A program made the translations under genes and the position numbers. From Bacteroidia bacterium (lineage in GTDB: Bacteria; Bacteroidota; Bacteroidia; B-17B0; Aurantibacillaceae), in contig JALHRL010000009.1 of the NCBI GenBank assembly GCA_022841465.1, positions 1 through 64,000 on the forward strand: a stretch of DNA of 64,000 nucleotides, written 5' to 3'. The notes under the pieces were generated by a model, which saw only the letters and a list, made by a program, of their open reading frames with translations, was not told the origin of the DNA and ran no database searches. Below, piece by piece: positions 1-64,000 of this stretch (positions are counted from its first letter, which is position 1; every line of letters starts with the position of its first letter).

Positions 1-3000
1 TGATTTAACACCGAAGCCATAAACTCGCTAGGGTAGTGCGCTTTTAAATAAGCTGTTTGAAATGCCAAGTATGCATAGCAGGTGGAGTGCGATTTATTAA
101 ACGCATAACTTGCAAAGGCTTCCCAATCTTTCCAAACTTTTTCTGCAACCGTTGTATCGTGTCCGTTAAGTTTACATCCTTCCAAAAATTTGCTCTTCAT
201 TTTATCAAGAACATCTTTTTGTTTTTTACCCATTGCTTTACGCAATGTATCTGCATCTCCCTTGGTAAAGTTGGCTAGTTTTTGAGACAAACGCATTACT
301 TGTTCTTGGTAAACAGTAATGCCGTACGTTTCTTTTAAAAACTCATCCATTCCTTCCAAGTCGTATGTTATTGCTTCGCGCCCATGTTTACGATTAATGT
401 AGTTAGGAATGTATGCCAATGGACCCGGACGATAAAGCGCGTTCATGGCAATTAAATCAGAGAAGGCATCGGGTTTTAATTCCTTTAAATATTTTTGCAT
501 TCCCAAACTTTCAAACTGAAATATTCCGTTGGTTTCTCCACGTTGAAATAATTCTAATGTTTTGACATCTGCAAAATCAATCGCGTCAATATCCAATTCT
601 ATTTTATGGCGTTGTTTTACAGTTTCTAAAGCATCTTTAATAATGGTTAGCGTTCTTAAACCTAGGAAGTCCATTTTTAAAAGACCTGCGTTTTCTGCAA
701 CCGAGTTATCAAACTGTGTAAGCAGCATTTCGCTGTCTTTTGGTTTGGTAACCGGCACAAACTTGCGCATATCATCGGGAGTAATAATTACTCCACATGC
801 ATGCACGCCGGTATTTCTAACACAACCTTCTAAATCGTAGGCTTGTTTTAGAACACTTGATTCTAAGGTATTTTGTTCTAACAGTTTTCTGAAATTGTAA
901 GATTGATCAACAATTTCTCGTCTGTCTTTTATTTTCTCTAAATATTTTTCGCTAATTCCACCCGGACCTAATAAGGATTTTAAATCTGCTTCTAAACTAT
1001 CGGGAAATGATTTCGCTAATTTATCGGCATCAGGTAAAGGTAAATTTAAAACACGTGCAGCATCTCTAATGGCAGATTTACCGCCCATGGTACCGTAAGT
1101 AATAATTTGCGCAACTTGATTGTTACCGTATTTATCAATTACATATCGAATAACTTTATCGCGGCCTTCATCATCAAAATCAATATCTATATCGGGCATG
1201 CTGATACGATCGGGATTTAAGAAACGCTCAAATAGTAAATCAAAAGCAATAGGATCAACATTGGTAATTCCTAAACAATAAGCAACTGCAGATCCGGCTG
1301 CGCTACCTCTACCCGGACCAACACTTACACCCATTTCACGCGCTTTGGTAGTGAAATCAGAAACAATTAAAAAGTATCCCGGGAAGCCCATGCGTTCCAT
1401 GGTTGCCAATTCAAAATCTAAACGTTCTTTTATTTCATCGGTTAAATTTGGGTATCTTTTTTTAGCACCTTCGTAAGTTAAATAACGCAGGTAAGCATTT
1501 TCTCCACGTTTTCCTTTTCCTTCATCGTTAGGATCTTCATCGCGTGGATCTTTAAACTCTTCGGGTATATCAAACTTAGGTAACAGCACATCGCGCCCTA
1601 ATTTAAACGCTTCAATTTTATCTACAATTTCGTTGGTACAAGCAAGGGCCTCCGGTAAATCTTTAAAGAGACTTTGCATTTCTTGCGGCGATTTAAAATA
1701 AAACTCGTGGTTGGGCATTCCAAATCTAAATCCTCTTCCTTTTCCAACAGGCGTTTCTTTTAATACGCCATCTTTTACACAAATTAAAATATCGTGTGCT
1801 TCGGCACCTTTTTTATCGATGTAGTAATTGTTATTGGCAGCAAAATATTTGATGTTGTGTTTTTTTGCGAACTTAAGCAGTACTTCATTCACATGATCTT
1901 CATCCGGTAAATTGTGTCGGTTTAATTCTATATAAAAATCTTCACCAAAATTTTCTTTGTACCAAATTAATGCTTGCTCGGCGGCTTCTTCTCCAACATT
2001 TAAAATTAAATTGGGAACTTCTCCTTGTAAAGAACCTGTAGTTACAATTAAATCGGATTTGTATTGCAATAAAAATTCTTTATCAATTCTTGGAACGTAG
2101 TAATAACCTTCGGTAAAACCTTCACTGCTTAAGCGCGAAAGGTTTTCGTACCCTTTTTTATTTTTAGCAAATACGGGAATTGAATATCCGTTATCTTGTT
2201 TCGATTTATCTTTTCTGTTTTTACAAACATAAAGTTCGCAACCTAAAATACACTTTAATTCATTTTTTAATGATCCTTCTTTCTCGCCTTTTTCTATGGC
2301 TTCGTTATGCGATTTAATGGCTTTGTTTTGTTTGTCTACCGATTGCCAAAAAATAAAAGCGCCATACATGTTTCCGTGATCGGTAATGGCTATGGCTCTG
2401 CTATTATAATCTGCTGCTTTTTTAACTAAATCGGCAATATCGCTGGTTGATTGTAAAACAGAATATTGTGTGTGATTGTGTAGTTGAGAAAATCCGGAGA
2501 TGTTGGCATCCGATAATTTTGCGTCATCATTTACCTTTGTGTTTTTTGTTTCACTGCTTTGTTTTTTCTCTTTCCAAAGTTTTTCAAGCTTTAATAATTC
2601 ACTTAAATCAGGCGCTACGTATTCAAGCGTAGAACGTTTATCATCTGTAATTTCAGCAACATGAATTATTTTTCTTTTTATAATTTCAAAGAAAACTTTT
2701 GCGGTAGCAGCTACGTCAAATGCGGCATTATGAGCTTCAGAAAAACTATTACCAAATAACTTAGAATACAATTCGGTTAAAGTGGGCCATTTAAATTTAC
2801 CGCCTTTACCACCGGGTATGGCGCAATATTCAGTCGTTTGATCGTTTTTAGTATCTATTACTTGCTTGCCTTCAAAAAAATTTGGTAAACCGCAACGTAA
2901 AAATTCAGAACCAACAATGTTAATGTCAAATTCAATATTGTGTCCGCATAAATAAGTTGTTTGATTAATTGCTTCTGCAAATTGAACCAACGATTGATTT

Positions 3001-3239
3001 AAATCTAATCCTTCTTCATTGGCTCTTTCATTGGATATGCCATGAATTTGTATAGCATTAAATGGTATGGTGTAACCAACAGGTTTAATGATGATGGAAT
3101 TATGACTGATGAGTTCACCTTTATCGTTATGTAATTGCCACGCAAGCTGAACCATGCGCGGCCAATTATCAAAATCACTTAACGGTGCGTTGTAATTTCG
3201 TGGTAATCCTGTTGTTTCTGTATCAAAAATTAAGAACAT
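1..3239 (-). CDS. dnaE: DNA polymerase III alpha subunit with fused N-terminal exonuclease (3' end missing)
   Basis: Replicative DNA polymerase catalytic subunit. Read on the minus strand from the ATG at 3239; the frame stays open to the left edge, so the C-terminus is missing and about 1079 residues are visible. Residues 1 to about 200 form a DnaQ-type 3'-5' exonuclease with DTETTG near the N-terminus and a later HNAAFD motif. A PHP domain follows (HNHTQYS), and the polymerase palm carries the acidic motif PDIDIDFD at residues 682-689. From family knowledge, proofreading and polymerase fused in one chain is usual in Bacteroidota, unlike the separate DnaQ of E. coli. It is transcribed away from yajQ across a 190-bp divergent gap. 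The identification is firm. Confidence 0.95.
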   Translation of the reverse strand, partial: MFLIFDTETTGLPRNYNAPLSDFDNWPRMVQLAWQLHNDKGELISHNSIIIKPVGYTIPFNAIQIHGISNERANEEGLDLNQSLVQFAEAINQTTYLCGHNIEFDINIVGSEFLRCGLPNFFEGKQVIDTKNDQTTEYCAIPGGKGGKFKWPTLTELYSKLFGNSFSEAHNAAFDVAATAKVFFEIIKRKIIHVAEITDDKRSTLEYVAPDLSELLKLEKLWKEKKQSSETKNTKVNDDAKLSDANISGFSQLHNHTQYSVLQSTSDIADLVKKAADYNSRAIAITDHGNMYGAFIFWQSVDKQNKAIKSHNEAIEKGEKEGSLKNELKCILGCELYVCKNRKDKSKQDNGYSIPVFAKNKKGYENLSRLSSEGFTEGYYYVPRIDKEFLLQYKSDLIVTTGSLQGEVPNLILNVGEEAAEQALIWYKENFGEDFYIELNRHNLPDEDHVNEVLLKFAKKHNIKYFAANNNYYIDKKGAEAHDILICVKDGVLKETPVGKGRGFRFGMPNHEFYFKSPQEMQSLFKDLPEALACTNEIVDKIEAFKLGRDVLLPKFDIPEEFKDPRDEDPNDEGKGKRGENAYLRYLTYEGAKKRYPNLTDEIKERLDFELATMERMGFPGYFLIVSDFTTKAREMGVSVGPGRGSAAGSAVAYCLGITNVDPIAFDLLFERFLNPDRISMPDIDIDFDDEGRDKVIRYVIDKYGNNQVAQIITYGTMGGKSAIRDAARVLNLPLPDADKLAKSFPDSLEADLKSLLGPGGISEKYLEKIKDRREIVDQSYNFRKLLEQNTLESSVLKQAYDLEGCVRNTGVHACGVIITPDDMRKFVPVTKPKDSEMLLTQFDNSVAENAGLLKMDFLGLRTLTIIKDALETVKQRHKIELDIDAIDFADVKTLELFQRGETNGIFQFESLGMQKYLKELKPDAFSDLIAMNALYRPGPLAYIPNYINRKHGREAITYDLEGMDEFLKETYGITVYQEQVMRLSQKLANFTKGDADTLRKAMGKKQKDVLDKMKSKFLEGCKLNGHDTTVAEKVWKDWEAFASYAFNKSHSTCYAYLAFQTAYLKAHYPSEFMASVLN

Positions 3240-3378
3240 ATTTCTAACTCAATAATCCATTAAATTTAATAAAATCATTAGCCGAATTCATGTTTTGTTA
3301 ATAACAATTTATAATGCTTTAATAAACATAAAGTAAGGCCCAAAGCCTTGTGTTTATTATTAAAATTAAGGTTAAATT

Positions 3379-3413
3379 ATTGCTGAAATTTCCCGAAAAT
3401 AAGCTTATTTTTG
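3379..3413 (+). promoter_or_regulatory. Putative Bacteroidota-type promoter of yajQ
   Basis: TATTTTTG at 3406-3413 matches the Bacteroidota -7 consensus TAnnTTTG, and an ATTG at 3379-3382 sits 23 bp upstream as a possible -33 element. A transcript would begin near 3417, leaving a leader of about 12 nt before the ATG at 3429. Pattern match only. Confidence 0.4.
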
Positions 3414-3428
3414 ATAAATTATTTTAGC

Positions 3429-3917
3429 ATGCCTTCATTTGATATTGCCAGTAAACTGGACGCACAATTGCTTGATAATGCAATTAATGTAGCCCGAAAA
3501 GATATTTTAAATCGTTGGGATTTTAGAGACAGTAAAAGTGAAATTGATTTAAATAAAAAAGATTTATTAATCAATATTTCTACCGAAAACGATATGCGTT
3601 TAACTGCTATTATTGATGCTATTCATTCGCGAATGATAAAACAAGGATTGGATCCACGCGGATTAGATGAAAGCAAAGAGCATTACCCAAGCGGCCCTAT
3701 GATTAAAAAGGAAATTAAAGTTAGACAAGGTATTGATAAAGAAGTTTCGAAAAAAGTTTTAAAGGATATTAAAGACAGTAAACTAAAAGTTACTACACAA
3801 ATTATGGATGATATAATTCGTGTAACCAGTAAAAGCATTAATGATTTGCAAGCGGTAATTGCGCTTTGCAGAAAAGGAAATTACGATATTCCTCTTCAGT
3901 TTATAAATATGAAATAG
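3429..3917 (+). CDS. yajQ: YajQ family nucleotide-binding protein (DUF520)
   Basis: A 162-residue protein of the YajQ/DUF520 family. Some members bind cyclic di-GMP or nucleic acid; the role here is not known. The start is the ATG giving MPSFDIAS, the family's standard N-terminus; an in-frame TTG six codons earlier would lie inside the promoter. Family-typical segments include NRWDFRDSKSEI, the DPRGLDESKEHYPSG region and a C-terminal QVIMDD/LQAVIAL-like half. The length is normal for the family. The HddA-type kinase gene follows after 10 bp and purC after that, so the three genes are probably one transcript that ends at the hairpin near 5930. Confidence 0.9.
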   Translation: MPSFDIASKLDAQLLDNAINVARKDILNRWDFRDSKSEIDLNKKDLLINISTENDMRLTAIIDAIHSRMIKQGLDPRGLDESKEHYPSGPMIKKEIKVRQGIDKEVSKKVLKDIKDSKLKVTTQIMDDIIRVTSKSINDLQAVIALCRKGNYDIPLQFINMK

Positions 3918-3927
3918 CAAATTAATT

Positions 3928-4953
3928 ATGATTATTAGAAGTAAGGCACCATTACGTTTAGGATTAGCAGGAGGGGGCACAGATGTGAGTCCGTATTCTG
4001 ATTTATATGGCGGAGCTATTTTAAATGCAACAGTTAATTTGTATGCTTATGCAACTATTGAACCATTAAACAACAGTAAAATAGAATTTGTAATTGATGG
4101 GACGGATTTAAAGCACAAAGTTGATTCAAAAAAAGAATTGGAAATTGTAAAAGATTTTGAATTGTTTATAGGTGTTTACAATAGAGTTGTAAAGCAATTT
4201 AATACCGGTGCATTATCTTTTCGGTTAACTTCTTTTATTGAAGCACCGCAGGGTTCGGGTTTAGGTACTTCCTCAACATTGGTAGTGTCTATGCTTGGCG
4301 CATTTGTGGAGTGGTTTAAATTACCGCTTGGGCAATACGATATTGCACATTTGGCTTACCAAATAGAACGTGAAGATTTAAAAATGTCGGGTGGAAAGCA
4401 AGATCAGTACGCGGCAACTTTTGGTGGGTTTAATTACATGGAATTTTTAGCTAACGATAATGTAATTGTAAATCCTTTGCATTTAAAGCCTGAAATTTTA
4501 AGTGAACTGGAAATGAATTTACTTTTGTATTTTACGGATACACAACGTTTATCTGCAAAAATTATTAATGAGCAGGTGAAAAACGTTAACGAAAAAAACG
4601 AGAAAAGTGTTGAAGCCATGCATAATTTAAAAGAACAGGCGCATCAAATGAAAGATTGTTTATTACGTGGCGATTTAAATAAAATAGGAGAAATATTACA
4701 CTTTGGTTGGCAAAACAAAAAGCAAATGGCCAGCAGTATTTCTAATGATTTAATTGATAAAATATATAATACCGCAATTGATAATGGCGCTAGCGGCGGG
4801 AAAATTTCAGGAGCAGGTGGTGGCGGTTTTATGTATTTTTATTGCCCCGGCACCACTAAAATAAAAGTTGCCAAAGCAATTGAGGCGCTTGGCGGAAAAA
4901 TGCACAGTTTTCATTTTACAACGCAAGGTTTAACAACGTGGACAATTAACTGA
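3928..4953 (+). CDS. GHMP-family sugar kinase, HddA-type (heptose-7-phosphate kinase-like)
   Basis: A 341-residue GHMP kinase. The N-terminus [19 protein letters not shown] and the ATP loop [11 protein letters not shown] (about residues 108-118) are typical of the D-glycero-alpha-D-manno-heptose 7-phosphate kinase (HddA) group, and a C-terminal [15 protein letters not shown] segment is the conserved third GHMP motif. By family it would phosphorylate a sugar phosphate for the GDP-heptose route to surface glycans. No other heptose gene (gmhA, gmhB, hddC) lies nearby and its neighbours are yajQ and purC, so the true substrate is uncertain; Bacteroidota carry several such kinases. Confidence 0.75.
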
Positions 4954-4958
4954 TTTAT

Positions 4959-5906
4959 ATGAGCAAGGTTATTACAAAAACAGATTTTAATTTTAAAGGA
5001 CAAACTGCAGTTTACAAAGGGAAAGTGCGCGATGTGTATACAATCAATAATAAATACCTGGTAATGGTAGCCAGCGATAGAATTAGTGCCTTTGATGTGG
5101 TATTACCTAAAGGAATTCCTTATAAAGGACAAGTGTTAAATCAAATTGCAGAATATTTTTTAAACGCAACAAAAGATATAGTACCTAATTGGTTATTGGC
5201 TACACCGCATCCTTCTGTAAGTATTGGTAAAATGTGCCAACCCTTTAAAGTAGAAATGGTAATTCGCGGTTATTTGGCAGGGCACGCTGCACGCACCTAT
5301 AATAGCGGTTTAAGAACTTTATGCGGTGTTGCATTGCCGGATGGATTAAAAGAAAACGATAAATTACCGGTTCCAATAATTACACCTACTACTAAGGCAA
5401 GCGAAGGACATGATGAAGACATTAGCAAAGAAGAAATTATTAAACAAGGAATTGTAAGCAAAGAAAATTACGAAGAATTGGAAAAATATACGCAAGCACT
5501 TTACGCGCGTGGTCAAGAGATGGCAAATAAAATGGGTTTAATTTTGGTGGATACGAAATATGAATTTGGTTTGCACGACGGAAAAATTTGTTTGATGGAT
5601 GAAATTCATACACCCGATTCGTCGCGTTATTTTTATTTAGAAGGATATGAAGAGCGTCAGAAAAAAGGAGAAGAACAAAAGCAATTAAGTAAAGAATTTG
5701 TACGCCGCTGGTTAATAGAAAATGGTTTTCAGGGAAAAGACGGACAAAAAATTCCGGAAATGAGCGAAGCCTGGATTAATGAAATTAGTGAGCGGTATAT
5801 AGAATTATTTGAAAAGGTTACCGGAAAAAGTTTTGTAAGAAATCAGGTTTTTGATTTAGATGAAATTGAAAGTAAGGTAAATCAGGCCTTAGAAAAAATA
5901 GACTAA
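4959..5906 (+). CDS. purC: Phosphoribosylaminoimidazole-succinocarboxamide synthase
   Basis: SAICAR synthase of de novo purine synthesis; it joins aspartate to CAIR using ATP. The 315-residue chain has the family N-terminus with YKGKVRDVY and [13 protein letters not shown], then [15 protein letters not shown], the [15 protein letters not shown] nucleotide/substrate segment and [13 protein letters not shown]. The length fits the longer eukaryote-like PurC form common in Bacteroidota rather than the form of about 240 residues. It starts 5 bp after the kinase gene, so it is translated from the same message, and a strong hairpin terminator follows directly. No other pur genes are in view. Confidence 0.95.
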
Positions 5907-5913
5907 TGAAATA

Positions 5914-5947
5914 AAAAAAGCGAAGAAAAATTTCTTCGCTTTTTTAT
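5914..5947. terminator. Bidirectional intrinsic terminator between purC and topA
   Basis: A perfect stem (AAAAAAGCGAAGAAA pairing with TTCTTCGCTTTTTT, 3-nt loop) lies between the convergent purC and topA stops, with A and T runs on the two sides. It can therefore end transcription from both directions. Confidence 0.85.
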
Positions 5948-8616
5948 TATCTTCTTGCTTTCTTTTTAGCTGTAGTTTTTTTAACTGCTTTTTTTGCTGC
6001 CACTTTTTTAACCACTGTTTTCTTTGCAGCTTTCTTTATTACTTTTTTTACTGTTGCTTTCTTTACAGGAGCTTTTTTAGATGCACTGCTTTCTTTTTTT
6101 GCGGTTGCTTTCTTTGCACCTTTTTTTGCAAATGCATTCGGAACCTGCGCAACTATCATTTCCTTTACTTGATCTAAGCTTAACTCCGCTAATTCTTCCG
6201 GTGTAAATTTACCTCCACCTTGTTCGCCTCTGGTTAACTTAAGCATTAATTTGCCGTATTTAATAAAAGGCCCCCAGCGTCCGTTTTCTATTGATATTTT
6301 TTCTTCAGGCCAGTTTTGAATGTATCTGTTTGCTTCTTTTTCTAATTTCTTTTCAATTAATTCATCAATATCTTTTTGCGATAAATTATCAAAATTATAA
6401 GCGCGTGGAACATTAATAAATAATCCTTCGTATTTAATAAATGGACCAAATCTTCCTTTCCCTTTTGTAACAGGCTTGCCTTTGTACTTAGCAACAGGAG
6501 CATCTGCTAATTCTTTTTCTTTAATTATTTCTATGGCTTTTTCCATATCAACCGTTAAAGGGTCAATTGTGCGCGGAATAGAAATAAACGCATCTCCCAA
6601 TTTTATATAAGGCCCAAATCTTCCAACGCTTACAACAACTTCTTTTCCTTCATAGTTTCCTAAATTCATCGGAAGCTTAAATAAATCCAAAGCTTCTTCT
6701 AAAGTTATGGTTTCAATGCTTTGTGTTTTTCTTAAACTGGCAAACTTTGGTTTTTCTTCTGAACCCTCAATGGTTTCTCCAATTTGTGCAAGCGGACCAA
6801 ATCTTCCAACCCTTACACTCACCGGTTTTCCTGTAGCCGGATCTTTTCCTAAAACACGTTCACCACTTGCGCGCTCACTGTTTTCTATAGTAGATTCTAC
6901 AGTTTTATGAAAAGGTTTGTAAAATTCTTTCAGCATTTTTTGCCAGTTCAAATTGCCTTCTGCAATCTCGTCAAACTCTTCTTCTACTTTTGCGGTAAAA
7001 TGAAAATCTAGAATAGTGGGAAAATATTTTAGTAAGAAATCGTTTACCACCATTCCAATATCGGTTGGAAATAATTTTGCTTTTTCGGCACCGGTATTTT
7101 CAGTTTTTATTTCTTTTTTAATATTGTTTTTAGATAAAGCTAAATGCAAATATTGTCTTGGAGTTCCCTCTTTATCTGTCTTTTCAACGTAATTTCTTTT
7201 TTGAACGGTACTAATTGTTGGAGCGTAAGTGGAAGGGCGACCAATACCTAGCTCTTCTAATTTTTTAACCAAACTTGCTTCTGTGTAACGGGGTGGGTGA
7301 TGCGTAAATCTTTGTGTCGCCGAAATTTCTTGCGAATCTAATTTTTCACCAATTTTTAAAGGTGGTAACATAGAGGTGTTTTCATCATCCGATTCTTCAT
7401 CATCAGTGCCTTCTAAATACACTTTTAAAAAACCGTCGAATTTTAAAATTTCACCTTGTGCTACAAATAATTCAGAGGTGTTGCTAATTTTTACTTTAGC
7501 AGTTGTTTTCTCTAATTCAGCATCACTCATTTGCGAAGCAATGGTGCGTTTCCAAATTAAATCGTATAAACGTTGTTCGTTGCGTTCGCCATCAATAACT
7601 GTTCTATCTATGTAAGTAGGACGAATAGCTTCGTGGGCTTCTTGTGCACCTTTACTTTTTGTTTTGTATTTACGAGGGTTGTAATATTTTGCTCCGTAAT
7701 TTTGGTTAATGGCTTTGTTTGCCTGATCCATGGCTGTATCCGATAAATTTACCGAATCAGTTCTCATGTATGTTATTTTACCGGCTTCGTATAAACGCTG
7801 TGCTACTTGCATGGTTTGCGCAACAGAAAATCCTAATTTTCTAGCTGCCTCTTGTTGTAAGGTTGAAGTAGTAAAGGGCGCAGCCGGCGAACGTTTTGCA
7901 GGTTTTGTTTCTAAACTCTCAATAGTAAAGTTCGCAGCTTTACATTTTTCTAAAAATGCCTGAGCTTCGGCTTCGGTATTAAAACGTTTGTCTAATTCTG
8001 CTTTTAATACTCCCGAGCCAACTTTAAAAATTGCAGAAACTTTATAGGCAGATGTAGAAACGAATTTTTGAATCTCTCTTTCGCGTTCAACTATTAATCT
8101 TACCGCAACCGATTGTACACGCCCTGCCGATAAACTTGGACGTACTTTTCTCCATAAAATAGGAGATAATTCAAAACCTACTAATCTGTCTAATATACGT
8201 CGCGCTTGCTGTGCATTCACTAAATTAATATCAATTTCACGCGGATTTTTTATGGCTTTATCAATAGCCGGCTTTGTTATTTCATGAAAAACAATACGTT
8301 TTGTTTTCTTTTTATCTAGGCCTAATGATTCAAATAAATGCCAACTAATGGCTTCTCCTTCTCGGTCTTCATCGGATGCCAACCAAACCATGTCGGCATT
8401 TTTACTTAATTTTTTTAACTCGGCAATTACCTTTTCTTTTTCCGGTTGTACCTCATATGTTGGTTCAAAGTTGTTTTCTAAATCTATCCCAAATCCTTTC
8501 TTCACTAGGTCTCTCACGTGCCCAAAACTTGATTTAACAGTAAAATCTTTCCCTAAAAACCCTTCAATAGTTTTGGCTTTGGCCGGCGACTCAACAATAA
8601 CTAAATTTTTACTCAT
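5947..8616 (-). CDS. topA: DNA topoisomerase I
   Basis: Type IA topoisomerase that relaxes negative supercoils; 889 residues. The start giving MSKNLVIVESPAKAKTIEGFLG is chosen because the Toprim domain begins there; an ATG 11 codons upstream would add an unusual tail. The Toprim acidic motif is DEDREGE near residue 83, and the active-site tyrosine is in ITYMRTDSVNLS near residue 290. After the core there are no C4 zinc fingers. Instead four topoisomerase C-terminal repeats appear (GRFGPLAQIG, GRFGPYIKLG, GRFGPFIKYE, GRWGPFIKYG), followed by a lysine/alanine-rich, histone-H1-like tail of about 75 residues. Convergent with purC. Confidence 0.96.
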   Translation of the reverse strand: MSKNLVIVESPAKAKTIEGFLGKDFTVKSSFGHVRDLVKKGFGIDLENNFEPTYEVQPEKEKVIAELKKLSKNADMVWLASDEDREGEAISWHLFESLGLDKKKTKRIVFHEITKPAIDKAIKNPREIDINLVNAQQARRILDRLVGFELSPILWRKVRPSLSAGRVQSVAVRLIVEREREIQKFVSTSAYKVSAIFKVGSGVLKAELDKRFNTEAEAQAFLEKCKAANFTIESLETKPAKRSPAAPFTTSTLQQEAARKLGFSVAQTMQVAQRLYEAGKITYMRTDSVNLSDTAMDQANKAINQNYGAKYYNPRKYKTKSKGAQEAHEAIRPTYIDRTVIDGERNEQRLYDLIWKRTIASQMSDAELEKTTAKVKISNTSELFVAQGEILKFDGFLKVYLEGTDDEESDDENTSMLPPLKIGEKLDSQEISATQRFTHHPPRYTEASLVKKLEELGIGRPSTYAPTISTVQKRNYVEKTDKEGTPRQYLHLALSKNNIKKEIKTENTGAEKAKLFPTDIGMVVNDFLLKYFPTILDFHFTAKVEEEFDEIAEGNLNWQKMLKEFYKPFHKTVESTIENSERASGERVLGKDPATGKPVSVRVGRFGPLAQIGETIEGSEEKPKFASLRKTQSIETITLEEALDLFKLPMNLGNYEGKEVVVSVGRFGPYIKLGDAFISIPRTIDPLTVDMEKAIEIIKEKELADAPVAKYKGKPVTKGKGRFGPFIKYEGLFINVPRAYNFDNLSQKDIDELIEKKLEKEANRYIQNWPEEKISIENGRWGPFIKYGKLMLKLTRGEQGGGKFTPEELAELSLDQVKEMIVAQVPNAFAKKGAKKATAKKESSASKKAPVKKATVKKVIKKAAKKTVVKKVAAKKAVKKTTAKKKARR

Positions 8617-8735
8617 ATATATAAAGAGGCTTCTAAAAAATTTTCGCAAAGGAATAAAATTTAAAAGACAATTTCCAAAAAATTAGTTTAAAGTGGCTTT
8701 TTCAACTCTTAAACCGATTAAAAAGAGTTAAATTC

Positions 8736-8766
8736 TGTCATTTTGTCATTAAAATTCGTATTTTTG
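8736..8766 (+). promoter_or_regulatory. Putative promoter and tandem TGTCA motif upstream of miaB
   Basis: TATTTTTG at 8759-8766 fits the Bacteroidota -7 element, about 12 nt plus the start site before the miaB ATG. Just upstream, TGTCATTT is directly followed by TGTCATTA (8736-8751), an 8-bp tandem copy. Similar TGTCA pairs lie before trxA and before the gene at 61296. The role is inferred only. Confidence 0.4.
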
Positions 8767-8782
8767 CCTTCCAATTTTTAAA

Positions 8783-10216
8783 ATGAGTTCAGAAAATAAA
8801 ATAATTGACGAGTCGAAACAAGGCGAAGCCTTAATGATTGAAAAAAACACTTCCGGCGCTAAAAAAATGTTTTTAGAAAGTTACGGTTGTCAAATGAATT
8901 TTAGCGATAGCGAAATTGTTGCTTCTATATTAATGGATAAAGGGTTTATTACTACTCAAAATTTTGAGGAAGCCGATATCATTTTTGTAAACACTTGTGC
9001 CATTCGCGAAAATGCAGAATCAAAAGTTAGAAATCGCTTAAACGATTTTAAAAGAGTAAAACAAAAAAATCCAAAGGCTTTGGTGGGTGTATTGGGTTGT
9101 ATGGCCGAGCGATTAAAGGTTCAAATTTTAGAAGAAGAAAAATTAGTTGATATTGTTGTTGGACCCGATTCTTATAGAGATTTACCAAATTTAATTGAAG
9201 AAGCCGAAGACGGGCGAAAAGCAATAAACGTAATTTTAAGTAAAGAAGAAACGTATGCCGATATAAATCCGGTTCGTTTAGGAAGCAATGGTGTTAATGC
9301 ATTTATAAGTATTACGCGAGGTTGCGATAATATGTGCAGTTTTTGTGTGGTACCTTTTACCAGAGGAAGAGAAAGAAGCAGAGATCCTGAAAGTATTTTA
9401 AAAGAAGCACGCGAAGCATTTGCTGCAGGATATAGAGAGGTTACTTTACTTGGACAAAATGTAGACTCTTATATTTGGAGTGGAGGCGGATTAAAAAAAG
9501 AAATTTTAAGCGACGAACAAAAACAGAATTCAGTAAATTTTGCTCAGTTACTAGAAAAAGTTGCATTGGTTCATCCTGATTTGCGTGTACGTTTTTCAAC
9601 CTCACATCCAAAAGATATGACGGATGAAGTAATATACGTAATGGCTAAGCATGAAAATATTTGTAAATACATTCACTTGCCCGTACAAAGCGGTAATTCT
9701 CGTATTTTAGAAATGATGAACAGAGGATATACGCGCGAGTGGTATTTAGATAGAATTGCAAAAATAAGAAGCATTATTCCCGATTGCGGAATTAGTACCG
9801 ATACTATTTCGGGCTTTTGTTCAGAAACAGAGCAAGAACACCAAGATACTTTATCGTTAATGAAAGAAGTGGAGTACGATTTTGCATACATGTTTATGTA
9901 CAGCGAACGACCAAAGACTTTAGCAGAAAGAAAGTATAAAGATGATGTGGAAGAAGAAGTTAAAAAAAGAAGATTAAATGAAATTGTAGCCATACAGCGT
10001 GAAAGCAGTACCAACAGAATTAAAACAGGGGTAGGAAAAGTTCACAAGGTTTTAATAGAAGGGTTTTCAAAAAAATCTAACGATATGTTAATGGGTAGAA
10101 ATACACAAAATAATGTTGTTGTTTTTCCTAAGGGTAATTTGCAAAAAGGACAATATGTAAATGTGTTGGTAACCCAAAGCACAAGTTCTACTTTAATAGG
10201 GGAGGTGGTTGAATGA
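8783..10216 (+). CDS. miaB: tRNA-2-methylthio-N6-dimethylallyladenosine synthase
   Basis: Radical-SAM methylthiotransferase that converts i6A37 to ms2i6A37 in tRNAs reading UNN codons. The 477-residue chain has the N-terminal UPF0004 domain with cluster-binding cysteines C36, C72 and C106, the radical-SAM triad C181-x3-C185-x2-C188 ([10 protein letters not shown]), and a C-terminal TRAM domain (about 405-475). The family signature FTRGRERSR follows the triad. It heads a run of six same-strand genes ending at secG. Its stop overlaps the next start by 4 bp (ATGA), which suggests translational coupling. Confidence 0.96.
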
Positions 10217-11442
10217 ACATTTTAGATATAAAAAATAAATACGGAATAATTGGGCACAACGCACAATTAGAAAGAGCCATTGAAGTTGCCATTCAAGCGG
10301 CCCCTACTGATTTAAATGTATTGATAAATGGTGAAAGCGGAACGGGAAAAGAAGTATTTCCGCAAATTATACATCAGTATAGTTCGCGCAAACATGGTCC
10401 GTATATTGCAGTAAATTGTGGTGCAATTCCTGAAGGTACAATAGACAGTGAATTGTTTGGTCACGAAAAAGGAGCATTTACCGGAGCAACCGATGCAAGA
10501 AAAGGTTATTTTGAGGTTGCTAATGGCGGAACAATTTTTTTAGATGAAGTTGGGGAGTTGCCTCTTGCAACACAATCACGTTTACTACGCGTTTTAGAAG
10601 CAGGAGAGTTTATGAAAGTTGGGAGCAGTAAGGTTCAAAAAACAGATGTACGTGTGGTTGCTGCAACTAATATAAATTTTTACCAGGCAATAGAACGCGG
10701 GAAATTTAGAACCGATTTGTATTATCGATTAAATACCTTGCCAATATATTTGCCGCCATTGCGTGAACGCAAAGACGACATTCATTTATTGTTCAGAAAA
10801 TTTGCGAACGATTGCGCGGCAAAATATAAAATGCCGATTGTAAAGTTAACTCCAGATGCAGAAAATGTTTTGGTAAATTATTTTTGGCCGGGAAATATTC
10901 GTCAGTTAAAAAACATTACAGAGCAAATTTGCATTATTGATAAAAACAGAGAAATTAACGCCGAGCAATTATTAAAGTATTTACCACAATACAATTCTAA
11001 TTATGTTCCGGCAATAAAAGGAACTCTATCTGATATTGGCGGAGGAACGGCTGCTGATTTAAGTGATAGAGATATACTTTACAAGGTAATAGTAGATTTG
11101 AAGAAAGAATTAAATGAATTAAAAAAAGTGGTTCATGAAATTATTCTTTCCTCTAACGGAACCATTAAAGTTTTACCAAAAGAAAATACATCTTCCTACA
11201 GTTCAAGTGATATTATTGATGAAGGATCTACCGGAATTACAATTCATAAGCCTCTTGTACAAACATCTCCAACACAAACAATAGACGTTGAAGAAACGCT
11301 TTCTTTACAAGATAAAGAAATAGACATGATTAAAAAAGCTTTAAGAAAACATAAAGGAAAGCGTAAATATGCCGCGCAAGAATTAGGAATAAGTGAGCGA
11401 ACACTTTATAGAAAAATAAATGAACATAACATTGCCGAATAA
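10213..11442 (+). CDS. Sigma-54-interacting transcriptional activator (Fis-type HTH), no sensory domain
   Basis: Bacterial enhancer-binding protein that remodels RpoN-polymerase. Of its 409 residues, the AAA+ module starts almost at residue 1: Walker A GESGTGK at 40-46, GAFTGA sigma-54 contact loop at 87-92, Walker B region [13 protein letters not shown], then the R-finger region. No receiver, GAF or PAS domain precedes it. A variable linker (about 270-365) leads to a Fis-type helix-turn-helix ([21 protein letters not shown]). It overlaps miaB by 4 bp, and the next gene starts inside its last codons. From memory, this arrangement beside miaB, lptE and secG recurs in Bacteroidota; regulation would need another input. 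Confidence 0.93.
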
Positions 11443-13393
11443 ACGGTATATATTTTTATTGGTTACTTTTTTAATTATTGCAAGTTCATTTGCCAATAAT
11501 ATTAAAACTATAGATTCTTTGCGCAATGTTATAAACACAAGCAATAATGATTCAATAATTTCTTTTTCTTATTTTTTAATAGCACAAGCCGAACTTAATT
11601 CTAACCCAAAACAAGCTTTAGTAAATTTAAATAAGTCGTTTTTTTATTTACAAAAATCGCAACGCAAAACATATCCCGGCTTCCGCTCAATGTTGAAGGC
11701 TAATTTATATCGGATATTAGGTCAGTTAGATTCTTCTATTTACTATGCAAATTTGGTGTTAAAAGCCTCCATTGAAAGAAAAGATTATAAGTTAATGTCG
11801 GAAGTTTACAGCTCATTAGGTTTAACTGCCATTTCTCAACATAATTATTTACAAGGAGTAGAACATTTTAATAAACAATTAAATCTAATAAAGGAATACA
11901 AATTACCTGCAGCTGAATCGGGTGTTTATAATAATTTAGGTATTGCCTATGCAAGCAAAGGAGATTGGGATTTAGCTTCAGAATATTTTAAAAGAGGTTT
12001 GTACGATGATTTAAAATACAAACGAGAATCGAACCTAGGTAATGCTTATAACAACATTGGTATTGTTTTTATAATGAAAAAACAACTTGATTCTGCTGAA
12101 AAATATTTTAATAAAGGAATAGAATATCGCATTAAATCTAACGATATGATAGGGTATGCCGGCTCTATTAACAACTTGGCCTTACTTAAAAAGGAGCGCA
12201 AAGATTTTAAAACCGCATTATTACTTACTGACTCTGCTTTCGTTATTGCGAAACGATTTGGATTTAAAAAGGTAATTGAAGAAGTATACGGCTCTTATAC
12301 CGAAATTTACGAAGCCCAAGGCGATTATAAAAACGCATATGCTTCTAACAAAATTAGAAATGAAATAAAAGCTGAATTTGAAAAGGAAGAGTTAACAAAT
12401 AGAATACAAGATTTAGAAAAAAATATTGAATTGGAACAAAAAAATTCTCAATTGTTAGAGAAAGATTTAGTTCTTGAAAAAACGGAACGTCAAAAACAAC
12501 GACAATCCGGAATTATTTTAATTGGATTAGTTTGCTTAATTGGTTTAACGGCATTTCTTTATTCATTTTTCAGAAACAATAAGGTATTAAAGAAGCTGAA
12601 TAAAAAAGTTTCCGATCAAAAAAATTTAATTGAAGAAAAACATAAAGATATTACAGATAGTATTGCTTATGCTCATCGCATTCAATCTTCTTTAATTCCA
12701 AATGAATTGGATATAAAAAAGCAATTATTAACCGTGTCAATTTTATTTAAGCCAAGAGATGTGGTAAGCGGCGATTTTTATTGGTATTCTAAAATAAAAA
12801 ACAAACATGTTTTTGCTTTAGCAGATTGCACAGGACACGGTGTGCCGGGAGCCTTTATGAGTATTATTGGTATCAATCAGCTAAACGCCATTGTAAACCA
12901 ACGAGAACTCATTAGTCCTGAAAAAATATTGCAAGAATTGAAGGAAGGTGTTGTACAAAGTTTAAATGCAAACGCCGAAGTGAATGATAAACAAGATGGA
13001 ATGGATATTGGTATTGTTGTTTTTGATAATCATCAATTAGAATTTTCAGGCGCAAATCAAACTGTTTCTGTTTTAAGAAATAAAGAACTAATTGAGTTAA
13101 AAGGGAATAAACAGCCCGTGGGATTATCAGAAAAAAATGAAGCTTTTACGGGAATTAGTTTTAAATTAGAGAAAAAAGACAGGATAATTTTATACACCGA
13201 TGGAATTGTAGATCAATTTGGCGGGAAAGATGGAAAAAAATTAAAATCAAAAATATTTAAGTCATGGTTAATTGAAACTTGCGAATTAAATAGAGCAGAA
13301 CAATTGAATTTAATTGAGGCCAAACTTAAAGATTATATGCAAGGATTTGGACAAACAGACGATATTAGCTTAGTAATAATTGAAACTGAATAA
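11420..13393 (+). CDS. TPR sensor with C-terminal SpoIIE-type PP2C serine phosphatase
   Basis: A 657-residue membrane protein. A signal or anchor segment (about 10-26) is followed by tetratricopeptide repeats to about residue 300 (for example SGVYNNLGIAYASKGDWDLASEYF), a coiled coil, one transmembrane helix near 362-384, a short coiled coil, and a SpoIIE/PP2C phosphatase domain. The metal-binding motifs are present: VSGDFYWY, ADCTGHGVPGAFMS, LYTDGIVDQFGG and a terminal DDISLVI. The TPRs would be periplasmic and the phosphatase cytoplasmic, acting on a serine or threonine phosphoprotein such as an anti-anti-sigma factor; no partner is visible. The ATG overlaps the activator gene by 23 bp. A paralogue lies at 31577. 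Confidence 0.88.
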   Translation: MNITLPNKRYIFLLVTFLIIASSFANNIKTIDSLRNVINTSNNDSIISFSYFLIAQAELNSNPKQALVNLNKSFFYLQKSQRKTYPGFRSMLKANLYRILGQLDSSIYYANLVLKASIERKDYKLMSEVYSSLGLTAISQHNYLQGVEHFNKQLNLIKEYKLPAAESGVYNNLGIAYASKGDWDLASEYFKRGLYDDLKYKRESNLGNAYNNIGIVFIMKKQLDSAEKYFNKGIEYRIKSNDMIGYAGSINNLALLKKERKDFKTALLLTDSAFVIAKRFGFKKVIEEVYGSYTEIYEAQGDYKNAYASNKIRNEIKAEFEKEELTNRIQDLEKNIELEQKNSQLLEKDLVLEKTERQKQRQSGIILIGLVCLIGLTAFLYSFFRNNKVLKKLNKKVSDQKNLIEEKHKDITDSIAYAHRIQSSLIPNELDIKKQLLTVSILFKPRDVVSGDFYWYSKIKNKHVFALADCTGHGVPGAFMSIIGINQLNAIVNQRELISPEKILQELKEGVVQSLNANAEVNDKQDGMDIGIVVFDNHQLEFSGANQTVSVLRNKELIELKGNKQPVGLSEKNEAFTGISFKLEKKDRIILYTDGIVDQFGGKDGKKLKSKIFKSWLIETCELNRAEQLNLIEAKLKDYMQGFGQTDDISLVIIETE

Positions 13394-13394
13394 A

Positions 13395-13892
13395 ATGAGG
13401 AATAGCGTTATCATTATAATTATTTGTTTGTTGGTTTCTTGTAAAGCACGCGTTTCATTAAGCGGAGCAAGTATTCCTCAGGAAGCAAAAACAATTTCAG
13501 TTGCTTTTTTCACCAATAACGCATCCTTAGCACCGCCAAGTTTAGCTCAAGTTTTTACAGAAAATTTACGCGATGTAGTTTCGCAACAAACTTCATTAGC
13601 ATTAGTGAAACAAAACGGAGACTTAGCTTTTGAAGGATATATCTCCGATTACAATGTAGCGCCGGTGGCTATACAAGCAAACGACAGAGCCGGTTCTAAC
13701 CGACTAACAATTGCCGTTTACGTTAAATATTTTAATAAATTTGATGAAACAAAAAACTTTGAGCAAACATTTTCACGCTTTGCTGATTATGCAAGCACAG
13801 AAAACTTAAGCAATAAAGAATCGGAATTAATAAAAGAAATTAACCGGCAATTGGCAGAAGATATTTTTAATAAAGCATTTAATAACTGGTAG
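13395..13892 (+). CDS. lptE: LptE-family LPS-assembly lipoprotein
   Basis: A 165-residue outer-membrane lipoprotein. It would plug the LptD barrel that inserts lipopolysaccharide into the outer leaflet. The start is the ATG 1 bp after the phosphatase stop, which gives MRNSVIIIIICLLVSC with the lipobox cysteine at 16. The body KTISVAFFTNNASLAPPSLAQVFT and the DLAFEGYISDYNVAPVAIQ segment match the Bacteroidota LptE pattern (two alpha helices packed on a small sheet), as far as can be judged by eye. Its position between a sigma-54 activator and secG agrees with that family. Confidence 0.82.
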   Translation: MRNSVIIIIICLLVSCKARVSLSGASIPQEAKTISVAFFTNNASLAPPSLAQVFTENLRDVVSQQTSLALVKQNGDLAFEGYISDYNVAPVAIQANDRAGSNRLTIAVYVKYFNKFDETKNFEQTFSRFADYASTENLSNKESELIKEINRQLAEDIFNKAFNNW

Positions 13893-13957
13893 TACTGAGA
13901 ACAGAACAATTATATTCGTTTATAAATAACCCTTCGCTTATAAAAGAAGGAGACTTA

Positions 13958-14773
13958 TTGGAGTTAAAAAAATTAACCGAACAGTTTCCGTATTTTCAAA
14001 CAGTACACGTTTTGCTTTCTTTGGCTGCAAAAAAAAACGACGCTTCACTTTTTCAACAATCTATTAAAAAAACAGCTATTGTTTCTTCCAGCAGAACGCA
14101 ATTGTATAATCTGCTTTATACAAAACATAACGAAATTGAAAACAGTTTTCCTAATACAGTATTAAATCTTAAGAAAACGGAAAATACGAGTGAGTTAGTT
14201 TCTCCAATTGAAACAAAAACACAAATTAAGCAACCAATTGATTTAACCGAACAAGTTGAAAAAGAAATTGAAAAAGAAATTGTTGAATCGTTTGTAGAAA
14301 AGGAAATTTTAAAAACACACGAAGCAAATAAAAAACCCGAAATAGAAATTCCAAAAGATGCGAGTTTTTCAGATTGGCTTCAGTTTATGAAAAAAAATAA
14401 TGGAGTACCATTATCTGAAACTTCATTAACAAATAACAAATTAAGCAAAACGGAATTAGAAGAACCAAAAATAAAACCAATTAATGAAGAGCCTAAAAAG
14501 GATCACAAACGGCAAATTATTGATAAAATAATTGACTTAAACCCCGGCTCCATAAAATTAAATAAGGAAACTAAGTTTTTTGCTGCAGATAATAAAGCGA
14601 AAGAGAGTTTGTTAGAAAACGAAGACCTTGTAACTGAAACACTTGCCAAAATATATGCATTGCAAGGGAACAATTCAAAGGCAATAAGGGCTTATCAGAT
14701 TTTAAGTTTGAAATATCCAAATAAAAGTGCTTACTTTGCATCCCAAATTGAAAATTTAAGAAAAGGTAATTAA
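13958..14773 (+). CDS. Uncharacterised TPR-like protein of the lptE-secG operon
   Basis: No ATG is available at the 5' end. The called start is a TTG preceded by AAGGAG at 13947-13952, giving 271 residues. However, the 21 in-frame codons before it (from a CTG at 13895, two bases after the lptE stop) encode LRTEQLYSFINNPSLIKEGD. That segment looks like the natural first helices of this family (short helix, a NPSLI-like turn, then ELKKLTEQFPYFQTVHVLL). The middle is Glu/Lys-rich and poorly ordered, with one conserved-looking SDWLQFMKK segment. The C-terminus is a TPR (ETLAKIYALQGNNSKAIRAY). The function is unknown; it is probably cytoplasmic, as no signal peptide is seen. Confidence 0.75.
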   Translation: MELKKLTEQFPYFQTVHVLLSLAAKKNDASLFQQSIKKTAIVSSSRTQLYNLLYTKHNEIENSFPNTVLNLKKTENTSELVSPIETKTQIKQPIDLTEQVEKEIEKEIVESFVEKEILKTHEANKKPEIEIPKDASFSDWLQFMKKNNGVPLSETSLTNNKLSKTELEEPKIKPINEEPKKDHKRQIIDKIIDLNPGSIKLNKETKFFAADNKAKESLLENEDLVTETLAKIYALQGNNSKAIRAYQILSLKYPNKSAYFASQIENLRKGN

Positions 14774-14785
14774 AAATATAAAATC

Positions 14786-15181
14786 ATGATTTTCTCAATT
14801 TTATTAGTAATAGTGTGTGTTCTTTTAATACTTGTGGTGTTAATACAAAACTCTAAAGGTGGTGGTATTCAAAGCCAGTTTGGTGCCGCAACTCAAATTA
14901 TGGGTGTAAAACGCGGTACCGAAATGATTGAAAAATTAACCTGGGGCTTGGCTTTAGGCTTATTCTTTTTAAGCATTTTATTGGCGCCAAAAACGGGTGA
15001 AGTAGCAACAGAAGAGGGTGCAGGTTCTAAATTAAAGGAACGTACACAAAGTGCAGTTGGATTACCTCAACAACAACCGGCGCAGCAACAAGCAATGCCT
15101 GCGCAACAGCAACCTGCTCAACAACCCGCTGCAGAACCAGGGCATGAAGGTCATAACCACGCTCCCGGAGAAGGACATTAA
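14786..15181 (+). CDS. secG: Preprotein translocase subunit SecG
   Basis: Small inner-membrane partner of SecYE. Of its 131 residues, two transmembrane helices (about 2-20 and 53-70) flank a conserved cytoplasmic loop with LIQNSKGGGIQSQFG. The last 50 residues are a low-complexity Gln/Pro/Ala tail ending in a His-rich GHEGHNHAPGEGH, much longer than in E. coli SecG. It is the last gene of the miaB operon and is followed at once by a terminator hairpin. Confidence 0.92.
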   Translation: MIFSILLVIVCVLLILVVLIQNSKGGGIQSQFGAATQIMGVKRGTEMIEKLTWGLALGLFFLSILLAPKTGEVATEEGAGSKLKERTQSAVGLPQQQPAQQQAMPAQQQPAQQPAAEPGHEGHNHAPGEGH

Positions 15182-15201
15182 TTATCAAAAAAATATTTTT
15201 T

Positions 15202-15229
15202 AAAAGCTGCTTTCGGGCAGCTTTTTTTA
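15202..15229 (+). terminator. Intrinsic terminator after secG
   Basis: AAAGCTGC pairs with GCAGCTTT around a 5-nt loop and is followed by a run of T. It closes the miaB-secG operon. Confidence 0.85.
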
Positions 15230-15235
15230 TATTTG
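15228..15235 (+). promoter_or_regulatory. Putative -7 element of the aspartate kinase gene
   Basis: TATATTTG matches TAnnTTTG and directly follows the secG terminator. It leaves a leader of about 32 nt. No clear -33 element was seen. Confidence 0.4.
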
Positions 15236-15270
15236 AACTTTAGCTTTCAATTACAATCAACCTAAACTTT

Positions 15271-16533
15271 ATGCAAGTATTTAAATTTGGAGGAGCATCA
15301 GTAAAAGACGCAGCAGCAGTTGAAAATGTTGGTGTTATTATAAAAAAATTTCTCGAAAAACCTACCGTTGTTGTAATATCTGCTATGGCTAAAACTACCA
15401 ATAAATTGGAAGAATTAGTAAATGCTTTTTTTTATAAAAATGGAGATTTAACAACAATTTTAAATGAATTAAAATCGTTTCATTTTTTAATATTGGAAGA
15501 GCTAATTCCTGATAAAAACAAAACAATTTATACCGATTTGGAAAACGCATTTGTAGAACTGCAGTGGGCTGTAGAAGAAGAACCATCTTATTCTTACAAT
15601 TATCATTACGATCAAATTGTATCGATGGGCGAACTTTTTTCCACTAAAATAATTTCTGCGTATTTGAATGACATTGGTGTTCAAAACATTTGGGCAGATG
15701 CACGCGGAATTATTCAAACAGATAATACTTATCGCGAAGGAAAAGTAGATTATACCTTAACCGATGCATTGGTAAACACACAACTTTTACCGGCGCTTAA
15801 ACAAAATGGTTTAGTTATAACACAAGGATTTGTAGGAGGCACATCAGAAAATTATACAACAACATTGGGTAGAGAGGGGAGTGATTATACGGCTTCCTTA
15901 CTCGCTTATTTTTTAAATGCCGAAAAAGTAGTTATATGGAAAGATGTTGCCGGTGTTTTAAATGCCGACCCAAAATATTTTAAAAACACAAAAAAAATAG
16001 ATGAATTAACCTATCACGATGCGATTGAATTAACCTATTACGGTGCATCTGTTATTCATCCTAAAACTATTAAGCCTTTACAAAATAAATTAATTCCGCT
16101 TTATGTAAAATCTTTTTTAAACCCGGCTGAATCAGGCACTGTTATTAAAGATTCAGATTCGCGATTGGCTATTCCGGGTTATATTTTTAAAACAAATCAA
16201 ATTTTAATTTCCATTCAACCCAAAGATTTTAGTTTTATTGCAGAAGAAAATTTGAGCTTAATTTTTAGCATTTTATCTAAGCATGGAGTAAAGGTAAATT
16301 TGATGCAAAATTCTGCAATAAGTTTTAGTATTTGTATAGATGATGAACCTTTAAAAATGGAGGGTTTAATTGAAGAACTACAAAATCAATTTAAAATTTT
16401 GTATAACCGCGAAGTTCAGTTAATGACTATCAGAAATTACGATAACGAAACGGTTTCTAAACTTTCTGAAAATAAAACCATTTTATTGGAACAAAGAAGC
16501 CGAAATACACATCAAATGGTTTTAAAGATTTAA
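15271..16533 (+). CDS. Aspartate kinase
   Basis: First enzyme of the aspartate family pathway (lysine, threonine, methionine and diaminopimelate): ATP plus aspartate gives aspartyl phosphate. The 420-residue chain has the kinase N-terminus VFKFGGASVKD, TQGFVGGT and the LGREGSDYTASLLA substrate/ATP motif near residue 200, then VWKDVAGVLNADPK. The last third (about 300-420) is the ACT regulatory region, so feedback inhibition by an end product is likely. It is monofunctional, with no homoserine dehydrogenase fusion. It stands alone between the secG terminator and porP; which isozyme class it belongs to cannot be told by eye. Confidence 0.93.
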   Translation: MQVFKFGGASVKDAAAVENVGVIIKKFLEKPTVVVISAMAKTTNKLEELVNAFFYKNGDLTTILNELKSFHFLILEELIPDKNKTIYTDLENAFVELQWAVEEEPSYSYNYHYDQIVSMGELFSTKIISAYLNDIGVQNIWADARGIIQTDNTYREGKVDYTLTDALVNTQLLPALKQNGLVITQGFVGGTSENYTTTLGREGSDYTASLLAYFLNAEKVVIWKDVAGVLNADPKYFKNTKKIDELTYHDAIELTYYGASVIHPKTIKPLQNKLIPLYVKSFLNPAESGTVIKDSDSRLAIPGYIFKTNQILISIQPKDFSFIAEENLSLIFSILSKHGVKVNLMQNSAISFSICIDDEPLKMEGLIEELQNQFKILYNREVQLMTIRNYDNETVSKLSENKTILLEQRSRNTHQMVLKI

Positions 16534-16607
16534 ACCTCTGTTTTGGCGAAAAGACCTCTTTAAAATGTTAAAATTTTAACAAAATAACTACCTGATTATT
16601 TGTTTTT

Positions 16608-16615
16608 TAAATTTG
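16608..16615 (+). promoter_or_regulatory. Putative -7 element of porP
   Basis: TAAATTTG matches TAnnTTTG in the 147-bp gap before porP and implies a leader of about 60 nt. No convincing -33 partner was seen. Confidence 0.35.
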
Positions 16616-16680
16616 TTTAACTAATTTAGCAGCCTAAGTACATTGAGTAAAAGTGTGCTTACAATTATTTAAATAACCAT

Positions 16681-17643
16681 ATGAGAAAATTAATTACCAA
16701 AATCAGCCTTGCAATTGCAGGTTTTTCAGGTGTTTTAATGGCACAACAAGATCCTCAATTTACACAGTTTATGCACAATAAATTGTTGTACAATCCTGGA
16801 TATGCTGGCACAAGAGGCAATATTTGCGGTGTTTTACATTTCCGTAAACAATGGACAAGTTTCCCTGGTTCACCTCAATCAATCGCATTAACAGCAGATA
16901 TGCGCATTCCGGATATGCCATTAGGTGTAGGAATTAATTTTATGCAAGATGCAATTGGCCCTATGAAAACCGTATTTTTAAGAATTCCGGTTGCCTTTAA
17001 CATGGGTCTTGCAGGCGGAACTTTAGGTATAGGCTTAGATGTAGGTATGGTTCAAAAACAAATTAACGAAGCTTGGTTACCACCGGATGTTGGTATGGTT
17101 GACCCAAGAATTCCGGGCTCAGGAGATTGGGGTAATAATCCTGATTTAAATAAATTAACATTTGACGTTGGTTTTGGAGCCTTCTTTAGAAAGCATAACG
17201 AATTTTATGTAGGGCTATCTTCTACTCACTTACCTGCTCAAACTTTAAAGGGTGGCAACGATATTCAGTATAAAATGACTCGCCATTATTATTTAATGGC
17301 AGGTTATTATATTAAACCGGATCCTAGAAATTGGATTATTCCTAATATTATGGTTCGATCAGACGTTAACGCAACAGTTATTGATGCAAATGTAACTTAT
17401 ATGTGGGACCAAAAGTTTATTGCCGGTGTTACATACCGCCATACTGATGCTGTAGCCCCAATGATAGGTTGGCAACACGCAACGCCTACTGGTGTCGTAA
17501 TTAAAGGCGTTTATTCATTCGATAAAACCTTATCAAACATTAAAGGATATTCTAGCGGTTCTCATGAAATAACCTTAGGTGTGTGCTACACACTTAAGCA
17601 AAAGAAAATGGCTAGCTACGGCGATGATAGATTTTTAAAGTAA
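16681..17643 (+). CDS. porP: PorP/SprF-type type IX secretion outer-membrane protein
   Basis: A 320-residue beta-barrel-like protein with a signal peptide (about 1-22, cleaved after LMAQ) and the family opening DPQFTQFMHNKLLYNPGYAG. The body is rich in alternating aromatic and glycine strands and ends at KKMASYGDDRFLK. PorP/SprF proteins sit in the outer membrane; the one encoded upstream of gldK works with the type IX machine, and other SprF paralogues serve adhesin cargo. Its place directly before gldK matches the porP-K-L-M-N order of Porphyromonas, so the PorP name is favoured. A separate promoter lies between it and gldK. Confidence 0.88.
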   Translation: MRKLITKISLAIAGFSGVLMAQQDPQFTQFMHNKLLYNPGYAGTRGNICGVLHFRKQWTSFPGSPQSIALTADMRIPDMPLGVGINFMQDAIGPMKTVFLRIPVAFNMGLAGGTLGIGLDVGMVQKQINEAWLPPDVGMVDPRIPGSGDWGNNPDLNKLTFDVGFGAFFRKHNEFYVGLSSTHLPAQTLKGGNDIQYKMTRHYYLMAGYYIKPDPRNWIIPNIMVRSDVNATVIDANVTYMWDQKFIAGVTYRHTDAVAPMIGWQHATPTGVVIKGVYSFDKTLSNIKGYSSGSHEITLGVCYTLKQKKMASYGDDRFLK

Positions 17644-17697
17644 AAAACGAAACCTTTTATTTTTTTTATCGTTAAAGCCACTTACAACTAACATTAA

Positions 17698-17728
17698 TTG
17701 TTAATAACTTTTAAAAATGTTACATTTG
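17698..17728 (+). promoter_or_regulatory. Promoter of the gldKLMN operon
   Basis: TTG at 17698-17700 and TACATTTG at 17721-17728 are 20 bp apart, a very good fit to the Bacteroidota -33/-7 arrangement. The expected start near 17732 leaves about 36 nt before the gldK ATG. Confidence 0.65.
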
Positions 17729-17767
17729 TAACCTTTAGTGTTAGTTGAAGTTATAAAAAAGAAAACT

Positions 17768-19312
17768 ATGAAAAAACTACTAATATTAGCTTCATTTGTT
17801 GCCGTAGTTGTAGGGTGTAATAAACACAGTGCAGAGTTGGTTGGCGTACAAGGTCGTGAAAAGTGGTATCAACCCGATCCGTTTGGTACATTATATATCC
17901 CTATGGGATCATATCACATGGGACCAGACGATGAGGAGGCACCTATGGCGCATACTACCAAATCTAAAATGGTTTCGGTTCAGGCGTTTTATATTGATGA
18001 TTCGGAAATTTCTAACAACGAGTACCGACAATTTGTTTATTGGGTGCGTGACTCTATTGCTCGTAAGTTATTAGCTTACGGTTCTAACGGAATGGCTGAA
18101 GATTATCAAATTTCTCAAGATGATTTCTTATCTGTTTGGCCGGTTTACAAAGGCGATAACAACCTTCAAGATCCATATATTAACTGGGAAAAGAAAATTA
18201 ACTGGGAAAGTGATGATGAAGATTATCGTGCAGACTTACAGCCTTTATATTTACCTGAAGGAGAGCGTTTCTATAACCGTAAGGAAATTGATACTCGTAA
18301 ATTAAACTACGAATATTATAGAATTGATATCCGCTTAGCTGCTTCTAAAGCCAATCGTTTCCGCGGAAATAAATCTGCTGACGTTCAAGATGCTGCTCAT
18401 GATTATAAAAAAGCAGATTATATTAACGGTGTTCACTTAAATGATGGACAAAATGGTGCTCCGGGTGGAGTTTCTACCGCAGTTGGTGATCCTGCAAAAG
18501 ACAGCAAAACATTAGGTACTTATAATGTAAAAGACCAAGAATCTATCGGAGCAGGTAATTACCGTGAGCGTGTAAGAAATGGTGTTGACCGTTCAGTATT
18601 TATCATTAAAGATGTAATCCCTGTTTATCCTGATACTTTAGCTTGGGTACATGATTATACCTATTCATTTAACGAGCCTTTAACAAACATGTATTTTTGG
18701 CATCCGGCTTATGATGATTATCCTGTAGTAGGTGTTACTTGGAAACAAGTTCGCGCTTTCTCAATCTGGAGGTCTTTATTATTGAACAATTATTTAATGG
18801 GTACCGGCCAATCAATCATCAACGATTTCCGTTTACCAACTGAATCTGAGTGGGAATACGCTGCTCGTGGTGGCCTGGATAAATCTCCATACCCTTGGGG
18901 AGGTCCTTATATCCGTAACTCAAAAGGATGTTTCTTAGGGAACTTTAAACCAATGCGTGGTTCTTATATAGATGATGGAGGATTCCATTCTGTATATATC
19001 TACTCATACAACCCTAACGATTACGGTTTATATTGTATGGCCGGAAATGTTTCTGAGTGGACAAGCAACGCTTATGATGAGTCAGCTTATGATTTCGCTC
19101 ACGATTTAAACCCTGATTACGTTTACGAAGCGCAAGAAAAAGATGCCAACGTATTAAAGCGTAAGGTAATTCGTGGTGGTAGCTGGAAAGACGTAGGTTA
19201 TTACTTACAAACAAGCGCAAGAACTTATGAATATCAAGATACTGCTAAGTGTTATTTAGGTTTCCGTAATGTATTGACTTATTTAGGTCGTGCAAAAGGT
19301 GACGATATTTAG
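17768..19312 (+). CDS. gldK: Type IX secretion lipoprotein GldK/PorK
   Basis: A 514-residue outer-membrane lipoprotein that forms the periplasmic ring with GldN. The chosen ATG gives MKKLLILASFVAVVVGC with the lipobox cysteine at 17; an upstream TTG would put extra residues before the signal peptide. Most of the chain is a formylglycine-generating-enzyme (sulfatase-modifying) fold: DSEISNNEYRQFV, PVVGVTWKQVRAFSIWR, DFRLPTESEWEYAARGG, GLYCMAGNVSEWT and VIRGGSW. In GldK this fold is structural, not catalytic. A Gly/Asp-rich stretch near residues 215-265 (LNDGQNGAPGG region) looks like an insertion compared with my memory of flavobacterial GldK. Confidence 0.93.
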   Translation: MKKLLILASFVAVVVGCNKHSAELVGVQGREKWYQPDPFGTLYIPMGSYHMGPDDEEAPMAHTTKSKMVSVQAFYIDDSEISNNEYRQFVYWVRDSIARKLLAYGSNGMAEDYQISQDDFLSVWPVYKGDNNLQDPYINWEKKINWESDDEDYRADLQPLYLPEGERFYNRKEIDTRKLNYEYYRIDIRLAASKANRFRGNKSADVQDAAHDYKKADYINGVHLNDGQNGAPGGVSTAVGDPAKDSKTLGTYNVKDQESIGAGNYRERVRNGVDRSVFIIKDVIPVYPDTLAWVHDYTYSFNEPLTNMYFWHPAYDDYPVVGVTWKQVRAFSIWRSLLLNNYLMGTGQSIINDFRLPTESEWEYAARGGLDKSPYPWGGPYIRNSKGCFLGNFKPMRGSYIDDGGFHSVYIYSYNPNDYGLYCMAGNVSEWTSNAYDESAYDFAHDLNPDYVYEAQEKDANVLKRKVIRGGSWKDVGYYLQTSARTYEYQDTAKCYLGFRNVLTYLGRAKGDDI

Positions 19313-19381
19313 TATTAATAAAAATAAACAAACACAAACAAACACAAAACACAAATCACTAACAACACAAAACACATCACT
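19313..19381 (+). promoter_or_regulatory. G-free A/C-rich spacer between gldK and gldL
   Basis: From the base after the gldK stop to the gldL start codon there is not one G, and after the first ten bases almost only A and C (repeated CAAACA and ACACAAA). Such RNA cannot fold with itself. It probably acts as an unstructured ribosome-entry leader for gldL. Confidence 0.5.
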
Positions 19382-20173
19382 ATGAGCAAATTAGGAAAAG
19401 TAACAGGTTTTAAAAGGTGGCTACACTTAGCATCTTGTTTTGGCGCATCAATCGTAATCGTTGGAGCATTATTTAAAATTATGCACTGGCCGGGTGCATC
19501 GGTTGCGCTTATTGCAGGTCTGGGTACTGAGGCTTTATTATTTATTTTATTTGGTATCGATATTCCTCATGAGGAAGTTGATTGGACTTTAGCTTATCCT
19601 GAATTAGCCGGTATGGGGCATGAAGAAGTTGTGGATGATCATTCAGGTTTACCTGTTTCTCAACAATTAGATAAAATGTTAGAAGAAGCAAAAATTGGCC
19701 CTGAGTTAATTGAAAGTTTAGGTGTTGGAATGCGTTCATTAAGTGACGCTTCTAATAAAATTGCTGATATTTCTGATGCTCATACAGCAACTAACGATTA
19801 TGTAACTAGTGTAAAAAATGCTTCACAAAGTGTTTCTACTTTAGCATCTACGTATCAAAAAGCGGCTCAATCTATGGAAGATCTTGCAAACTCTAATGAT
19901 GCAGGTTATTCAATTGGTGAGTCATTAAATAAGGTTTCTAAAAATTTATCTGCATTAAATGCAACTTACGAATTACAACTACAAGGAAGCAAAGATCATT
20001 TGGATGCTACTAATAAATTCTATGATGGTTTAGCTGACTTAATGAAAAATCTTCATGATTCAGTTGAAGATACTCGTAAGTACCGTCAAGAAATGTCAAC
20101 ATTGTCTAACAACTTAACTGCGTTAAATACCATTTACGGTAATATGTTAAGTGCAATGAACTATAACAAGTAA
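19382..20173 (+). CDS. gldL: Type IX secretion/gliding motor protein GldL/PorL
   Basis: A 263-residue inner-membrane stator-like subunit of the proton-driven GldLM motor. Two transmembrane helices lie near residues 15-34 and 40-56. They contain the family segment ALFKIMHWPGA and the acidic residue E50 in GTEALLF, the position of the glutamate known to be essential in Flavobacterium GldL. The rest is cytoplasmic and forms coiled coils (SLGVGMRSLSDASNKIADISDA and LNATYELQLQGS). From published structures the motor is GldL5-GldM2. Followed by a perfect hairpin before gldM. Confidence 0.95.
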   Translation: MSKLGKVTGFKRWLHLASCFGASIVIVGALFKIMHWPGASVALIAGLGTEALLFILFGIDIPHEEVDWTLAYPELAGMGHEEVVDDHSGLPVSQQLDKMLEEAKIGPELIESLGVGMRSLSDASNKIADISDAHTATNDYVTSVKNASQSVSTLASTYQKAAQSMEDLANSNDAGYSIGESLNKVSKNLSALNATYELQLQGSKDHLDATNKFYDGLADLMKNLHDSVEDTRKYRQEMSTLSNNLTALNTIYGNMLSAMNYNK

Positions 20174-20182
20174 AATTTAACA

Positions 20183-20214
20183 ATCGGTATTCGTATCTAA
20201 TTACGAATACCGAT
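20183..20214 (+). promoter_or_regulatory. Perfect 13-bp hairpin between gldL and gldM
   Basis: ATCGGTATTCGTA (20183-20195) pairs exactly with TACGAATACCGAT (20202-20214) around a 6-nt loop. No T run follows, so it is not a classic terminator. It may protect the gldL 3' end or reduce read-through. Confidence 0.75.
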
Positions 20215-20259
20215 GTTATATAAATAATTTATTCAAAAACCTTATAAAGAAACTACAAA

Positions 20260-21915
20260 ATGGGCGGAGGCAAAGAAACCCCAAGGCAGAAGATGATTGG
20301 TATGATGTACTTAGTACTTACCGCACTTCTTGCCATGAACGTATCAAAACAAATTTTACAAGGTTATTTAGCAGTTAACGAAAGTGTTCACAAATCAAAA
20401 CTTAACTTAATTGAAAATAACTCTCGTGTAATTAAAGCATTTGAGGCTACCATTAATGGTAACCCGGGTGCTAAACCTTATTACGATAAGGCTTTAGAAG
20501 CTCAAAAACAAATTGATGAGGTTTACAAGTATATTGGCCAAGTAAGAGCAAAAATTGTTGCTGCTACAGAGCCACTTTCTAACCAAGATGAAAAAATTGG
20601 TGATACTTTAAACTTGCGTAGAATGGAAAAGATTGACGACTATGATATGCCTAGTTATATCTTAGGTATTTCTGAGCCAAAAGAACCTAAAAAAGATCCT
20701 TTTACAGCTTATGATATGCGTCAGAAACTAAGTGGTTTAAGTGATAAGCTTATGACTATGTTGGATAACATGCAAAAAGATTCTAAGACCAAATTAATTG
20801 AAGACGATTACCAAGGTCTAAAGAAAAAATTAGCATCTATTAAACCTACAGATAGTAAACGTAAGGAAGATGGAATTGAGTTTAATTGGGAAATGGATAA
20901 CTTCTATCACTTACCATTAGCCGCAGTTTATACTAATTTAAACAAATTCCAAGCCGATTTAAAAAACCTAGAAGCAGAAATGCTTCAAGTATTAAGTGGT
21001 GCAAGTGGTAAATTAGCTATTAAGTTTGATAGGTTAACTGCAAAAGTAATTGCCCCATCTTCTTATATTCAAGCTGGTCAAGAGTACAAAGCAGATATCT
21101 TTTTAGCGGCATCTTCTAGTGCAATGACAGCTGATATGATGCAAGTATTAATGAATGCTGATTCAGCAACCGGACAAGGTGGTACACCAATTGATATTGA
21201 AGGTGGTATGGGTAAGTACTCTGTTAAAACCGGTGGTGTTGGAGAACAAACATATAAAGGGGTTATTAAGTTTAAAAAACCAGATGGTTCTTTTGATAAT
21301 TATCCTTTTCAAGCAACTTATATGGTGGCTGCTCCTTCTGCTGCTGTAGCGTTAGATAAAATGAATGTGTTTTATATAGGTGTACCTAATCCTATAAGTG
21401 TTTCAGCAGGTGGTGTTGCTCCAACTGATTTGCAAGTTAGCGGTACCGGCGGTATTAAATTAACGCCTAAGGGTGCCGGTAAATGGGAAGTTCAAGGTTT
21501 GTCTCCTGGAGAAGCTACAATTAACGTTTCTGCCAGAACTAAAGATGGTACAAAACCTCAAGGTTCATTTAAATTTCGTGTTAAGAAAATTCCAGATCCG
21601 GTTGCAAAAGTGGGTGGAAAATCAGGTAACGTTGATATGAAAAAAGTTGAATTGTCAGCTATTGGTGGTGTTGTTGCTGATTTACCCGGATTTGACTTTG
21701 ACGCTAAATTTGTTGTGACGGAATTTGAATTAACCGCGGTTGTAAAAGGCGCGTTAAAATCAGAGCCATGTAAAGGTAATTCTCTTTCAGGTGCTGCTCG
21801 CGGTATTTTATCTTCAGCAGGAGTTGGAAGTAAAATTTTTATTGAAAACGTAAAAGCTAAAGGGCCTGATGGAAGTATCAGAAACATTCCTGGCGTTACC
21901 ATTAAAGTAAAATAA
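20260..21915 (+). CDS. gldM: Type IX secretion/gliding motor protein GldM/PorM
   Basis: A 551-residue protein with one N-terminal transmembrane helix (about 12-35, MIGMMYLVLTALLAMNVSKQIL) and a long periplasmic part. The opening MGGGKETPRQKMIGMMYLVLTALLAMNV is the family signature. The periplasmic region contains a helical first domain (about 40-250) and then beta-rich domains, the last ones with the GldM C-terminal pattern (FYIGVPNPISVSAGG near residue 370). It spans the periplasm from the GldL ring to the GldK-GldN ring and transmits motor rotation. Its stop is 1 bp before the gldN ATG. Confidence 0.95.
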   Translation: MGGGKETPRQKMIGMMYLVLTALLAMNVSKQILQGYLAVNESVHKSKLNLIENNSRVIKAFEATINGNPGAKPYYDKALEAQKQIDEVYKYIGQVRAKIVAATEPLSNQDEKIGDTLNLRRMEKIDDYDMPSYILGISEPKEPKKDPFTAYDMRQKLSGLSDKLMTMLDNMQKDSKTKLIEDDYQGLKKKLASIKPTDSKRKEDGIEFNWEMDNFYHLPLAAVYTNLNKFQADLKNLEAEMLQVLSGASGKLAIKFDRLTAKVIAPSSYIQAGQEYKADIFLAASSSAMTADMMQVLMNADSATGQGGTPIDIEGGMGKYSVKTGGVGEQTYKGVIKFKKPDGSFDNYPFQATYMVAAPSAAVALDKMNVFYIGVPNPISVSAGGVAPTDLQVSGTGGIKLTPKGAGKWEVQGLSPGEATINVSARTKDGTKPQGSFKFRVKKIPDPVAKVGGKSGNVDMKKVELSAIGGVVADLPGFDFDAKFVVTEFELTAVVKGALKSEPCKGNSLSGAARGILSSAGVGSKIFIENVKAKGPDGSIRNIPGVTIKVK

Positions 21916-21916
21916 T

Positions 21917-22762
21917 ATGATAAAGAAAAGTTTAATAGTATTGTTGGCAGTTCTTATTTGCGGAAATGTATTTTCGCAAGGGCCTACCATCTTTAATCCT
22001 GGTGATTATAAAGATGCCATCTACGATAAAGAGAATGCTATTAATCGTAGGTATATTCCTTACACCCATCTTAGAGAAGGTGATGTAACTTGGGAAAAAC
22101 GTGTGTGGCGAGATGTGGATATGCGCGAGAAAATTAACCACCCCATGTATTTTCCAATAGAGAATATTACCGGAAGAATGTCTTTATTTCAAGTGCTTGC
22201 AAAGTATATTTTAAATGGTACACTTTTAGCTTTTGATTCGGAAGAGTTTATTAACCCATTTGAATTATCTCAAATCCGTGATAAAATAAAGAAATGTGAC
22301 TCTATTGAACAAAGTAACGTAGACGCTGAAGGAAATGAAATTTTAGTCAAAATTTTTGAGTGTGATTCTACTTCAATTTACCGAGCAATTAGAACTTATA
22401 AATTAAAAGAAGATTGGTTTTTTGATAAGCAAAAATCTGTTTTAGAGGTTCGTATCTTAGGAATTGGTGTATTTACATACGACGAAGAAAAAGAAGCGCC
22501 TAGAGAGCAATTTTGGGTGTATTTCCCTGCATGCCGACCATTGTTTGCCAAACATGAAGTATTTAACCCAAAGAATGATAGTGAAAGAAGAACTTTTGAA
22601 GATATTTTCTGGAAACGTCAGTTTAATAGTACCATTACAAAAGAAACAAATGTTTACGATCGTACCATAATGCAATATGCAAAAGGTATAGATGCTTTAT
22701 TGGAAAGCGATCGAATTAAAGGTGATATTTTTAGGTGGGAGCACGATTTATGGCATTTCTAA
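21917..22762 (+). CDS. gldN: Type IX secretion ring protein GldN/PorN
   Basis: A 281-residue periplasmic protein with a signal peptide (about 1-20, cleaved after NVFSQ). Family features are YTHLREGDVTWEKRVWRDVDMREKINHP, a middle FPIENITGRMSLFQ segment and the C-terminal VYFPACRPLFAKHEVFNPKND then RRTFEDIFWKRQF. It binds GldK to form the outer-membrane-associated ring through which cargo passes. It is the last gene of the operon, separated by 1 bp from gldM and followed by a strong terminator. Confidence 0.95.
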   Translation: MIKKSLIVLLAVLICGNVFSQGPTIFNPGDYKDAIYDKENAINRRYIPYTHLREGDVTWEKRVWRDVDMREKINHPMYFPIENITGRMSLFQVLAKYILNGTLLAFDSEEFINPFELSQIRDKIKKCDSIEQSNVDAEGNEILVKIFECDSTSIYRAIRTYKLKEDWFFDKQKSVLEVRILGIGVFTYDEEKEAPREQFWVYFPACRPLFAKHEVFNPKNDSERRTFEDIFWKRQFNSTITKETNVYDRTIMQYAKGIDALLESDRIKGDIFRWEHDLWHF

Positions 22763-22779
22763 TTTGAAATTAATACTTT

Positions 22780-22808
22780 AAGCCCCGATTTATCGGGGCT
22801 TTTTTTTA
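22780..22808 (+). terminator. Intrinsic terminator of the gldKLMN operon
   Basis: AGCCCCGA pairs with TCGGGGCT around a 4-nt loop, followed by eight T. It is the expected 3' end of the type IX operon. Confidence 0.9.
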
Positions 22809-23083
22809 TCCATTTTTTGTAATGCGATGGATTTACTTTGGTGTGGAACAGTAATATCATCTTGATTTATGAATTGCTAAAATGGAAAATTTTGATAAAT
22901 GGCATTGTATCGCAATCAATCAATGGATAGATAATGAATTTGTTTAATGGAGGTCTTTAGCCTTCTTAATACTTATTTAAATGCCTCATTAGCTATGATT
23001 ATAACTTGTATCATTGAGGCTAAATTCATATGGTGAAGCTCTATTAATAAGAAAAGTGAATTTTATACTTCACGCTTTTAAAT
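22809..23083. other. Gene-free spacer
   Basis: No gene is supported here. The only notable item is a 21-codon ATG frame (22882-22947, starting MENFDKWHC) with no start signal, too short to judge. The spacer separates the gldKLMN terminator from the terminator of the minus-strand lipoprotein gene. Confidence 0.5.
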
Positions 23084-23085
23084 AA

Positions 23086-23115
23086 AAAACCCCGTACAAA
23101 TGGTACAGGGTTTTA
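23086..23115 (-). terminator. Intrinsic terminator of the lipoprotein gene at 23138
   Basis: On the minus strand a CCCTGTAC/GTACGGGG-type stem with one mismatch is followed by a T run, just after the stop of the minus-strand lipoprotein gene. Confidence 0.75.
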
Positions 23116-23137
23116 ATTATATAGTTTCTGTAAATTT

Positions 23138-23992
23138 TTACTTTACAATTTTATTACGCAAATCGTAAATTTTAGAACTAATGGATTTAAACTTTGCTTC
23201 GTTTAAATCTTTAGGGTCTTTTACATCATTAATTTCTTTGTGAATCACTCTAAAATTATCATTTAATTCTGTAACTTCTTTTTTGTCTTTATAATCATCA
23301 AGCAAATTAATTAAGTTGCCTAAGTGAAAACGTTGATCCCATAAATGTTTATAAGCTTTTTCTTTTGCTTCACCGCTGGCAGTTGCCTCAGCAATTTTAC
23401 ACGTTAAATATAATCCTTCTACCCAAGAGCCAGCAAACACAGTTGCAGCAGTATATACACGCTCATTTGTTCTTAAATAACTATCACTCTTCATTAAGAG
23501 CTCATCTAAAATTTGCAACAACGAATCTTTACTACCAATATTTTGTTCGGCTCTTTTTCCAACCATTTGATCAACCGCACCTTTTAAACCTAAAGCATCT
23601 GAAGAAATTAAAACGGTTTTCATGTATTTTAATACGTCTTGACCCTTTTCGTTAACAATGCTGTAAGACATATCTATGTTGTAAATACCAAGATTTAGTG
23701 CTTTTGAAAATTCAGTGATATAACGATTAGAATTTTTTGTATCGTTCAATAAAGCATTATCATAACTAACGCCCCATTTAGAAATTTCATTAATACTTTC
23801 AACCGGAGAAGGGATGTTGGCAATAGCAAAATCGAATTTAAATTTCTTTTCATCATCTACGGTTACAGGTGTGGTGTCTTTTACAATTTGCACATCTTCT
23901 GTAATTGATTTATCATCTGAATGATCGCTTCCGCCACAAGATGTTAATAGACCCCCGGCCAATAAAAATGAATATGCTATTTTGTTCATCAT
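23138..23992 (-). CDS. Uncharacterised lipoprotein
   Basis: A 284-residue lipoprotein: signal MMNKIAYSFLLAGGLLTSC with the lipobox cysteine at 19 (the second Met may be the true start), then an acidic Asp/Ser linker. The mature part is almost wholly helical, with the segments NIPSPVESINEISKWGVSYD and LNDTKNSNRYITEFSKALNLG, and AATVFAGSWVEGLYLTCKIAE in the middle. This pattern is familiar to me from unassigned Bacteroidota lipoproteins, but no function is known. It stands alone, with its own terminator, between the type IX locus and trxA. Confidence 0.85.
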   Translation of the reverse strand: MMNKIAYSFLLAGGLLTSCGGSDHSDDKSITEDVQIVKDTTPVTVDDEKKFKFDFAIANIPSPVESINEISKWGVSYDNALLNDTKNSNRYITEFSKALNLGIYNIDMSYSIVNEKGQDVLKYMKTVLISSDALGLKGAVDQMVGKRAEQNIGSKDSLLQILDELLMKSDSYLRTNERVYTAATVFAGSWVEGLYLTCKIAEATASGEAKEKAYKHLWDQRFHLGNLINLLDDYKDKKEVTELNDNFRVIHKEINDVKDPKDLNEAKFKSISSKIYDLRNKIVK

Positions 23993-24083
23993 AAACGGTT
24001 TAAATGTTTAGCAAATATATAAATTTTGTTGAATAGTGAAATTTCAAATTAAATAAATTACAGATAATTGTTAGTTAAAAACA

Positions 24084-24117
24084 AAAACCACCGGTTAATT
24101 AACCGGTGGTTTTTGTT
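24084..24117 (-). terminator. Intrinsic terminator of trxA
   Basis: A perfect 30-bp palindrome (AAAACCACCGGTTAA and its complement) lies 17 bp after the trxA stop, with T-rich flanks on both strands. It mainly serves trxA. Confidence 0.85.
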
Positions 24118-24133
24118 TTGTTATTTCTGAGTT

Positions 24134-24451
24134 TTACATTTGTGCATCAAGCTTAGCAGCTAAAGTACCTTTTGGCGCTACACCTACTTGTTTATCTACA
24201 ACTTGGCCATTTTTAAAGTACAATAATGTAGGAATATTTCTAATTCCAAATTTTGCACTAATTTCTGAGTTGTGGTCTACATTAACCTTACCAATAACTG
24301 CTTTTCCTTGGTATTCGTTTGCCAACTCTTCTACTACCGGACCAACCATGCGGCAAGGGCCACACCATTCTGCCCAAAAATCTACTAATACGGGTTTGTC
24401 GCTCTTTAAAACTAATTCTTCAAAGTTTGCGTCTGTAATTTCTAATGCCAT
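24134..24451 (-). CDS. trxA: Thioredoxin
   Basis: A 105-residue cytoplasmic thioredoxin that reduces protein disulfides using electrons from thioredoxin reductase. The redox motif W29-CGPC (C30 and C33) is intact, followed by the cis-proline region RNIPTLLYF and the GVAPKGTL end. Length and motifs are those of classic TrxA; there is no signal peptide. It is monocistronic with its own terminator. A TGTCAT/ATGACA palindrome lies about 65 bp upstream of the start. Confidence 0.96.
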
Positions 24452-24515
24452 AATATTATTTGTTTTTTAGTTAATTGTGTTCAATAATTATTCCAATGTA
24501 AAATTAAGGCCTTTA

Positions 24516-24533
24516 TGTCATACAAACATGACA
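24516..24533. promoter_or_regulatory. TGTCAT-N6-ATGACA palindrome upstream of trxA
   Basis: Perfect 6-bp inverted arms (TGTCAT and ATGACA) with a 6-nt centre lie in the 103-bp gap upstream of trxA. The size and symmetry suit a dimeric regulator. The same TGTCA core occurs before miaB and before the gene at 61296. Confidence 0.45.
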
Positions 24534-24554
24534 GCCAACCTGCTTTTTTGACTA

Positions 24555-27134
24555 TTAATTAACATTCGTTTTCTTTTTAAAATCTAAATATACAGCTAAG
24601 GCTATACTTACAAAAAGCAATAATGATCCTACCATAGCAATGGTGTTTCCTGTTTTATACGTTTTAGGTTCAAATTTAAATTCAATTTTGTGTTTACCTG
24701 CCGGAACCAGCATACCGCGTAAAACATAATTTACACACGCATGAGGTTTTAATTGCCCGTCAACATATGCATTCCATCCAAAGGGGTAATAAATTTCAGA
24801 GAAAACGGCTAATTCTTCGGCTTGTGTTTCACTTTCGTAAATTAAATAATTGGGTTCGTAAGATTTTAATTGAATGGTTCCGCTTCCGCTGTATTCATTT
24901 TTCAGAGGAACTTCTGTTTTAAATTTATCTTGCATAACGGCCTCTGTTTTAGAATTTATTTTATAAAGCGAAATAATTTCATCATCAGCACTTCCTACTG
25001 TATTTGTTTTCTTTACAAACCATGCATTACCATTTGCTTTTTTATTTTCTAATGGAATGGCAGCTTTTCCGCCTTCACCGCCCGGAATTATAAAATATTT
25101 AGTATTTAACATGTTTATTATATCCAATGAATCAAATAAATTATTCATTAAACTATCATTTCCAAAAGCTTTTCCTGCATTTGAATAAAAGTAATTTATC
25201 TCTTTTGTTAAGTGAAAATCAACTAATTCTTGATACTTTTTTAATTTTGCACCATGGTATCCACCAATTGATTGATGGTAGTATGAAGTAGAAGCATCAT
25301 TAAAAGTGTTTACCGTTAAATTTAAAACGCGTTTGTTTAAACTTTTGTCGTTTAAAATAAAATCATCAGCTTCTGTTTTTCTAGCTAATTCTTCTTGATT
25401 TTGTGATTTAGAAATAAACGATTCTTTATTCAAATATCTGTTATCTACGGTCCATAAATCAATTAAAATAAAAATACCTAAAGCAGCCAATAAAATTTCG
25501 CGTTTAATTTTATTAGTAAAAAATAAAAATATAAACGCAGCCGCCAATAAAATAAAAATAAACGAACGAATGGCATCTGCTTTAAAAATGGCCATACGTG
25601 CTTTCTCTAATTCCGGCATCATTTCAACAACAAAAGGCCTTACTTGCGCTTCGGGGTTTCCTCCCTTTACATATTCTCTTACCAACATATCTTCTTCGCC
25701 ACTCGCCTGAAACGAGTTAAACATAGATGGAGCCAAATAGCTCAATAAACAAAAGCCGCCAATTACTGCAAATGAAACAATTAATATTTTTTTTAACTCA
25801 ATTCCTTTTTCAAAAAACTTAATTGAAATTTTTTCGTTCCAGTTTTTCTTTTGTATTAATTCGTTAACCGCAAGTATTGCTAATAAAGGAATGGTTAATT
25901 CTGCTACCACCAATATCATGCTTACTGCTCTGAATTTATTGTAACCGGGTATGTAATCCATAAAAAAATCGGTTAAACCTTTAAAGTTACTTCCCCAACT
26001 TAAGGCAATGGTTAAAACGGTAGCAAAAAATAATGGCCACTTAAGTTTGTTTTTTACAATAAACATACCTAAGAATGCAAGAAACATAACAATGGCTCCA
26101 AGGTATACAGGGCCGCTGGTAAAAGGTTGGTCGCCAAAGTAAGAACTCATTGAAGCAACTTGTTCTTTGTAATCGGGACTAACTTTTTTAAGTGCATTTG
26201 GGTCTGCTCGCTTAATTGAACTACTAGGCCCTCCTTTAAAATCAGGAATTAAAAAAGTAAAGGTTTCGCCAATACCGTAACTCCATTGTGTTGCATAATC
26301 TTTATCTAAACCCGAGGTAACAACATTTGAATTTTTTTGTAAACTTTCATTAATGGTTAATTCTGTTTTACCACGTGTACTTAATTTACCATACTCGTTG
26401 GTGCATAATAAATTTCCTGCATTAGGTAAAAGACCTAATACGGTAGAAAATAAAAACAAGCCCAACGCAATTGCAAATGGTTTAAAGTTTTTTTCTTTAA
26501 CAGCTGAAATAAAATAACCTAGAATAATAAAACCAATTAAAATATATCCGTAATAAGAAATTTGTACGTGATTTGCGTTTAATTCCATTGCTGAAAAAAG
26601 AGCAGTTAAAGCTAAGCCTAACCAATATCTTCCGTTAAACAATAAAACAATTCCTCCAATTAAAGCGGGTAAATAACCCAGTGCGTTTGCTTTTGAATTG
26701 TGTCCGGCTTCAATAATAATTAAAAAATAACTGCTTAATCCGTATGCTAAAGCGCCAATTACCGAAAGCCAAGGATCTACTTTTAAGCAAAGGAGTAAAA
26801 TAAAAAAACCTAAAAAGTATAAAAACATATAGCCGGATGGGTGAGGCAAAAACAGTTTAAATGCAGCATCTAAACTTGTTAACCAATTTCCCGGATACAA
26901 CGTTGAAATTTGGTACGCCGGCATTCCGCCAAACATGGAGTTGGTCCATAATGGTTCACTTTGTTTGGTTTGCCTGTAATCGGCAATTTCTTTGCTCATT
27001 CCTTTGTGCCTGTCAATATCACCTTGTTTAAGGTCTTTACCACTTAAAAGTGGACGAAAGTAAACTAAAGTAAGAATTGCAAATAAAACAATTCCGGCTG
27101 CGTGAGGGATGTAATTTTTAATATTAAAATTCAT
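24555..27134 (-). CDS. YfhO-family polytopic membrane protein
   Basis: An 859-residue inner-membrane protein of the YfhO family, a GT-C-like fold with many transmembrane helices. A first helix (about 10-28) is followed by a large loop with the acidic segment LLSGKDLKQGDIDRHKG and SMFGGMPAYQ, then about ten hydrophobic segments, a further helix cluster near 540-590, a soluble domain (about 600-830) and a last helix near 835-852. Family members are linked to glycosylation of teichoic acids or other polymers in Gram-positives; the substrate in Bacteroidota is unknown. No glycan genes are adjacent. Confidence 0.85.
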   Translation of the reverse strand: MNFNIKNYIPHAAGIVLFAILTLVYFRPLLSGKDLKQGDIDRHKGMSKEIADYRQTKQSEPLWTNSMFGGMPAYQISTLYPGNWLTSLDAAFKLFLPHPSGYMFLYFLGFFILLLCLKVDPWLSVIGALAYGLSSYFLIIIEAGHNSKANALGYLPALIGGIVLLFNGRYWLGLALTALFSAMELNANHVQISYYGYILIGFIILGYFISAVKEKNFKPFAIALGLFLFSTVLGLLPNAGNLLCTNEYGKLSTRGKTELTINESLQKNSNVVTSGLDKDYATQWSYGIGETFTFLIPDFKGGPSSSIKRADPNALKKVSPDYKEQVASMSSYFGDQPFTSGPVYLGAIVMFLAFLGMFIVKNKLKWPLFFATVLTIALSWGSNFKGLTDFFMDYIPGYNKFRAVSMILVVAELTIPLLAILAVNELIQKKNWNEKISIKFFEKGIELKKILIVSFAVIGGFCLLSYLAPSMFNSFQASGEEDMLVREYVKGGNPEAQVRPFVVEMMPELEKARMAIFKADAIRSFIFILLAAAFIFLFFTNKIKREILLAALGIFILIDLWTVDNRYLNKESFISKSQNQEELARKTEADDFILNDKSLNKRVLNLTVNTFNDASTSYYHQSIGGYHGAKLKKYQELVDFHLTKEINYFYSNAGKAFGNDSLMNNLFDSLDIINMLNTKYFIIPGGEGGKAAIPLENKKANGNAWFVKKTNTVGSADDEIISLYKINSKTEAVMQDKFKTEVPLKNEYSGSGTIQLKSYEPNYLIYESETQAEELAVFSEIYYPFGWNAYVDGQLKPHACVNYVLRGMLVPAGKHKIEFKFEPKTYKTGNTIAMVGSLLLFVSIALAVYLDFKKKTNVN

Positions 27135-27209
27135 TCGTAAAATATTTAATTTTTAAATATATAAAATAATATATGTTTGATTAGAAGCAGAAAATTTTGT
27201 TATTCAATT

Positions 27210-27965
27210 TTATTTACCAAAAACTTTTTTCAATAAATCAGTTACCCTTGCCATAGGGTCTTTTCTAATCTTTATTTCTTCTTCGGCAATTAAAAGCATT
27301 AAGCCGTTAATAGCTTTAATGGTAACGTATTCTTCTAAATCGGGATTTTGTTTTTTAACGCCCGGTAATTTATTGTATTTGGTAACCAAAGGTTTCCAGT
27401 AGCTGGTTACCTTTACTTTGTTAATAGCTTCAATTACTACCGGTTTAAATTTATCTTTTAAGGGTGCGTAGGTTGTTTTTCTTAAATAGTTTGTTGCGGC
27501 AGTATCAGCACCTTTTAAAATTGCAAATCCATCGGTTAAACTCATGTTTGTAATTGCATCAATAAAAATAGGCGCTGCATTTTTTGCTGCTTCTTCTGCC
27601 GCACGATTTAAACTGGTTTCAAACTCGGTAATTTTTTTTTGCATACCCAATTTGGTGAGTCTGGTTTTCATGTCAATTGCTTCCTCTGGCCATGGAATAA
27701 AAATTTTAGGATTTTTATAGTAACCATCTAATTTACTGGCCACTGAAGACGAGCTATTGGTGCCTATTGTTAGCGCTTCTTTCAAACCTTTTATTACTTC
27801 CTCGTTAGTTAATGCCGGTGGAACAGTGGGTGTAATTATAGCATTAGCCTTGTCTTTAGCGGCTTTTTCAATAGAATCTTTTTTTTGTTTTAGTTTATCT
27901 TTTAAACTTTGAGAGTGTAAATTTGTTAGTGCAAAAAGCAAGGCAATAGCCAATAAATAACGCAT
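27210..27965 (-). CDS. DUF4197 secreted protein
   Basis: A 251-residue exported protein with a signal peptide (about 1-19, LTNLHSQS). Its mature part matches the DUF4197 pattern: LTNEEVIKGLKEALTIGTNSSS, then GYYKNPKIFIPWPEE, LNRAAEEAAKNAAPIFIDAI, MSLTDGFAILKGADTAATNYLR, and a C-terminal ITVKAINGLMLLIAEEE-like helix. The fold is predicted all-alpha. Function is unknown; it is found in Proteobacteria and Bacteroidota. It lies downstream of the YfhO gene on the same strand but 75 bp upstream in transcription order, so the two may share a message. Confidence 0.85.
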   Translation of the reverse strand: MRYLLAIALLFALTNLHSQSLKDKLKQKKDSIEKAAKDKANAIITPTVPPALTNEEVIKGLKEALTIGTNSSSSVASKLDGYYKNPKIFIPWPEEAIDMKTRLTKLGMQKKITEFETSLNRAAEEAAKNAAPIFIDAITNMSLTDGFAILKGADTAATNYLRKTTYAPLKDKFKPVVIEAINKVKVTSYWKPLVTKYNKLPGVKKQNPDLEEYVTIKAINGLMLLIAEEEIKIRKDPMARVTDLLKKVFGK

Positions 27966-28044
27966 AGTGTTTTATTTTATACAAAAATAACCGCTTTTAG
28001 TTAACTTTATTGTTCAATTATACATTTTTATACCCACTTAGCTT

Positions 28045-29310
28045 ATGAAGGCAGAAATATTAAGTATTGGCGATGAAATTTTAATAGGACAGATATTGAA
28101 CACCAATTCGGTGTGGATGGCGCAACAGCTTAATTTAATAGGAATAAATGTGAACTATATGGCAACCATTAGTGATAATGAAGAAGCCATTATTAAAGCT
28201 TTTAAGGATGCAGAAGAAAGAGCCGATATTGTGTTAATTACAGGTGGTTTAGGGCCAACCCGCGATGATATTACCAAAACAACCATAGCCAAATATTTTA
28301 ATGTGCCCTTGGTGATTGATGAAGATGTATTAAGTGATGTTTCCTCTTTTTTTACAAAGAGAGGAAGGGCATTAACGCAATTGAATAAAGATCAGGCATT
28401 GGTGCCAAAAGGATGCACGGTTATTAGAAATAGAAACGGAACCGCACCCGGAATGTGGTTAAAGAAAGGAGATACTGTTTTTGTATCAATGCCGGGGGTG
28501 CCATATGAAATGAAGCCTATAATGGAAGATTTTGTTTTTCCGGAATTGAAAAAACTTTTTAAGCTTCCTTTTATTTATCACAAAACTGTTTTAACGCATG
28601 GGTTAGGTGAAAGTTTTTTGGCAGAGAAAATTGAAAAATGGGAAGATGGTTTAGTTTTAAAAAACATTAAACTGGCCTATTTACCGCAACCCGGTATTGT
28701 GCGTTTGCGTTTGTCTGCAAGCGGAACAGAAAGTGTAGCTATTTTAAAGAAGAATGTGGAAGAAGAAATAAATAATTTAAAAACATATATAGAAGAATAT
28801 ATTTATGGTTATGAAGAATACGGACAAGAACAACCTAGTTTAGAAAAAATAGTAAGTGATTTATTAAGGTTAAATGGTAAAACAGTTTCTGTTGCCGAGA
28901 GTTGTACCGGTGGTTATGTATCGTCATTATTTACAGCTATACCCGGCAGTTCAGAGATTTTTAAAGGAGGGATAGTTCCTTACACAAACGAAGCCAAACA
29001 TAATTTATTAGAAGTTAACGAATATGTTTTTAAAGAATACGGCGCAGTAAGTGAGCAATGTGTTATAGCATTAGCTGAAGGTGTTATAAAAAAATTGAAA
29101 TCAAATTACTCCATTGCAATTAGTGGTGTTGCAGGGCCAAGCGGTGGTACACCTGAAAAGCCGGTGGGTTTTGTTTGGGTAGCGGTTAGCAATGGCAAAA
29201 TTACAGAAACAAAAAGTTTTCAGTTTGGTGAACATAGAGGAAGAAACATAATTATGACTGCAAATGCTGCCATTAATTTATTGCGGAAGTTTATTTTAAA
29301 TAATCAGTAA
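28045..29310 (+). CDS. cinA: CinA-family protein (competence/damage-inducible protein A)
   Basis: A 421-residue two-domain protein. The N-terminal MoaB/MogA-like domain (about 1-170: GDEILIGQILNTNS, ITGGLGPTRDDITK) is the ADP-ribose or NMN pyrophosphatase-like half. The C-terminal CinA domain (about 260-415: VAESCTGGYVSSLFTAIPGSS, SGVAGPSGGTPEKPVG) is the nicotinamide-mononucleotide deamidase half used in NAD recycling. Both halves are intact and the length is typical. It stands alone between two minus-strand genes; a long palindromic repeat lies just after its stop. Confidence 0.93.
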   Translation: MKAEILSIGDEILIGQILNTNSVWMAQQLNLIGINVNYMATISDNEEAIIKAFKDAEERADIVLITGGLGPTRDDITKTTIAKYFNVPLVIDEDVLSDVSSFFTKRGRALTQLNKDQALVPKGCTVIRNRNGTAPGMWLKKGDTVFVSMPGVPYEMKPIMEDFVFPELKKLFKLPFIYHKTVLTHGLGESFLAEKIEKWEDGLVLKNIKLAYLPQPGIVRLRLSASGTESVAILKKNVEEEINNLKTYIEEYIYGYEEYGQEQPSLEKIVSDLLRLNGKTVSVAESCTGGYVSSLFTAIPGSSEIFKGGIVPYTNEAKHNLLEVNEYVFKEYGAVSEQCVIALAEGVIKKLKSNYSIAISGVAGPSGGTPEKPVGFVWVAVSNGKITETKSFQFGEHRGRNIIMTANAAINLLRKFILNNQ

Positions 29311-29626
29311 GAAATTTTAGCCATTACACTAAACGTTATTTTTATCAGATGGGCGCCTTTTCGCGCTTTCACTTCAAGCTCCATTGTATTTTGCGTATTC
29401 GCTAAATCTGCGGTGGCTTCCTTCGGTCGCCTCCTCACTTAAGCGCATACACGCAAAATCCTAACGGAGGCTTTCCATTCAATCACGGGCGCAGCATTAC
29501 GTTTGATTGAAAATAAAATAATTTTCATTTTTAAAAAAAACTTTAATTGAATCTTGGTAAATGCAAGCCCGAAATTATTGGTGAATTTATTTTATAATGA
29601 AGGTTTAATAAAAATTGTTGGGTTAT
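29311..29626. repeat. Long imperfect palindrome (REP-like element) in a 316-bp convergent gap
   Basis: The gap between cinA and rnz holds no gene. At 29350-29496 there is a GC-richer block. The arm at 29379-29403 (CTCC...ATTTTGCGTATTCGCT) pairs imperfectly with 29442-29469 (AGCGCATACACGCAAAAT...GGAG). A smaller hairpin lies between them, and GGGCGC occurs at both outer edges. The shape resembles the dispersed palindromic repeats common between Bacteroidota genes; only one copy is visible here. It could also end transcription from both sides. Confidence 0.6.
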
Positions 29627-30559
29627 TTACTTAGCGTGTCCAATTTTTATGGTTTCACCTTCAACCGATAAAACACTTTTCTCAAATATTGTTTGTGCTT
29701 CGGTTGTAAATTGTTCTAAATGGCCGTAACGTGCAGAGTAATGCCCTAATAATAATTTTTTTGCATTAGCCATTTTAGCAATGGCAGCAGCTTGTGTAGC
29801 GGTAGAGTGGTAGGTGGCTTTGGCTCTGTCTTTTTTATCTTCTAAAAAAGTACTTTCGTGGTATAATAAATCAACATTTTTTATGTATTGAATTAACGAT
29901 TCGTCGTAAATAGTATCGCTGCAATAGCCGTAGCTTCTGGCTTTTGGAGGGGCTAACGTAACTTCCTCGTTTTTTATTAGTACTCCTTCGTTATTTAAAA
30001 CATCTTTTCCCACTCTCAAATTATTTACAAAGGCAGTTGAAACCTGAAATTTATCCATTAAAAATTTATCTATCCTTCTAGGATAAGGTTTTTCCTTAAA
30101 AAGAAAACCGGTACAATAAATACGATGCTTTAATGGAAAGGAATAAACTTCTAATTTATCGTCTTCAAAAAGTAAATTTAAACCATCATCATTGGTAAAA
30201 TGCCATTTAATAGGGTAGTTTAAACGAGTGTCGGATATTTTATGAATACTGTCTATAATTACTTTTAATTCTTTGGGGCAATAAATATTTAATTCTTGTT
30301 GCCTACCTAAAAGGTGCATGCTTCCTAGTAAACCGGGTAAGCCAAAAAAATGGTCGCCGTGTAAATGGCTAATTAAAATGTGATCAATTTTTTGAAATTT
30401 TGCTTTAAATTTTCTTAATTGAATTTGGGTAGCTTCACCGCAATCAATTAAAAAAAAGCGCTCAGCTATATTTAATAACTGAGCACTTTGGTTTCTTTCG
30501 GAAGTAGGAGATGCAGAACTGCTGCCTAATATGGTTAATTCAAAAGTTTGAGAACTCAT
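29627..30559 (-). CDS. rnz: Ribonuclease Z
   Basis: A 310-residue metallo-beta-lactamase-fold endonuclease that cuts the 3' trailer of tRNA precursors. The zinc motif SHLHGDH lies at residues 64-70 (H65, H67, D69, H70), preceded by LIDCGEATQIQL. Later ligands are the HRIYCTGF and YHSTATQAAAIAKMANAKKLLLGHYSARY segments. The length equals the short (bacterial) RNase Z form. The start ATG overlaps the stop of the upstream sorting-domain gene by one base (TAATG), so translation is probably coupled, although the two functions are unrelated. Confidence 0.94.
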   Translation of the reverse strand: MSSQTFELTILGSSSASPTSERNQSAQLLNIAERFFLIDCGEATQIQLRKFKAKFQKIDHILISHLHGDHFFGLPGLLGSMHLLGRQQELNIYCPKELKVIIDSIHKISDTRLNYPIKWHFTNDDGLNLLFEDDKLEVYSFPLKHRIYCTGFLFKEKPYPRRIDKFLMDKFQVSTAFVNNLRVGKDVLNNEGVLIKNEEVTLAPPKARSYGYCSDTIYDESLIQYIKNVDLLYHESTFLEDKKDRAKATYHSTATQAAAIAKMANAKKLLLGHYSARYGHLEQFTTEAQTIFEKSVLSVEGETIKIGHAK

Positions 30560-31395
30560 TAATTTCCGGCTATCACCATGCGTTTGGTTTCTGAATAATT
30601 TTTATAGCTAATGGTGTAAAAATAAATTCCTGTATTTAATTTGCTTCCATCAAATTCGTAATTATTAGCGCCAAAGTTAGTTTCAAATTTATCTGCAAAA
30701 ACTTCTTTACCCATAACATCAAAAACTTTTATAGTAGCTTTGTATTTGTCTTTTACATTAAAACTAATGGTGGTTTTGCCTGTAAAAGGATTTGGTTGGT
30801 TTTTTAAGCCAAAGGTTTTAGCAAAAACTTCTTCGTTAATACCTGCAGCAGGACTAATTGTAATGATATAGTAATCTAAAATGGTTGTGTTTAAGTTTGT
30901 GCCACCATTTACATTTGGATTAGGTGTACAATTCCCAATGGCTTGTAAAGATGCATAAGTATCGGTTTTTAAAAACAAGGTATATGTACCGGCTGTAGTA
31001 GGCGTACCATAAATACTGGCGCAATTATTGGCATTGCCCGGAAACTTGAAAGATTCAGAGCCATTGATTGTGCCGTTTTGCACTGCAGAAGTAGAAGTTC
31101 CTAATAATAATCCCGGAGGTAAATTATAATTTGTTACATTACTTGGTGTTGAAACAACCACTCTGTTAAAACAAAACTTTAAAGTTGATTGAATGGTATC
31201 TAACGGAACTTTAACGGTAAGGTTTTGAAGGTAAGGAACACCAACAGTTCCTGATAAGAAATTAGTAGCACTATCGGGCCAAACTCCATTTTTAGTCATA
31301 GCTAAAAAAACAGGGTCTAACGAGCAGGTTGGTACTTGCGCTTTGCTTGCGTTAAATAAAAAAAGCAGGCATAATAATTGGTAAATTTTCTTCAT
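30559..31395 (-). CDS. Secreted protein with type IX sorting domain
   Basis: A 278-residue exported protein. The start is set at MKKIYQLLCLLFLFNASKAQ, a clear signal peptide; a longer frame upstream adds 30 residues that would mask it. The mature middle (about 25-195) is beta-rich, Thr/Asn-rich and of unknown function, with cysteines that may form disulfides. The last 75 residues are a type A type IX C-terminal domain: NPFTGKTTISFNV, IKVFDVMGKEVF, and ending GIYFYTISYKNYSETKRMVI. It would be exported by the GldKLMN machine. Overlaps rnz by one base. Confidence 0.85.
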   Translation of the reverse strand: MKKIYQLLCLLFLFNASKAQVPTCSLDPVFLAMTKNGVWPDSATNFLSGTVGVPYLQNLTVKVPLDTIQSTLKFCFNRVVVSTPSNVTNYNLPPGLLLGTSTSAVQNGTINGSESFKFPGNANNCASIYGTPTTAGTYTLFLKTDTYASLQAIGNCTPNPNVNGGTNLNTTILDYYIITISPAAGINEEVFAKTFGLKNQPNPFTGKTTISFNVKDKYKATIKVFDVMGKEVFADKFETNFGANNYEFDGSKLNTGIYFYTISYKNYSETKRMVIAGN

Positions 31396-31576
31396 TTGAT
31401 TTAATTTGGTTAGGGCTAAAATAATGTAAATAATGCTTACAACAAAATAAACAAGCCCAATACTTTTCTTATTTTTGTGCACCAATTTGTCGTTAAAAAT
31501 GCCCCGATTGGCTAAAAGTAGGCGTTGGATGAGTGGAATAAATGGAAAGATGGTTTCAAAATATTAAATTTGATTA

Positions 31577-33715
31577 ATGCGCTTCAGGATTTTACATATA
31601 GTATTTGCCCTGTTTATTTGCAGTTCAGTTTTTGCCTATAGAATAGATTCGTTAAGAAAGGCATTAAGTAGCGGACAAAACGATTCGTTACGCGTTTTAA
31701 CTTTATCTTATTTAATTTCCGAGTTATCAGCAAATGATAAAACAGATGCTTACAGCTATTTAGAGCAAGCCGATAAATTAGCTAATCGTTTAAATAATGA
31801 TTTTTTAATTGGAGAAGTATACCGCCATGCAGCACATTACGAGTTGTATAAGCAAAAAGATTACGCCACTGCATTAAAGTACATAAAAAAATGTATTTGG
31901 CACCAAGAGCATATTAAAAATTACGAATACCTTATTCATACTTATACATTTTTAGCACGAGAAATTTTTGAAAAAGCAGAAATGGTAGAAGAAACCATTG
32001 AAGCATTAAAAAAAGCCTCTGATAATGCGGCACTTGCCAGAAAAGGCGATAACGCTTATCAACTATATGTGTTGGGTTGGTATGAAGCCAATCATAATAA
32101 ATTAGATTCTGCTATGTTTCATTTAGAAATGAGTTATGAATTAAACAAAGCCAAAGAAAATCCGGCATTTGATGTGGAACTATTAATTTGGATGGGGAAT
32201 ACTTTAAGAAATGCCAAACGTTACCATGAAGCATTAAATTTTCATTCGCGCGCTTTAAGTGTGGCACGTACGGTTAAGGATAAAAATATTTTAGCAGATT
32301 GCTATCGTTATACAGGCAGCGTATACAGAGGTTTAAAAATGAACGACTCTGCTGTTTACTACTTAAAAAGGGCGGCCGATTTTTGGATTCAAGAAAAATG
32401 GCACGATAGAATGTATGTTGTTGGTGCTAATTTGGTGAATTGGATGGTGAAGGATAATAAAATGGAGGAGGCTAAAAAATATGTTGATGTTATTAAAGAT
32501 ACTTCTAACTATAATTATAGAAAAAACAATCACCAAAAATTAAATGTTAGTGAAGCGCTTTATAATTATTTTAATGAAATTCAGGATTATAAATTAGCAA
32601 ATCTTTATTTACGCGATTACGTTTCGGCTAAAGACAGTATAGAAAACAAACGCATTCAAAACAACATTAAAGAACAAAATTTAAAACTGGAATTTCAGCA
32701 TCAGCAAACTAATTTTAGACTAGAACAAAAACTGCGCGATATTGAGTTAAACAGTGAATTAAAAGAAGAGCAAGCCTTTAGCAAAATGATGACTGGTATG
32801 GTTATTGGTTTTGTTATAATTATTGGATATGGTTTTTGGAGTATTCGTCAACGTAAAAAAGCTTTTAATGTTATTGCTCAACAAAAAGTAGAAGTTGAAG
32901 AACAAAAATCACTGGTAGAAAATAAAAATAAAGAAATTTTAGATTCTTTTCATTACGCGCGCAGAATACAATCTGCCATTATAGCCAGCGAAGAAACAAT
33001 TCATAAATTATTACCCAATAGCTTTGTGTTATTTAAACCCAAAGATATTGTGAGCGGTGATTTTATTTGGGCACTGAAAAAGAAAGTAATTATAGATGGA
33101 AAAAAAGAAGAATTGATTTTTGTAGCTGTTTGCGATAGCACAGGCCATGGTGTACCCGGCGCCTTTATGAGCTTATTGGTTATTGGTTTTTTAACGGAAG
33201 CCATTAACGAAATGGAATTGGTAGATACTGATTATATTTATAATTACGTGCGTGGTAAACTAATTAAAACAGTTAGCAAAGACGGACAAAAAGATGGCTT
33301 TGATGGTACTTTACTATGCTTTAATAAAACGCATCAAACCATTACTTATTCTTCTGCTTACAATTCTCCTTTATTAATCTCTGATGGAAACATTACCCGA
33401 TTACCAGCAGATAAAATGCCGGTAGGCGAGGGGCAACGCGATAATAGTTTTACCACCCATAAATTAAATTACCAAAAAGGCGATGTGCTTTATTTATATA
33501 CCGATGGGTATGCCGATCAGTTTGGAGGAAATGATGCTTTGGTGCGTGCTAAAGGCGGTAAAAAGTTTAAGCAAAAGCGTTTTATAGAAAAAATGCAATC
33601 TATTTCGCATTTACCACTGTCTGAACAAAAAACTATTTTAGATACCACCTTCGAAGATTGGAAAGGTAACCTAGAGCAATTGGATGATGTGTGCGTAGTG
33701 GGTTTAAGCTTATAA
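31577..33715 (+). CDS. TPR sensor with C-terminal SpoIIE-type PP2C phosphatase (second copy)
   Basis: A 712-residue paralogue of the protein at 11420 with the same plan: signal segment (about 1-20), TPR array to about residue 350, coiled coil, one transmembrane helix near 405-425, a coiled coil, and a SpoIIE/PP2C domain. Metal-ligand motifs are intact: VSGDFIWA, VCDSTGHGVPGAFMS, LYTDGYADQFGG and LDDVCVVGLS at the end. The substrate is unknown. It is the first gene before the CocE hydrolase at 33772, with a 56-bp gap. The two copies probably serve separate signals. Confidence 0.87.
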   Translation: MRFRILHIVFALFICSSVFAYRIDSLRKALSSGQNDSLRVLTLSYLISELSANDKTDAYSYLEQADKLANRLNNDFLIGEVYRHAAHYELYKQKDYATALKYIKKCIWHQEHIKNYEYLIHTYTFLAREIFEKAEMVEETIEALKKASDNAALARKGDNAYQLYVLGWYEANHNKLDSAMFHLEMSYELNKAKENPAFDVELLIWMGNTLRNAKRYHEALNFHSRALSVARTVKDKNILADCYRYTGSVYRGLKMNDSAVYYLKRAADFWIQEKWHDRMYVVGANLVNWMVKDNKMEEAKKYVDVIKDTSNYNYRKNNHQKLNVSEALYNYFNEIQDYKLANLYLRDYVSAKDSIENKRIQNNIKEQNLKLEFQHQQTNFRLEQKLRDIELNSELKEEQAFSKMMTGMVIGFVIIIGYGFWSIRQRKKAFNVIAQQKVEVEEQKSLVENKNKEILDSFHYARRIQSAIIASEETIHKLLPNSFVLFKPKDIVSGDFIWALKKKVIIDGKKEELIFVAVCDSTGHGVPGAFMSLLVIGFLTEAINEMELVDTDYIYNYVRGKLIKTVSKDGQKDGFDGTLLCFNKTHQTITYSSAYNSPLLISDGNITRLPADKMPVGEGQRDNSFTTHKLNYQKGDVLYLYTDGYADQFGGNDALVRAKGGKKFKQKRFIEKMQSISHLPLSEQKTILDTTFEDWKGNLEQLDDVCVVGLSL

Positions 33716-33771
33716 TTAATTTTATTTTATACCCGCTTAAACTTTTGTAAATTAGAGTAGTCTTATTACAA

Positions 33772-35688
33772 ATGAAAAAACTATTCACAGCTATTACATG
33801 CTTTATGTTCGCATTAGCAACTAAAGGGCAAATTATTCAACCTACTTTTATTGATTCGGTTTTAACTACTGATAATAGGTATTTGAAAGTAGATGTATAC
33901 AGGCCTGCAAGTTGCACGGGTCAGTGTCCCACTATTTTAATTCAAACACCTTATAATAAAAACGGGTTTAAGCTGGCAGGCTTGCCCTTGGGTGTTAAAT
34001 ACAATATCAATTCCAGCAATTATATTTTTGTAATTATGGATTGGCGCGGAAGATTTTCAAACACGGCTGCAGCTTACGCAGGAAACCCAAGTATGGGAAA
34101 AGATGGGAAAGACGTGGTGCAATGGATTGCAGCACAAAGTTGGAGCGACGGCAAGGTTGGAACATGGGGACCCTCAGCTTTAGGAAAAGTTCAATTTGCT
34201 ACGGCAAAAGAAAATCCTGCTAATTTAACGTGTATTTGCCCTTTAGTGGCAGCCCCTCAGTATGAGTATCAAGAATATTTTCCGGGTGGCTGTTTAAAAA
34301 CAGAATATTTAGAACAGTTAGATGGTTTGGGTTTTGGAATGTCGCCTTTTATGTTGCAAAACCCAACCCGAAATTTAGTTTGGCAGTTTACAGAAAATTC
34401 AACTTATCGTCCGGATAGTATTTTTGTACCTGCATTAATGATTGGTGGTTGGTACGATCATGCCATTGATCCGATGTTGCGATTTTTTAATGGTATGAGA
34501 AATTTATCTCCTGCAGCAGTTAAAGATAAACACCGTTTGCAAATGGGGCCTTGGGCACATGGAGGTAATGGTACTGCTTATGTAGGTTCATCGCAACAAG
34601 GGCAATTAAGTTACCCAAATGCCGCAGGTGATAATGATACCTTAGCTTTAAAGTTTTTTGATTTTTATTTACGTAATATCAATAACGGTTACAACACAAC
34701 ACCTTATGTTACGTATTACCAATTAGGCGATAATACCTGGAACAGTTCAACTTCATGGCCCATTTCCGGAATGAGTAACGTAAATTATTACATGCATGCC
34801 GATAACAGTTTGAAAACATCGGCACCAACTTTAACCGGCAGCGCACTTTCTTTTTCGTACAACCCCAATAATCCTTCGCCCACAATTGGTGGTGCAACAT
34901 TACGACAAGATTTAGTGCAAGGGCCGTTTAGACAAGATACTGCCGTTGAAAACAGAAACGATATTTTAGTTTTTACTACCGATGTATTAACGCAAGATGT
35001 AAGAATGAAAGGAAAAGCAAAAGTTACTTTAAAAATTTCCTCTAACAGAAAAGATACAGATTTTGCAATTCGTTTGTGCGATGTTTATCCCGATGGAAAA
35101 TCGATGTTGGTGCAAACCGGTGTAATGCGTATGCGTTTTAGAAATGGTTTTGCTCCGGCAGATACCGCCAACATGATACCGGGAACAATATATACAGCAA
35201 CGGTTGATATACCTGCAACGTGCATCACTTTTAAAGCGGGACATAAAATAAGAGTGAATGTATCTTCTTCAAACTACCCGCAATACAACAGAAATATGAA
35301 TACCGGCGGTGCTATGTATCCGGGACCAAGTACCGATACCCTGGTGAACCCTGTGGTGGCAAGTAATACGGTTCATTTAAATAATGTTGATTTTTCTTTC
35401 ATTTCATTACCACTTGATTTATCTGTTGGTGTGAATGAAATAGTAAAAAATGAAATTGAATTTTCTGTTTATCCAAATCCCTCAAGCAATGAAGTGTTTG
35501 TGTATACACCAAACAACGAAAGCGGATGGATTGAACTTTTTGATTTGAACGGAAAATTTATTTTGAGTGAAGAAGTAACGCAAACATCCACCAAACTTTC
35601 TTTAAAAAATATAGATGCAGGAATTTACTTGCTAAGGTATAAAAGTGAAAGCGGAGTAGGAGTAAAGAAGGTAATTGTAGAACGATAA
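33772..35688 (+). CDS. CocE/NonD (S15) hydrolase with type IX sorting domain
   Basis: A 638-residue secreted serine hydrolase of the S15/CocE group, whose members cleave Xaa-Pro peptides or acyl bonds. Signal peptide about 1-19. The nucleophile is S135 in GTWGPSALG; Asp is likely in GGWYDHAID and His in MGPWAHGGNG. A beta-rich jelly-roll-type C-terminal region follows (about 350-540), then a type IX sorting domain (SVYPNPSSNEVFVY through VGVKKVIVER). The nucleophile motif GPSALG is a little different from the usual GxSYxG. A related protein without the sorting domain lies at 57538. Convergent with the pirin gene, 4 bp away. Confidence 0.88.
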   Translation: MKKLFTAITCFMFALATKGQIIQPTFIDSVLTTDNRYLKVDVYRPASCTGQCPTILIQTPYNKNGFKLAGLPLGVKYNINSSNYIFVIMDWRGRFSNTAAAYAGNPSMGKDGKDVVQWIAAQSWSDGKVGTWGPSALGKVQFATAKENPANLTCICPLVAAPQYEYQEYFPGGCLKTEYLEQLDGLGFGMSPFMLQNPTRNLVWQFTENSTYRPDSIFVPALMIGGWYDHAIDPMLRFFNGMRNLSPAAVKDKHRLQMGPWAHGGNGTAYVGSSQQGQLSYPNAAGDNDTLALKFFDFYLRNINNGYNTTPYVTYYQLGDNTWNSSTSWPISGMSNVNYYMHADNSLKTSAPTLTGSALSFSYNPNNPSPTIGGATLRQDLVQGPFRQDTAVENRNDILVFTTDVLTQDVRMKGKAKVTLKISSNRKDTDFAIRLCDVYPDGKSMLVQTGVMRMRFRNGFAPADTANMIPGTIYTATVDIPATCITFKAGHKIRVNVSSSNYPQYNRNMNTGGAMYPGPSTDTLVNPVVASNTVHLNNVDFSFISLPLDLSVGVNEIVKNEIEFSVYPNPSSNEVFVYTPNNESGWIELFDLNGKFILSEEVTQTSTKLSLKNIDAGIYLLRYKSESGVGVKKVIVER

Positions 35689-35692
35689 TCAA

Positions 35693-36571
35693 TTATCTTT
35701 TAGCTGAGGGGTAAGGTACAAAATCTGTTTCGCCTTTTATTTTTGGAAAGCGTTGTTGTATCCAATCTTCTTTAGCTTGTTGCAACCTTTCTTTACTGGA
35801 AGAAACAAAATTCCAATCTAAAAAGCGTTCTTCGGGAAAAGCTTCGCCTCCAAAAATATATACGCATGTATTTTCCGCCATTTCAAATTCGCATAAGTTG
35901 CTGTTTTTTGAAATCAGAATTTGTTTAGATTGATACGTGTTTCCTTCGCTTTTTATTTCCCCGTTTAAAATGTATAAAGCGCTTTCTCCAAACAAATCGT
36001 CTCCTAATTTTAGAACTTGATTTTTTTTACTCTTCAATTCAATAAAATACAATTTACTGTAAACCGGTACCGGCGATTTTTTTCCGAAGGCTTCGCCGGC
36101 AATAAGTTTCACATCTACCTCATTTATTTTCCAACTAGGTATTCTATCAGCGCTAATATGCACAAATGAAGGTTCTGTTTCTTCCAGCTCTTTTGGTAAA
36201 GCCACCCAAATTTGTAAACCATGTAAACTTTTTTCAGAATGCCTTAAATATTCCGGAGTTCTTTCAGAATGCACAACGCCTTTTCCTGCTGTCATCCAAT
36301 TCACTTCACCGGGTTTAATTTCTTGTTCACTTCCTATACTGTCTCGGTGCATAATAGATCCTTCAAACAAATAGGTGAGGGTAGAGAGGCCAATGTGCGG
36401 ATGCGGCAATACATCCATGTTTTCGCGTTCGTTTAGTTTCACTGGCCCCATGTGATCAATAAAAACAAATGGACCAACCGCACGCTTTTGTCTGAAAGGC
36501 AATAATCTGCCAACCATAAAATTACCAATACTGGTGGCTCTTTCTTCTATTATTAAATCGATGTTTGACAT
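35693..36571 (-). CDS. Pirin family protein
   Basis: A 292-residue two-cupin protein. The pirin metal site is visible: LPHPHIG near residues 55-61 and GKGVVHSERTP near residues 96-106 supply the His/His/His/Glu ligands. The N-terminus with MVGRLLPFRQKRAVGPFVFIDHMGP is the family signature. Some pirins have quercetin 2,3-dioxygenase activity; others bind regulators. No substrate clue is present. It ends 4 bp from the CocE gene, convergently, without a visible terminator. Confidence 0.92.
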   Translation of the reverse strand: MSNIDLIIEERATSIGNFMVGRLLPFRQKRAVGPFVFIDHMGPVKLNERENMDVLPHPHIGLSTLTYLFEGSIMHRDSIGSEQEIKPGEVNWMTAGKGVVHSERTPEYLRHSEKSLHGLQIWVALPKELEETEPSFVHISADRIPSWKINEVDVKLIAGEAFGKKSPVPVYSKLYFIELKSKKNQVLKLGDDLFGESALYILNGEIKSEGNTYQSKQILISKNSNLCEFEMAENTCVYIFGGEAFPEERFLDWNFVSSSKERLQQAKEDWIQQRFPKIKGETDFVPYPSAKR

Positions 36572-36626
36572 AAATTATTTTAGTTTAAACCTTTAAAATA
36601 CCTTTTCGTTATCGGCATTCATTTAA

Positions 36627-37706
36627 TTATTTTGTCTTTTTAAATTTGTTTAAAATCACATTCCGTTTACTTAAAAAAGGTTCTTCAATTAAAATTGTTG
36701 TAATAACAGCAACTATAAATGTAATGAATAAATAAATTAGTAGCCCCGTTGTGTTGTTTCCAATATTTTTAGTAATAAAAATAACAAAAACAGGATGCCA
36801 TAAATACCAGTTATAACTGTAATAAGCTATAAATCTTAAGGGTTTTAGTTTAGAAAAATTTACATAGTAAACTCCTAATAGCATTAAGAAAAACGAAAAT
36901 GGAACAATAGAATGAAAATATATTTTTGAGAATAATTCGGATTGTAAGGAAACATGAAAAAATAAAGACGCAATAAAAAGAAATAGCCCCGAAGTAAATG
37001 CAAAAAAAGTGAAGCGCAATGATTTTATTTTCTCTCCATAATAGGTTATAATTAAATTTAATAATACGCCCCAGGCTAAGGCATCAATTCTATTGTGTGT
37101 TGCAGAGTAGGTATCTTTACTGTTAGTGAAATGGAGTGAAAAATACTTAAATACTATTCCGGCAATTATAGTTAAGATTACAAAAACAAACAGTGCTTTT
37201 GTTTTGTACTTGTTTTTAACGAAGTGCTGAATAATTAAAAACATTATTGGCAACATTACATAAAAATGTTCTTCTACACACAAGGACCAAACATGGTCAA
37301 AACTCCAATGAAACGGAAATCCCGTGTAATTTTGATAAAAAAACAAATATCTTTTTAAATCCCAATAAGGAATTATTTGGTCGGGATCTGTGGTATGGTA
37401 AAAGAAAAAGGCTAAAAACCCACCAAATAAAAGAAAGGTGTAATAAGAAGGCCAAATTTTAAAACCTCTTTGTAGGAAAAATTTAAAAAAGTTGATTTTC
37501 TCTCCATTTTCAAATTCTTTGGTTAATAAACCTCCAACTAGTAATCCTGAAACAACAAAAAATAAATCTACTCCTAAAAACCCATACGGTAACTGATGAT
37601 TAAAATGAAACATTACTACTGAAATAATAGCAATACTTCTAAAAACATCTACGCTGGAGATTCTATTAGGGTTATTTATAGTTTGAAATACTTTTAGTTT
37701 TATCAT
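36627..37706 (-). CDS. Acyltransferase family membrane protein (OafA-like)
   Basis: A 359-residue inner-membrane acyltransferase 3 family protein. The N-terminal RISSVDVFRSIAIISVVMFHF contains the conserved R and H of this family, and GFLGVDLFFVVSGLLVGGLL is the second signature. About ten transmembrane helices follow, with the WSLCVEEHFYVMLPIMF motif in the middle. Such proteins acetylate surface polysaccharides, peptidoglycan or other glycans. No glycan gene cluster is adjacent, so the acceptor is unknown. Confidence 0.88.
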   Translation of the reverse strand: MIKLKVFQTINNPNRISSVDVFRSIAIISVVMFHFNHQLPYGFLGVDLFFVVSGLLVGGLLTKEFENGEKINFFKFFLQRGFKIWPSYYTFLLFGGFLAFFFYHTTDPDQIIPYWDLKRYLFFYQNYTGFPFHWSFDHVWSLCVEEHFYVMLPIMFLIIQHFVKNKYKTKALFVFVILTIIAGIVFKYFSLHFTNSKDTYSATHNRIDALAWGVLLNLIITYYGEKIKSLRFTFFAFTSGLFLFIASLFFHVSLQSELFSKIYFHSIVPFSFFLMLLGVYYVNFSKLKPLRFIAYYSYNWYLWHPVFVIFITKNIGNNTTGLLIYLFITFIVAVITTILIEEPFLSKRNVILNKFKKTK

Positions 37707-37771
37707 ACCAAAATTGTAAACTTATATGGAGTTTATAAACAGTAAAGTTATTTTCTGTAAATCTTTATCAT

Positions 37772-38275
37772 TTATGGATAAAGATAAGGTTCTTTTTCAA
37801 GTGTCATTTTTCGGATGTTTTCAATAACTCTTTTCATGTAAATTTTCCAAAATGTTTTTGCAAACAACCAGTTTAAAGGATAAAGAAAAGGCTTATTCGC
37901 ATGTAAGGTGTAAATGTATTCTATTAAAGTTTTGTTTTTTGCCAGTTCGGTGGTTTTCCATTCGCCAACAAATTTATAAAATCCCAGCATCGGGCTTTGA
38001 AATTCACTCAATTCAATTTTCCAATAGCTGTTTTCAATGCGTTCAATTACTTTATCTATAGAGGCAAAGCCTCCTTTTTGAGTGATGGATTTTGCAACAA
38101 AAACTTTTTTACTCGATCCGGGCTTTCCCCATTCTTCATCATTGGTGCAATGGGTAACTTTGGGTGTAAAGCCAAAACCGGTGTGTACTTTAGTTATATC
38201 GCAAAGCATGGGCGTTTTAAAGGCTCTTTCTAACGAGCAATTGAATATACTTGAAACTTTAACTATTGTTTTCAT
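37772..38275 (-). CDS. SRPBCC (START-like) family protein
   Basis: A 167-residue small soluble protein with the SRPBCC fold pattern: SSIFNCSLERAFKTPMLCDITK at the N-terminus, a beta-sheet body, and a C-terminal long helix (FAKTFWKIYMKRVIENIRKM). This fold binds hydrophobic ligands. No substrate can be told. Its ATG overlaps the stop of the upstream secreted-protein gene by 4 bp, so the pair is probably co-translated. Confidence 0.72.
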   Translation of the reverse strand: MKTIVKVSSIFNCSLERAFKTPMLCDITKVHTGFGFTPKVTHCTNDEEWGKPGSSKKVFVAKSITQKGGFASIDKVIERIENSYWKIELSEFQSPMLGFYKFVGEWKTTELAKNKTLIEYIYTLHANKPFLYPLNWLFAKTFWKIYMKRVIENIRKMTLEKEPYLYP

Positions 38276-38934
38276 TTATTCCAATAAACCGGCCCTTTTA
38301 AAAACGTGCCATCATTCCATTGTAGTTTCATTCTATCGCCAATAACACCATATTTCTTGTAGGTTTCCGGTGAATCTTCGTTGCCCCATTTTGCAATTAT
38401 GTTTTTTCCGCTTCTTGGTAATTCAAATAAAAGGCCTGCTATCACATCATCATTCGTCATTTTCTTTAAATTTTCTTCTGAATTATTTTTAAAAAAGTCA
38501 GGAATAATTTCGGGTATCACCTTTTTAGAAGGCACGGCTTTGTAATCTTTACCGTTGTAAATGTAAAAGTCAAATTGTTCAACGTAGCAAGCGGGGCCGC
38601 AAGCTTCTTGGTAAACAGCAATAAGCTTAGTGCCATTTTTTAAATTCCAATAACACATTTGCAAATGCCCTTCAAAAGCGCCAATTAATTTAAGATAACC
38701 GTTTTTTGGGTCGTAGGCGCTGAAAGCGTAAAGTATTTTATTTTTCTTTAAATCGTTACCGGCATCTTCTTGAGTTTTATTGTCTGACGATTGTTTTACA
38801 ATTTCCATCCGTTCTTTTTTTGATAAATTAAGAATGGAGCTATCCGGAATTTCCTGAAAAAAATCGGCAATACTTTGCGAGAAAGCATTAGCACTTAAAA
38901 AAACACAAGTAAAGAATAGAATTAAATGTTTCAT
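38272..38934 (-). CDS. Secreted protein of unknown function
   Basis: A 220-residue exported protein: signal peptide about 1-19 (FLSANAFSQ), then a mixed alpha/beta domain with segments KNGTKLIAVYQEACGPACYVEQFDFY (two cysteines that could pair) and ending DGTFLKGPVYWNK. I do not recognise the family. It overlaps the SRPBCC gene by 4 bp. Confidence 0.75.
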   Translation of the reverse strand: MKHLILFFTCVFLSANAFSQSIADFFQEIPDSSILNLSKKERMEIVKQSSDNKTQEDAGNDLKKNKILYAFSAYDPKNGYLKLIGAFEGHLQMCYWNLKNGTKLIAVYQEACGPACYVEQFDFYIYNGKDYKAVPSKKVIPEIIPDFFKNNSEENLKKMTNDDVIAGLLFELPRSGKNIIAKWGNEDSPETYKKYGVIGDRMKLQWNDGTFLKGPVYWNK

Positions 38935-39400
38935 TTTATTTTATTTGTTGCTTGAAGATACACGTTATTTTTTGGAAAATTTATAATGGTTGGAATGAAA
39001 TTCCCAACCAGTGGTATGCGACTTGACGAAGGCGGTGATTTTACCCACAAAATCACATACTAATAATCGCACTTTAATTATTTGAAAAATTGCCACACAA
39101 ACCACTGAACGGCAACTTTTGCCAAACTGCTGTTAGTAGATGCCCATTGGTTGTCCAAAAATGTTTAGTATTAAGTCAGAGAGCACTTTGTACAAAGTAA
39201 TTTACGTTAGAAGCACAACTGTTCGCGTTCACTAATAATTCGTGCGATAAAAAGAATAATTATATTAAAAAAAGGAAGAGAGGATAAAATTCTTATAGGG
39301 TAGAAGAATTTATAAAAGTTATCGCGTGAATATTAAATTGTTAAGAACTTGTTTTGTAAGGTGGCTTTGTTTTTCCAAATACGTTGAGTTAATAAAAAAA
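38935..39400. other. 466-bp gene-free spacer
   Basis: No gene or RNA is supported. The spacer holds the hairpin unit at 38990-39014 and otherwise AT-rich, unstructured sequence downstream of the FMN-reductase operon. No clear terminator for that operon was seen. Confidence 0.5.
38990..39014. repeat. Hairpin repeat unit, copy 1
   Basis: A TTGGAAT/ATTCCCAA hairpin followed by CCAGTGG. A second copy of the same 25-bp length at 43720-43744 differs at three positions, with the hairpin kept. A fragment of the unit (TTGGAATGAAA) occurs near 42440. Confidence 0.5.
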
Positions 39401-39964
39401 TTAAGTCGTTTGGATTAGTCTATTTGCTTTTATATTTTCAAATAATTCAGCCAAGAAAACTTTCGCTAATTTATCAGTAGCCGTTTTGTCCAAAGCATTG
39501 CCATTATCATCGAAAGATTTAGAAACATTGGGAACAGGAAACATATTAGTAACTGTCCAAGCCCCTATTTTCCATAAAATAAATTGTAATGAAACCAATG
39601 CTTGTAAACCACCAAAATCACCTACCGAAACTGTGCTTATGCATATTGGTTTGCCGTGCCATTCATCATACAAAAGGTCTATGGCGTTTTTTAAACTGGC
39701 AGGAAACCCACCGTTGTATTCTGGTGTAATGATTATAATTCCATCTGCTAATTTTATTTTGGCAGCAAAATCTAAAACTTGTTCTGTAGGATTTTGAAAA
39801 GTTTTTATAGTGTCTTCAAAAATGGGAAAATTGTATTCTTTTAAATCTAATATTTCTGTAGTAGATAAATTATTTTCTTCCAAGTAAGTTTTGAAATATA
39901 AAGCTACATTATGACTTTTTCTTTCTCTTCTTACACTTGATGATAGGATGGCTATATGTGGCAT
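39401..39964 (-). CDS. NADPH-dependent FMN reductase-like protein
   Basis: A 187-residue flavodoxin-fold reductase. The N-terminal phosphate loop is ILSSSVRRERKSHNVA and the flavin-binding segment is TPEYNGGFPASLKNAIDLLY, typical of the NADPH-dependent FMN reductase/quinone reductase family. It is the last gene of a four-gene minus-strand run (DUF4142 lipoprotein, PPOX protein, alpha/beta hydrolase, this gene) with 7 to 26 bp between genes, which suggests a redox- or stress-related transcript. Confidence 0.88.
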   Translation of the reverse strand: MPHIAILSSSVRRERKSHNVALYFKTYLEENNLSTTEILDLKEYNFPIFEDTIKTFQNPTEQVLDFAAKIKLADGIIIITPEYNGGFPASLKNAIDLLYDEWHGKPICISTVSVGDFGGLQALVSLQFILWKIGAWTVTNMFPVPNVSKSFDDNGNALDKTATDKLAKVFLAELFENIKANRLIQTT

Positions 39965-39971
39965 TGTGTAT

Positions 39972-40847
39972 TTATTTTTTTTCTTGTTCTAATGATTGAT
40001 AAACTGAATCTTCCACTGAAATAAAATTTAGTAAGTCAGCATTTAGTTTTTCTTTTTCAGTGATAAATAATCCATGTGGAGCGCCTGTATAGATAATGTA
40101 TTTGGCATGTGGGATAAGAGCTGCAGTTTTGTCTCCTGATACATTTATTGGAACAATATCATCAGCATCACCATGAATAATTAAAACTGGAATGTTAATT
40201 TTCCTCAAATCATTTCTAAAATCAGTTTCGGAAAAAGAACGCACACAATCAACTGTTGCTTTGGAAGAACTCATTAAGCATAACATTTTATTCCATTCTA
40301 ATAATGGTTTGCTTACAGTTTGGTTTAGTGCGGTTACACCGTAAAACTTCTTGCCAAATTCAGCAATAAAAGCCGGACGGTCAGTCGAAATATTTTCTAT
40401 TGTAGCATCAAAGCTTTCTTTTTCTGTTCCATCGGGATTGTCTTCTGTTTTTAGTCTGAACGGTGTTACTGAGCTAACAAAAGCAACTTTTTTAAGTTTC
40501 TTAGTACCATATTTTCCAATATAGCGGGCAATTTCTCCACCTCCCATTGAAAAGCCAACAAGTGTTACTTCCGATAAATTTAGTTGGTTAATTAATTCAT
40601 TTAAATCATCGGCAAGTGTATTGTAATCGTAACTCTCCCAAGGTCTGTCTGATTTGCCAAACCCCCTACGGTCGTATGCAATACAACGAAGGTTGTGTTT
40701 TGGAAGTTCTGCTAACTGGTATTCCCACATTTCGTGGTTTAGAGGCCAACCATGAATAAATATTACGGGTTTACCTGTGCCATACTCCTGATAAAAAATA
40801 TTTACAGAGTTATTGGTAGTTGATGATTTTGATTTTATAAAACTCAT
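39972..40847 (-). CDS. Alpha/beta hydrolase (chloroperoxidase/esterase-like)
   Basis: A 291-residue cytoplasmic hydrolase. The nucleophile elbow is GFSMGGG with S100, the acid is in HGDADDIVP and the histidine in GAPHGLF. The oxyanion segment IFIHGWPLNHEMW and the AYDRRGFGKSDRP strand are typical of the non-haem chloroperoxidase/arylesterase group; the true substrate is unknown. Sits 7 bp upstream of the FMN reductase gene. Confidence 0.88.
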   Translation of the reverse strand: MSFIKSKSSTTNNSVNIFYQEYGTGKPVIFIHGWPLNHEMWEYQLAELPKHNLRCIAYDRRGFGKSDRPWESYDYNTLADDLNELINQLNLSEVTLVGFSMGGGEIARYIGKYGTKKLKKVAFVSSVTPFRLKTEDNPDGTEKESFDATIENISTDRPAFIAEFGKKFYGVTALNQTVSKPLLEWNKMLCLMSSSKATVDCVRSFSETDFRNDLRKINIPVLIIHGDADDIVPINVSGDKTAALIPHAKYIIYTGAPHGLFITEKEKLNADLLNFISVEDSVYQSLEQEKK

Positions 40848-40873
40848 GTTGGGTTTCTTTTTAAATAGATTTT

Positions 40874-41383
40874 TTAAACAGTTATTTTACCTTCTTTTCC
40901 TGTAATTAAATTTGTTCCTGTAACAACCGAAGCCACCATTTTTAGAAAGTTAATCATTCTGTTGCCGTCATTATCCCAATAATAAGCAGTGGTTGGTGTT
41001 ACTTTGATGATAGAAATATTCGAATCATCTTTGCCTTCTTTAAACCAAATTTTTGCAACAGGTGTCCAGAGTTCTTCAATAATTATTTTATCTAAAATTA
41101 TTTCTGCTTCACCATTTACAACTAAGTAGCTGTTCTTTCCCGGATGCGAAAAAAAGAGTTGCACATTTTTGTCTGTTAATATGTCTTTGTTTTTATCGCT
41201 GCTCTTTTCACTAAAAAACCAAATACTACCCTCGTCACAAACTTTTATTGCAGACATGGGGCTGCAAGTAGAGCCATCGTCTATTTTTAAGTTGGTGCAA
41301 AAAAGGCAAATCATAATATCGTCCACCAGACTTTTTAGTTTGTTAATGGCTTCTTTGTTGTTCAAATTTTCTGTGTTGCTCAT
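40874..41383 (-). CDS. Pyridoxamine 5'-phosphate oxidase family protein (general stress type)
   Basis: A 169-residue split-barrel flavin- or haem-binding-fold protein similar in outline to general stress protein 26. Segments: LVDDIMICLFCTNLKIDD, CSPMSAIKVCDEGSIWFFSEKSSDK, LFFSHPGKNSYLVVNGEAEII and the C-terminal TPTTAYYWDND. The family is linked to stress tolerance in several bacteria; catalysis is not established. Part of the four-gene run. Confidence 0.82.
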   Translation of the reverse strand: MSNTENLNNKEAINKLKSLVDDIMICLFCTNLKIDDGSTCSPMSAIKVCDEGSIWFFSEKSSDKNKDILTDKNVQLFFSHPGKNSYLVVNGEAEIILDKIIIEELWTPVAKIWFKEGKDDSNISIIKVTPTTAYYWDNDGNRMINFLKMVASVVTGTNLITGKEGKITV

Positions 41384-41404
41384 TTTATTTTGCTTATTTA
41401 TAAA

Positions 41405-41983
41405 TTACATTTTGTTACATTCTTTTTGACACACTATTGAATGGTCAAGATGTGTTCTTAAAGCTGGAAGGGTGGCTGCTGCCCATGCTTTTATGTCTGG
41501 GTCAGTGCAATCGGCAGATGCTTTTTCAAAAAGTTTAATTGCTTCTTTATGCCCGTTCACCATCATGTTACTATATTCTTTCCCAAAATCATTTCCTGAT
41601 TTGTCGTTTAATTTTTTGTAAGCATCTTTTCCATTTTCAGTTTGCGATGTTGGCAGTGATATATTTTTGTTTTGTGCCAATGCAGTTAAATCAGCCAATG
41701 ATTTGGTGTGTGCATTTTCCATCATTTTGCCTAATTCTTTCACATGATCTGAGGCTCCTTTTTGTTGGGCTAATTGACCTAAGCTAATTTCTTCACGGTT
41801 TATTTCAGCAGCATCAACAAGGAATTGTGCATCTTTTTCGCTGCTGTTGTCAAATTTTTGTTCGTTCTTTTCTTCAACAACTTTTTTGGTGTCTTCTGGT
41901 TTGTTGTTCATACATGATGATGTAACAACGATAGAAGTAATAATGAATGTGGCTTGCAGCATTGAGGATTTATAATTTTTCAT
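41405..41983 (-). CDS. DUF4142 lipoprotein
   Basis: A 192-residue lipoprotein (lipobox cysteine near residue 24, IVVTSSC) with a Lys/Glu linker and a helical DUF4142 domain: DAQFLVDAAEINREEISLGQLAQQKG, KELGKMMENAHTKSLADL and MMVNGHKEAIKLFEKAS. DUF4142 is a ferritin-like four-helix family of unknown function, often encoded with stress genes. It is first in the four-gene run; a nested inverted repeat lies just upstream of its start. Confidence 0.85.
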   Translation of the reverse strand: MKNYKSSMLQATFIITSIVVTSSCMNNKPEDTKKVVEEKNEQKFDNSSEKDAQFLVDAAEINREEISLGQLAQQKGASDHVKELGKMMENAHTKSLADLTALAQNKNISLPTSQTENGKDAYKKLNDKSGNDFGKEYSNMMVNGHKEAIKLFEKASADCTDPDIKAWAAATLPALRTHLDHSIVCQKECNKM

Positions 41984-41996
41984 TTGATTGTGTTAT

Positions 41997-42042
41997 AAGT
42001 TAGATGTAAATATTTAAGCTACAAAGTTGCAGCTTCTAACTT
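41997..42042. promoter_or_regulatory. Nested inverted repeats upstream of the DUF4142 operon
   Basis: Outer arms AAGTTAGA (41997-42004) and TCTAACTT (42035-42042) are perfect. Inside lies a near-palindrome AGCTACAAAGTTGCAGCT (42017-42034). The 46-bp block begins 13 bp upstream of the start codon, a place that suits an operator. Confidence 0.45.
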
Positions 42043-42146
42043 TGGCAAGTATTACAAAATATTTCAAAAGAGTTATATCGTTCACATTTTTCAATTAATA
42101 AAAAATATCATCCATTATTAAAGCACAATAGAGTTGTATATTAAAG

Positions 42147-42178
42147 AAACAGCCCCGAAAACGGGGCTGTTTTTTCTT
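42147..42178 (-). terminator. Strong hairpin, probably terminator of the serine hydrolase gene
   Basis: AAACAGCCCCG pairs with CGGGGCTGTTT around a 4-nt loop. The T run is better on the plus strand, but the only nearby gene ending towards it is the minus-strand serine hydrolase, about 320 bp upstream. Confidence 0.6.
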
Positions 42179-42290
42179 TTTATTTTTGTCTTTTTTTTGG
42201 CGATGAAAACACTCTTTTGTTTTTTTAGGGTGGGCATGGTGTATCGGCAAAAAAATGAAAGATTTTTTTGAGCGCTCGAATGGGTCGGCT

Positions 42291-42458
42291 TTATTTACAA
42301 ATATAATTTTTTGACATAGGAATTAGGAGTAGAGCAAGTTGCCCACCAAAAGCTTCATAAATACTTGTCAGGTTGATGGTTTCACTGTAGGTCTTAGGGT
42401 TATAGCTAAAGAAGAGGTTATTCCAAGCAGCGGGAATTGGTTGGAATGAAAAAACTAA
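42291..42458 (-). pseudogene. Possible gene fragment (55 codons, no start)
   Basis: An open stretch on the minus strand with no usable start codon. It translates to protein-like sequence (segments AAWNNLFFSYNPKTYSE and NLTSIYEAFGGQLALL). No family is recognised. It could be a 3' remnant of a lost gene or chance. Confidence 0.25.
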
Positions 42459-42494
42459 TCAACCTATATTATATTCAAATGTTTATATATTTCT

Positions 42495-43607
42495 TTAGTA
42501 TGCATTCGATAAAGATGAAAAGATTGACCACCAATCTGCCTTTCCTTCTTTCTTTCCAAGTCTCACAATTATTAAATCTTTTGCCGGGTTTACGTAAATA
42601 AACTGCCCTAAAATACCTTCAGCCATAAAGTCTTCATTTGGTGTTGGCAGCCACCATTGATATTGATAGAATTTAACGCTGCCATTTGATACATCAAGTT
42701 TAGTTGATTCTTCAACCCATTTTTCAGACACTATTTGTTTCCCATTCCAGTTCCCTTTGTTTTTAAATAATCGTCCTATTTTAGCAAAATCTCTTGCTCT
42801 TGCATTTAAACAGCAAAATGTTTTTTCTAATCCATTTTTCTTTCTGTCAATACTCCAAGATGCATCATATTCCATACCCAAAGGCGACCATAATTTTTCT
42901 TGTAAGTAAGAAGTGATAGTTTTACCTTTTAATGAACGTTCTAAAACTAAACCCAAAAGCTGGGTGTTGCCACTTACATATTCAAATTTTTTGCCCGGTT
43001 CTGATTTTAATTTCATTTTCTTAATTTCTTTTCTAAGATTAAGGCCATAATAAAATGAAGCAGCATCTCCAAATGGATTGATATAACTTTCATTAAACTT
43101 AATTCCTGAGGTCATTTGTAATAGATGTTTAATTGTTACTTTATCAAAACCGTTTTTTGTTAGTTCAGGAATGTAATTTGTTATTGGTTCTTCAACTGAT
43201 TTTATTAATCCTTGGTCAATTGCGCAACCAATTAAAATTGACGTTATAGATTTTGCCATGGAGAAGGAAGGGATAATACTTTGTTTGTTATATCCCTTAA
43301 AATATTTTTCATATTGGATTGTATCATTTTTAATAATTAAGAAAGCAACAGTTTTGTTGTTTTCAAGAAATTTATCAAAAGGAATGCCGCTTATTTCTTT
43401 AGGAAATTTACCCGCAGTTGCACTTTGGAATTTGAAAGTGGAAGTATCAGCAGTTAATGGCCTTGACTGAAATTTTTTATAATCTTTTATATCTGCAAAA
43501 TTATAAAACACAAAACGAGCTAATTGACAAGAACTTAATATTACTGAAACAATTAATATTAAATACCAATTACTCTTAATTCTAATTTGCTGTTTCCTTT
43601 TTGCCAT
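42495..43607 (-). CDS. Serine hydrolase of the beta-lactamase/transpeptidase-like family
   Basis: A 370-residue protein with an N-terminal membrane segment (about 12-30; a Cys at SSCQLA could make it a lipoprotein). The catalytic S116-M-A-K119 (FSMAKSITS) and the YVSGNTQ motif of class C beta-lactamase-like hydrolases are present, with a GLILMTSGIKFNES-type segment between. It is probably periplasmic. Activities in this family include esterases, amidases and D-peptidases; true antibiotic hydrolysis is not implied. It lies between gene-poor spacers in the accessory part of the window. Confidence 0.88.
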   Translation of the reverse strand: MAKRKQQIRIKSNWYLILIVSVILSSCQLARFVFYNFADIKDYKKFQSRPLTADTSTFKFQSATAGKFPKEISGIPFDKFLENNKTVAFLIIKNDTIQYEKYFKGYNKQSIIPSFSMAKSITSILIGCAIDQGLIKSVEEPITNYIPELTKNGFDKVTIKHLLQMTSGIKFNESYINPFGDAASFYYGLNLRKEIKKMKLKSEPGKKFEYVSGNTQLLGLVLERSLKGKTITSYLQEKLWSPLGMEYDASWSIDRKKNGLEKTFCCLNARARDFAKIGRLFKNKGNWNGKQIVSEKWVEESTKLDVSNGSVKFYQYQWWLPTPNEDFMAEGILGQFIYVNPAKDLIIVRLGKKEGKADWWSIFSSLSNAY

Positions 43608-43719
43608 TTTATTTTAAAAACATTTTTAATTTGCTTACACTTACCTTAAATAAATATACAATTAATTTTTACTAAATATTGAGTAACATATTGAAATCAA
43701 AATTGAAAATAATTGTGGA

Positions 43720-43744
43720 TTGGGATGAATATCCCAACCAGTGG
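43720..43744. repeat. Hairpin repeat unit, copy 2
   Basis: TTGGGAT/ATCCCAA hairpin followed by CCAGTGG, 22 of 25 bases equal to the copy at 38990. It lies between the serine hydrolase and the gene at 43767. Confidence 0.5.
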
Positions 43745-43766
43745 TTTTTTGTTAAATCAATTAAGT

Positions 43767-44039
43767 TTAAAACTGCTTGTTTAAATTGTGATATTCAATT
43801 TTTGCCATATAGGGAAAGTAAGGCAAAATTTCTATAAGCTCCTTCGTTTTGGTTTCGTCAACATTTTGAAATATTAAAACAGCGTCCTTTTTCGAAACTG
43901 AAATAAAAAAACTTTCCAAAATATTTTCTTGTTTCCATTGATTTACGAATTCCATTTCTTTTTTTGGTAATTCAGGATTTGATTTTATTGTCTCTATTCC
44001 GCTATCTGAAAGTGTAATTAAAACTAAAATTCTATTCAT
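43767..44039 (-). CDS. Small muconolactone-isomerase-like (dimeric ferredoxin-fold) protein
   Basis: A 90-residue soluble protein. Its outline (MNRILVLITLSDSGIETI, then a helix ending EFVNQWKQENILESFFISVSKK, VLIFQNVDETKTKELIEILPYFPYM and a final strand) fits the small alpha+beta barrel fold of muconolactone isomerase-like/YCII-like proteins. No catalytic claim is possible. Confidence 0.6.
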   Translation of the reverse strand: MNRILVLITLSDSGIETIKSNPELPKKEMEFVNQWKQENILESFFISVSKKDAVLIFQNVDETKTKELIEILPYFPYMAKIEYHNLNKQF

Positions 44040-44345
44040 ATTGTATTGCTTTAAAGTTGTTCTACAAAGTTAAAATTATATTGATTATTTTCAGAATGAA
44101 GCACAACACTTTGCAACTATGTCAAAGTAGGCTTTAACAGTCCACCGAGGTCTTTACTTATTGTGGTGATTGTATTCGTCTATCATAGCATTTAATGGAT
44201 GGCAAATGGACTCAGTGGGCTTACGAACCTAACTGACCTTCAGCGTCAGGAGTATTCTTTGTCTGTTTGCAATAACGTTAATTAAATATACAAATAGTTA
44301 TTTTGTGAAAGTCGTTACCTAATATCTAGCTATTTTTAATTACTT
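44040..44345. other. 306-bp gene-free spacer with direct-repeat copy
   Basis: No gene is supported. The right end (44276-44317) is one copy of a direct repeat whose second copy lies just upstream of the next gene. A small CTGAC/GTCAG hairpin is near 44232. Confidence 0.45.
44276..44317. repeat. Direct repeat A, copy 1 (downstream of the gene at 44346)
   Basis: Begins CGTTAATTAAATATACAAAT and agrees with 44731-44776 over about 42 bp with a few changes and a short gap. The two copies bracket the gene at 44346-44729. Confidence 0.65.
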
Positions 44346-44729
44346 TTATTCAATCACTTCGTATTCTATTTCGTTCGCTTTTGTTTTATTATTTGGTAGT
44401 ATTGTTTTTTGTTGCAGTTTATAAGTGTAGGTTGTGTCATTAGCAATTAGTTTGTTGTTAACTAATTGCTTTGGGCAGCGATGATTAATTAAAATTGTTT
44501 TTGATTTATACCCACCCTGAATTACCTTTACTACATTATAAGTTAAGGTTAAAGAGTTAACTTCTAGTATTCCACAATCTGGCGGTAGTTTAATAGTATT
44601 AATGTTTTCTTTTAGTTTTACAATTACTTCAAGCGTAGCCGTATTTGTTGCCATTTGAGATCTATCTCTTTGTCCGAAACAAATAATTGTCAGTATAAAA
44701 AATAAATAGGTAAATAATTGTTTTCGCAT
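44346..44729 (-). CDS. Small secreted protein of unknown function
   Basis: A 127-residue exported protein: signal peptide about 1-19 (LFFILTIICFGQ), then a beta-rich domain (TATLEVIVKLKENINTIKLP, SLTLTYNVVKVIQGGYKSKT). No family is recognised. The gene lies between two copies of a direct repeat (44276-44317 and 44731-44776); the upstream copy also holds its promoter region (TATTTGTATATTTA). Confidence 0.65.
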   Translation of the reverse strand: MRKQLFTYLFFILTIICFGQRDRSQMATNTATLEVIVKLKENINTIKLPPDCGILEVNSLTLTYNVVKVIQGGYKSKTILINHRCPKQLVNNKLIANDTTYTYKLQQKTILPNNKTKANEIEYEVIE

Positions 44730-44730
44730 G

Positions 44731-44776
44731 CGTTAATTAAATATACAAATAATTATTTTATGAAAATCTTGCGTTA
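44731..44776. repeat. Direct repeat A, copy 2 (upstream of the gene at 44346)
   Basis: Same sequence as 44276-44317 with about five changes and a short insertion. It starts 2 bp from the start codon of the secreted protein gene. Confidence 0.65.
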
Positions 44777-44801
44777 GTCAATTGATTCCTATTGGTGGAC
44801 G

Positions 44802-45548
44802 CTATTTTATTTTGTTATTAATTGTATCTGCAAGGTCAAATAGTTCTTCGGGAATACCTTTATGTTTGAAATTGCAATTAAGGCAAATTGGTTCATTTCT
44901 TGTGGACCATTTTACATTTCTATCGAAACCTGATTTTAATTTTGAAGTAAATAAATGAGCAATTAGCGATTTGTAGAATTCTTTATCATTTGAAGAAATA
45001 TTTTCTGAATTAATACTGTCAATTAAAGAATTCATCATTTTTAAAATGTGTAATAACTCTGTCAATTTAGGATAAATAATAAAAGGGTCCTCATGTATTG
45101 TTTTTCCAATAAAATGATTATTGTCCAAGAATTTATTTATTGCATCTGAGCCAATGAAATTAAATTTTTGTTTTTTTCCACCGCCCATTCCATCGCTTTT
45201 AGTTTCAATATAAGTAAAACTGAATTCATTAATATCATTTCTTAATAGATTAGTTTTTTCGGAAATATAAAGTAGTTTTTTTCTTTCTATTTCGGTTTTT
45301 TTTTGATCTTCAAATTGATCTTGAATTAATTTGTTTGCGTCAATTTGTGTCTTAAGGGCAAAATACAAAAGAATTGAACCAATTAAGCTAGTTATTGGTG
45401 CTGTTATACCGCCAATAGTATCGCCGATTGGTCCAGTTGCTCTGAAGTCAATATAACCAGATCGGGTAAATATAAATGGTGCTGAAATAACTAATGCAAT
45501 TCCAAGAAATAGAAATATTGTAATTTTATTAGTTGATTTTTTTATCAT
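44802..45548 (-). CDS. Membrane protein of unknown function, faintly like putative phage-abortive-infection proteins
   Basis: A 248-residue protein. Two transmembrane helices (about 9-27 and 47-66) surround GPIGDTIGGITAPITSLIGS, after which a helical coiled-coil cytoplasmic part follows (KTQIDANKLIQDQFEDQKKTEIERKK). Near the end is a CxxC-type pair in NEPICLNCNFKHKG. The two-helix plus GDxxGG segment recalls the 'putative phage abortive infection' family, but this is a weak match by eye. It lies next to two repeat-bracketed genes. Confidence 0.65.
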   Translation of the reverse strand: MIKKSTNKITIFLFLGIALVISAPFIFTRSGYIDFRATGPIGDTIGGITAPITSLIGSILLYFALKTQIDANKLIQDQFEDQKKTEIERKKLLYISEKTNLLRNDINEFSFTYIETKSDGMGGGKKQKFNFIGSDAINKFLDNNHFIGKTIHEDPFIIYPKLTELLHILKMMNSLIDSINSENISSNDKEFYKSLIAHLFTSKLKSGFDRNVKWSTRNEPICLNCNFKHKGIPEELFDLADTINNKIK

Positions 45549-45593
45549 GATATTTCTTAGTTTATGTGTAAGTACAAATCCATTTATTTTCTA

Positions 45594-45729
45594 ATTAAAT
45601 TTACTAAATCAAACCCTCCAAAAATCCCCTTGTTTAAAAGTAGCTTACAATTCCAACTTAAAGTAAATGCAAAAAAATACCGCACAATGGCGGTATTTTA
45701 ATTAATGTATTTTGTTACAAATTTATTTA
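45594..45729. repeat. Direct repeat B, copy 1 (contains terminator)
   Basis: About 136 bp that agrees closely with 46957-47094, including TTTACTAAATCAAACCCTC, AATCCCCTTGTT, AGTAGCTTACAA, TCCAACTTAAA and a terminator hairpin (AAATACCGC/GCGGTATTT). Lies downstream of the gene at 45770. Confidence 0.85.
45675..45698 (-). terminator. Intrinsic terminator after the gene at 45770
   Basis: AAATACCGC pairs with GCGGTATTT around a 6-nt loop; on the minus strand it is followed by a T run. It is the same hairpin as the rny terminator, in the duplicated copy. Confidence 0.75.
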
Positions 45730-45769
45730 AAATAACCGTTGAAAATCCCAATCATCGGATTGAGTGTAT

Positions 45770-46891
45770 TTATTTAGTGATTTTTTCTTTTATGTCTAAG
45801 ATTGATTTTATTTCTTCAAGTCCAATTCCTTCACTGCCTTGAATTGGTGAATCAGGATTTTCAGGAAGGGTGAATATCATAGTGGCGCCTCTCAAAAGAA
45901 TTTCGTCTTTAATTTCGGCCTTTTCCGCTTGCTTCATGTAAGCAGGTAAAGTCTGTCCTATTGCCTTTTTATGAACATAAATTTCTAACAGTTTTCTTTC
46001 CTTATTATATTGTTTTATACAAAATACAATTAAATAAAATATAGGAAAGAAAATAATTATCCTTTTTAACCAGTATGTAAAATTGTCTGACCCAGAGTTT
46101 GTTTTTTCATCAATTGCTGGTTTTAATTGAAGTTTTGATATTGAGTCAATATAATTAAGAGTATCAGATTTATTCTTTAGATTTCTTAGTTTAATAATTC
46201 CCTCTTGTTGTTTATTTTTTGTATTTATATCTACCTTTTGATCATTTAGTTCAAAAAAGTGCCAAGAAAAATAAGCAGTGGAAATCAAAACTGCTATAAC
46301 TACCACTAACCAAATTGAAACTCTGAACTTTAATTTTTTTGAAATCTCGTCAAGAGCAACAGAGAGAGATGTGGCAGTAGCTTCAGGAATTAAATTTCTT
46401 ATTATTTGTGCGTTTTCCTGTGCGTCCTTAACAATCGATGAAGCTTCGTCTTTTAGAGAATTTAGCTCACTTTCAATTTTTGGTATATCAACACTTGGTG
46501 TCAATATGCTGTAAATGCCAAATTGTCTTAGAGCATTATTTAATGCTTGAAACTGAGTTAAGCAAGCATGGTGTTGGTTAGTTAATTGGTTTTGGGCAAG
46601 TGAACTAATTGGATTGAATTGAGTTAATATTGAATTAATTGTCGCATCTAAAGAAATTAATATACTACTATTGAGTTTTATTAAAATATCTTCTCTTGTC
46701 ATAAGTTGCTCTAAGATCCTAATGGTGTCTTCAATAAGAATAGAAATTTCATTGGTATTATACTTAGGGAATGGTTGTATTGAAAATCCAGAAGCCCAAA
46801 GGAGACTAAGGTCTTTTTTTAAAATTTCTGCAATATTTTTGAGAATGTTATCTACTTTTGGGTTTCTTATTTTTACTTCAATTTTTGCCAT
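45770..46891 (-). CDS. Membrane protein of unknown function bracketed by direct repeats
   Basis: A 373-residue protein with no recognised family. Residues 1-190 are helical and soluble (ILKNIAEILKKDLSLLWASGF onwards, coiled-coil prone). Two transmembrane segments lie near 192-212 and 272-292, with a charged loop between them. The C-terminal 80 residues carry a conserved-looking GQTLPAYMKQAEKAEIKDEILLRGATMIF. The whole gene sits between two 136-bp direct repeats, so it may have been inserted as a unit downstream of rny. Confidence 0.75.
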   Translation of the reverse strand: MAKIEVKIRNPKVDNILKNIAEILKKDLSLLWASGFSIQPFPKYNTNEISILIEDTIRILEQLMTREDILIKLNSSILISLDATINSILTQFNPISSLAQNQLTNQHHACLTQFQALNNALRQFGIYSILTPSVDIPKIESELNSLKDEASSIVKDAQENAQIIRNLIPEATATSLSVALDEISKKLKFRVSIWLVVVIAVLISTAYFSWHFFELNDQKVDINTKNKQQEGIIKLRNLKNKSDTLNYIDSISKLQLKPAIDEKTNSGSDNFTYWLKRIIIFFPIFYLIVFCIKQYNKERKLLEIYVHKKAIGQTLPAYMKQAEKAEIKDEILLRGATMIFTLPENPDSPIQGSEGIGLEEIKSILDIKEKITK

Positions 46892-46956
46892 TAATTCATT
46901 AATATGTTGTAATTGTTACTAAATTCAGTATTACCGATATTATCTTATAATTTTCA

Positions 46957-47094
46957 ATTTAAATTTACTAAATCAAACCCTCAAAAAATCCCCTTGTTAA
47001 AAAGTAGCTTACAAGTCCAACTTAAATTAAATGAGCAAAAAAAATACCGCACCAGGCGGTATTTAATTTATGTATGTTGTATTTAATTTATTTA
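46957..47094. repeat. Direct repeat B, copy 2 (3' end and terminator of rny)
   Basis: The second copy of the 136-bp repeat. It reaches into the last codons of rny and contains the rny terminator hairpin, so this is most likely the original copy. Confidence 0.85.
47042..47064 (-). terminator. Intrinsic terminator of rny
   Basis: AAATACCGC pairs with GCGGTATTT around a 5-nt loop, with a T run following on the minus strand. Confidence 0.85.
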
Positions 47095-48638
47095 GCGTAG
47101 CTGGTGGCGCGGGTTTCGCGTATTACGGTAACTTTTACCTGGCCGGGGTAGGTCATTTCGGTTTGTATTTTTTGCGAAATTTCAAATGCCAATTGTTCTG
47201 CACGTGCATCGGTTACTTTTTCGCTGGCTACAATAACGCGCAATTCTCTACCTGCTTGTATAGCATATGTTTTATCTACACCCTCATAACTTAAAGCTGC
47301 TGCTTCCAAATCTTTTAAACGCTTAATGTATTGCTCGGCAATTTCGCGTCGCGCTCCGGGGCGTGCACCGCTTATTGCATCACACACTTGTATAATGGGT
47401 GCGTATAAAGTAGTCATTTCAATTTCATCGTGGTGGGCACCAATGGCGTTACACACTTCGGGTTTCTCTTTAAACTTTTCTGCCAACTTCATACCCAATA
47501 ATGCGTGTGGTAATTCCGGTTCATCATCAGGCACCTTACCAATATCGTGTAACAAGCCCGCGCGTTTTGCAATTTTAGGGTTAAGGCCCATTTCGCTGGC
47601 CATAACAGCACAAAGGTTTGCTACCTCGCGGCTGTGTTGTAATAAGTTTTGTCCGTAGCTAGAGCGGTATTTCATACGGCCAACCATACGTATTAATTCA
47701 GGATGTAAACCATGTATGCCTAAATCTATACAAGTACGTTTACCGGTTTCAATAATTTCTTCTTCCAGCATTTTTTTGGTTTTCTCAACCACTTCTTCAA
47801 TACGCGCCGGGTGTATACGTCCGTCACTTACCAATTGGTGTAAAGCTAAACGGCAAATTTCGCGGCGTATACTATCAAAACAACTTAAGGTAATTGCATC
47901 AGGGGTATCATCAACAATAATTTCAACTCCGGTTGCGGCTTCTAGTGCGCGTATGTTTCGGCCTTCTCTTCCAATAATTCTTCCTTTGGTTTCATCGCCT
48001 TCAATATGGAAAACAGAAATAGAATTTTCTATGGCTGTTTCGGTAGCCACACGTTGTATGGTTTGTATAATAATACGTTTTGCTTCTTTGTTGGCGTTAA
48101 TTTTAGCTTCTTCCATGGTATCTTTAATATAACTCATGGCCTGTGTTTTTGCTTCGGCTTTTACGCTTTCTACCAATTGTGCTTTTGCATCATCTGCCTT
48201 CAGGCCGCTTACTTTTTCAAGCATTTCTACTTGTTTGCGGTGGCCTTTTTCTACTTCCTCTAACTTGCTTTTGTAAACTTCTATTTGCTGGTTAAGCTGG
48301 TTTTTGCTGTTTTCTATTTCCTTATCCTTGCGGTTGGCATCTTCCAGTTTTTTATTCAAATCCGATTCTTTTTGCTTAATACGGTTTTCGGCCACGGCCA
48401 TTTGGTTGTTACGTTCTTGTATGGCTTTATCGTGTTCTGATTTTAATTGCAAAAACTTTTCCTTGGCCTGCAATATTTTTTCTTGTTTAAGTGCCTCGGC
48501 TTTTACTTCGGCTTCTTTTATCAGGTTTTCTTTTTCTTTTTTAGCGCTTGCGTTTATACGGCTGTTGGCCATAAAAAAGCCCACTAAAATGCCTACCAAC
48601 AGGGCTCCTGCTATAAATATAATGGTTAATGTATCCAT
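47088..48638 (-). CDS. rny: Ribonuclease Y
   Basis: A 516-residue membrane-anchored endoribonuclease that starts mRNA decay. One N-terminal transmembrane helix (about 4-24), a long coiled coil (to about 170), a KH RNA-binding domain (about 205-270: [23 protein letters not shown]) and an HD hydrolase domain (about 330-430: [23 protein letters not shown]). Length and motifs are standard. It lies downstream of zapA on the same strand, separated by a terminator, so it probably has its own promoter. Confidence 0.96.
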
Positions 48639-48659
48639 TGTTGTTGTGTATTTAGGTTA

Positions 48660-48702
48660 AAAAAAAACGCACAAATTTGGGCCTTGGCCTTCATTTGTGC
48701 GT
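48660..48702 (-). terminator. Intrinsic terminator of zapA
   Basis: ACGCACAAAT pairs with ATTTGTGCGT around a 16-nt GC-rich inner loop that can itself fold (GGGCC/GGCCT). A run of T follows on the minus strand. Confidence 0.8.
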
Positions 48703-48726
48703 GTAAATTATCGTTAATATAAAATA

Positions 48727-49035
48727 TTACTCTTCTATATTTCTGATGTTTTGTTTATGCTCTTTTAGCATTTCCTCAACATCAGCAAGCATTGCTTTAA
48801 GATTATTTGCTTCTTGTGAAGACGATTGTGCCTCTTTGTAATATTGAGACACCAGTTGTAAAGTAACCATCGCCAGCAAATCCTTCTTATCTTTTATTGC
48901 GTAATTTCTTTCAAACTCCGCAATTTTTGTATTAATTATAGTAACTACCTCTCTTAACTTCCCCTCGTCAGCAGAATTTATTTTCACCGGATATAATCCG
49001 CCGGCTATTTCTACATTTATGCTAGTTTCACTCAT
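48727..49035 (-). CDS. zapA: Cell division protein ZapA
   Basis: A 102-residue FtsZ-ring stabiliser. Fold order fits ZapA: N-terminal beta-rich IxVEIAGGLYPVKINSADEGKLREVVTIINTKI, then DLLAMVTLQLVSQYYK and a C-terminal coiled coil for dimerisation. It follows the large coiled-coil gene by 17 bp on the same strand, so the two are probably one transcript. Confidence 0.9.
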   Translation of the reverse strand: MSETSINVEIAGGLYPVKINSADEGKLREVVTIINTKIAEFERNYAIKDKKDLLAMVTLQLVSQYYKEAQSSSQEANNLKAMLADVEEMLKEHKQNIRNIEE

Positions 49036-49052
49036 TAAAAGAGGGCGTTAAA

Positions 49053-51419
49053 TTAAGCACTTAGTAAAGCAATGCATTTATCAATTTCACGCACCAAATC
49101 ATTTATTTGTTTTTTCATTTGAGATTTTTCATCATTCCCATCTGAATATTTAGCTAAAATAACATTTTTTCTGTGAGAATTCAAATCGGATACGTTAATA
49201 GATTGGCTGTCAACTTCTTGAGAAATTCCTGAGATAACATCGTTCATTTTCAATAATTGTACGGCCATTCCTTCTTTTTCTTCCAATAGCTTTAAGCGCT
49301 CATCATTTAAAGCATCTATTTGTTTAAATAAGCGCTCAATAAAGTCATCGTCTTGCGCCGGCGTACCCGCAGCTTTAATTTCTGCCAATTGATTTTCGTA
49401 CTCGGCTACTTTATTATTTAAGGCTGATGTTGATTCGTTTAATTCGGTAATGGTAGTTTTTAAAATGTTAATCTCAGAAATTAAACTGTTTTTTTCGTTT
49501 GATATACTTTCTAAATTACTTTGAAGTGAGTTTACCATTTCTGAATTTTGTCCTGCTTCTGCCAATTGGCTGTTTAACAATTCAATTTCAGATTTCAATT
49601 TGCTTATTTCTGCATTTAAGGCCGAGTTGTTTGCCGAAAGATTGGTAATCTCAAAGTTTTTGTTGTTTAAGGTTTCTTTTAAATCTTCAACTTTTCCGGA
49701 GGTAATAGATTTTGATTCTTCTAATTCTGCTTTAATAATTGCTAACTCTGCTTCTAAAGCTTCGTTTTTAGAAAGCGTATTATCTATTTCAGAAATTAAG
49801 TTGGTATTTTCTGCTAATAATTTATTGTACTCTAAAGTAGAACTGCTGCTTTTTTCTTCCCACTCGGCATTAATAGAATTTTTTAATGATTCTAATTCGT
49901 CGTTAAAAGAAGAGCGTGCTTCATCTAATTCATTTTCTTTAGAAGCAAGAATAGAAGTAATTTCTTCTATTTGCGATTGTAAACTAGTGTTGCTTTCGGT
50001 TAAAGAAGTAATTTCTTCATTTTTAGCTTCAATAGTTGCCTCTGCTTCGCTTTGTTGGTTGCTCGCTTTTTCAATAACAGAAACTAAGTTGGCAATTTCT
50101 GCATTTAATACTTCAATTTGTCCGTTAAGCTGATTTACTTGTTCGCTTTGGCTTAAGCTTTGCGATTGTTTATAAGCTTCAAAATCTTGAGTTAATTCAC
50201 TTAATATATTAGATCCGGTTTCAACTTGTGCTTTGTAACCTTCAATTTCTGCATTTAATGAATCAACGGTTGTGCGGTATTCTTCAATTTTAGCAATTAA
50301 TTCTTTTGCTTGCTCGCGTGTATCATCAGCATCTAATTGAGCTTTGCTTAACTCTTCGGTTAATTTAGAGTTTTGTGTGTTAGAATGGTGAACAGTGTTG
50401 GTTAATTTTTCTTCGTAAGAAGCTTTTAAACTTTCAATTTCAGAATCAAACTTAGCTTGTAATTCATTAATTAACGATTCGTGTGTATTTAATATACCTT
50501 GTTCTTTCTCTTGGAAACTGCTGGTTAAGGATGCAATTTGGTTTTCGTAATTAGAAGTTAGTTCACTTATATTACCGCTTAACTGTTCTTTTAAAGAAGC
50601 AATGGTTCCTTCGTAAGAAGTACGTAAATCGTTTTCGGTACTAATTAATTGCGATTGTAATTCTTCTATACGTTGGTTGTAAGAGCTAACCAAAGCAGCG
50701 CGTTCTTCTTCATGCTCTAACTTTAGGGCACTCATTTGGTTTTTTAAATTGTACTCTATAAAGTCAACTTTTTGTTGCCAGCTTTCGTTTAATGATTCAA
50801 GTTCACGTGCGTTGCTGGTGCTTATTGCATTTATTTTTGATTCAAATTCAGAATTAATGCGGTTTACTTCTTCTTCGTGCGAAGCAATAAGACTCATTTC
50901 TTTATCGGCAAATGAAGAGGTTAATTCGTTAATACGGTTTTCGTATTCGTCTTTTAAACCAATTTCTTTATAATGCGAACCCGATTTTAATTCATTTAAT
51001 TGTTGTTCGTAAGCGTCTTTTAATTGTGAAATGTTGTTTACCGACTCTTCTTTAATTGATTCTATTTGCGATTCGTAACGGCTGGCAATGGTTTCCAGTT
51101 CTGCCTTTAACGAATTTATTTCTTCAAAACGCGCATCAATTTCAGCTTGCTTTTCGTGCAATTGCTCTTTAATGTTTTCACGCAACTCCTTAAACGAAGT
51201 GATTTCACTTTTGTACAAAGTGTTATCGCGCTCCATTACAGTAAGTTTGGTGTTTAATACATCAATGGTTACTTGAAGTCGTTTACAATCTTCATCACGC
51301 AAGATGAGTTGGTTTCTGTAATCGCTTAACGAGCGTTTTAATTCGTTAAACTCTTTACGTAAAGCGATGTCGCTATCCAGTACTTGTTGTATTTCCGATT
51401 TGATGTCGTTAAAACTCAT
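49053..51419 (-). CDS. Giant coiled-coil protein encoded with zapA
   Basis: A 788-residue protein made almost entirely of coiled coil, rich in Glu, Ser, Leu and Asn, without signal peptide or membrane segment. The repeats are irregular (YENQIASLTSSFQEKEQ, ESLKASYEEKLTN and similar). Only the last 40 residues look different: KKQINDLVREIDKCIALL. From memory, the small protein of about 100 residues that precedes zapA in many Bacteroidota ends with just such a segment. So this may be that ZapA/ZapB-like partner enlarged about eightfold. Function would then be in the division ring; a structural filament role is another possibility. Confidence 0.8.
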   Translation of the reverse strand: MSFNDIKSEIQQVLDSDIALRKEFNELKRSLSDYRNQLILRDEDCKRLQVTIDVLNTKLTVMERDNTLYKSEITSFKELRENIKEQLHEKQAEIDARFEEINSLKAELETIASRYESQIESIKEESVNNISQLKDAYEQQLNELKSGSHYKEIGLKDEYENRINELTSSFADKEMSLIASHEEEVNRINSEFESKINAISTSNARELESLNESWQQKVDFIEYNLKNQMSALKLEHEEERAALVSSYNQRIEELQSQLISTENDLRTSYEGTIASLKEQLSGNISELTSNYENQIASLTSSFQEKEQGILNTHESLINELQAKFDSEIESLKASYEEKLTNTVHHSNTQNSKLTEELSKAQLDADDTREQAKELIAKIEEYRTTVDSLNAEIEGYKAQVETGSNILSELTQDFEAYKQSQSLSQSEQVNQLNGQIEVLNAEIANLVSVIEKASNQQSEAEATIEAKNEEITSLTESNTSLQSQIEEITSILASKENELDEARSSFNDELESLKNSINAEWEEKSSSSTLEYNKLLAENTNLISEIDNTLSKNEALEAELAIIKAELEESKSITSGKVEDLKETLNNKNFEITNLSANNSALNAEISKLKSEIELLNSQLAEAGQNSEMVNSLQSNLESISNEKNSLISEINILKTTITELNESTSALNNKVAEYENQLAEIKAAGTPAQDDDFIERLFKQIDALNDERLKLLEEKEGMAVQLLKMNDVISGISQEVDSQSINVSDLNSHRKNVILAKYSDGNDEKSQMKKQINDLVREIDKCIALLSA

Positions 51420-51426
51420 TATTTCA

Positions 51427-51457
51427 CAAATTTAATTGGTTAAAAATACCTAATCAA
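51427..51457 (-). promoter_or_regulatory. Promoter of the coiled-coil/zapA operon
   Basis: On the minus strand TTG (51457-51455) and TAAATTTG (51434-51427) are 20 bp apart, the ideal Bacteroidota spacing. The start codon lies only 8 bp after the -7 box, so the mRNA would have almost no leader. Confidence 0.6.
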
Positions 51458-51565
51458 TTTGCTGTTAATGAATGGTTAAGCGAGTTTGATTGCACACAAC
51501 TTTGTTAATTACCTTTAAGGTTATGAGCAGTGATTTGTTAATAAGATAAAGAAAAGTAAAAAGGC

Positions 51566-52078
51566 TTACGGTTTAATGGTAGCAAGCTTTTCGGGGTTGT
51601 TTAATTTAGTGTGATGTTCTTTACCATTGTACTCAAAACGAATAATATTGGTTTGTTGAGCAAGGTAATCGTACAGCAAAGTGTTCTCAATTTCTAAAGC
51701 ACTAATACTTTTTTCGGCCGGATACTCTGCAAAAATCCAAACAACATCTTTTTCAATTTCGTAACCAATGTAATTTTGTTGAAGTAATTTATTGTTTGCT
51801 TTTAATTTTAAATGAGATAAGAGGTATTGATTAATTACTTGGTTTAAATAGGTTGAATCTTTTCCGTTAAGCAAATCAATTTGTTTTTTATTTATTTTTT
51901 TAAGTGCATCTTCTAAATCGTTCACAAAAAGTTTAACCGAAACTTCTAAATTATTGTTGGCCGCGTTGTGTTTTATTTGCGTAATACCCAGGTAAAATGG
52001 GTGTTTGATGGTAAAAGCAAAAAGCACCACACTTGTTAGTAATAGAAATAATGTTTTAATTCGTAAACCCATTAGCAT
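51566..52078 (-). CDS. DUF6702 family protein
   Basis: A 170-residue exported or membrane-anchored protein: a hydrophobic N-terminus (about 8-22; the second Met at 52072 may be the start) followed by HPFYLGITQIKHNAANNNLEVSVKLFVNDLEDALKK, the pattern of DUF6702. The rest is beta-rich, ending EHHTKLNNPEKLATIKP. Function is unknown. In Bacteroidota this family is commonly encoded next to HupE/UreJ and an M1 peptidase, as here. It is divergent from hupE with 15 bp between the start codons. Confidence 0.85.
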   Translation of the reverse strand: MLMGLRIKTLFLLLTSVVLFAFTIKHPFYLGITQIKHNAANNNLEVSVKLFVNDLEDALKKINKKQIDLLNGKDSTYLNQVINQYLLSHLKLKANNKLLQQNYIGYEIEKDVVWIFAEYPAEKSISALEIENTLLYDYLAQQTNIIRFEYNGKEHHTKLNNPEKLATIKP

Positions 52079-52080
52079 TA

Positions 52081-52088
52081 CAAATATA
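52081..52088 (-). promoter_or_regulatory. Putative -7 element of the DUF6702 gene
   Basis: TATATTTG on the minus strand fits TAnnTTTG. It lies inside the 15-bp divergent gap, 3 bp from the first possible start (52078) and 9 bp from the second Met (52072), which favours the second. Confidence 0.4.
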
Positions 52089-52093
52089 CAAAA

Positions 52094-52678
52094 ATGAGCG
52101 CGTTTTGGCTTTGGTTTAGCACCGGTTTAGAGCATATAACAGATTTTAACGGCTACGATCATATACTGTTTGTTACCTTATTATGTATTGGGTACACTTT
52201 TAGCTCTTGGAAAAAATTATTGATAATGATAACAGCTTTTACTGTTGGGCATAGCATTGCGCTTGCTTTAAGCACCATTAGTGTTATAGAAATGAAACAA
52301 GAGTTGATAGAATTTTTAATAGCTTTTAGTATTTTACTTACGGCCATTTATCATTTAATAAACTACAAAAATGAAAAAGCAAAAGCCGGTGTTGTTTTAT
52401 ACAGCATTGTTTTGTTTTTTGGATTAATACACGGCTTAGGTTTTTCGTATTTATTAAAAGCCATGTTGGGCCAAGAAGAAAGTGTGTTTTTTCCTTTATT
52501 AAATTTTAATTTAGGTTTAGAGGCAGGGCAGTTGCTTATTGTACTATTAGTACTAACACTTGCTTGGTTAATAACGCAACTTTTTAAAGTTCCAATAAAA
52601 GTTTACAATTTAGTTTTAGCAGCCATTATTGCAATAGTGGCATTTAAAATGTGTTTAGAAAGAGTTTTTATGCTTTAG
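52094..52678 (+). CDS. HupE/UreJ family membrane protein
   Basis: A 194-residue inner-membrane protein with six or so transmembrane helices. The N-terminal GLEHITDFNGYDHILFVTLLCIGYTF has the H-x-x-x-G-x-D-H motif of this nickel/cobalt-uptake-like family; TAFTVGHSIALALS follows, and HGLGFSYLL lies in the fourth helix. HupE/UreJ proteins are linked to metal uptake for hydrogenase or urease; here neither enzyme is in view, so the metal and purpose are unknown. Probably works with DUF6702 and the M1 peptidase as a unit. Confidence 0.88.
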   Translation: MSAFWLWFSTGLEHITDFNGYDHILFVTLLCIGYTFSSWKKLLIMITAFTVGHSIALALSTISVIEMKQELIEFLIAFSILLTAIYHLINYKNEKAKAGVVLYSIVLFFGLIHGLGFSYLLKAMLGQEESVFFPLLNFNLGLEAGQLLIVLLVLTLAWLITQLFKVPIKVYNLVLAAIIAIVAFKMCLERVFML

Positions 52679-52736
52679 GCTCCATTTTTTCCCTACATTA
52701 CTTGCCGTTCGACATATTTCAGTATAAAAATCCCTA

Positions 52737-52744
52737 TAAATTTG
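52737..52744 (+). promoter_or_regulatory. Putative -7 element of the M1 peptidase gene
   Basis: TAAATTTG in the 92-bp gap after hupE, leaving a leader of about 23 nt before the ATG at 52771. Confidence 0.45.
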
Positions 52745-52770
52745 TTATTTTTAGGGCTTTCTTATTTAAT

Positions 52771-55140
52771 ATGAAACTTTACTTCTTTCAAACGTTTGCG
52801 GCCTGTTTAATATTATCAAACACGTTTGCACAAAACATTCAAAATAATCCTAAATCAAACCACGGCAATAAGTTTGAGCAATTGGGTTCAATATTGCCAA
52901 CACCAAACGAGTACCGCACTGCATCGGGTGCACCCGGCAGCAAATACTGGCAACAAAAAGCCGATTACGATATTGATGTTACCTTGGATGAAAAAAACTT
53001 AAGCATTATAGGTTCTGAATGGATTACTTATACCAACAATTCTCCCGATGCATTATCCTACTTATGGTTGCAGTTAGATGAAAACCAACACGACCCCAAC
53101 AACAACATGAACTACATGGATGAGTTGAAATTAAACGGAGATAAAGGAACAGATGCCAGTTTAAAAGAAATGCAACGCAAAGAAAATTTAGCAGGGCTTG
53201 GCGATAAAATTGATGAGGTGAGCGATGCAGCAGGTAAACCTTTAAAGTACACCATTAACCAAACCATGATGCGCATTGATTTACCAAAGCCATTAGCACC
53301 AAAAGCGAAAGTAAAATTTAAAGTAAAGTGGCATTATAAAATGATTAACCGTACCGAAATGGGTGGCCGCGGTGGTTACGAATATTTTCCGGAAGACGGA
53401 AATTATTTGTTTACCATGACGCAATGGTACCCGCGTATGTGTGTGTACAGCGATTTTCAGGGATGGCAAAACAAACAGTTTACCGGACGCGGAGAGTTTG
53501 CATTGGCCTTTGGCGATTTTAAAGTGAAAATGACAGTGCCTGCAGATCACATGGTTTGTTCTACCGGCGAATGTCAAAATTACCAGCAAGTACTTACTAC
53601 GGCGCAATTCGGCAGATGGCAAAAAGCACAAACAGCAAAAGAGCCCGTAGAAATTGCCCTATTGGCTGATGCAATAGAAGCAGAGAAAAACAAAAACAAA
53701 AGTGGCGCTACAAAAACCTGGATTTTTAAAGCAGATAGCGTACGTGATTTTGCATGGGGAAGTTCTCGTAAATTTTGTTGGGATGCAATGCCTGTTGTGT
53801 GCGAAGGAAAAAAAGTAATGTGTATGAGTTTTTATGCGAAAGAAGCTTACAACCTTTACAGCAAATATTCAACAAAAGTAGTAGCGCATACTATAAAAAC
53901 ATATTCTAAATACACCATTCCTTATCCTTACCCTGTGGCGCAAAGTATTGAAGCCGCCAACGGAATGGAATACCCAATGATATCTTTTAACTTCGGAAGA
54001 ACCGATAAAGACGGTACTTATACCGAAGGCGCAAAAAACGGAATGATATTGGTAATTATTCATGAAGTGGGCCACAACTTTTTTCCGATGATTATTAATA
54101 GTGATGAGCGTCAGTGGAGTTGGATGGACGAAGGACTAAATACCTTTGTGCAATTTTTAACCGAGCAGGAGTTTGATGCCAATTACCCATCGCAACGCGG
54201 GCCTGCACACCGTATAACCGATTACATGCGTGCGCCTAAAAACATGCTGGAGCCTATTATGACGAACAGCGAAAATATTTACAACTTTGGTGCTAATGCC
54301 TATGGTAAACCTGCCACCGCTTTAAATATTTTGCGTGAAACAGTAATGGGCCGCGAGTTGTTTGATTTTGCATTTAAACAATATTGTAAGCGTTGGGCAT
54401 TTAAACATCCGGAGCCTGCAGATTTATTCAGAACCATGGAAGATGCCAGCGCTGTTGATTTGGATTGGTTTTGGAGAGCTTGGTTTTATGATATTGACGC
54501 GGTAGATATTAGCGTAGATACAGTAAAAGCATTTAAAATTACGCAAGGTAAAACGGTGCCGGTAAAAATAGATACCATGATAACTTATATTGGTGGAAGA
54601 GGTAAAGATTTTCAAAACATTTCTCAAATACGAAACAAAGAGCAGGGTTTAATTCCATTGGTAGATGTTGATACCACCTTACGCGATTTTTATTATCACT
54701 ACAAGCCACAGCCTGAGGTGGTGAAAGAAGTAAGAAACAGGTTTGAGAACATGGAAGAAATAAGTGATCAGGATTTTAAAAATTTCGAAGGTAAATATGT
54801 GTACCAAATTAAATTTACTAACCGCGGCGGATTGGTAATGCCAATTATTATTCAATGGATTTACGAAGATGGAACCAAAGAAATTGAACGCTTGAATGTG
54901 TATTGCTGGAGAAAAGACGAGAAAAATTTTGAACGCGCCTTTTTAAAAGACAAAAAAGTAATAGCCATTCAGTTAGACCCTTACAAAGAAACTGCAGACA
55001 TTGACGAGAGCAACAATACCTGGAATATTAAAACAGAGCCTAGTAAGTTTGATTTATTTAAATCTAAAAAAGAAGGTAAAGCAGCACGCGGACAAAGTAA
55101 AGGTGTAAACCCAATGCAAGAAGCAAAAAATAAAAAGTAG
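52771..55140 (+). CDS. M1 family metallopeptidase
   Basis: A 789-residue exported zinc aminopeptidase. The start is the ATG giving MKLYFFQTFAACLILSNTFAQ, a clean signal peptide; a frame 40 codons longer overlaps hupE and is rejected. The zinc site is H431-EVG-H435 with the third ligand E454 (MDEGLN), exactly HExxH-x18-E. The exopeptidase motif appears as NGMEYP (the usual GAMEN region). The C-terminal third carries beta-rich domains and a Lys-rich end. Periplasmic or surface peptide digestion is likely. There is no type IX sorting domain. The next gene starts 2 bp after its stop. Confidence 0.92.
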   Translation: MKLYFFQTFAACLILSNTFAQNIQNNPKSNHGNKFEQLGSILPTPNEYRTASGAPGSKYWQQKADYDIDVTLDEKNLSIIGSEWITYTNNSPDALSYLWLQLDENQHDPNNNMNYMDELKLNGDKGTDASLKEMQRKENLAGLGDKIDEVSDAAGKPLKYTINQTMMRIDLPKPLAPKAKVKFKVKWHYKMINRTEMGGRGGYEYFPEDGNYLFTMTQWYPRMCVYSDFQGWQNKQFTGRGEFALAFGDFKVKMTVPADHMVCSTGECQNYQQVLTTAQFGRWQKAQTAKEPVEIALLADAIEAEKNKNKSGATKTWIFKADSVRDFAWGSSRKFCWDAMPVVCEGKKVMCMSFYAKEAYNLYSKYSTKVVAHTIKTYSKYTIPYPYPVAQSIEAANGMEYPMISFNFGRTDKDGTYTEGAKNGMILVIIHEVGHNFFPMIINSDERQWSWMDEGLNTFVQFLTEQEFDANYPSQRGPAHRITDYMRAPKNMLEPIMTNSENIYNFGANAYGKPATALNILRETVMGRELFDFAFKQYCKRWAFKHPEPADLFRTMEDASAVDLDWFWRAWFYDIDAVDISVDTVKAFKITQGKTVPVKIDTMITYIGGRGKDFQNISQIRNKEQGLIPLVDVDTTLRDFYYHYKPQPEVVKEVRNRFENMEEISDQDFKNFEGKYVYQIKFTNRGGLVMPIIIQWIYEDGTKEIERLNVYCWRKDEKNFERAFLKDKKVIAIQLDPYKETADIDESNNTWNIKTEPSKFDLFKSKKEGKAARGQSKGVNPMQEAKNKK

Positions 55141-55142
55141 AT

Positions 55143-55541
55143 ATGACATTTTGGAGAAGGTTAAGATTGTATGGTTTTGGATTTGGGATAGGTCTTTTAA
55201 TTGTGTATGTAATGTTTGGAAACAGAACATGCTCAACACCCGGCGAAATTAAAATGCGCGAATTGGCTTTTCAGTATCATAGTTTAAGCGATAAAGCCAA
55301 ATGCAAATTAAAATGCATGAAAATGAACGAGGCTTTATTAAAAATACAATTACGCCACTTTGAAATTAATTACGATTTATCAAGTGTTCAACAGCAACCA
55401 TGCGGACAATATTACGTACAACCACAACAAGAGCATGCTGCCAAATACAATTTTAATTTGGTAATGTACGATTGCGATACGATAACACGTATCGACGATA
55501 TTAATATTGTAAAACCAATTGAGGGTTGCCAATGTCAATAG
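55143..55541 (+). CDS. DUF4258 protein with N-terminal membrane anchor
   Basis: A 132-residue protein: one transmembrane helix (about 8-26) and then a small domain with DKAKCKLKCMKMNEALLKIQLRHFEINYD, a later PCGQYYVQ and a C-terminal GCQCQ. This order (CxxxC pair, then PC, then a terminal CxC) matches DUF4258 as I know it from Bacteroidota. Seven cysteines suggest metal binding or disulfides. Its stop overlaps the tadA start region by 10 bp. Confidence 0.7.
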   Translation: MTFWRRLRLYGFGFGIGLLIVYVMFGNRTCSTPGEIKMRELAFQYHSLSDKAKCKLKCMKMNEALLKIQLRHFEINYDLSSVQQQPCGQYYVQPQQEHAAKYNFNLVMYDCDTITRIDDINIVKPIEGCQCQ

Positions 55542-55984
55542 AACCATTATATACCGACGAGTTTTTTATGAAAGAAGCGCTTAAAGAAGCGCAAAAAGCT
55601 TTTGCTGCCGATGAGGTTCCGGTGGGCGCAGTAATTGTTGCCAACAACAAAGTAATTGCCCGCTCGCATAACTTAACCGAAATGTTGAATGATGTTACAG
55701 CCCATGCAGAAATGCAGGCCATAACCAGTGCAGCCAACGCGCTTGGCGGAAAATATTTACAAGATTGTACTTTATATGTAACCCTGGAGCCTTGCGTAAT
55801 GTGCGCAGGTGCATTGGCCTGGGCGCAAATAACAAAAATAGTTTACGGCGCCGGAGATAGTAAAAGGGGATTTAGTACTATTGGTGAAAATATTCTTCAC
55901 CCAAAAACAGAAGTAGTAAGTGGAGTAATGGAAAATGAGTGCAGCGAAATTGTAAAAACATTTTTTAAAACCAAAAGGAATTGA
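55532..55984 (+). CDS. tadA: tRNA-specific adenosine deaminase
   Basis: A 150-residue zinc deaminase that makes inosine at the wobble position 34 of tRNA-Arg. Zinc and catalytic residues: H58-A-E60 and P87-C88-VM-C91 (the PCxxC motif). The ATG at 55532 gives MSIEPLYTDEFFMKEAL; an in-frame TTG two codons earlier is rejected. Overlaps the DUF4258 gene by 10 bp and the following lipoprotein by 4 bp. Confidence 0.95.
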   Translation: MSIEPLYTDEFFMKEALKEAQKAFAADEVPVGAVIVANNKVIARSHNLTEMLNDVTAHAEMQAITSAANALGGKYLQDCTLYVTLEPCVMCAGALAWAQITKIVYGAGDSKRGFSTIGENILHPKTEVVSGVMENECSEIVKTFFKTKRN

Positions 55985-56409
55985 AAAGGCTTTGCTACAT
56001 ATTTATTTTAGCAATTTTAGTTTCATGCAAAACACATTTGCACGTTCCGGATAACGACGAACAAAAATTACAAGGTAAATGGAGGTGGGTTGAAACTTCG
56101 GGTGGTTTTGCCGGACAAATAAGCACACCGGCTACTGAGAATTATAAAATGAGTTTAGAGTTTTTATCGAACGGAATCTTAAAGGAATATAAAAACGGAG
56201 AGTTTATTAATAAGTGCAATTATAAAATAGAAAAAGGAAAATCTATTTACGATGCTGAAGGAGAGGTTTTATTAATAACTTATATTGAGAAAAATGCCGA
56301 TGTGCAGCAACGCGTTCGCGATTATTTTGAAATTAAAGGAAAAGACACTTTAATTTTAAAAAACGAATGTTACGATTGCTTTACCAAAGTGTTTGTAAGG
56401 GAGCGGTAA
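55981..56409 (+). CDS. Small lipoprotein with lipocalin-like outline
   Basis: A 142-residue lipoprotein starting with TTG (overlapping the tadA stop by 4 bp): signal MKRLCYIFILAILVSC with the lipobox cysteine at 16. The mature part (LQGKWRWVETSGGFAG, then SLEFLSNGILKEYKNG and DTLILKNECYDCFTKVF) has the beta-barrel-like pattern of lipocalin-type or META-like domains. Function unknown. The TTG start is required because no ATG gives a signal peptide. Confidence 0.78.
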   Translation: MKRLCYIFILAILVSCKTHLHVPDNDEQKLQGKWRWVETSGGFAGQISTPATENYKMSLEFLSNGILKEYKNGEFINKCNYKIEKGKSIYDAEGEVLLITYIEKNADVQQRVRDYFEIKGKDTLILKNECYDCFTKVFVRER

Positions 56410-56469
56410 GTAAACTTATTAAATTGTTTATTTAATCGCTATTTATTGGGTTCAAGAGACAGATAGAAT

Positions 56470-57411
56470 TTAACTAATACTTTTTTCCGGAATTAATTTA
56501 TTTAGCATCTTTTCAAATAGTGGTAAAAACCAAACAAAAAGCAAAACTCCCATAATGTTAAATAGCATATGCGAGTTGGCCACAGCTCTTTCTAATGAAG
56601 CATTTGCACTAATTATTTCCACTAATTTTAAAAAGGGATTAAATAAAATTAAACCGGCAATGATGGATAGTAAGTTAAAAATAAGATGAAATACACCTGT
56701 TTTTAAAGCTTGTCTGTTTCCTTTAATGGTTGCCAGTAAAGTATCACTTACAGTGCCTAATTCGGCGCCCATCATCACCGCAATTCCACCTGCTAATGAC
56801 AATACACCTTTTTTTGCCAATACTATTGCCATGCCAACTGTTGCAGATGAAGATTGAATAATTAATGTTACAACTGCACCAGTTAAAGTGCCGGTTATAG
56901 GATTCTCTAATTTTTGAAGCCAGTTGAAAAATTCAGGATTTTGACGCAAGGGTTCAACTGCACGTTCCATAGTAAATAAGCCAAAAAATAAAATTCCAAA
57001 ATAAATAATTGCTGTACCTGTTTTATTTACAACATTAGTTTTAGAAAACATAACTAATAGTAAGCCGAGAACTAAAAAAACAGGTGAGTATTTACCAATA
57101 TCCATTGCAATAATTTGACTACTAACGGTTGTACCTATGTTTGCTCCAAGAACAATACCCATTGCCTTTCGAAAATTTAAAATATTTCCATTTACCATTA
57201 CTATTGTTAAAATAATAACTGCAGATGAGGAATCAAGGATTGTAGTTACAATTGCACCGGTTAAAATTGATTTAAAGGTATTTCCTGTGAATCTGGTTAT
57301 CCATTTTTCAGATTTTTCTCCAAATAAGTATTTTATATTTTCTGAAAGATTGTTTACTGCAAAAAGAAAAAGTGCCAATCCACCTAAAATAGATAATATA
57401 ATATCAACCAC
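56470..57411 (-). CDS. Na/Pi-cotransporter family protein (short form)
   Basis: A 313-residue inner-membrane protein of the NptA/PNaS family. Two inverted repeats each carry a substrate motif: DSSSAVIILTIVMVNG in the first and IQSSSATVGMAIVLA in the second. The first has D where Q is usual. The usual PhoU-like C-terminal domain of longer members is absent. Na-driven phosphate (or other anion) transport is the family role. It is convergent with the lipoprotein gene, 60 bp apart. Confidence 0.85.
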   Translation of the reverse strand: MVDIILSILGGLALFLFAVNNLSENIKYLFGEKSEKWITRFTGNTFKSILTGAIVTTILDSSSAVIILTIVMVNGNILNFRKAMGIVLGANIGTTVSSQIIAMDIGKYSPVFLVLGLLLVMFSKTNVVNKTGTAIIYFGILFFGLFTMERAVEPLRQNPEFFNWLQKLENPITGTLTGAVVTLIIQSSSATVGMAIVLAKKGVLSLAGGIAVMMGAELGTVSDTLLATIKGNRQALKTGVFHLIFNLLSIIAGLILFNPFLKLVEIISANASLERAVANSHMLFNIMGVLLFVWFLPLFEKMLNKLIPEKSIS

Positions 57412-57537
57412 AACTTAGTTTTTACCAAAAGTAACTAGTAATAGTGATGTAATTTTTAAGTGAATTTTATCAAATTATGATGTTACTAGGTGAAATTGAA
57501 ATTAAGTTAAAATGAAAGATTTTTTAAAAATAAAAAC

Positions 57538-59427
57538 CTACTTCATTATAGGCAACAACAAATAACTTGCATTGTCGGCATCGTGGTAAATTTTTATTTC
57601 ACTTTCTACAAAATCTTTATCATCGCAGGTGTAGGTATTTACAAATTGTTGAGGATTTCTGTCAAACAACGGAAACCAGCTGCTTTGTATTTGCACCATA
57701 ATTTTGTGACCCTTTTTAAAAGTATGCGCCACATCGGGTAAATCAAATTTTACTTCTTCCATTTTACCCGGAGTAAATGCTTCGGGGTTTTCAAAACTTT
57801 TTCTAAATCGCCCACGCATTATTTCGCCACGTACCAACATTTGATAGCCTCCCATTTCTGCTTCGTTTGCTGCACCCAAGCAACAATAGCTACTATCGTA
57901 TTCAAAATTATCCGGAAATACATCAATTAATTTCACTACAAAATCTGCATCGGTAGTAGAAATAGCTGTTTTAATTACTGCTGTTAATACACCGGCTAAT
58001 GTTACATCTTCTGCTAATATTTCTGTTTTAAAACTCAATACATCTGTTCTTCTGGATGCAAAACGTTGGTCGTCGTCCATGTACTCTCTTGTTCTTCTTA
58101 AATGAACTCCATCGGCATAAGGCACCGGTTTATTGGGGTTGCTTACATATTTTGTAAACGAATTTTTTTGCTCGGGTTTTGTAAAGCTTAATTTTTCTTT
58201 ATCATTTAAATAAATTGGTGTTGCAGTAACTTTTGCAGGAGGCCAATTTTCAAACTGTTTCCAATTGTTTTCTCCGGTAAAAAATACATTGGCTTTTGAA
58301 ATTTTATCTATGCTTTCTTTTCCCTTTAAGTGATAATTAAAAAACGGAATTTCTAAATTTTGTTGGTAATAAGTAGAGGTAGCCGAACCAAAACGAATGT
58401 TACCTAAATTACTTCCATCGCCTCGGCTCCAACCACCGTGCACCCACGGCCCCATTACCAAACTGCTTTTTGTTGTGGGCGATTGTTTATCTATTGCTTT
58501 GTATAAATTCCAGGCTCCATAACAATCTTCGGCATCAAACAATCCTCCAACAACCATCATGGCTGATTTAATATTGTAACATGCTCTTCGCGCATCTCTT
58601 GCTTTCCAAAAATCATCGTAATTGGGGTGCTCACTTAATTGCTTCCAAAACTTAATGCTATCGGTAAACATCGATGCAATATTTTTAAAGGCTCCAACCC
58701 GTAAATAAAATTCGTAATTATCTTTTACAGGAAATTTATAACCCGGTGCTGTGCTTGTTGTTGGTGCAGGACGAGGCATACCAAATGAATAATAAAAACT
58801 AAAAGCATCCATTAAAGCAAATGCACCATTGTGATGAAAATCATCTCCTAAAAACCACTCGGTAACCGGTGCTTGCGGACTTACCGCTTTTATTGCAGGA
58901 TGATTGCTTACCGCAGCCATGGTGGCATAAAAACCGGGATACGAAATACCAAATACACCCACATTGCCGTTATTGTTTTTAATATTTTTAATTAACCAAT
59001 CAACGGTATCAAAGGTATCACTGCTTTCATCAATTTCTTTTTTTCCTTTTTTGTTTTTATTAAAAGGTCGCACATCTTCATAAACACCTTCGCTCATATA
59101 TTTACCGCGAACATCTTGCATTACCAAAATGTAATTTTCTTTTAAATATTCTTTCCAGTAAGTTTTATACAAACGGGGACTAATTTTCCCTTCACCATAC
59201 GGACTAACAGAATAGGGAGTGCGCATCATTAAGATGGGATGTTTTTCTGAATTATTTTTGGGCACATAAATACTGGTGAATAGTTTTACGCCATCGCGCA
59301 TAGTAATCATTACCTCCTGCTTGGTGTAATTATTAACTACCCAAAGGCTGTCCGCATCAGCACTTAAAAATTTGAAAGAGAAAAATAAAAATAAGAAGGT
59401 GTATAAAGAAAGCTTATTCAATTTCAT
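57538..59427 (-). CDS. CocE/NonD (S15) hydrolase
   Basis: A 629-residue exported serine hydrolase: signal peptide about 1-24, then TMRDGVKLFTSIYVPKN, the nucleophile S162 in GISYPG, an Asp candidate in GLFDAEDCYG and a His in MGPWVHGGW. The C-terminal jelly-roll domain is present (DADFVVKLIDVFPDN, GHKIMVQIQSSWFPLFDRN). Acyl or Xaa-Pro peptide bonds are the family substrates. There is no type IX sorting domain, unlike its relative at 33772. Its start is 9 bp after the dnaB stop, so it is probably on the dnaB message. Confidence 0.9.
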   Translation of the reverse strand: MKLNKLSLYTFLFLFFSFKFLSADADSLWVVNNYTKQEVMITMRDGVKLFTSIYVPKNNSEKHPILMMRTPYSVSPYGEGKISPRLYKTYWKEYLKENYILVMQDVRGKYMSEGVYEDVRPFNKNKKGKKEIDESSDTFDTVDWLIKNIKNNNGNVGVFGISYPGFYATMAAVSNHPAIKAVSPQAPVTEWFLGDDFHHNGAFALMDAFSFYYSFGMPRPAPTTSTAPGYKFPVKDNYEFYLRVGAFKNIASMFTDSIKFWKQLSEHPNYDDFWKARDARRACYNIKSAMMVVGGLFDAEDCYGAWNLYKAIDKQSPTTKSSLVMGPWVHGGWSRGDGSNLGNIRFGSATSTYYQQNLEIPFFNYHLKGKESIDKISKANVFFTGENNWKQFENWPPAKVTATPIYLNDKEKLSFTKPEQKNSFTKYVSNPNKPVPYADGVHLRRTREYMDDDQRFASRRTDVLSFKTEILAEDVTLAGVLTAVIKTAISTTDADFVVKLIDVFPDNFEYDSSYCCLGAANEAEMGGYQMLVRGEIMRGRFRKSFENPEAFTPGKMEEVKFDLPDVAHTFKKGHKIMVQIQSSWFPLFDRNPQQFVNTYTCDDKDFVESEIKIYHDADNASYLLLPIMK

Positions 59428-59436
59428 TTGGAAAAA

Positions 59437-61008
59437 TTAAAATGGATCTTCAATATCATTTCGTTTTATATCACTCGCATCATCATCAACTTTGTCCCAA
59501 TTTTTAGAACTTACCGTTTTTGTTTGCGCTCCTTGTAAAAAATCGTTGTTTTGTGGTAAAACATTTCCGCCACCTTGAGAATAAATAGCATCTTGCCCTT
59601 CGGTATAATCTAAATCGGCAAACTTTGCAAATTGGCCAATAAAGCGAAGTTTAACTGTTTCTAAAGCACCATGACGGTTTTTGGCAATAATAATTTCAGC
59701 TTTGTTACGCGTTGGCTCATTTTGTTCGTCAAACTCAATACCGTAATATTCCGGACGATAAATAAACATTACCATATCGGCATCTTGCTCAATTGCTCCC
59801 GATTCACGTAAATCACTTAACTGCGGACGCTTGCTGCTTCCCGGTCGGTTTTCAACCTGACGACTTAACTGCGATAAGGCAATAATTGGAATTTCCAGTT
59901 CTTTCGATAAACTTTTTAAACCTCTGGAAATGTTACTAATTTCTTGCTCACGATTACCTTTAGAATCTGGTCCTCCACTCATTAACTGCAAGTAATCAAT
60001 AATAATTAATTGTACGTTTTGATTTTCTTTTAAACGACGTGCCTTAGCTCTTAATTCAAAAATAGATAGGGCAGGAGTATCATCAATAAATAAAGGAGCA
60101 GTACTTAGTTTTTTAATACGTTCGTGTAGTTGTGCAAACTCGTGGTTTTCTAAATTGCCTTTTAAGATTTTGTCTTGCGCTAATTCAGTTTCACTGGAAA
60201 TTAAACGTTTTACCAATTGCAAACTGCTCATCTCTAATGAAAAAATGGCAACCGGTTTATTAAACTCAACGGCCGCGTTTTTTGCCATGGTAACTACAAA
60301 CGCAGTTTTACCCATACCGGGGCGCGCAGCAAGAATTAATAAATCAGATTTTTGCCATCCACCGGTAATTCTATCAAGAGATGTAAAGCCTGAAGGTACT
60401 CCCAATAATCCATCTGTTTTGTTAGCGGCAATTTCAATTTCTTCAATAGCTTTAGAAATTAAGGTACTCATTTTATCGTGCTGTTTACGCACATTGCTGT
60501 CTAATATTTCAAAAATATTTTTGGTGGTTTCGTCAAGTAATTCAAAAACATCGGTACTGTCTTCGTAAGCAGATTTAATTGTTTCGGTACTAATGCGAAT
60601 TAACTCGCGTTGTAAAAATTTTTGTGCAACAATACGTGCGTGAAATTCAATGTTGGCAGATGATGCAATACGGTTGGTTAAAGATGAAACATAGTAAGCA
60701 CCTCCAACAAATTCTAATTCGCCGGTACGTTTTAATTCTTGCGTAACGGTTAAAATATCTACCGGTTCAGATCGGTTAAATAAGGAAACGATGGCTCCGA
60801 AAACTTTTCCGTTTTGTTCTTTGTAAAAAGCTTCCGGACTTAAAATATCAATTACGGTACTTAAGGCATCTTTCTCTAAAAGCATGGCACCTAAAACAGC
60901 TTCTTCTAAATCTACTGCTTGTGGTTGTACTTTTCCAATTTCTTGTGTGCTTCCTGTTTGTAAGGTGTAAAGTCTTTTCTTTAATTTATTTGGGTTTTCT
61001 TGGCTCAT
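59437..61008 (-). CDS. dnaB: Replicative DNA helicase
   Basis: A 523-residue hexameric helicase that unwinds the fork. N-terminal domain about 25-130 (LEEAVLGAMLLEKDALS), linker, then a RecA-type ATPase: Walker A AARPGMGKTAF near 225, Walker B LIIIDYLQLM, and the arginine-finger region SQLSRQVENRPGSSKRPQLSDLRESGAIEQDADMVMFIYRP. The C-terminal tail (about 470-523) is variable. The gene is monocistronic with a CocE hydrolase gene downstream. Confidence 0.96.
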   Translation of the reverse strand: MSQENPNKLKKRLYTLQTGSTQEIGKVQPQAVDLEEAVLGAMLLEKDALSTVIDILSPEAFYKEQNGKVFGAIVSLFNRSEPVDILTVTQELKRTGELEFVGGAYYVSSLTNRIASSANIEFHARIVAQKFLQRELIRISTETIKSAYEDSTDVFELLDETTKNIFEILDSNVRKQHDKMSTLISKAIEEIEIAANKTDGLLGVPSGFTSLDRITGGWQKSDLLILAARPGMGKTAFVVTMAKNAAVEFNKPVAIFSLEMSSLQLVKRLISSETELAQDKILKGNLENHEFAQLHERIKKLSTAPLFIDDTPALSIFELRAKARRLKENQNVQLIIIDYLQLMSGGPDSKGNREQEISNISRGLKSLSKELEIPIIALSQLSRQVENRPGSSKRPQLSDLRESGAIEQDADMVMFIYRPEYYGIEFDEQNEPTRNKAEIIIAKNRHGALETVKLRFIGQFAKFADLDYTEGQDAIYSQGGGNVLPQNNDFLQGAQTKTVSSKNWDKVDDDASDIKRNDIEDPF

Positions 61009-61170
61009 GTTGTAATTAGGGGACCGTAAAAGTGCAATAAAATTGTGTTCTATTAAATTTACGAATTTTAAAAAGCGTTTAATAAGATGTTTATAAGTAA
61101 AATTAGTTTCGGAAGAACCGTAAAATCAATACTTTCAGAAGAAGGTCGCTGTTAATAACTCCAACTTTCA

Positions 61171-61248
61171 CTTGTTAACAAGCCTGCTGTTAGGCAATTG
61201 TTAATTACATAAAATACCTTACTGTCAGTACTTTAATTTTTTTGACAG
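61171..61248. promoter_or_regulatory. Inverted and direct repeats between dnaB and the dehydrogenase gene
   Basis: Includes the perfect palindrome CTTGTTAACAAG (61171-61182), two TTGTTAA copies (61172 and 61198), and CTGTCA (61222-61227) facing TGACAG (61243-61248). The 287-bp divergent gap serves both genes; no sigma-type promoter was clear for the dehydrogenase. Confidence 0.4.
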
Positions 61249-61295
61249 AAATGAGTATTGCGCAGTTGCGTATTTTTACTATCTATGAGTTTAAA

Positions 61296-62243
61296 ATGAA
61301 GAACTATAAAATATTATTGGCCGACAGTAACCATCCGGTATTGGAAGAAACACTAAAAAATGCCGGCATTGCTTACGATGCAGCTTGGAACAAAAGTGCA
61401 GAAGCGTTAATTAAAGATTTACCGAATTACAATGGATTAATAATTAGAAGTAAGTTTAAAGTAACCAAAGAAATTATTGATTCATGTCCGAATTTAAAAT
61501 GCATAGGTAGAGTAGGAGCAGGTATGGAAAATATAGATGTTGCTTATGCCAAACAAAAAGGAATAACTTGTTTAAGTGTGCCGGAGGGTAATAGAGATGC
61601 TGTTGGCGAACATGCAGTTGGTATGTTATTAATGCTGTTGAATAATATAAAAAAGGCCGATGAAGAAGTGCGCAATGGTAAATGGGTGCGTGCAGAAAAC
61701 AGAGGAAAAGAATTAAAGCATATGACGGTTGCCTTAATTGGCTATGGTTATATGGGAAGTGCAATGGCTGAAAAACTTACAGGATTTGGTTGCGAAATTT
61801 TAGTGTACGATAAGTACAAAACAGGTTTTGGTGATAAAAGAATTACCGAAAGTAATTTGCCCGAAATTTTTAGAAAGGCAGATGTATTAAGTTTGCATTT
61901 ACCATTAAATGACGAAACAAAATATATGGTTAACAAGCAGTTTATTGATTCGTTTGCAAAACCAATTTATATTGTAAATACCGCACGCGGAAAAAATTTA
62001 AAAACTGAAGATTTGGTAGATGCGTTGGAGAGCGGAAAAGTATTGGGCGCTTGTTTAGATGTATTGGAATACGAAGCTGTTTCATTTGAAGCTTTGGATG
62101 CAACAACATTACCAAAGCCATTTGCTTATTTACTAACTAGTGATAAAGTAATTTTAACACCACATATTGCCGGCTGGACCCACGACAGCAATTATAAAAT
62201 GAGTAAATGGATTGCAGAGAAAATGGTAAAGTGTATTGAATAG
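61296..62243 (+). CDS. D-2-hydroxyacid dehydrogenase, phosphoglycerate-dehydrogenase-like
   Basis: A 315-residue NAD-dependent dehydrogenase. The start is the ATG giving MKNYKILLADSNHPVLEETL; an upstream frame is 18 codons longer but adds no family-like sequence. Cofactor loop GYGYMGSAMA near 160, catalytic Arg in NTARGK, Glu in DVLEYE, and His in TPHIAGWT. There is no C-terminal ACT domain, so it is the short form. Substrate is probably 3-phosphoglycerate or a related 2-hydroxyacid. Confidence 0.88.
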   Translation: MKNYKILLADSNHPVLEETLKNAGIAYDAAWNKSAEALIKDLPNYNGLIIRSKFKVTKEIIDSCPNLKCIGRVGAGMENIDVAYAKQKGITCLSVPEGNRDAVGEHAVGMLLMLLNNIKKADEEVRNGKWVRAENRGKELKHMTVALIGYGYMGSAMAEKLTGFGCEILVYDKYKTGFGDKRITESNLPEIFRKADVLSLHLPLNDETKYMVNKQFIDSFAKPIYIVNTARGKNLKTEDLVDALESGKVLGACLDVLEYEAVSFEALDATTLPKPFAYLLTSDKVILTPHIAGWTHDSNYKMSKWIAEKMVKCIE

Positions 62244-62283
62244 AATTATTTATTTAGAAAAAAAACGAACTAAAATTTGATAA

Positions 62284-62316
62284 AAAAAGGTTGGGATATT
62301 TTTCCCAACCTTTTTA
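62284..62316. terminator. Intrinsic terminator between the dehydrogenase and kelch genes
   Basis: AAAAAGGTTGGGA pairs with TCCCAACCTTTTT around a 6-nt loop; A and T runs on both sides serve the two convergent genes. Confidence 0.88.
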
Positions 62317-62338
62317 GTTTAAACAAAAACATAATAAA

Positions 62339-64000
62339 TTACTCCACCACCAATTTCCCTGTTTTAATTTTTAAACCTTTTTCTAAAATTGAATAGTGAT
62401 AAATGCCTTTAGCAACATTTACTTCAATGTAATTTTTAAAATCAATTTCTTGCTTTAAAATTTCTTGTCCTATTGCGTTATACATTACAAAAGTGGCATT
62501 TTTTAAATTTGTTATTACATTAAACGTTCCATTGTTGGGGTTAGGATATAATCCGAATTCAAAAATTCCATTTTCAAGAGAGTTTAAATTAGTACATGCT
62601 GCAACGGAAACAATAATAGGAGTTCTAATGGTACACGGTGTTGCCTCTGCATAAAAAGTGTACGTTCCGGTTGTAAGTGTTGGTGTGGTAAAAGCTGTTC
62701 CAGTTGCTAAAGATACGGTTGATGAAAGAGAGTTATACCAATTTACGGTGCCGGCACTTGCTGTAGTTACAGTTAACATAGTAGAGTTGCCATTACAAAT
62801 GGTTAATGCAGTTGCATTGGTAACACTTGTTGGAGCACAGGTTGCAACTTTGTATTTCCACATATCATTCATGTTTTCAAAAACGCTAACTGAAGGATGT
62901 CCGTAACTTCCAAAAATCCACATGTCTCCATTTGCATCAGCCCATCCAATATTATAATATCTACCTCCGGGATTATTTGCAGGGGCGCTTACTCCCATGG
63001 TTCCGTAAATTCCATTTTGATTAATACCGTTAAATCCTTTCATCCAGGTCCATTCATCGGAACTTATTTTGTATTTCCATAATTCATTTAACCTGCCAAC
63101 TCCGGTTGTACCCGGGTAACCAAAACCTCCAAAAAACCATAAATCGCCTGCTAAATCTGTAATTGCAAAAGCACTATTTCTTCCTCCAGGATTGTTTGTA
63201 GTAGAAGCAACGGCAATTGTTCCGTTATTTCCCATTTGGTTAGATTGCATTGATCCACCTGCATAAGTCCACATGCCGCTTGTTGGATTAAATTGCCATA
63301 AATCATTTAAATATCCTGGTGATGCAGTTGAAGGATATCCACTACCGCCAAACATCCAAAAGTTTCCATTCAGATCTTTTGTAAATGCCGGAAATTCTCT
63401 TCCGCCCGGTGCGTTTGAAGGTAATGCAACTCCTTTTGGTCCGTATACTCCAACTTGATTGGTAGCAGTGCTTCCTAACATGTGAGCCCAATCGCCTGTA
63501 GTAATATCGTATTTCCATAAATCATCTAAGTAACCCGGAGGGCCTGCGGCAGGATAACCGTTACCTCCAAACAGCCATAAATTATTGTTGTTGTCTGTCC
63601 ATGCAGCACCACCACGGCGAGAACCGGGTTTGCCAAAGGGTACGGGAACCGCAAGCGGACCATAAACACCAATTTGATTAATGGTATTATCGCCTTTCAT
63701 CCAGGTCCATTGATTTGTAATTGGATCGTATTTCCATAAATCATTCAGTGATCCCCAAGAGCCAACGGCATCAAAACCTTCACCGCCAAATAACCAAAAA
63801 TTTCCATTATTATCTTTCCACCACGTTGGAAATTCACGTGCACCCGGCTCGTTGGTTGGTGCAGCAACACCCATGGTTCCATAATTCCCAAATTGGTCAA
63901 CGGTGTTTGAACCACGCACCCATGTCCATTGATTGGTTGCAGGGTTATATTTCCACAAATCATTTAACCAACCAAATGTTGGAGTAGAGGCGTAACCTTC
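62339..64000 (-). CDS. Kelch-repeat secreted protein with type IX sorting domain (5' end missing)
   Basis: The frame is open to the right edge, so the N-terminus is missing and 553 residues are visible. It has five full repeats of about 60 residues plus a partial one, each with WTWMKG(S/D)NTxNQxGxYG, a PGxR motif, an NFWLFGG(x)G segment and LNDLWKY. This is the kelch-type beta-propeller pattern. Then an Ig-like stretch (TICNGNSTMLTVTTASAGTVNWYN) and a type IX sorting domain ending with GIYHYSILEKGLKIKTGKLVVE. Secretion by the GldKLMN machine is expected; the ligand is unknown. Confidence 0.9.
   Translation of the reverse strand, partial: EGYASTPTFGWLNDLWKYNPATNQWTWVRGSNTVDQFGNYGTMGVAAPTNEPGAREFPTWWKDNNGNFWLFGGEGFDAVGSWGSLNDLWKYDPITNQWTWMKGDNTINQIGVYGPLAVPVPFGKPGSRRGGAAWTDNNNNLWLFGGNGYPAAGPPGYLDDLWKYDITTGDWAHMLGSTATNQVGVYGPKGVALPSNAPGGREFPAFTKDLNGNFWMFGGSGYPSTASPGYLNDLWQFNPTSGMWTYAGGSMQSNQMGNNGTIAVASTTNNPGGRNSAFAITDLAGDLWFFGGFGYPGTTGVGRLNELWKYKISSDEWTWMKGFNGINQNGIYGTMGVSAPANNPGGRYYNIGWADANGDMWIFGSYGHPSVSVFENMNDMWKYKVATCAPTSVTNATALTICNGNSTMLTVTTASAGTVNWYNSLSSTVSLATGTAFTTPTLTTGTYTFYAEATPCTIRTPIIVSVAACTNLNSLENGIFEFGLYPNPNNGTFNVITNLKNATFVMYNAIGQEILKQEIDFKNYIEVNVAKGIYHYSILEKGLKIKTGKLVVE

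Follow-up and report, generated by a model that had tools for sequence, protein, structure and literature searches.

A probably selected, non-terminating RNA hairpin between gldL and gldM in a type IX secretion operon of the Bacteroidia

Introduction

How can two motor proteins that are needed in unequal amounts be supplied by one operon? According to the accessible part of PMC8754138, the motor of the type IX secretion system (T9SS) is composed of five GldL/PorL and two GldM/PorM subunits; motors of this 5:2 type are also reviewed in PMC9389320, as far as its accessible text goes. Yet GldL and GldM are both read from one operon. In the accessible text of the open-licence literature, we found no explanation for how the GldL:GldM ratio is set, and the open-licence papers gave no report of a hairpin between gldL and gldM. 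Here, we analyzed one stretch of 64,000 nucleotides from a Bacteroidia bacterium (hereafter, the window), in which an earlier note had pointed to a hairpin in the gldL-gldM gap.

Results

The gldL-gldM gap of the window contains a strong hairpin

In the window, porP, gldK, gldL, gldM and gldN form a type IX secretion operon, and every gene scores above its NCBIfam cut-off (Table 1). The gap between the gldL stop and the gldM ATG is 86 nt in length (20174-20259). As the earlier note had described, it contains one perfect 13-bp inverted repeat with a 6-nt loop (20183-20214); the two arms are 100% complementary, and the longest T run at the hairpin foot is only 2. The same note had recorded a 1-bp gldM-gldN gap (21916) and a gldK-gldL gap without structure, and our analysis agreed with both. 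The hairpin extends beyond the perfect core, and none of 100 shuffles gave a hairpin as good as the extended one. The RNA of the whole gap has a minimum free energy (MFE) of -21.8 kcal/mol, compared to a mean of -6.19 for 200 shuffles (z -6.64), none of which reached the native value. The strength of the window hairpin is far beyond chance.

Table 1. Positions of the type IX secretion genes and of the structures in and around their gaps
Feature	Position	Strand	Evidence or property
porP/sprF-family gene, upstream of gldK	16681..17643	+	TIGR03519, 216.8 bits, cut-off 90.55
gldK	17768..19312	+	TIGR03525, 546.6 bits, cut-off 350
gldK-gldL gap, internal control without structure	19313..19381	+	MFE 0.0
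gldL (T9SS motor protein PorL/GldL)	19382..20173	+	TIGR03513, 215.1 bits, cut-off 68.3
Extended intercistronic hairpin, 17 pairs, one bulged A	20178..20218	+	dG -21.0 kcal/mol
Perfect 13-bp core, 5' arm	20183..20195	+	100% complementary to 20202-20214
Core loop, 6-nt, TCTAAT	20196..20201	+	
Perfect 13-bp core, 3' arm	20202..20214	+	
A/T-rich gldM leader, 41 nt, hairpin foot to ATG	20219..20259	+	unpaired in predicted fold
gldM (T9SS motor protein PorM/GldM)	20260..21915	+	TIGR03517, 307.9 bits, cut-off 180
gldN, 1 bp downstream of gldM	21917..22762	+	TIGR03523, 183.3 bits, cut-off 85.9
Hairpin 3' of gldN, then T run	22780..22801	+	resembles ordinary intrinsic terminator

Stems of this kind were also counted in the window together with 20 stretches of 20 kb from the same genome (464 kb in all), taking plain, uncurated open reading frames as genes. 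In this sequence, 39 stems reach a length of 11 bp, and 27 of these are intergenic; shuffled sequence has 14 in all. Fourteen of the intergenic stems are located in gaps between co-directional genes. T runs were scored in the final 5 nt of the arm plus the 8 nt that follow; that of the gldL-gldM stem is the shortest (2), while those of the others are 3-9. A dispersed or REP-type repeat was rejected, as a search of both strands of the 3.77 Mb genome gave no match to the gap other than itself; the 13-nt arm recurs exactly at one further site, as a single arm. The corresponding gap of one relative (L045) likewise has one match in its genome (G078). A known RNA family was rejected as well, with no Rfam match at the gathering score in the window.

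The hairpin recurs in part of the family

From the genomes of relatives, which include metagenome-assembled ones, 258 loci were gathered; 257 of them have the gldL-gldM pair (L098 does not), and merging of repeats left 175 distinct gaps. An order-level search returned the same 87 genomes and added none. A gap was counted as hairpin-bearing at a dG of -9 kcal/mol or better, and the shuffle test allowed at most 1 of 60 shuffles to be as good. Forty of the 175 distinct gaps reach this dG, and 35 pass the shuffle test too; one earlier pass with a slightly different test gave 34 strong hairpins among 123 gaps. At the dG threshold, the window's family (f1) accounts for 32 of its 78 gaps. By genus, these are 14/16 in g10, 6/8 in g7, 5/5 in g9, 3/3 in g4, 1/1 in g5 and 3/38 in the window's own genus g1, with none in g2 (0/2), g3 (0/3), g6 (0/1) and g8 (0/1). 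The second family, f21, has 5 of 12 in genus g30 (2 of these strong), and the unlabelled rows have 3 of 28 (2 of these strong). None of the 57 gaps from other labelled families of the class has the hairpin.

The 35 hairpin-free g1 gaps are flanked by gldL and gldM like the rest, and together with the 57 gaps of the other families they indicate that the motor does not require the hairpin. The gldK-gldL gap served as control; such a hairpin is present in 8 of 151 of these gaps, and in 1 of the 32 hairpin carriers for which that gap was covered. The earlier note had held that stemless close relatives would speak against its reading, and the relatives are divided on this point: the hairpin is present in G006 and G024 (87% GldL identity), but absent in G010 (about 85% over 139 residues), in G017 (84%) and in most of the genus. 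On a tree built by a quick method from GldL and the initial part of GldM (99 rows), the hairpin trait changes at least 15 times and does not track the genus labels. Two long-branch joins are flagged in this tree, and gain and loss of the hairpin are therefore indistinguishable on it. On the same tree, the window (L003) clusters with rows of g10 and apart from most of g1, the genus to which it belongs; this placement may reflect poor resolution or an exchange of gldLM across genera.

Pairing is kept while the letters change

Because the stems were selected for pairing, each is completely paired with itself, and the weight rests on aligned groups. When the 5' arm of one species was matched to the 3' arm of another, the 35 hairpins paired at 0.49, which equals the random expectation; a sequence-specific operator was rejected on this ground. 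Pairs were counted on two alignments, A5 and A2, because some stems are out of register in A1 (MAFFT, 13 g10 gaps) and A4 (ten g10 stems). The counts leave out the other nine g10 rows of A1, the f21 alignments, g4 and g9. A5 comprises 4 of the 13 g10 rows (L045, L151, L156 and L048), picked for in-register flanks and stem. It has 16 pairs, 5 of which are changed on both sides, and 98.4% of its cells are paired; sliding the partner drops the pairing to 37.5-62.3%. None of 500 shuffles reached its covariation score of 0.521. A2 contains six g7 gaps, two of them with a shorter stem, and gave a weak result: 80.0% of cells are paired, compared to 78.2% in shuffles (91 of 500 as high), and 112 of 500 shuffles matched its covariation score. 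Sliding drops its pairing to 37.4-61.4%. The earlier note had proposed to look for a stem kept with changing bases in related genomes; this is what part of the family displays (A5), although the signal is weak in A2 and 35 of 38 g1 gaps are without the hairpin.

In 118 loop-aligned comparisons within genera, which are not mutually independent, changes on both sides are more frequent than changes on one side in 109, with 787 and 114 changed pairs, respectively. Since a majority of two-sided changes is expected from unrelated stems too, most weight falls on the close pairs; between L151 and L156, 9 pairs are unchanged, none is changed on one side and 3 are changed on both sides. The fast turnover and the dominance of two-sided changes would also fit perfect stems that are a functionless product of mutation, with template switching converting near-palindromes into palindromes. 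We regard this origin as highly improbable. The two-sided excess is weak evidence by itself, since unrelated stems would give the same, and the process would be expected to operate in other gaps too; however, the gldK-gldL gap is mostly stemless, and T runs of 3-9 accompany the other 13 co-directional stems. Hairpins kept at one spot with differing letters suggest that the shape itself matters, and pairing, not sequence, appears to be under selection. Taken together, the RNA hairpin is very probably real and selected.

The hairpin is unlikely to act as a terminator

Like a Rho-independent terminator, the window hairpin is a strong, short-loop stem located after a stop codon; different from it, the hairpin has no T run at its foot and lies inside an operon. 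With the longest run being 2, an ordinary Rho-independent terminator was set back as the main reading. Among the 35 carriers, the longest T run near the foot is 2-3 in 27, 4 in 3 and 5-7 in 5; these five stems may be terminators. To the T-less gldL-gldM hairpin of the window, the hairpin after gldN with its T run (Table 1) forms a contrast. The corresponding site could be checked in relatives: for 18 of the 35 carriers the locus spans 5 kb or more, and the gldN end is readable in 15 of the 18. In each of these 15, a hairpin folding at -13.9 kcal/mol or better follows gldN within 150 nt, and its T run is 6-8 in 12 of them. The three exceptions score 1-2; mismatches break the T-rich arm in L046 and L068, while in L042 the best score went to a second stem, and the stem adjoining gldN has a T run of 6. 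This lineage thus seems to terminate using T runs. Further downstream in the window, at positions 24078-24119, two 21-nt arms adjoin directly in a perfect palindrome that is probably a terminator.

A partial terminator (attenuator) that lowers read-through into gldM would find a strong stem in a suitable position, and in the five carriers with T runs of 5-7 also a fitting foot. Nevertheless, we consider it quite unlikely, given the run of only 2 or 3 in 27 of 35 carriers (2 in the window) and the runs of 6-8 that 12 of 15 carriers place after gldN. Slowed read-through, one of the two actions suggested in the earlier note, is weakened accordingly, as the absence of a T run speaks against an ordinary terminator. 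The pairing kept despite changed letters, together with the short T run, indicates that the window element is probably a selected, non-terminating intercistronic RNA hairpin.

The hairpin precedes an unstructured gldM leader

The foot of the hairpin is 35-47 nt from the gldM ATG in 33 of 35 carriers, with outliers at 24 and 57; the distance from the gldL stop to the hairpin is 0-25 nt in carriers. The last 40 nt before gldM in the 35 carriers have a mean G+C content of 13% and a mean MFE of -0.3. In the hairpin-free gaps of other families, the whole gap has a median length of 45 nt (range 24-98, n=57). The hairpin looks like an extra block in front of a leader some 43 nt long, a length near that of the whole hairpin-free gap.

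These distances, the similar length of the hairpin-free gaps and the lack of structure in the final 40 nt would also be expected if the hairpin were part of the gldM leader. It would then mark where a fixed landing site of about 43 nt without structure begins, and would either influence the translation of gldM or stabilise the 5' end of a processed gldMN mRNA. This reading is improbable in our judgment. The distance from the loop centre to the ATG (sd 6.4) varies no less than that to the gldL stop (sd 5.5), and a conserved leader alone would fix the spacing. In eight loci (L066, L067, L068, L069, L073, L075, L076 and L079), a second small hairpin is located directly after or across the gldL stop; its letters differ in several species.

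A promoter-like motif occupies many hairpin-free gaps

Many hairpin-free g1 gaps contain GTAAC and, 14 nt on, G[AT]ATTAT or a similar element. Among the 46 non-hairpin gaps of f1, GTAAC is present in 19, and in 18 together with the second half, the spacer being 14 nt in 15 of the 18. The promoter-like pattern (GTAAC plus the spaced A/T-rich element) is found in 18 of 38 g1 gaps, one of which also has the hairpin, in 5 of 8 g7 gaps, and in none of the 16 g10 gaps, 14 of which have the hairpin. TGTAAC is further present ahead of gldK: of 71 distinct porP-gldK gaps, 58 have it (5.0 expected), several of them twice. In the window, TGTAAC with a spaced TTATA-like element lies at 17727-17755 before gldK; it is the single full-pattern match, which is no more than chance, as 0.65 matches are expected in the whole window. 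In the T9SS operon, the TGTAAC motif before gldK may act as an ECF-type promoter. The TGTAAC/RTTATW pattern was derived here, and we take it to be of ECF type by its likeness to familiar -35 patterns. In the accessible part of PMC4800418, T9SS genes of P. gingivalis are under the ECF factor SigP, with a suggested motif that differs.

Could the spot be an internal promoter for gldMN, with the inverted repeat as its by-product or operator? The pattern in the g1 and g7 gaps, its regular spacer, its presence before gldK and the SigP control of T9SS genes in P. gingivalis (PMC4800418, accessible part) favor this reading. However, TGTAAC-N14..18-RTTATW is absent from the window's gldL-gldM gap, on which ground a promoter there was rejected; the g10 gaps, most of them hairpin-bearing, have no match either, and the stem letters show no operator-like conservation. 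An internal promoter is therefore a very unlikely account of the hairpin. In L069 (2439) and L079 (2441), the porP-gldK gap contains a comparable hairpin of 11-13 bp, ATCATCATACT...GATGATTT, ahead of gldK, and several other porP-gldK gaps of the same group have related letters.

Discussion

Among the mechanisms by which a selected, non-terminating hairpin could act here, we judge selective RNA processing and stabilization (SRPS), giving more GldL than GldM, to be the best, with about an even chance of being correct. We place it first because of the 5:2 motor, the cip-cel precedent discussed below, and the PNPase and RNase E/G genes, which are present in the genome. By SRPS, the porP-gldKLMN transcript would be cut in the unstructured A/U-rich leader just 3' of the hairpin. 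The hairpin would then block 3'-to-5' exonucleases on the gldK-gldL part, and the gldM-gldN part would be left without hairpin protection. Such unequal protection would yield more GldL than GldM, as the motor of five GldL and two GldM needs. The locus shows two of the features that SRPS calls for, namely an intergenic stem-loop within the operon of a multi-subunit complex, and a structure that is kept with changing bases, if weakly in A2 and not in the 35 g1 rows; SRPS would further entail an RNA processing site beside the stem and unequal stability of the two parts. Evidence that counts against SRPS comes from the hairpin-free g1 gaps, many of them with the promoter-like motif, from the 57 hairpin-free gaps of other families, from the weak A2 result, from the five carriers with T runs of 5-7 and from the at least 15 changes of the trait on the tree.

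A broader idea, possible though rather doubtful in our view, is that the ratio of GldL to GldM synthesis is set by an RNA element that is defined by shape alone, has free letters and lies about 43 nt upstream of gldM, and that an internal promoter replaces the element where it is lost. The hairpin shape may perhaps serve to supply two motor parts in unequal amounts; kept exactly at the gldL-gldM junction, it is a simple element for removal and testing.

Non-terminating hairpins 3' of a cistron that is needed in excess are known from the puf operon of Rhodobacter and from the enterobacterial REP elements (as in malE-malF), and the gldL-gldM hairpin shares this arrangement. REP elements are dispersed repeats, whereas the gldL-gldM gap matches only itself in the genome. 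Closer in kind is the cip-cel operon, although it comes from a different phylum and encodes a different machine. In the accessible parts of PMC4423207 and PMC10311766, intergenic stem-loops at the 3' ends of its processed RNAs accompany the subunit ratios. There, processing sites and RNA levels were measured, whereas the gldL-gldM hairpin is known from sequence, predicted folding and covariation. Both systems place stem-loops in the gaps of an operon for a multi-subunit complex (PMC10311766, accessible part). Like the gldL-gldM hairpin, the cip-cel stem-loops also vary between species, in number and strength, and the cluster of C. cellulovorans reportedly uses internal promoters (PMC10311766, accessible part), which is comparable to the promoter-like motif that many g1 gaps have in place of the hairpin.
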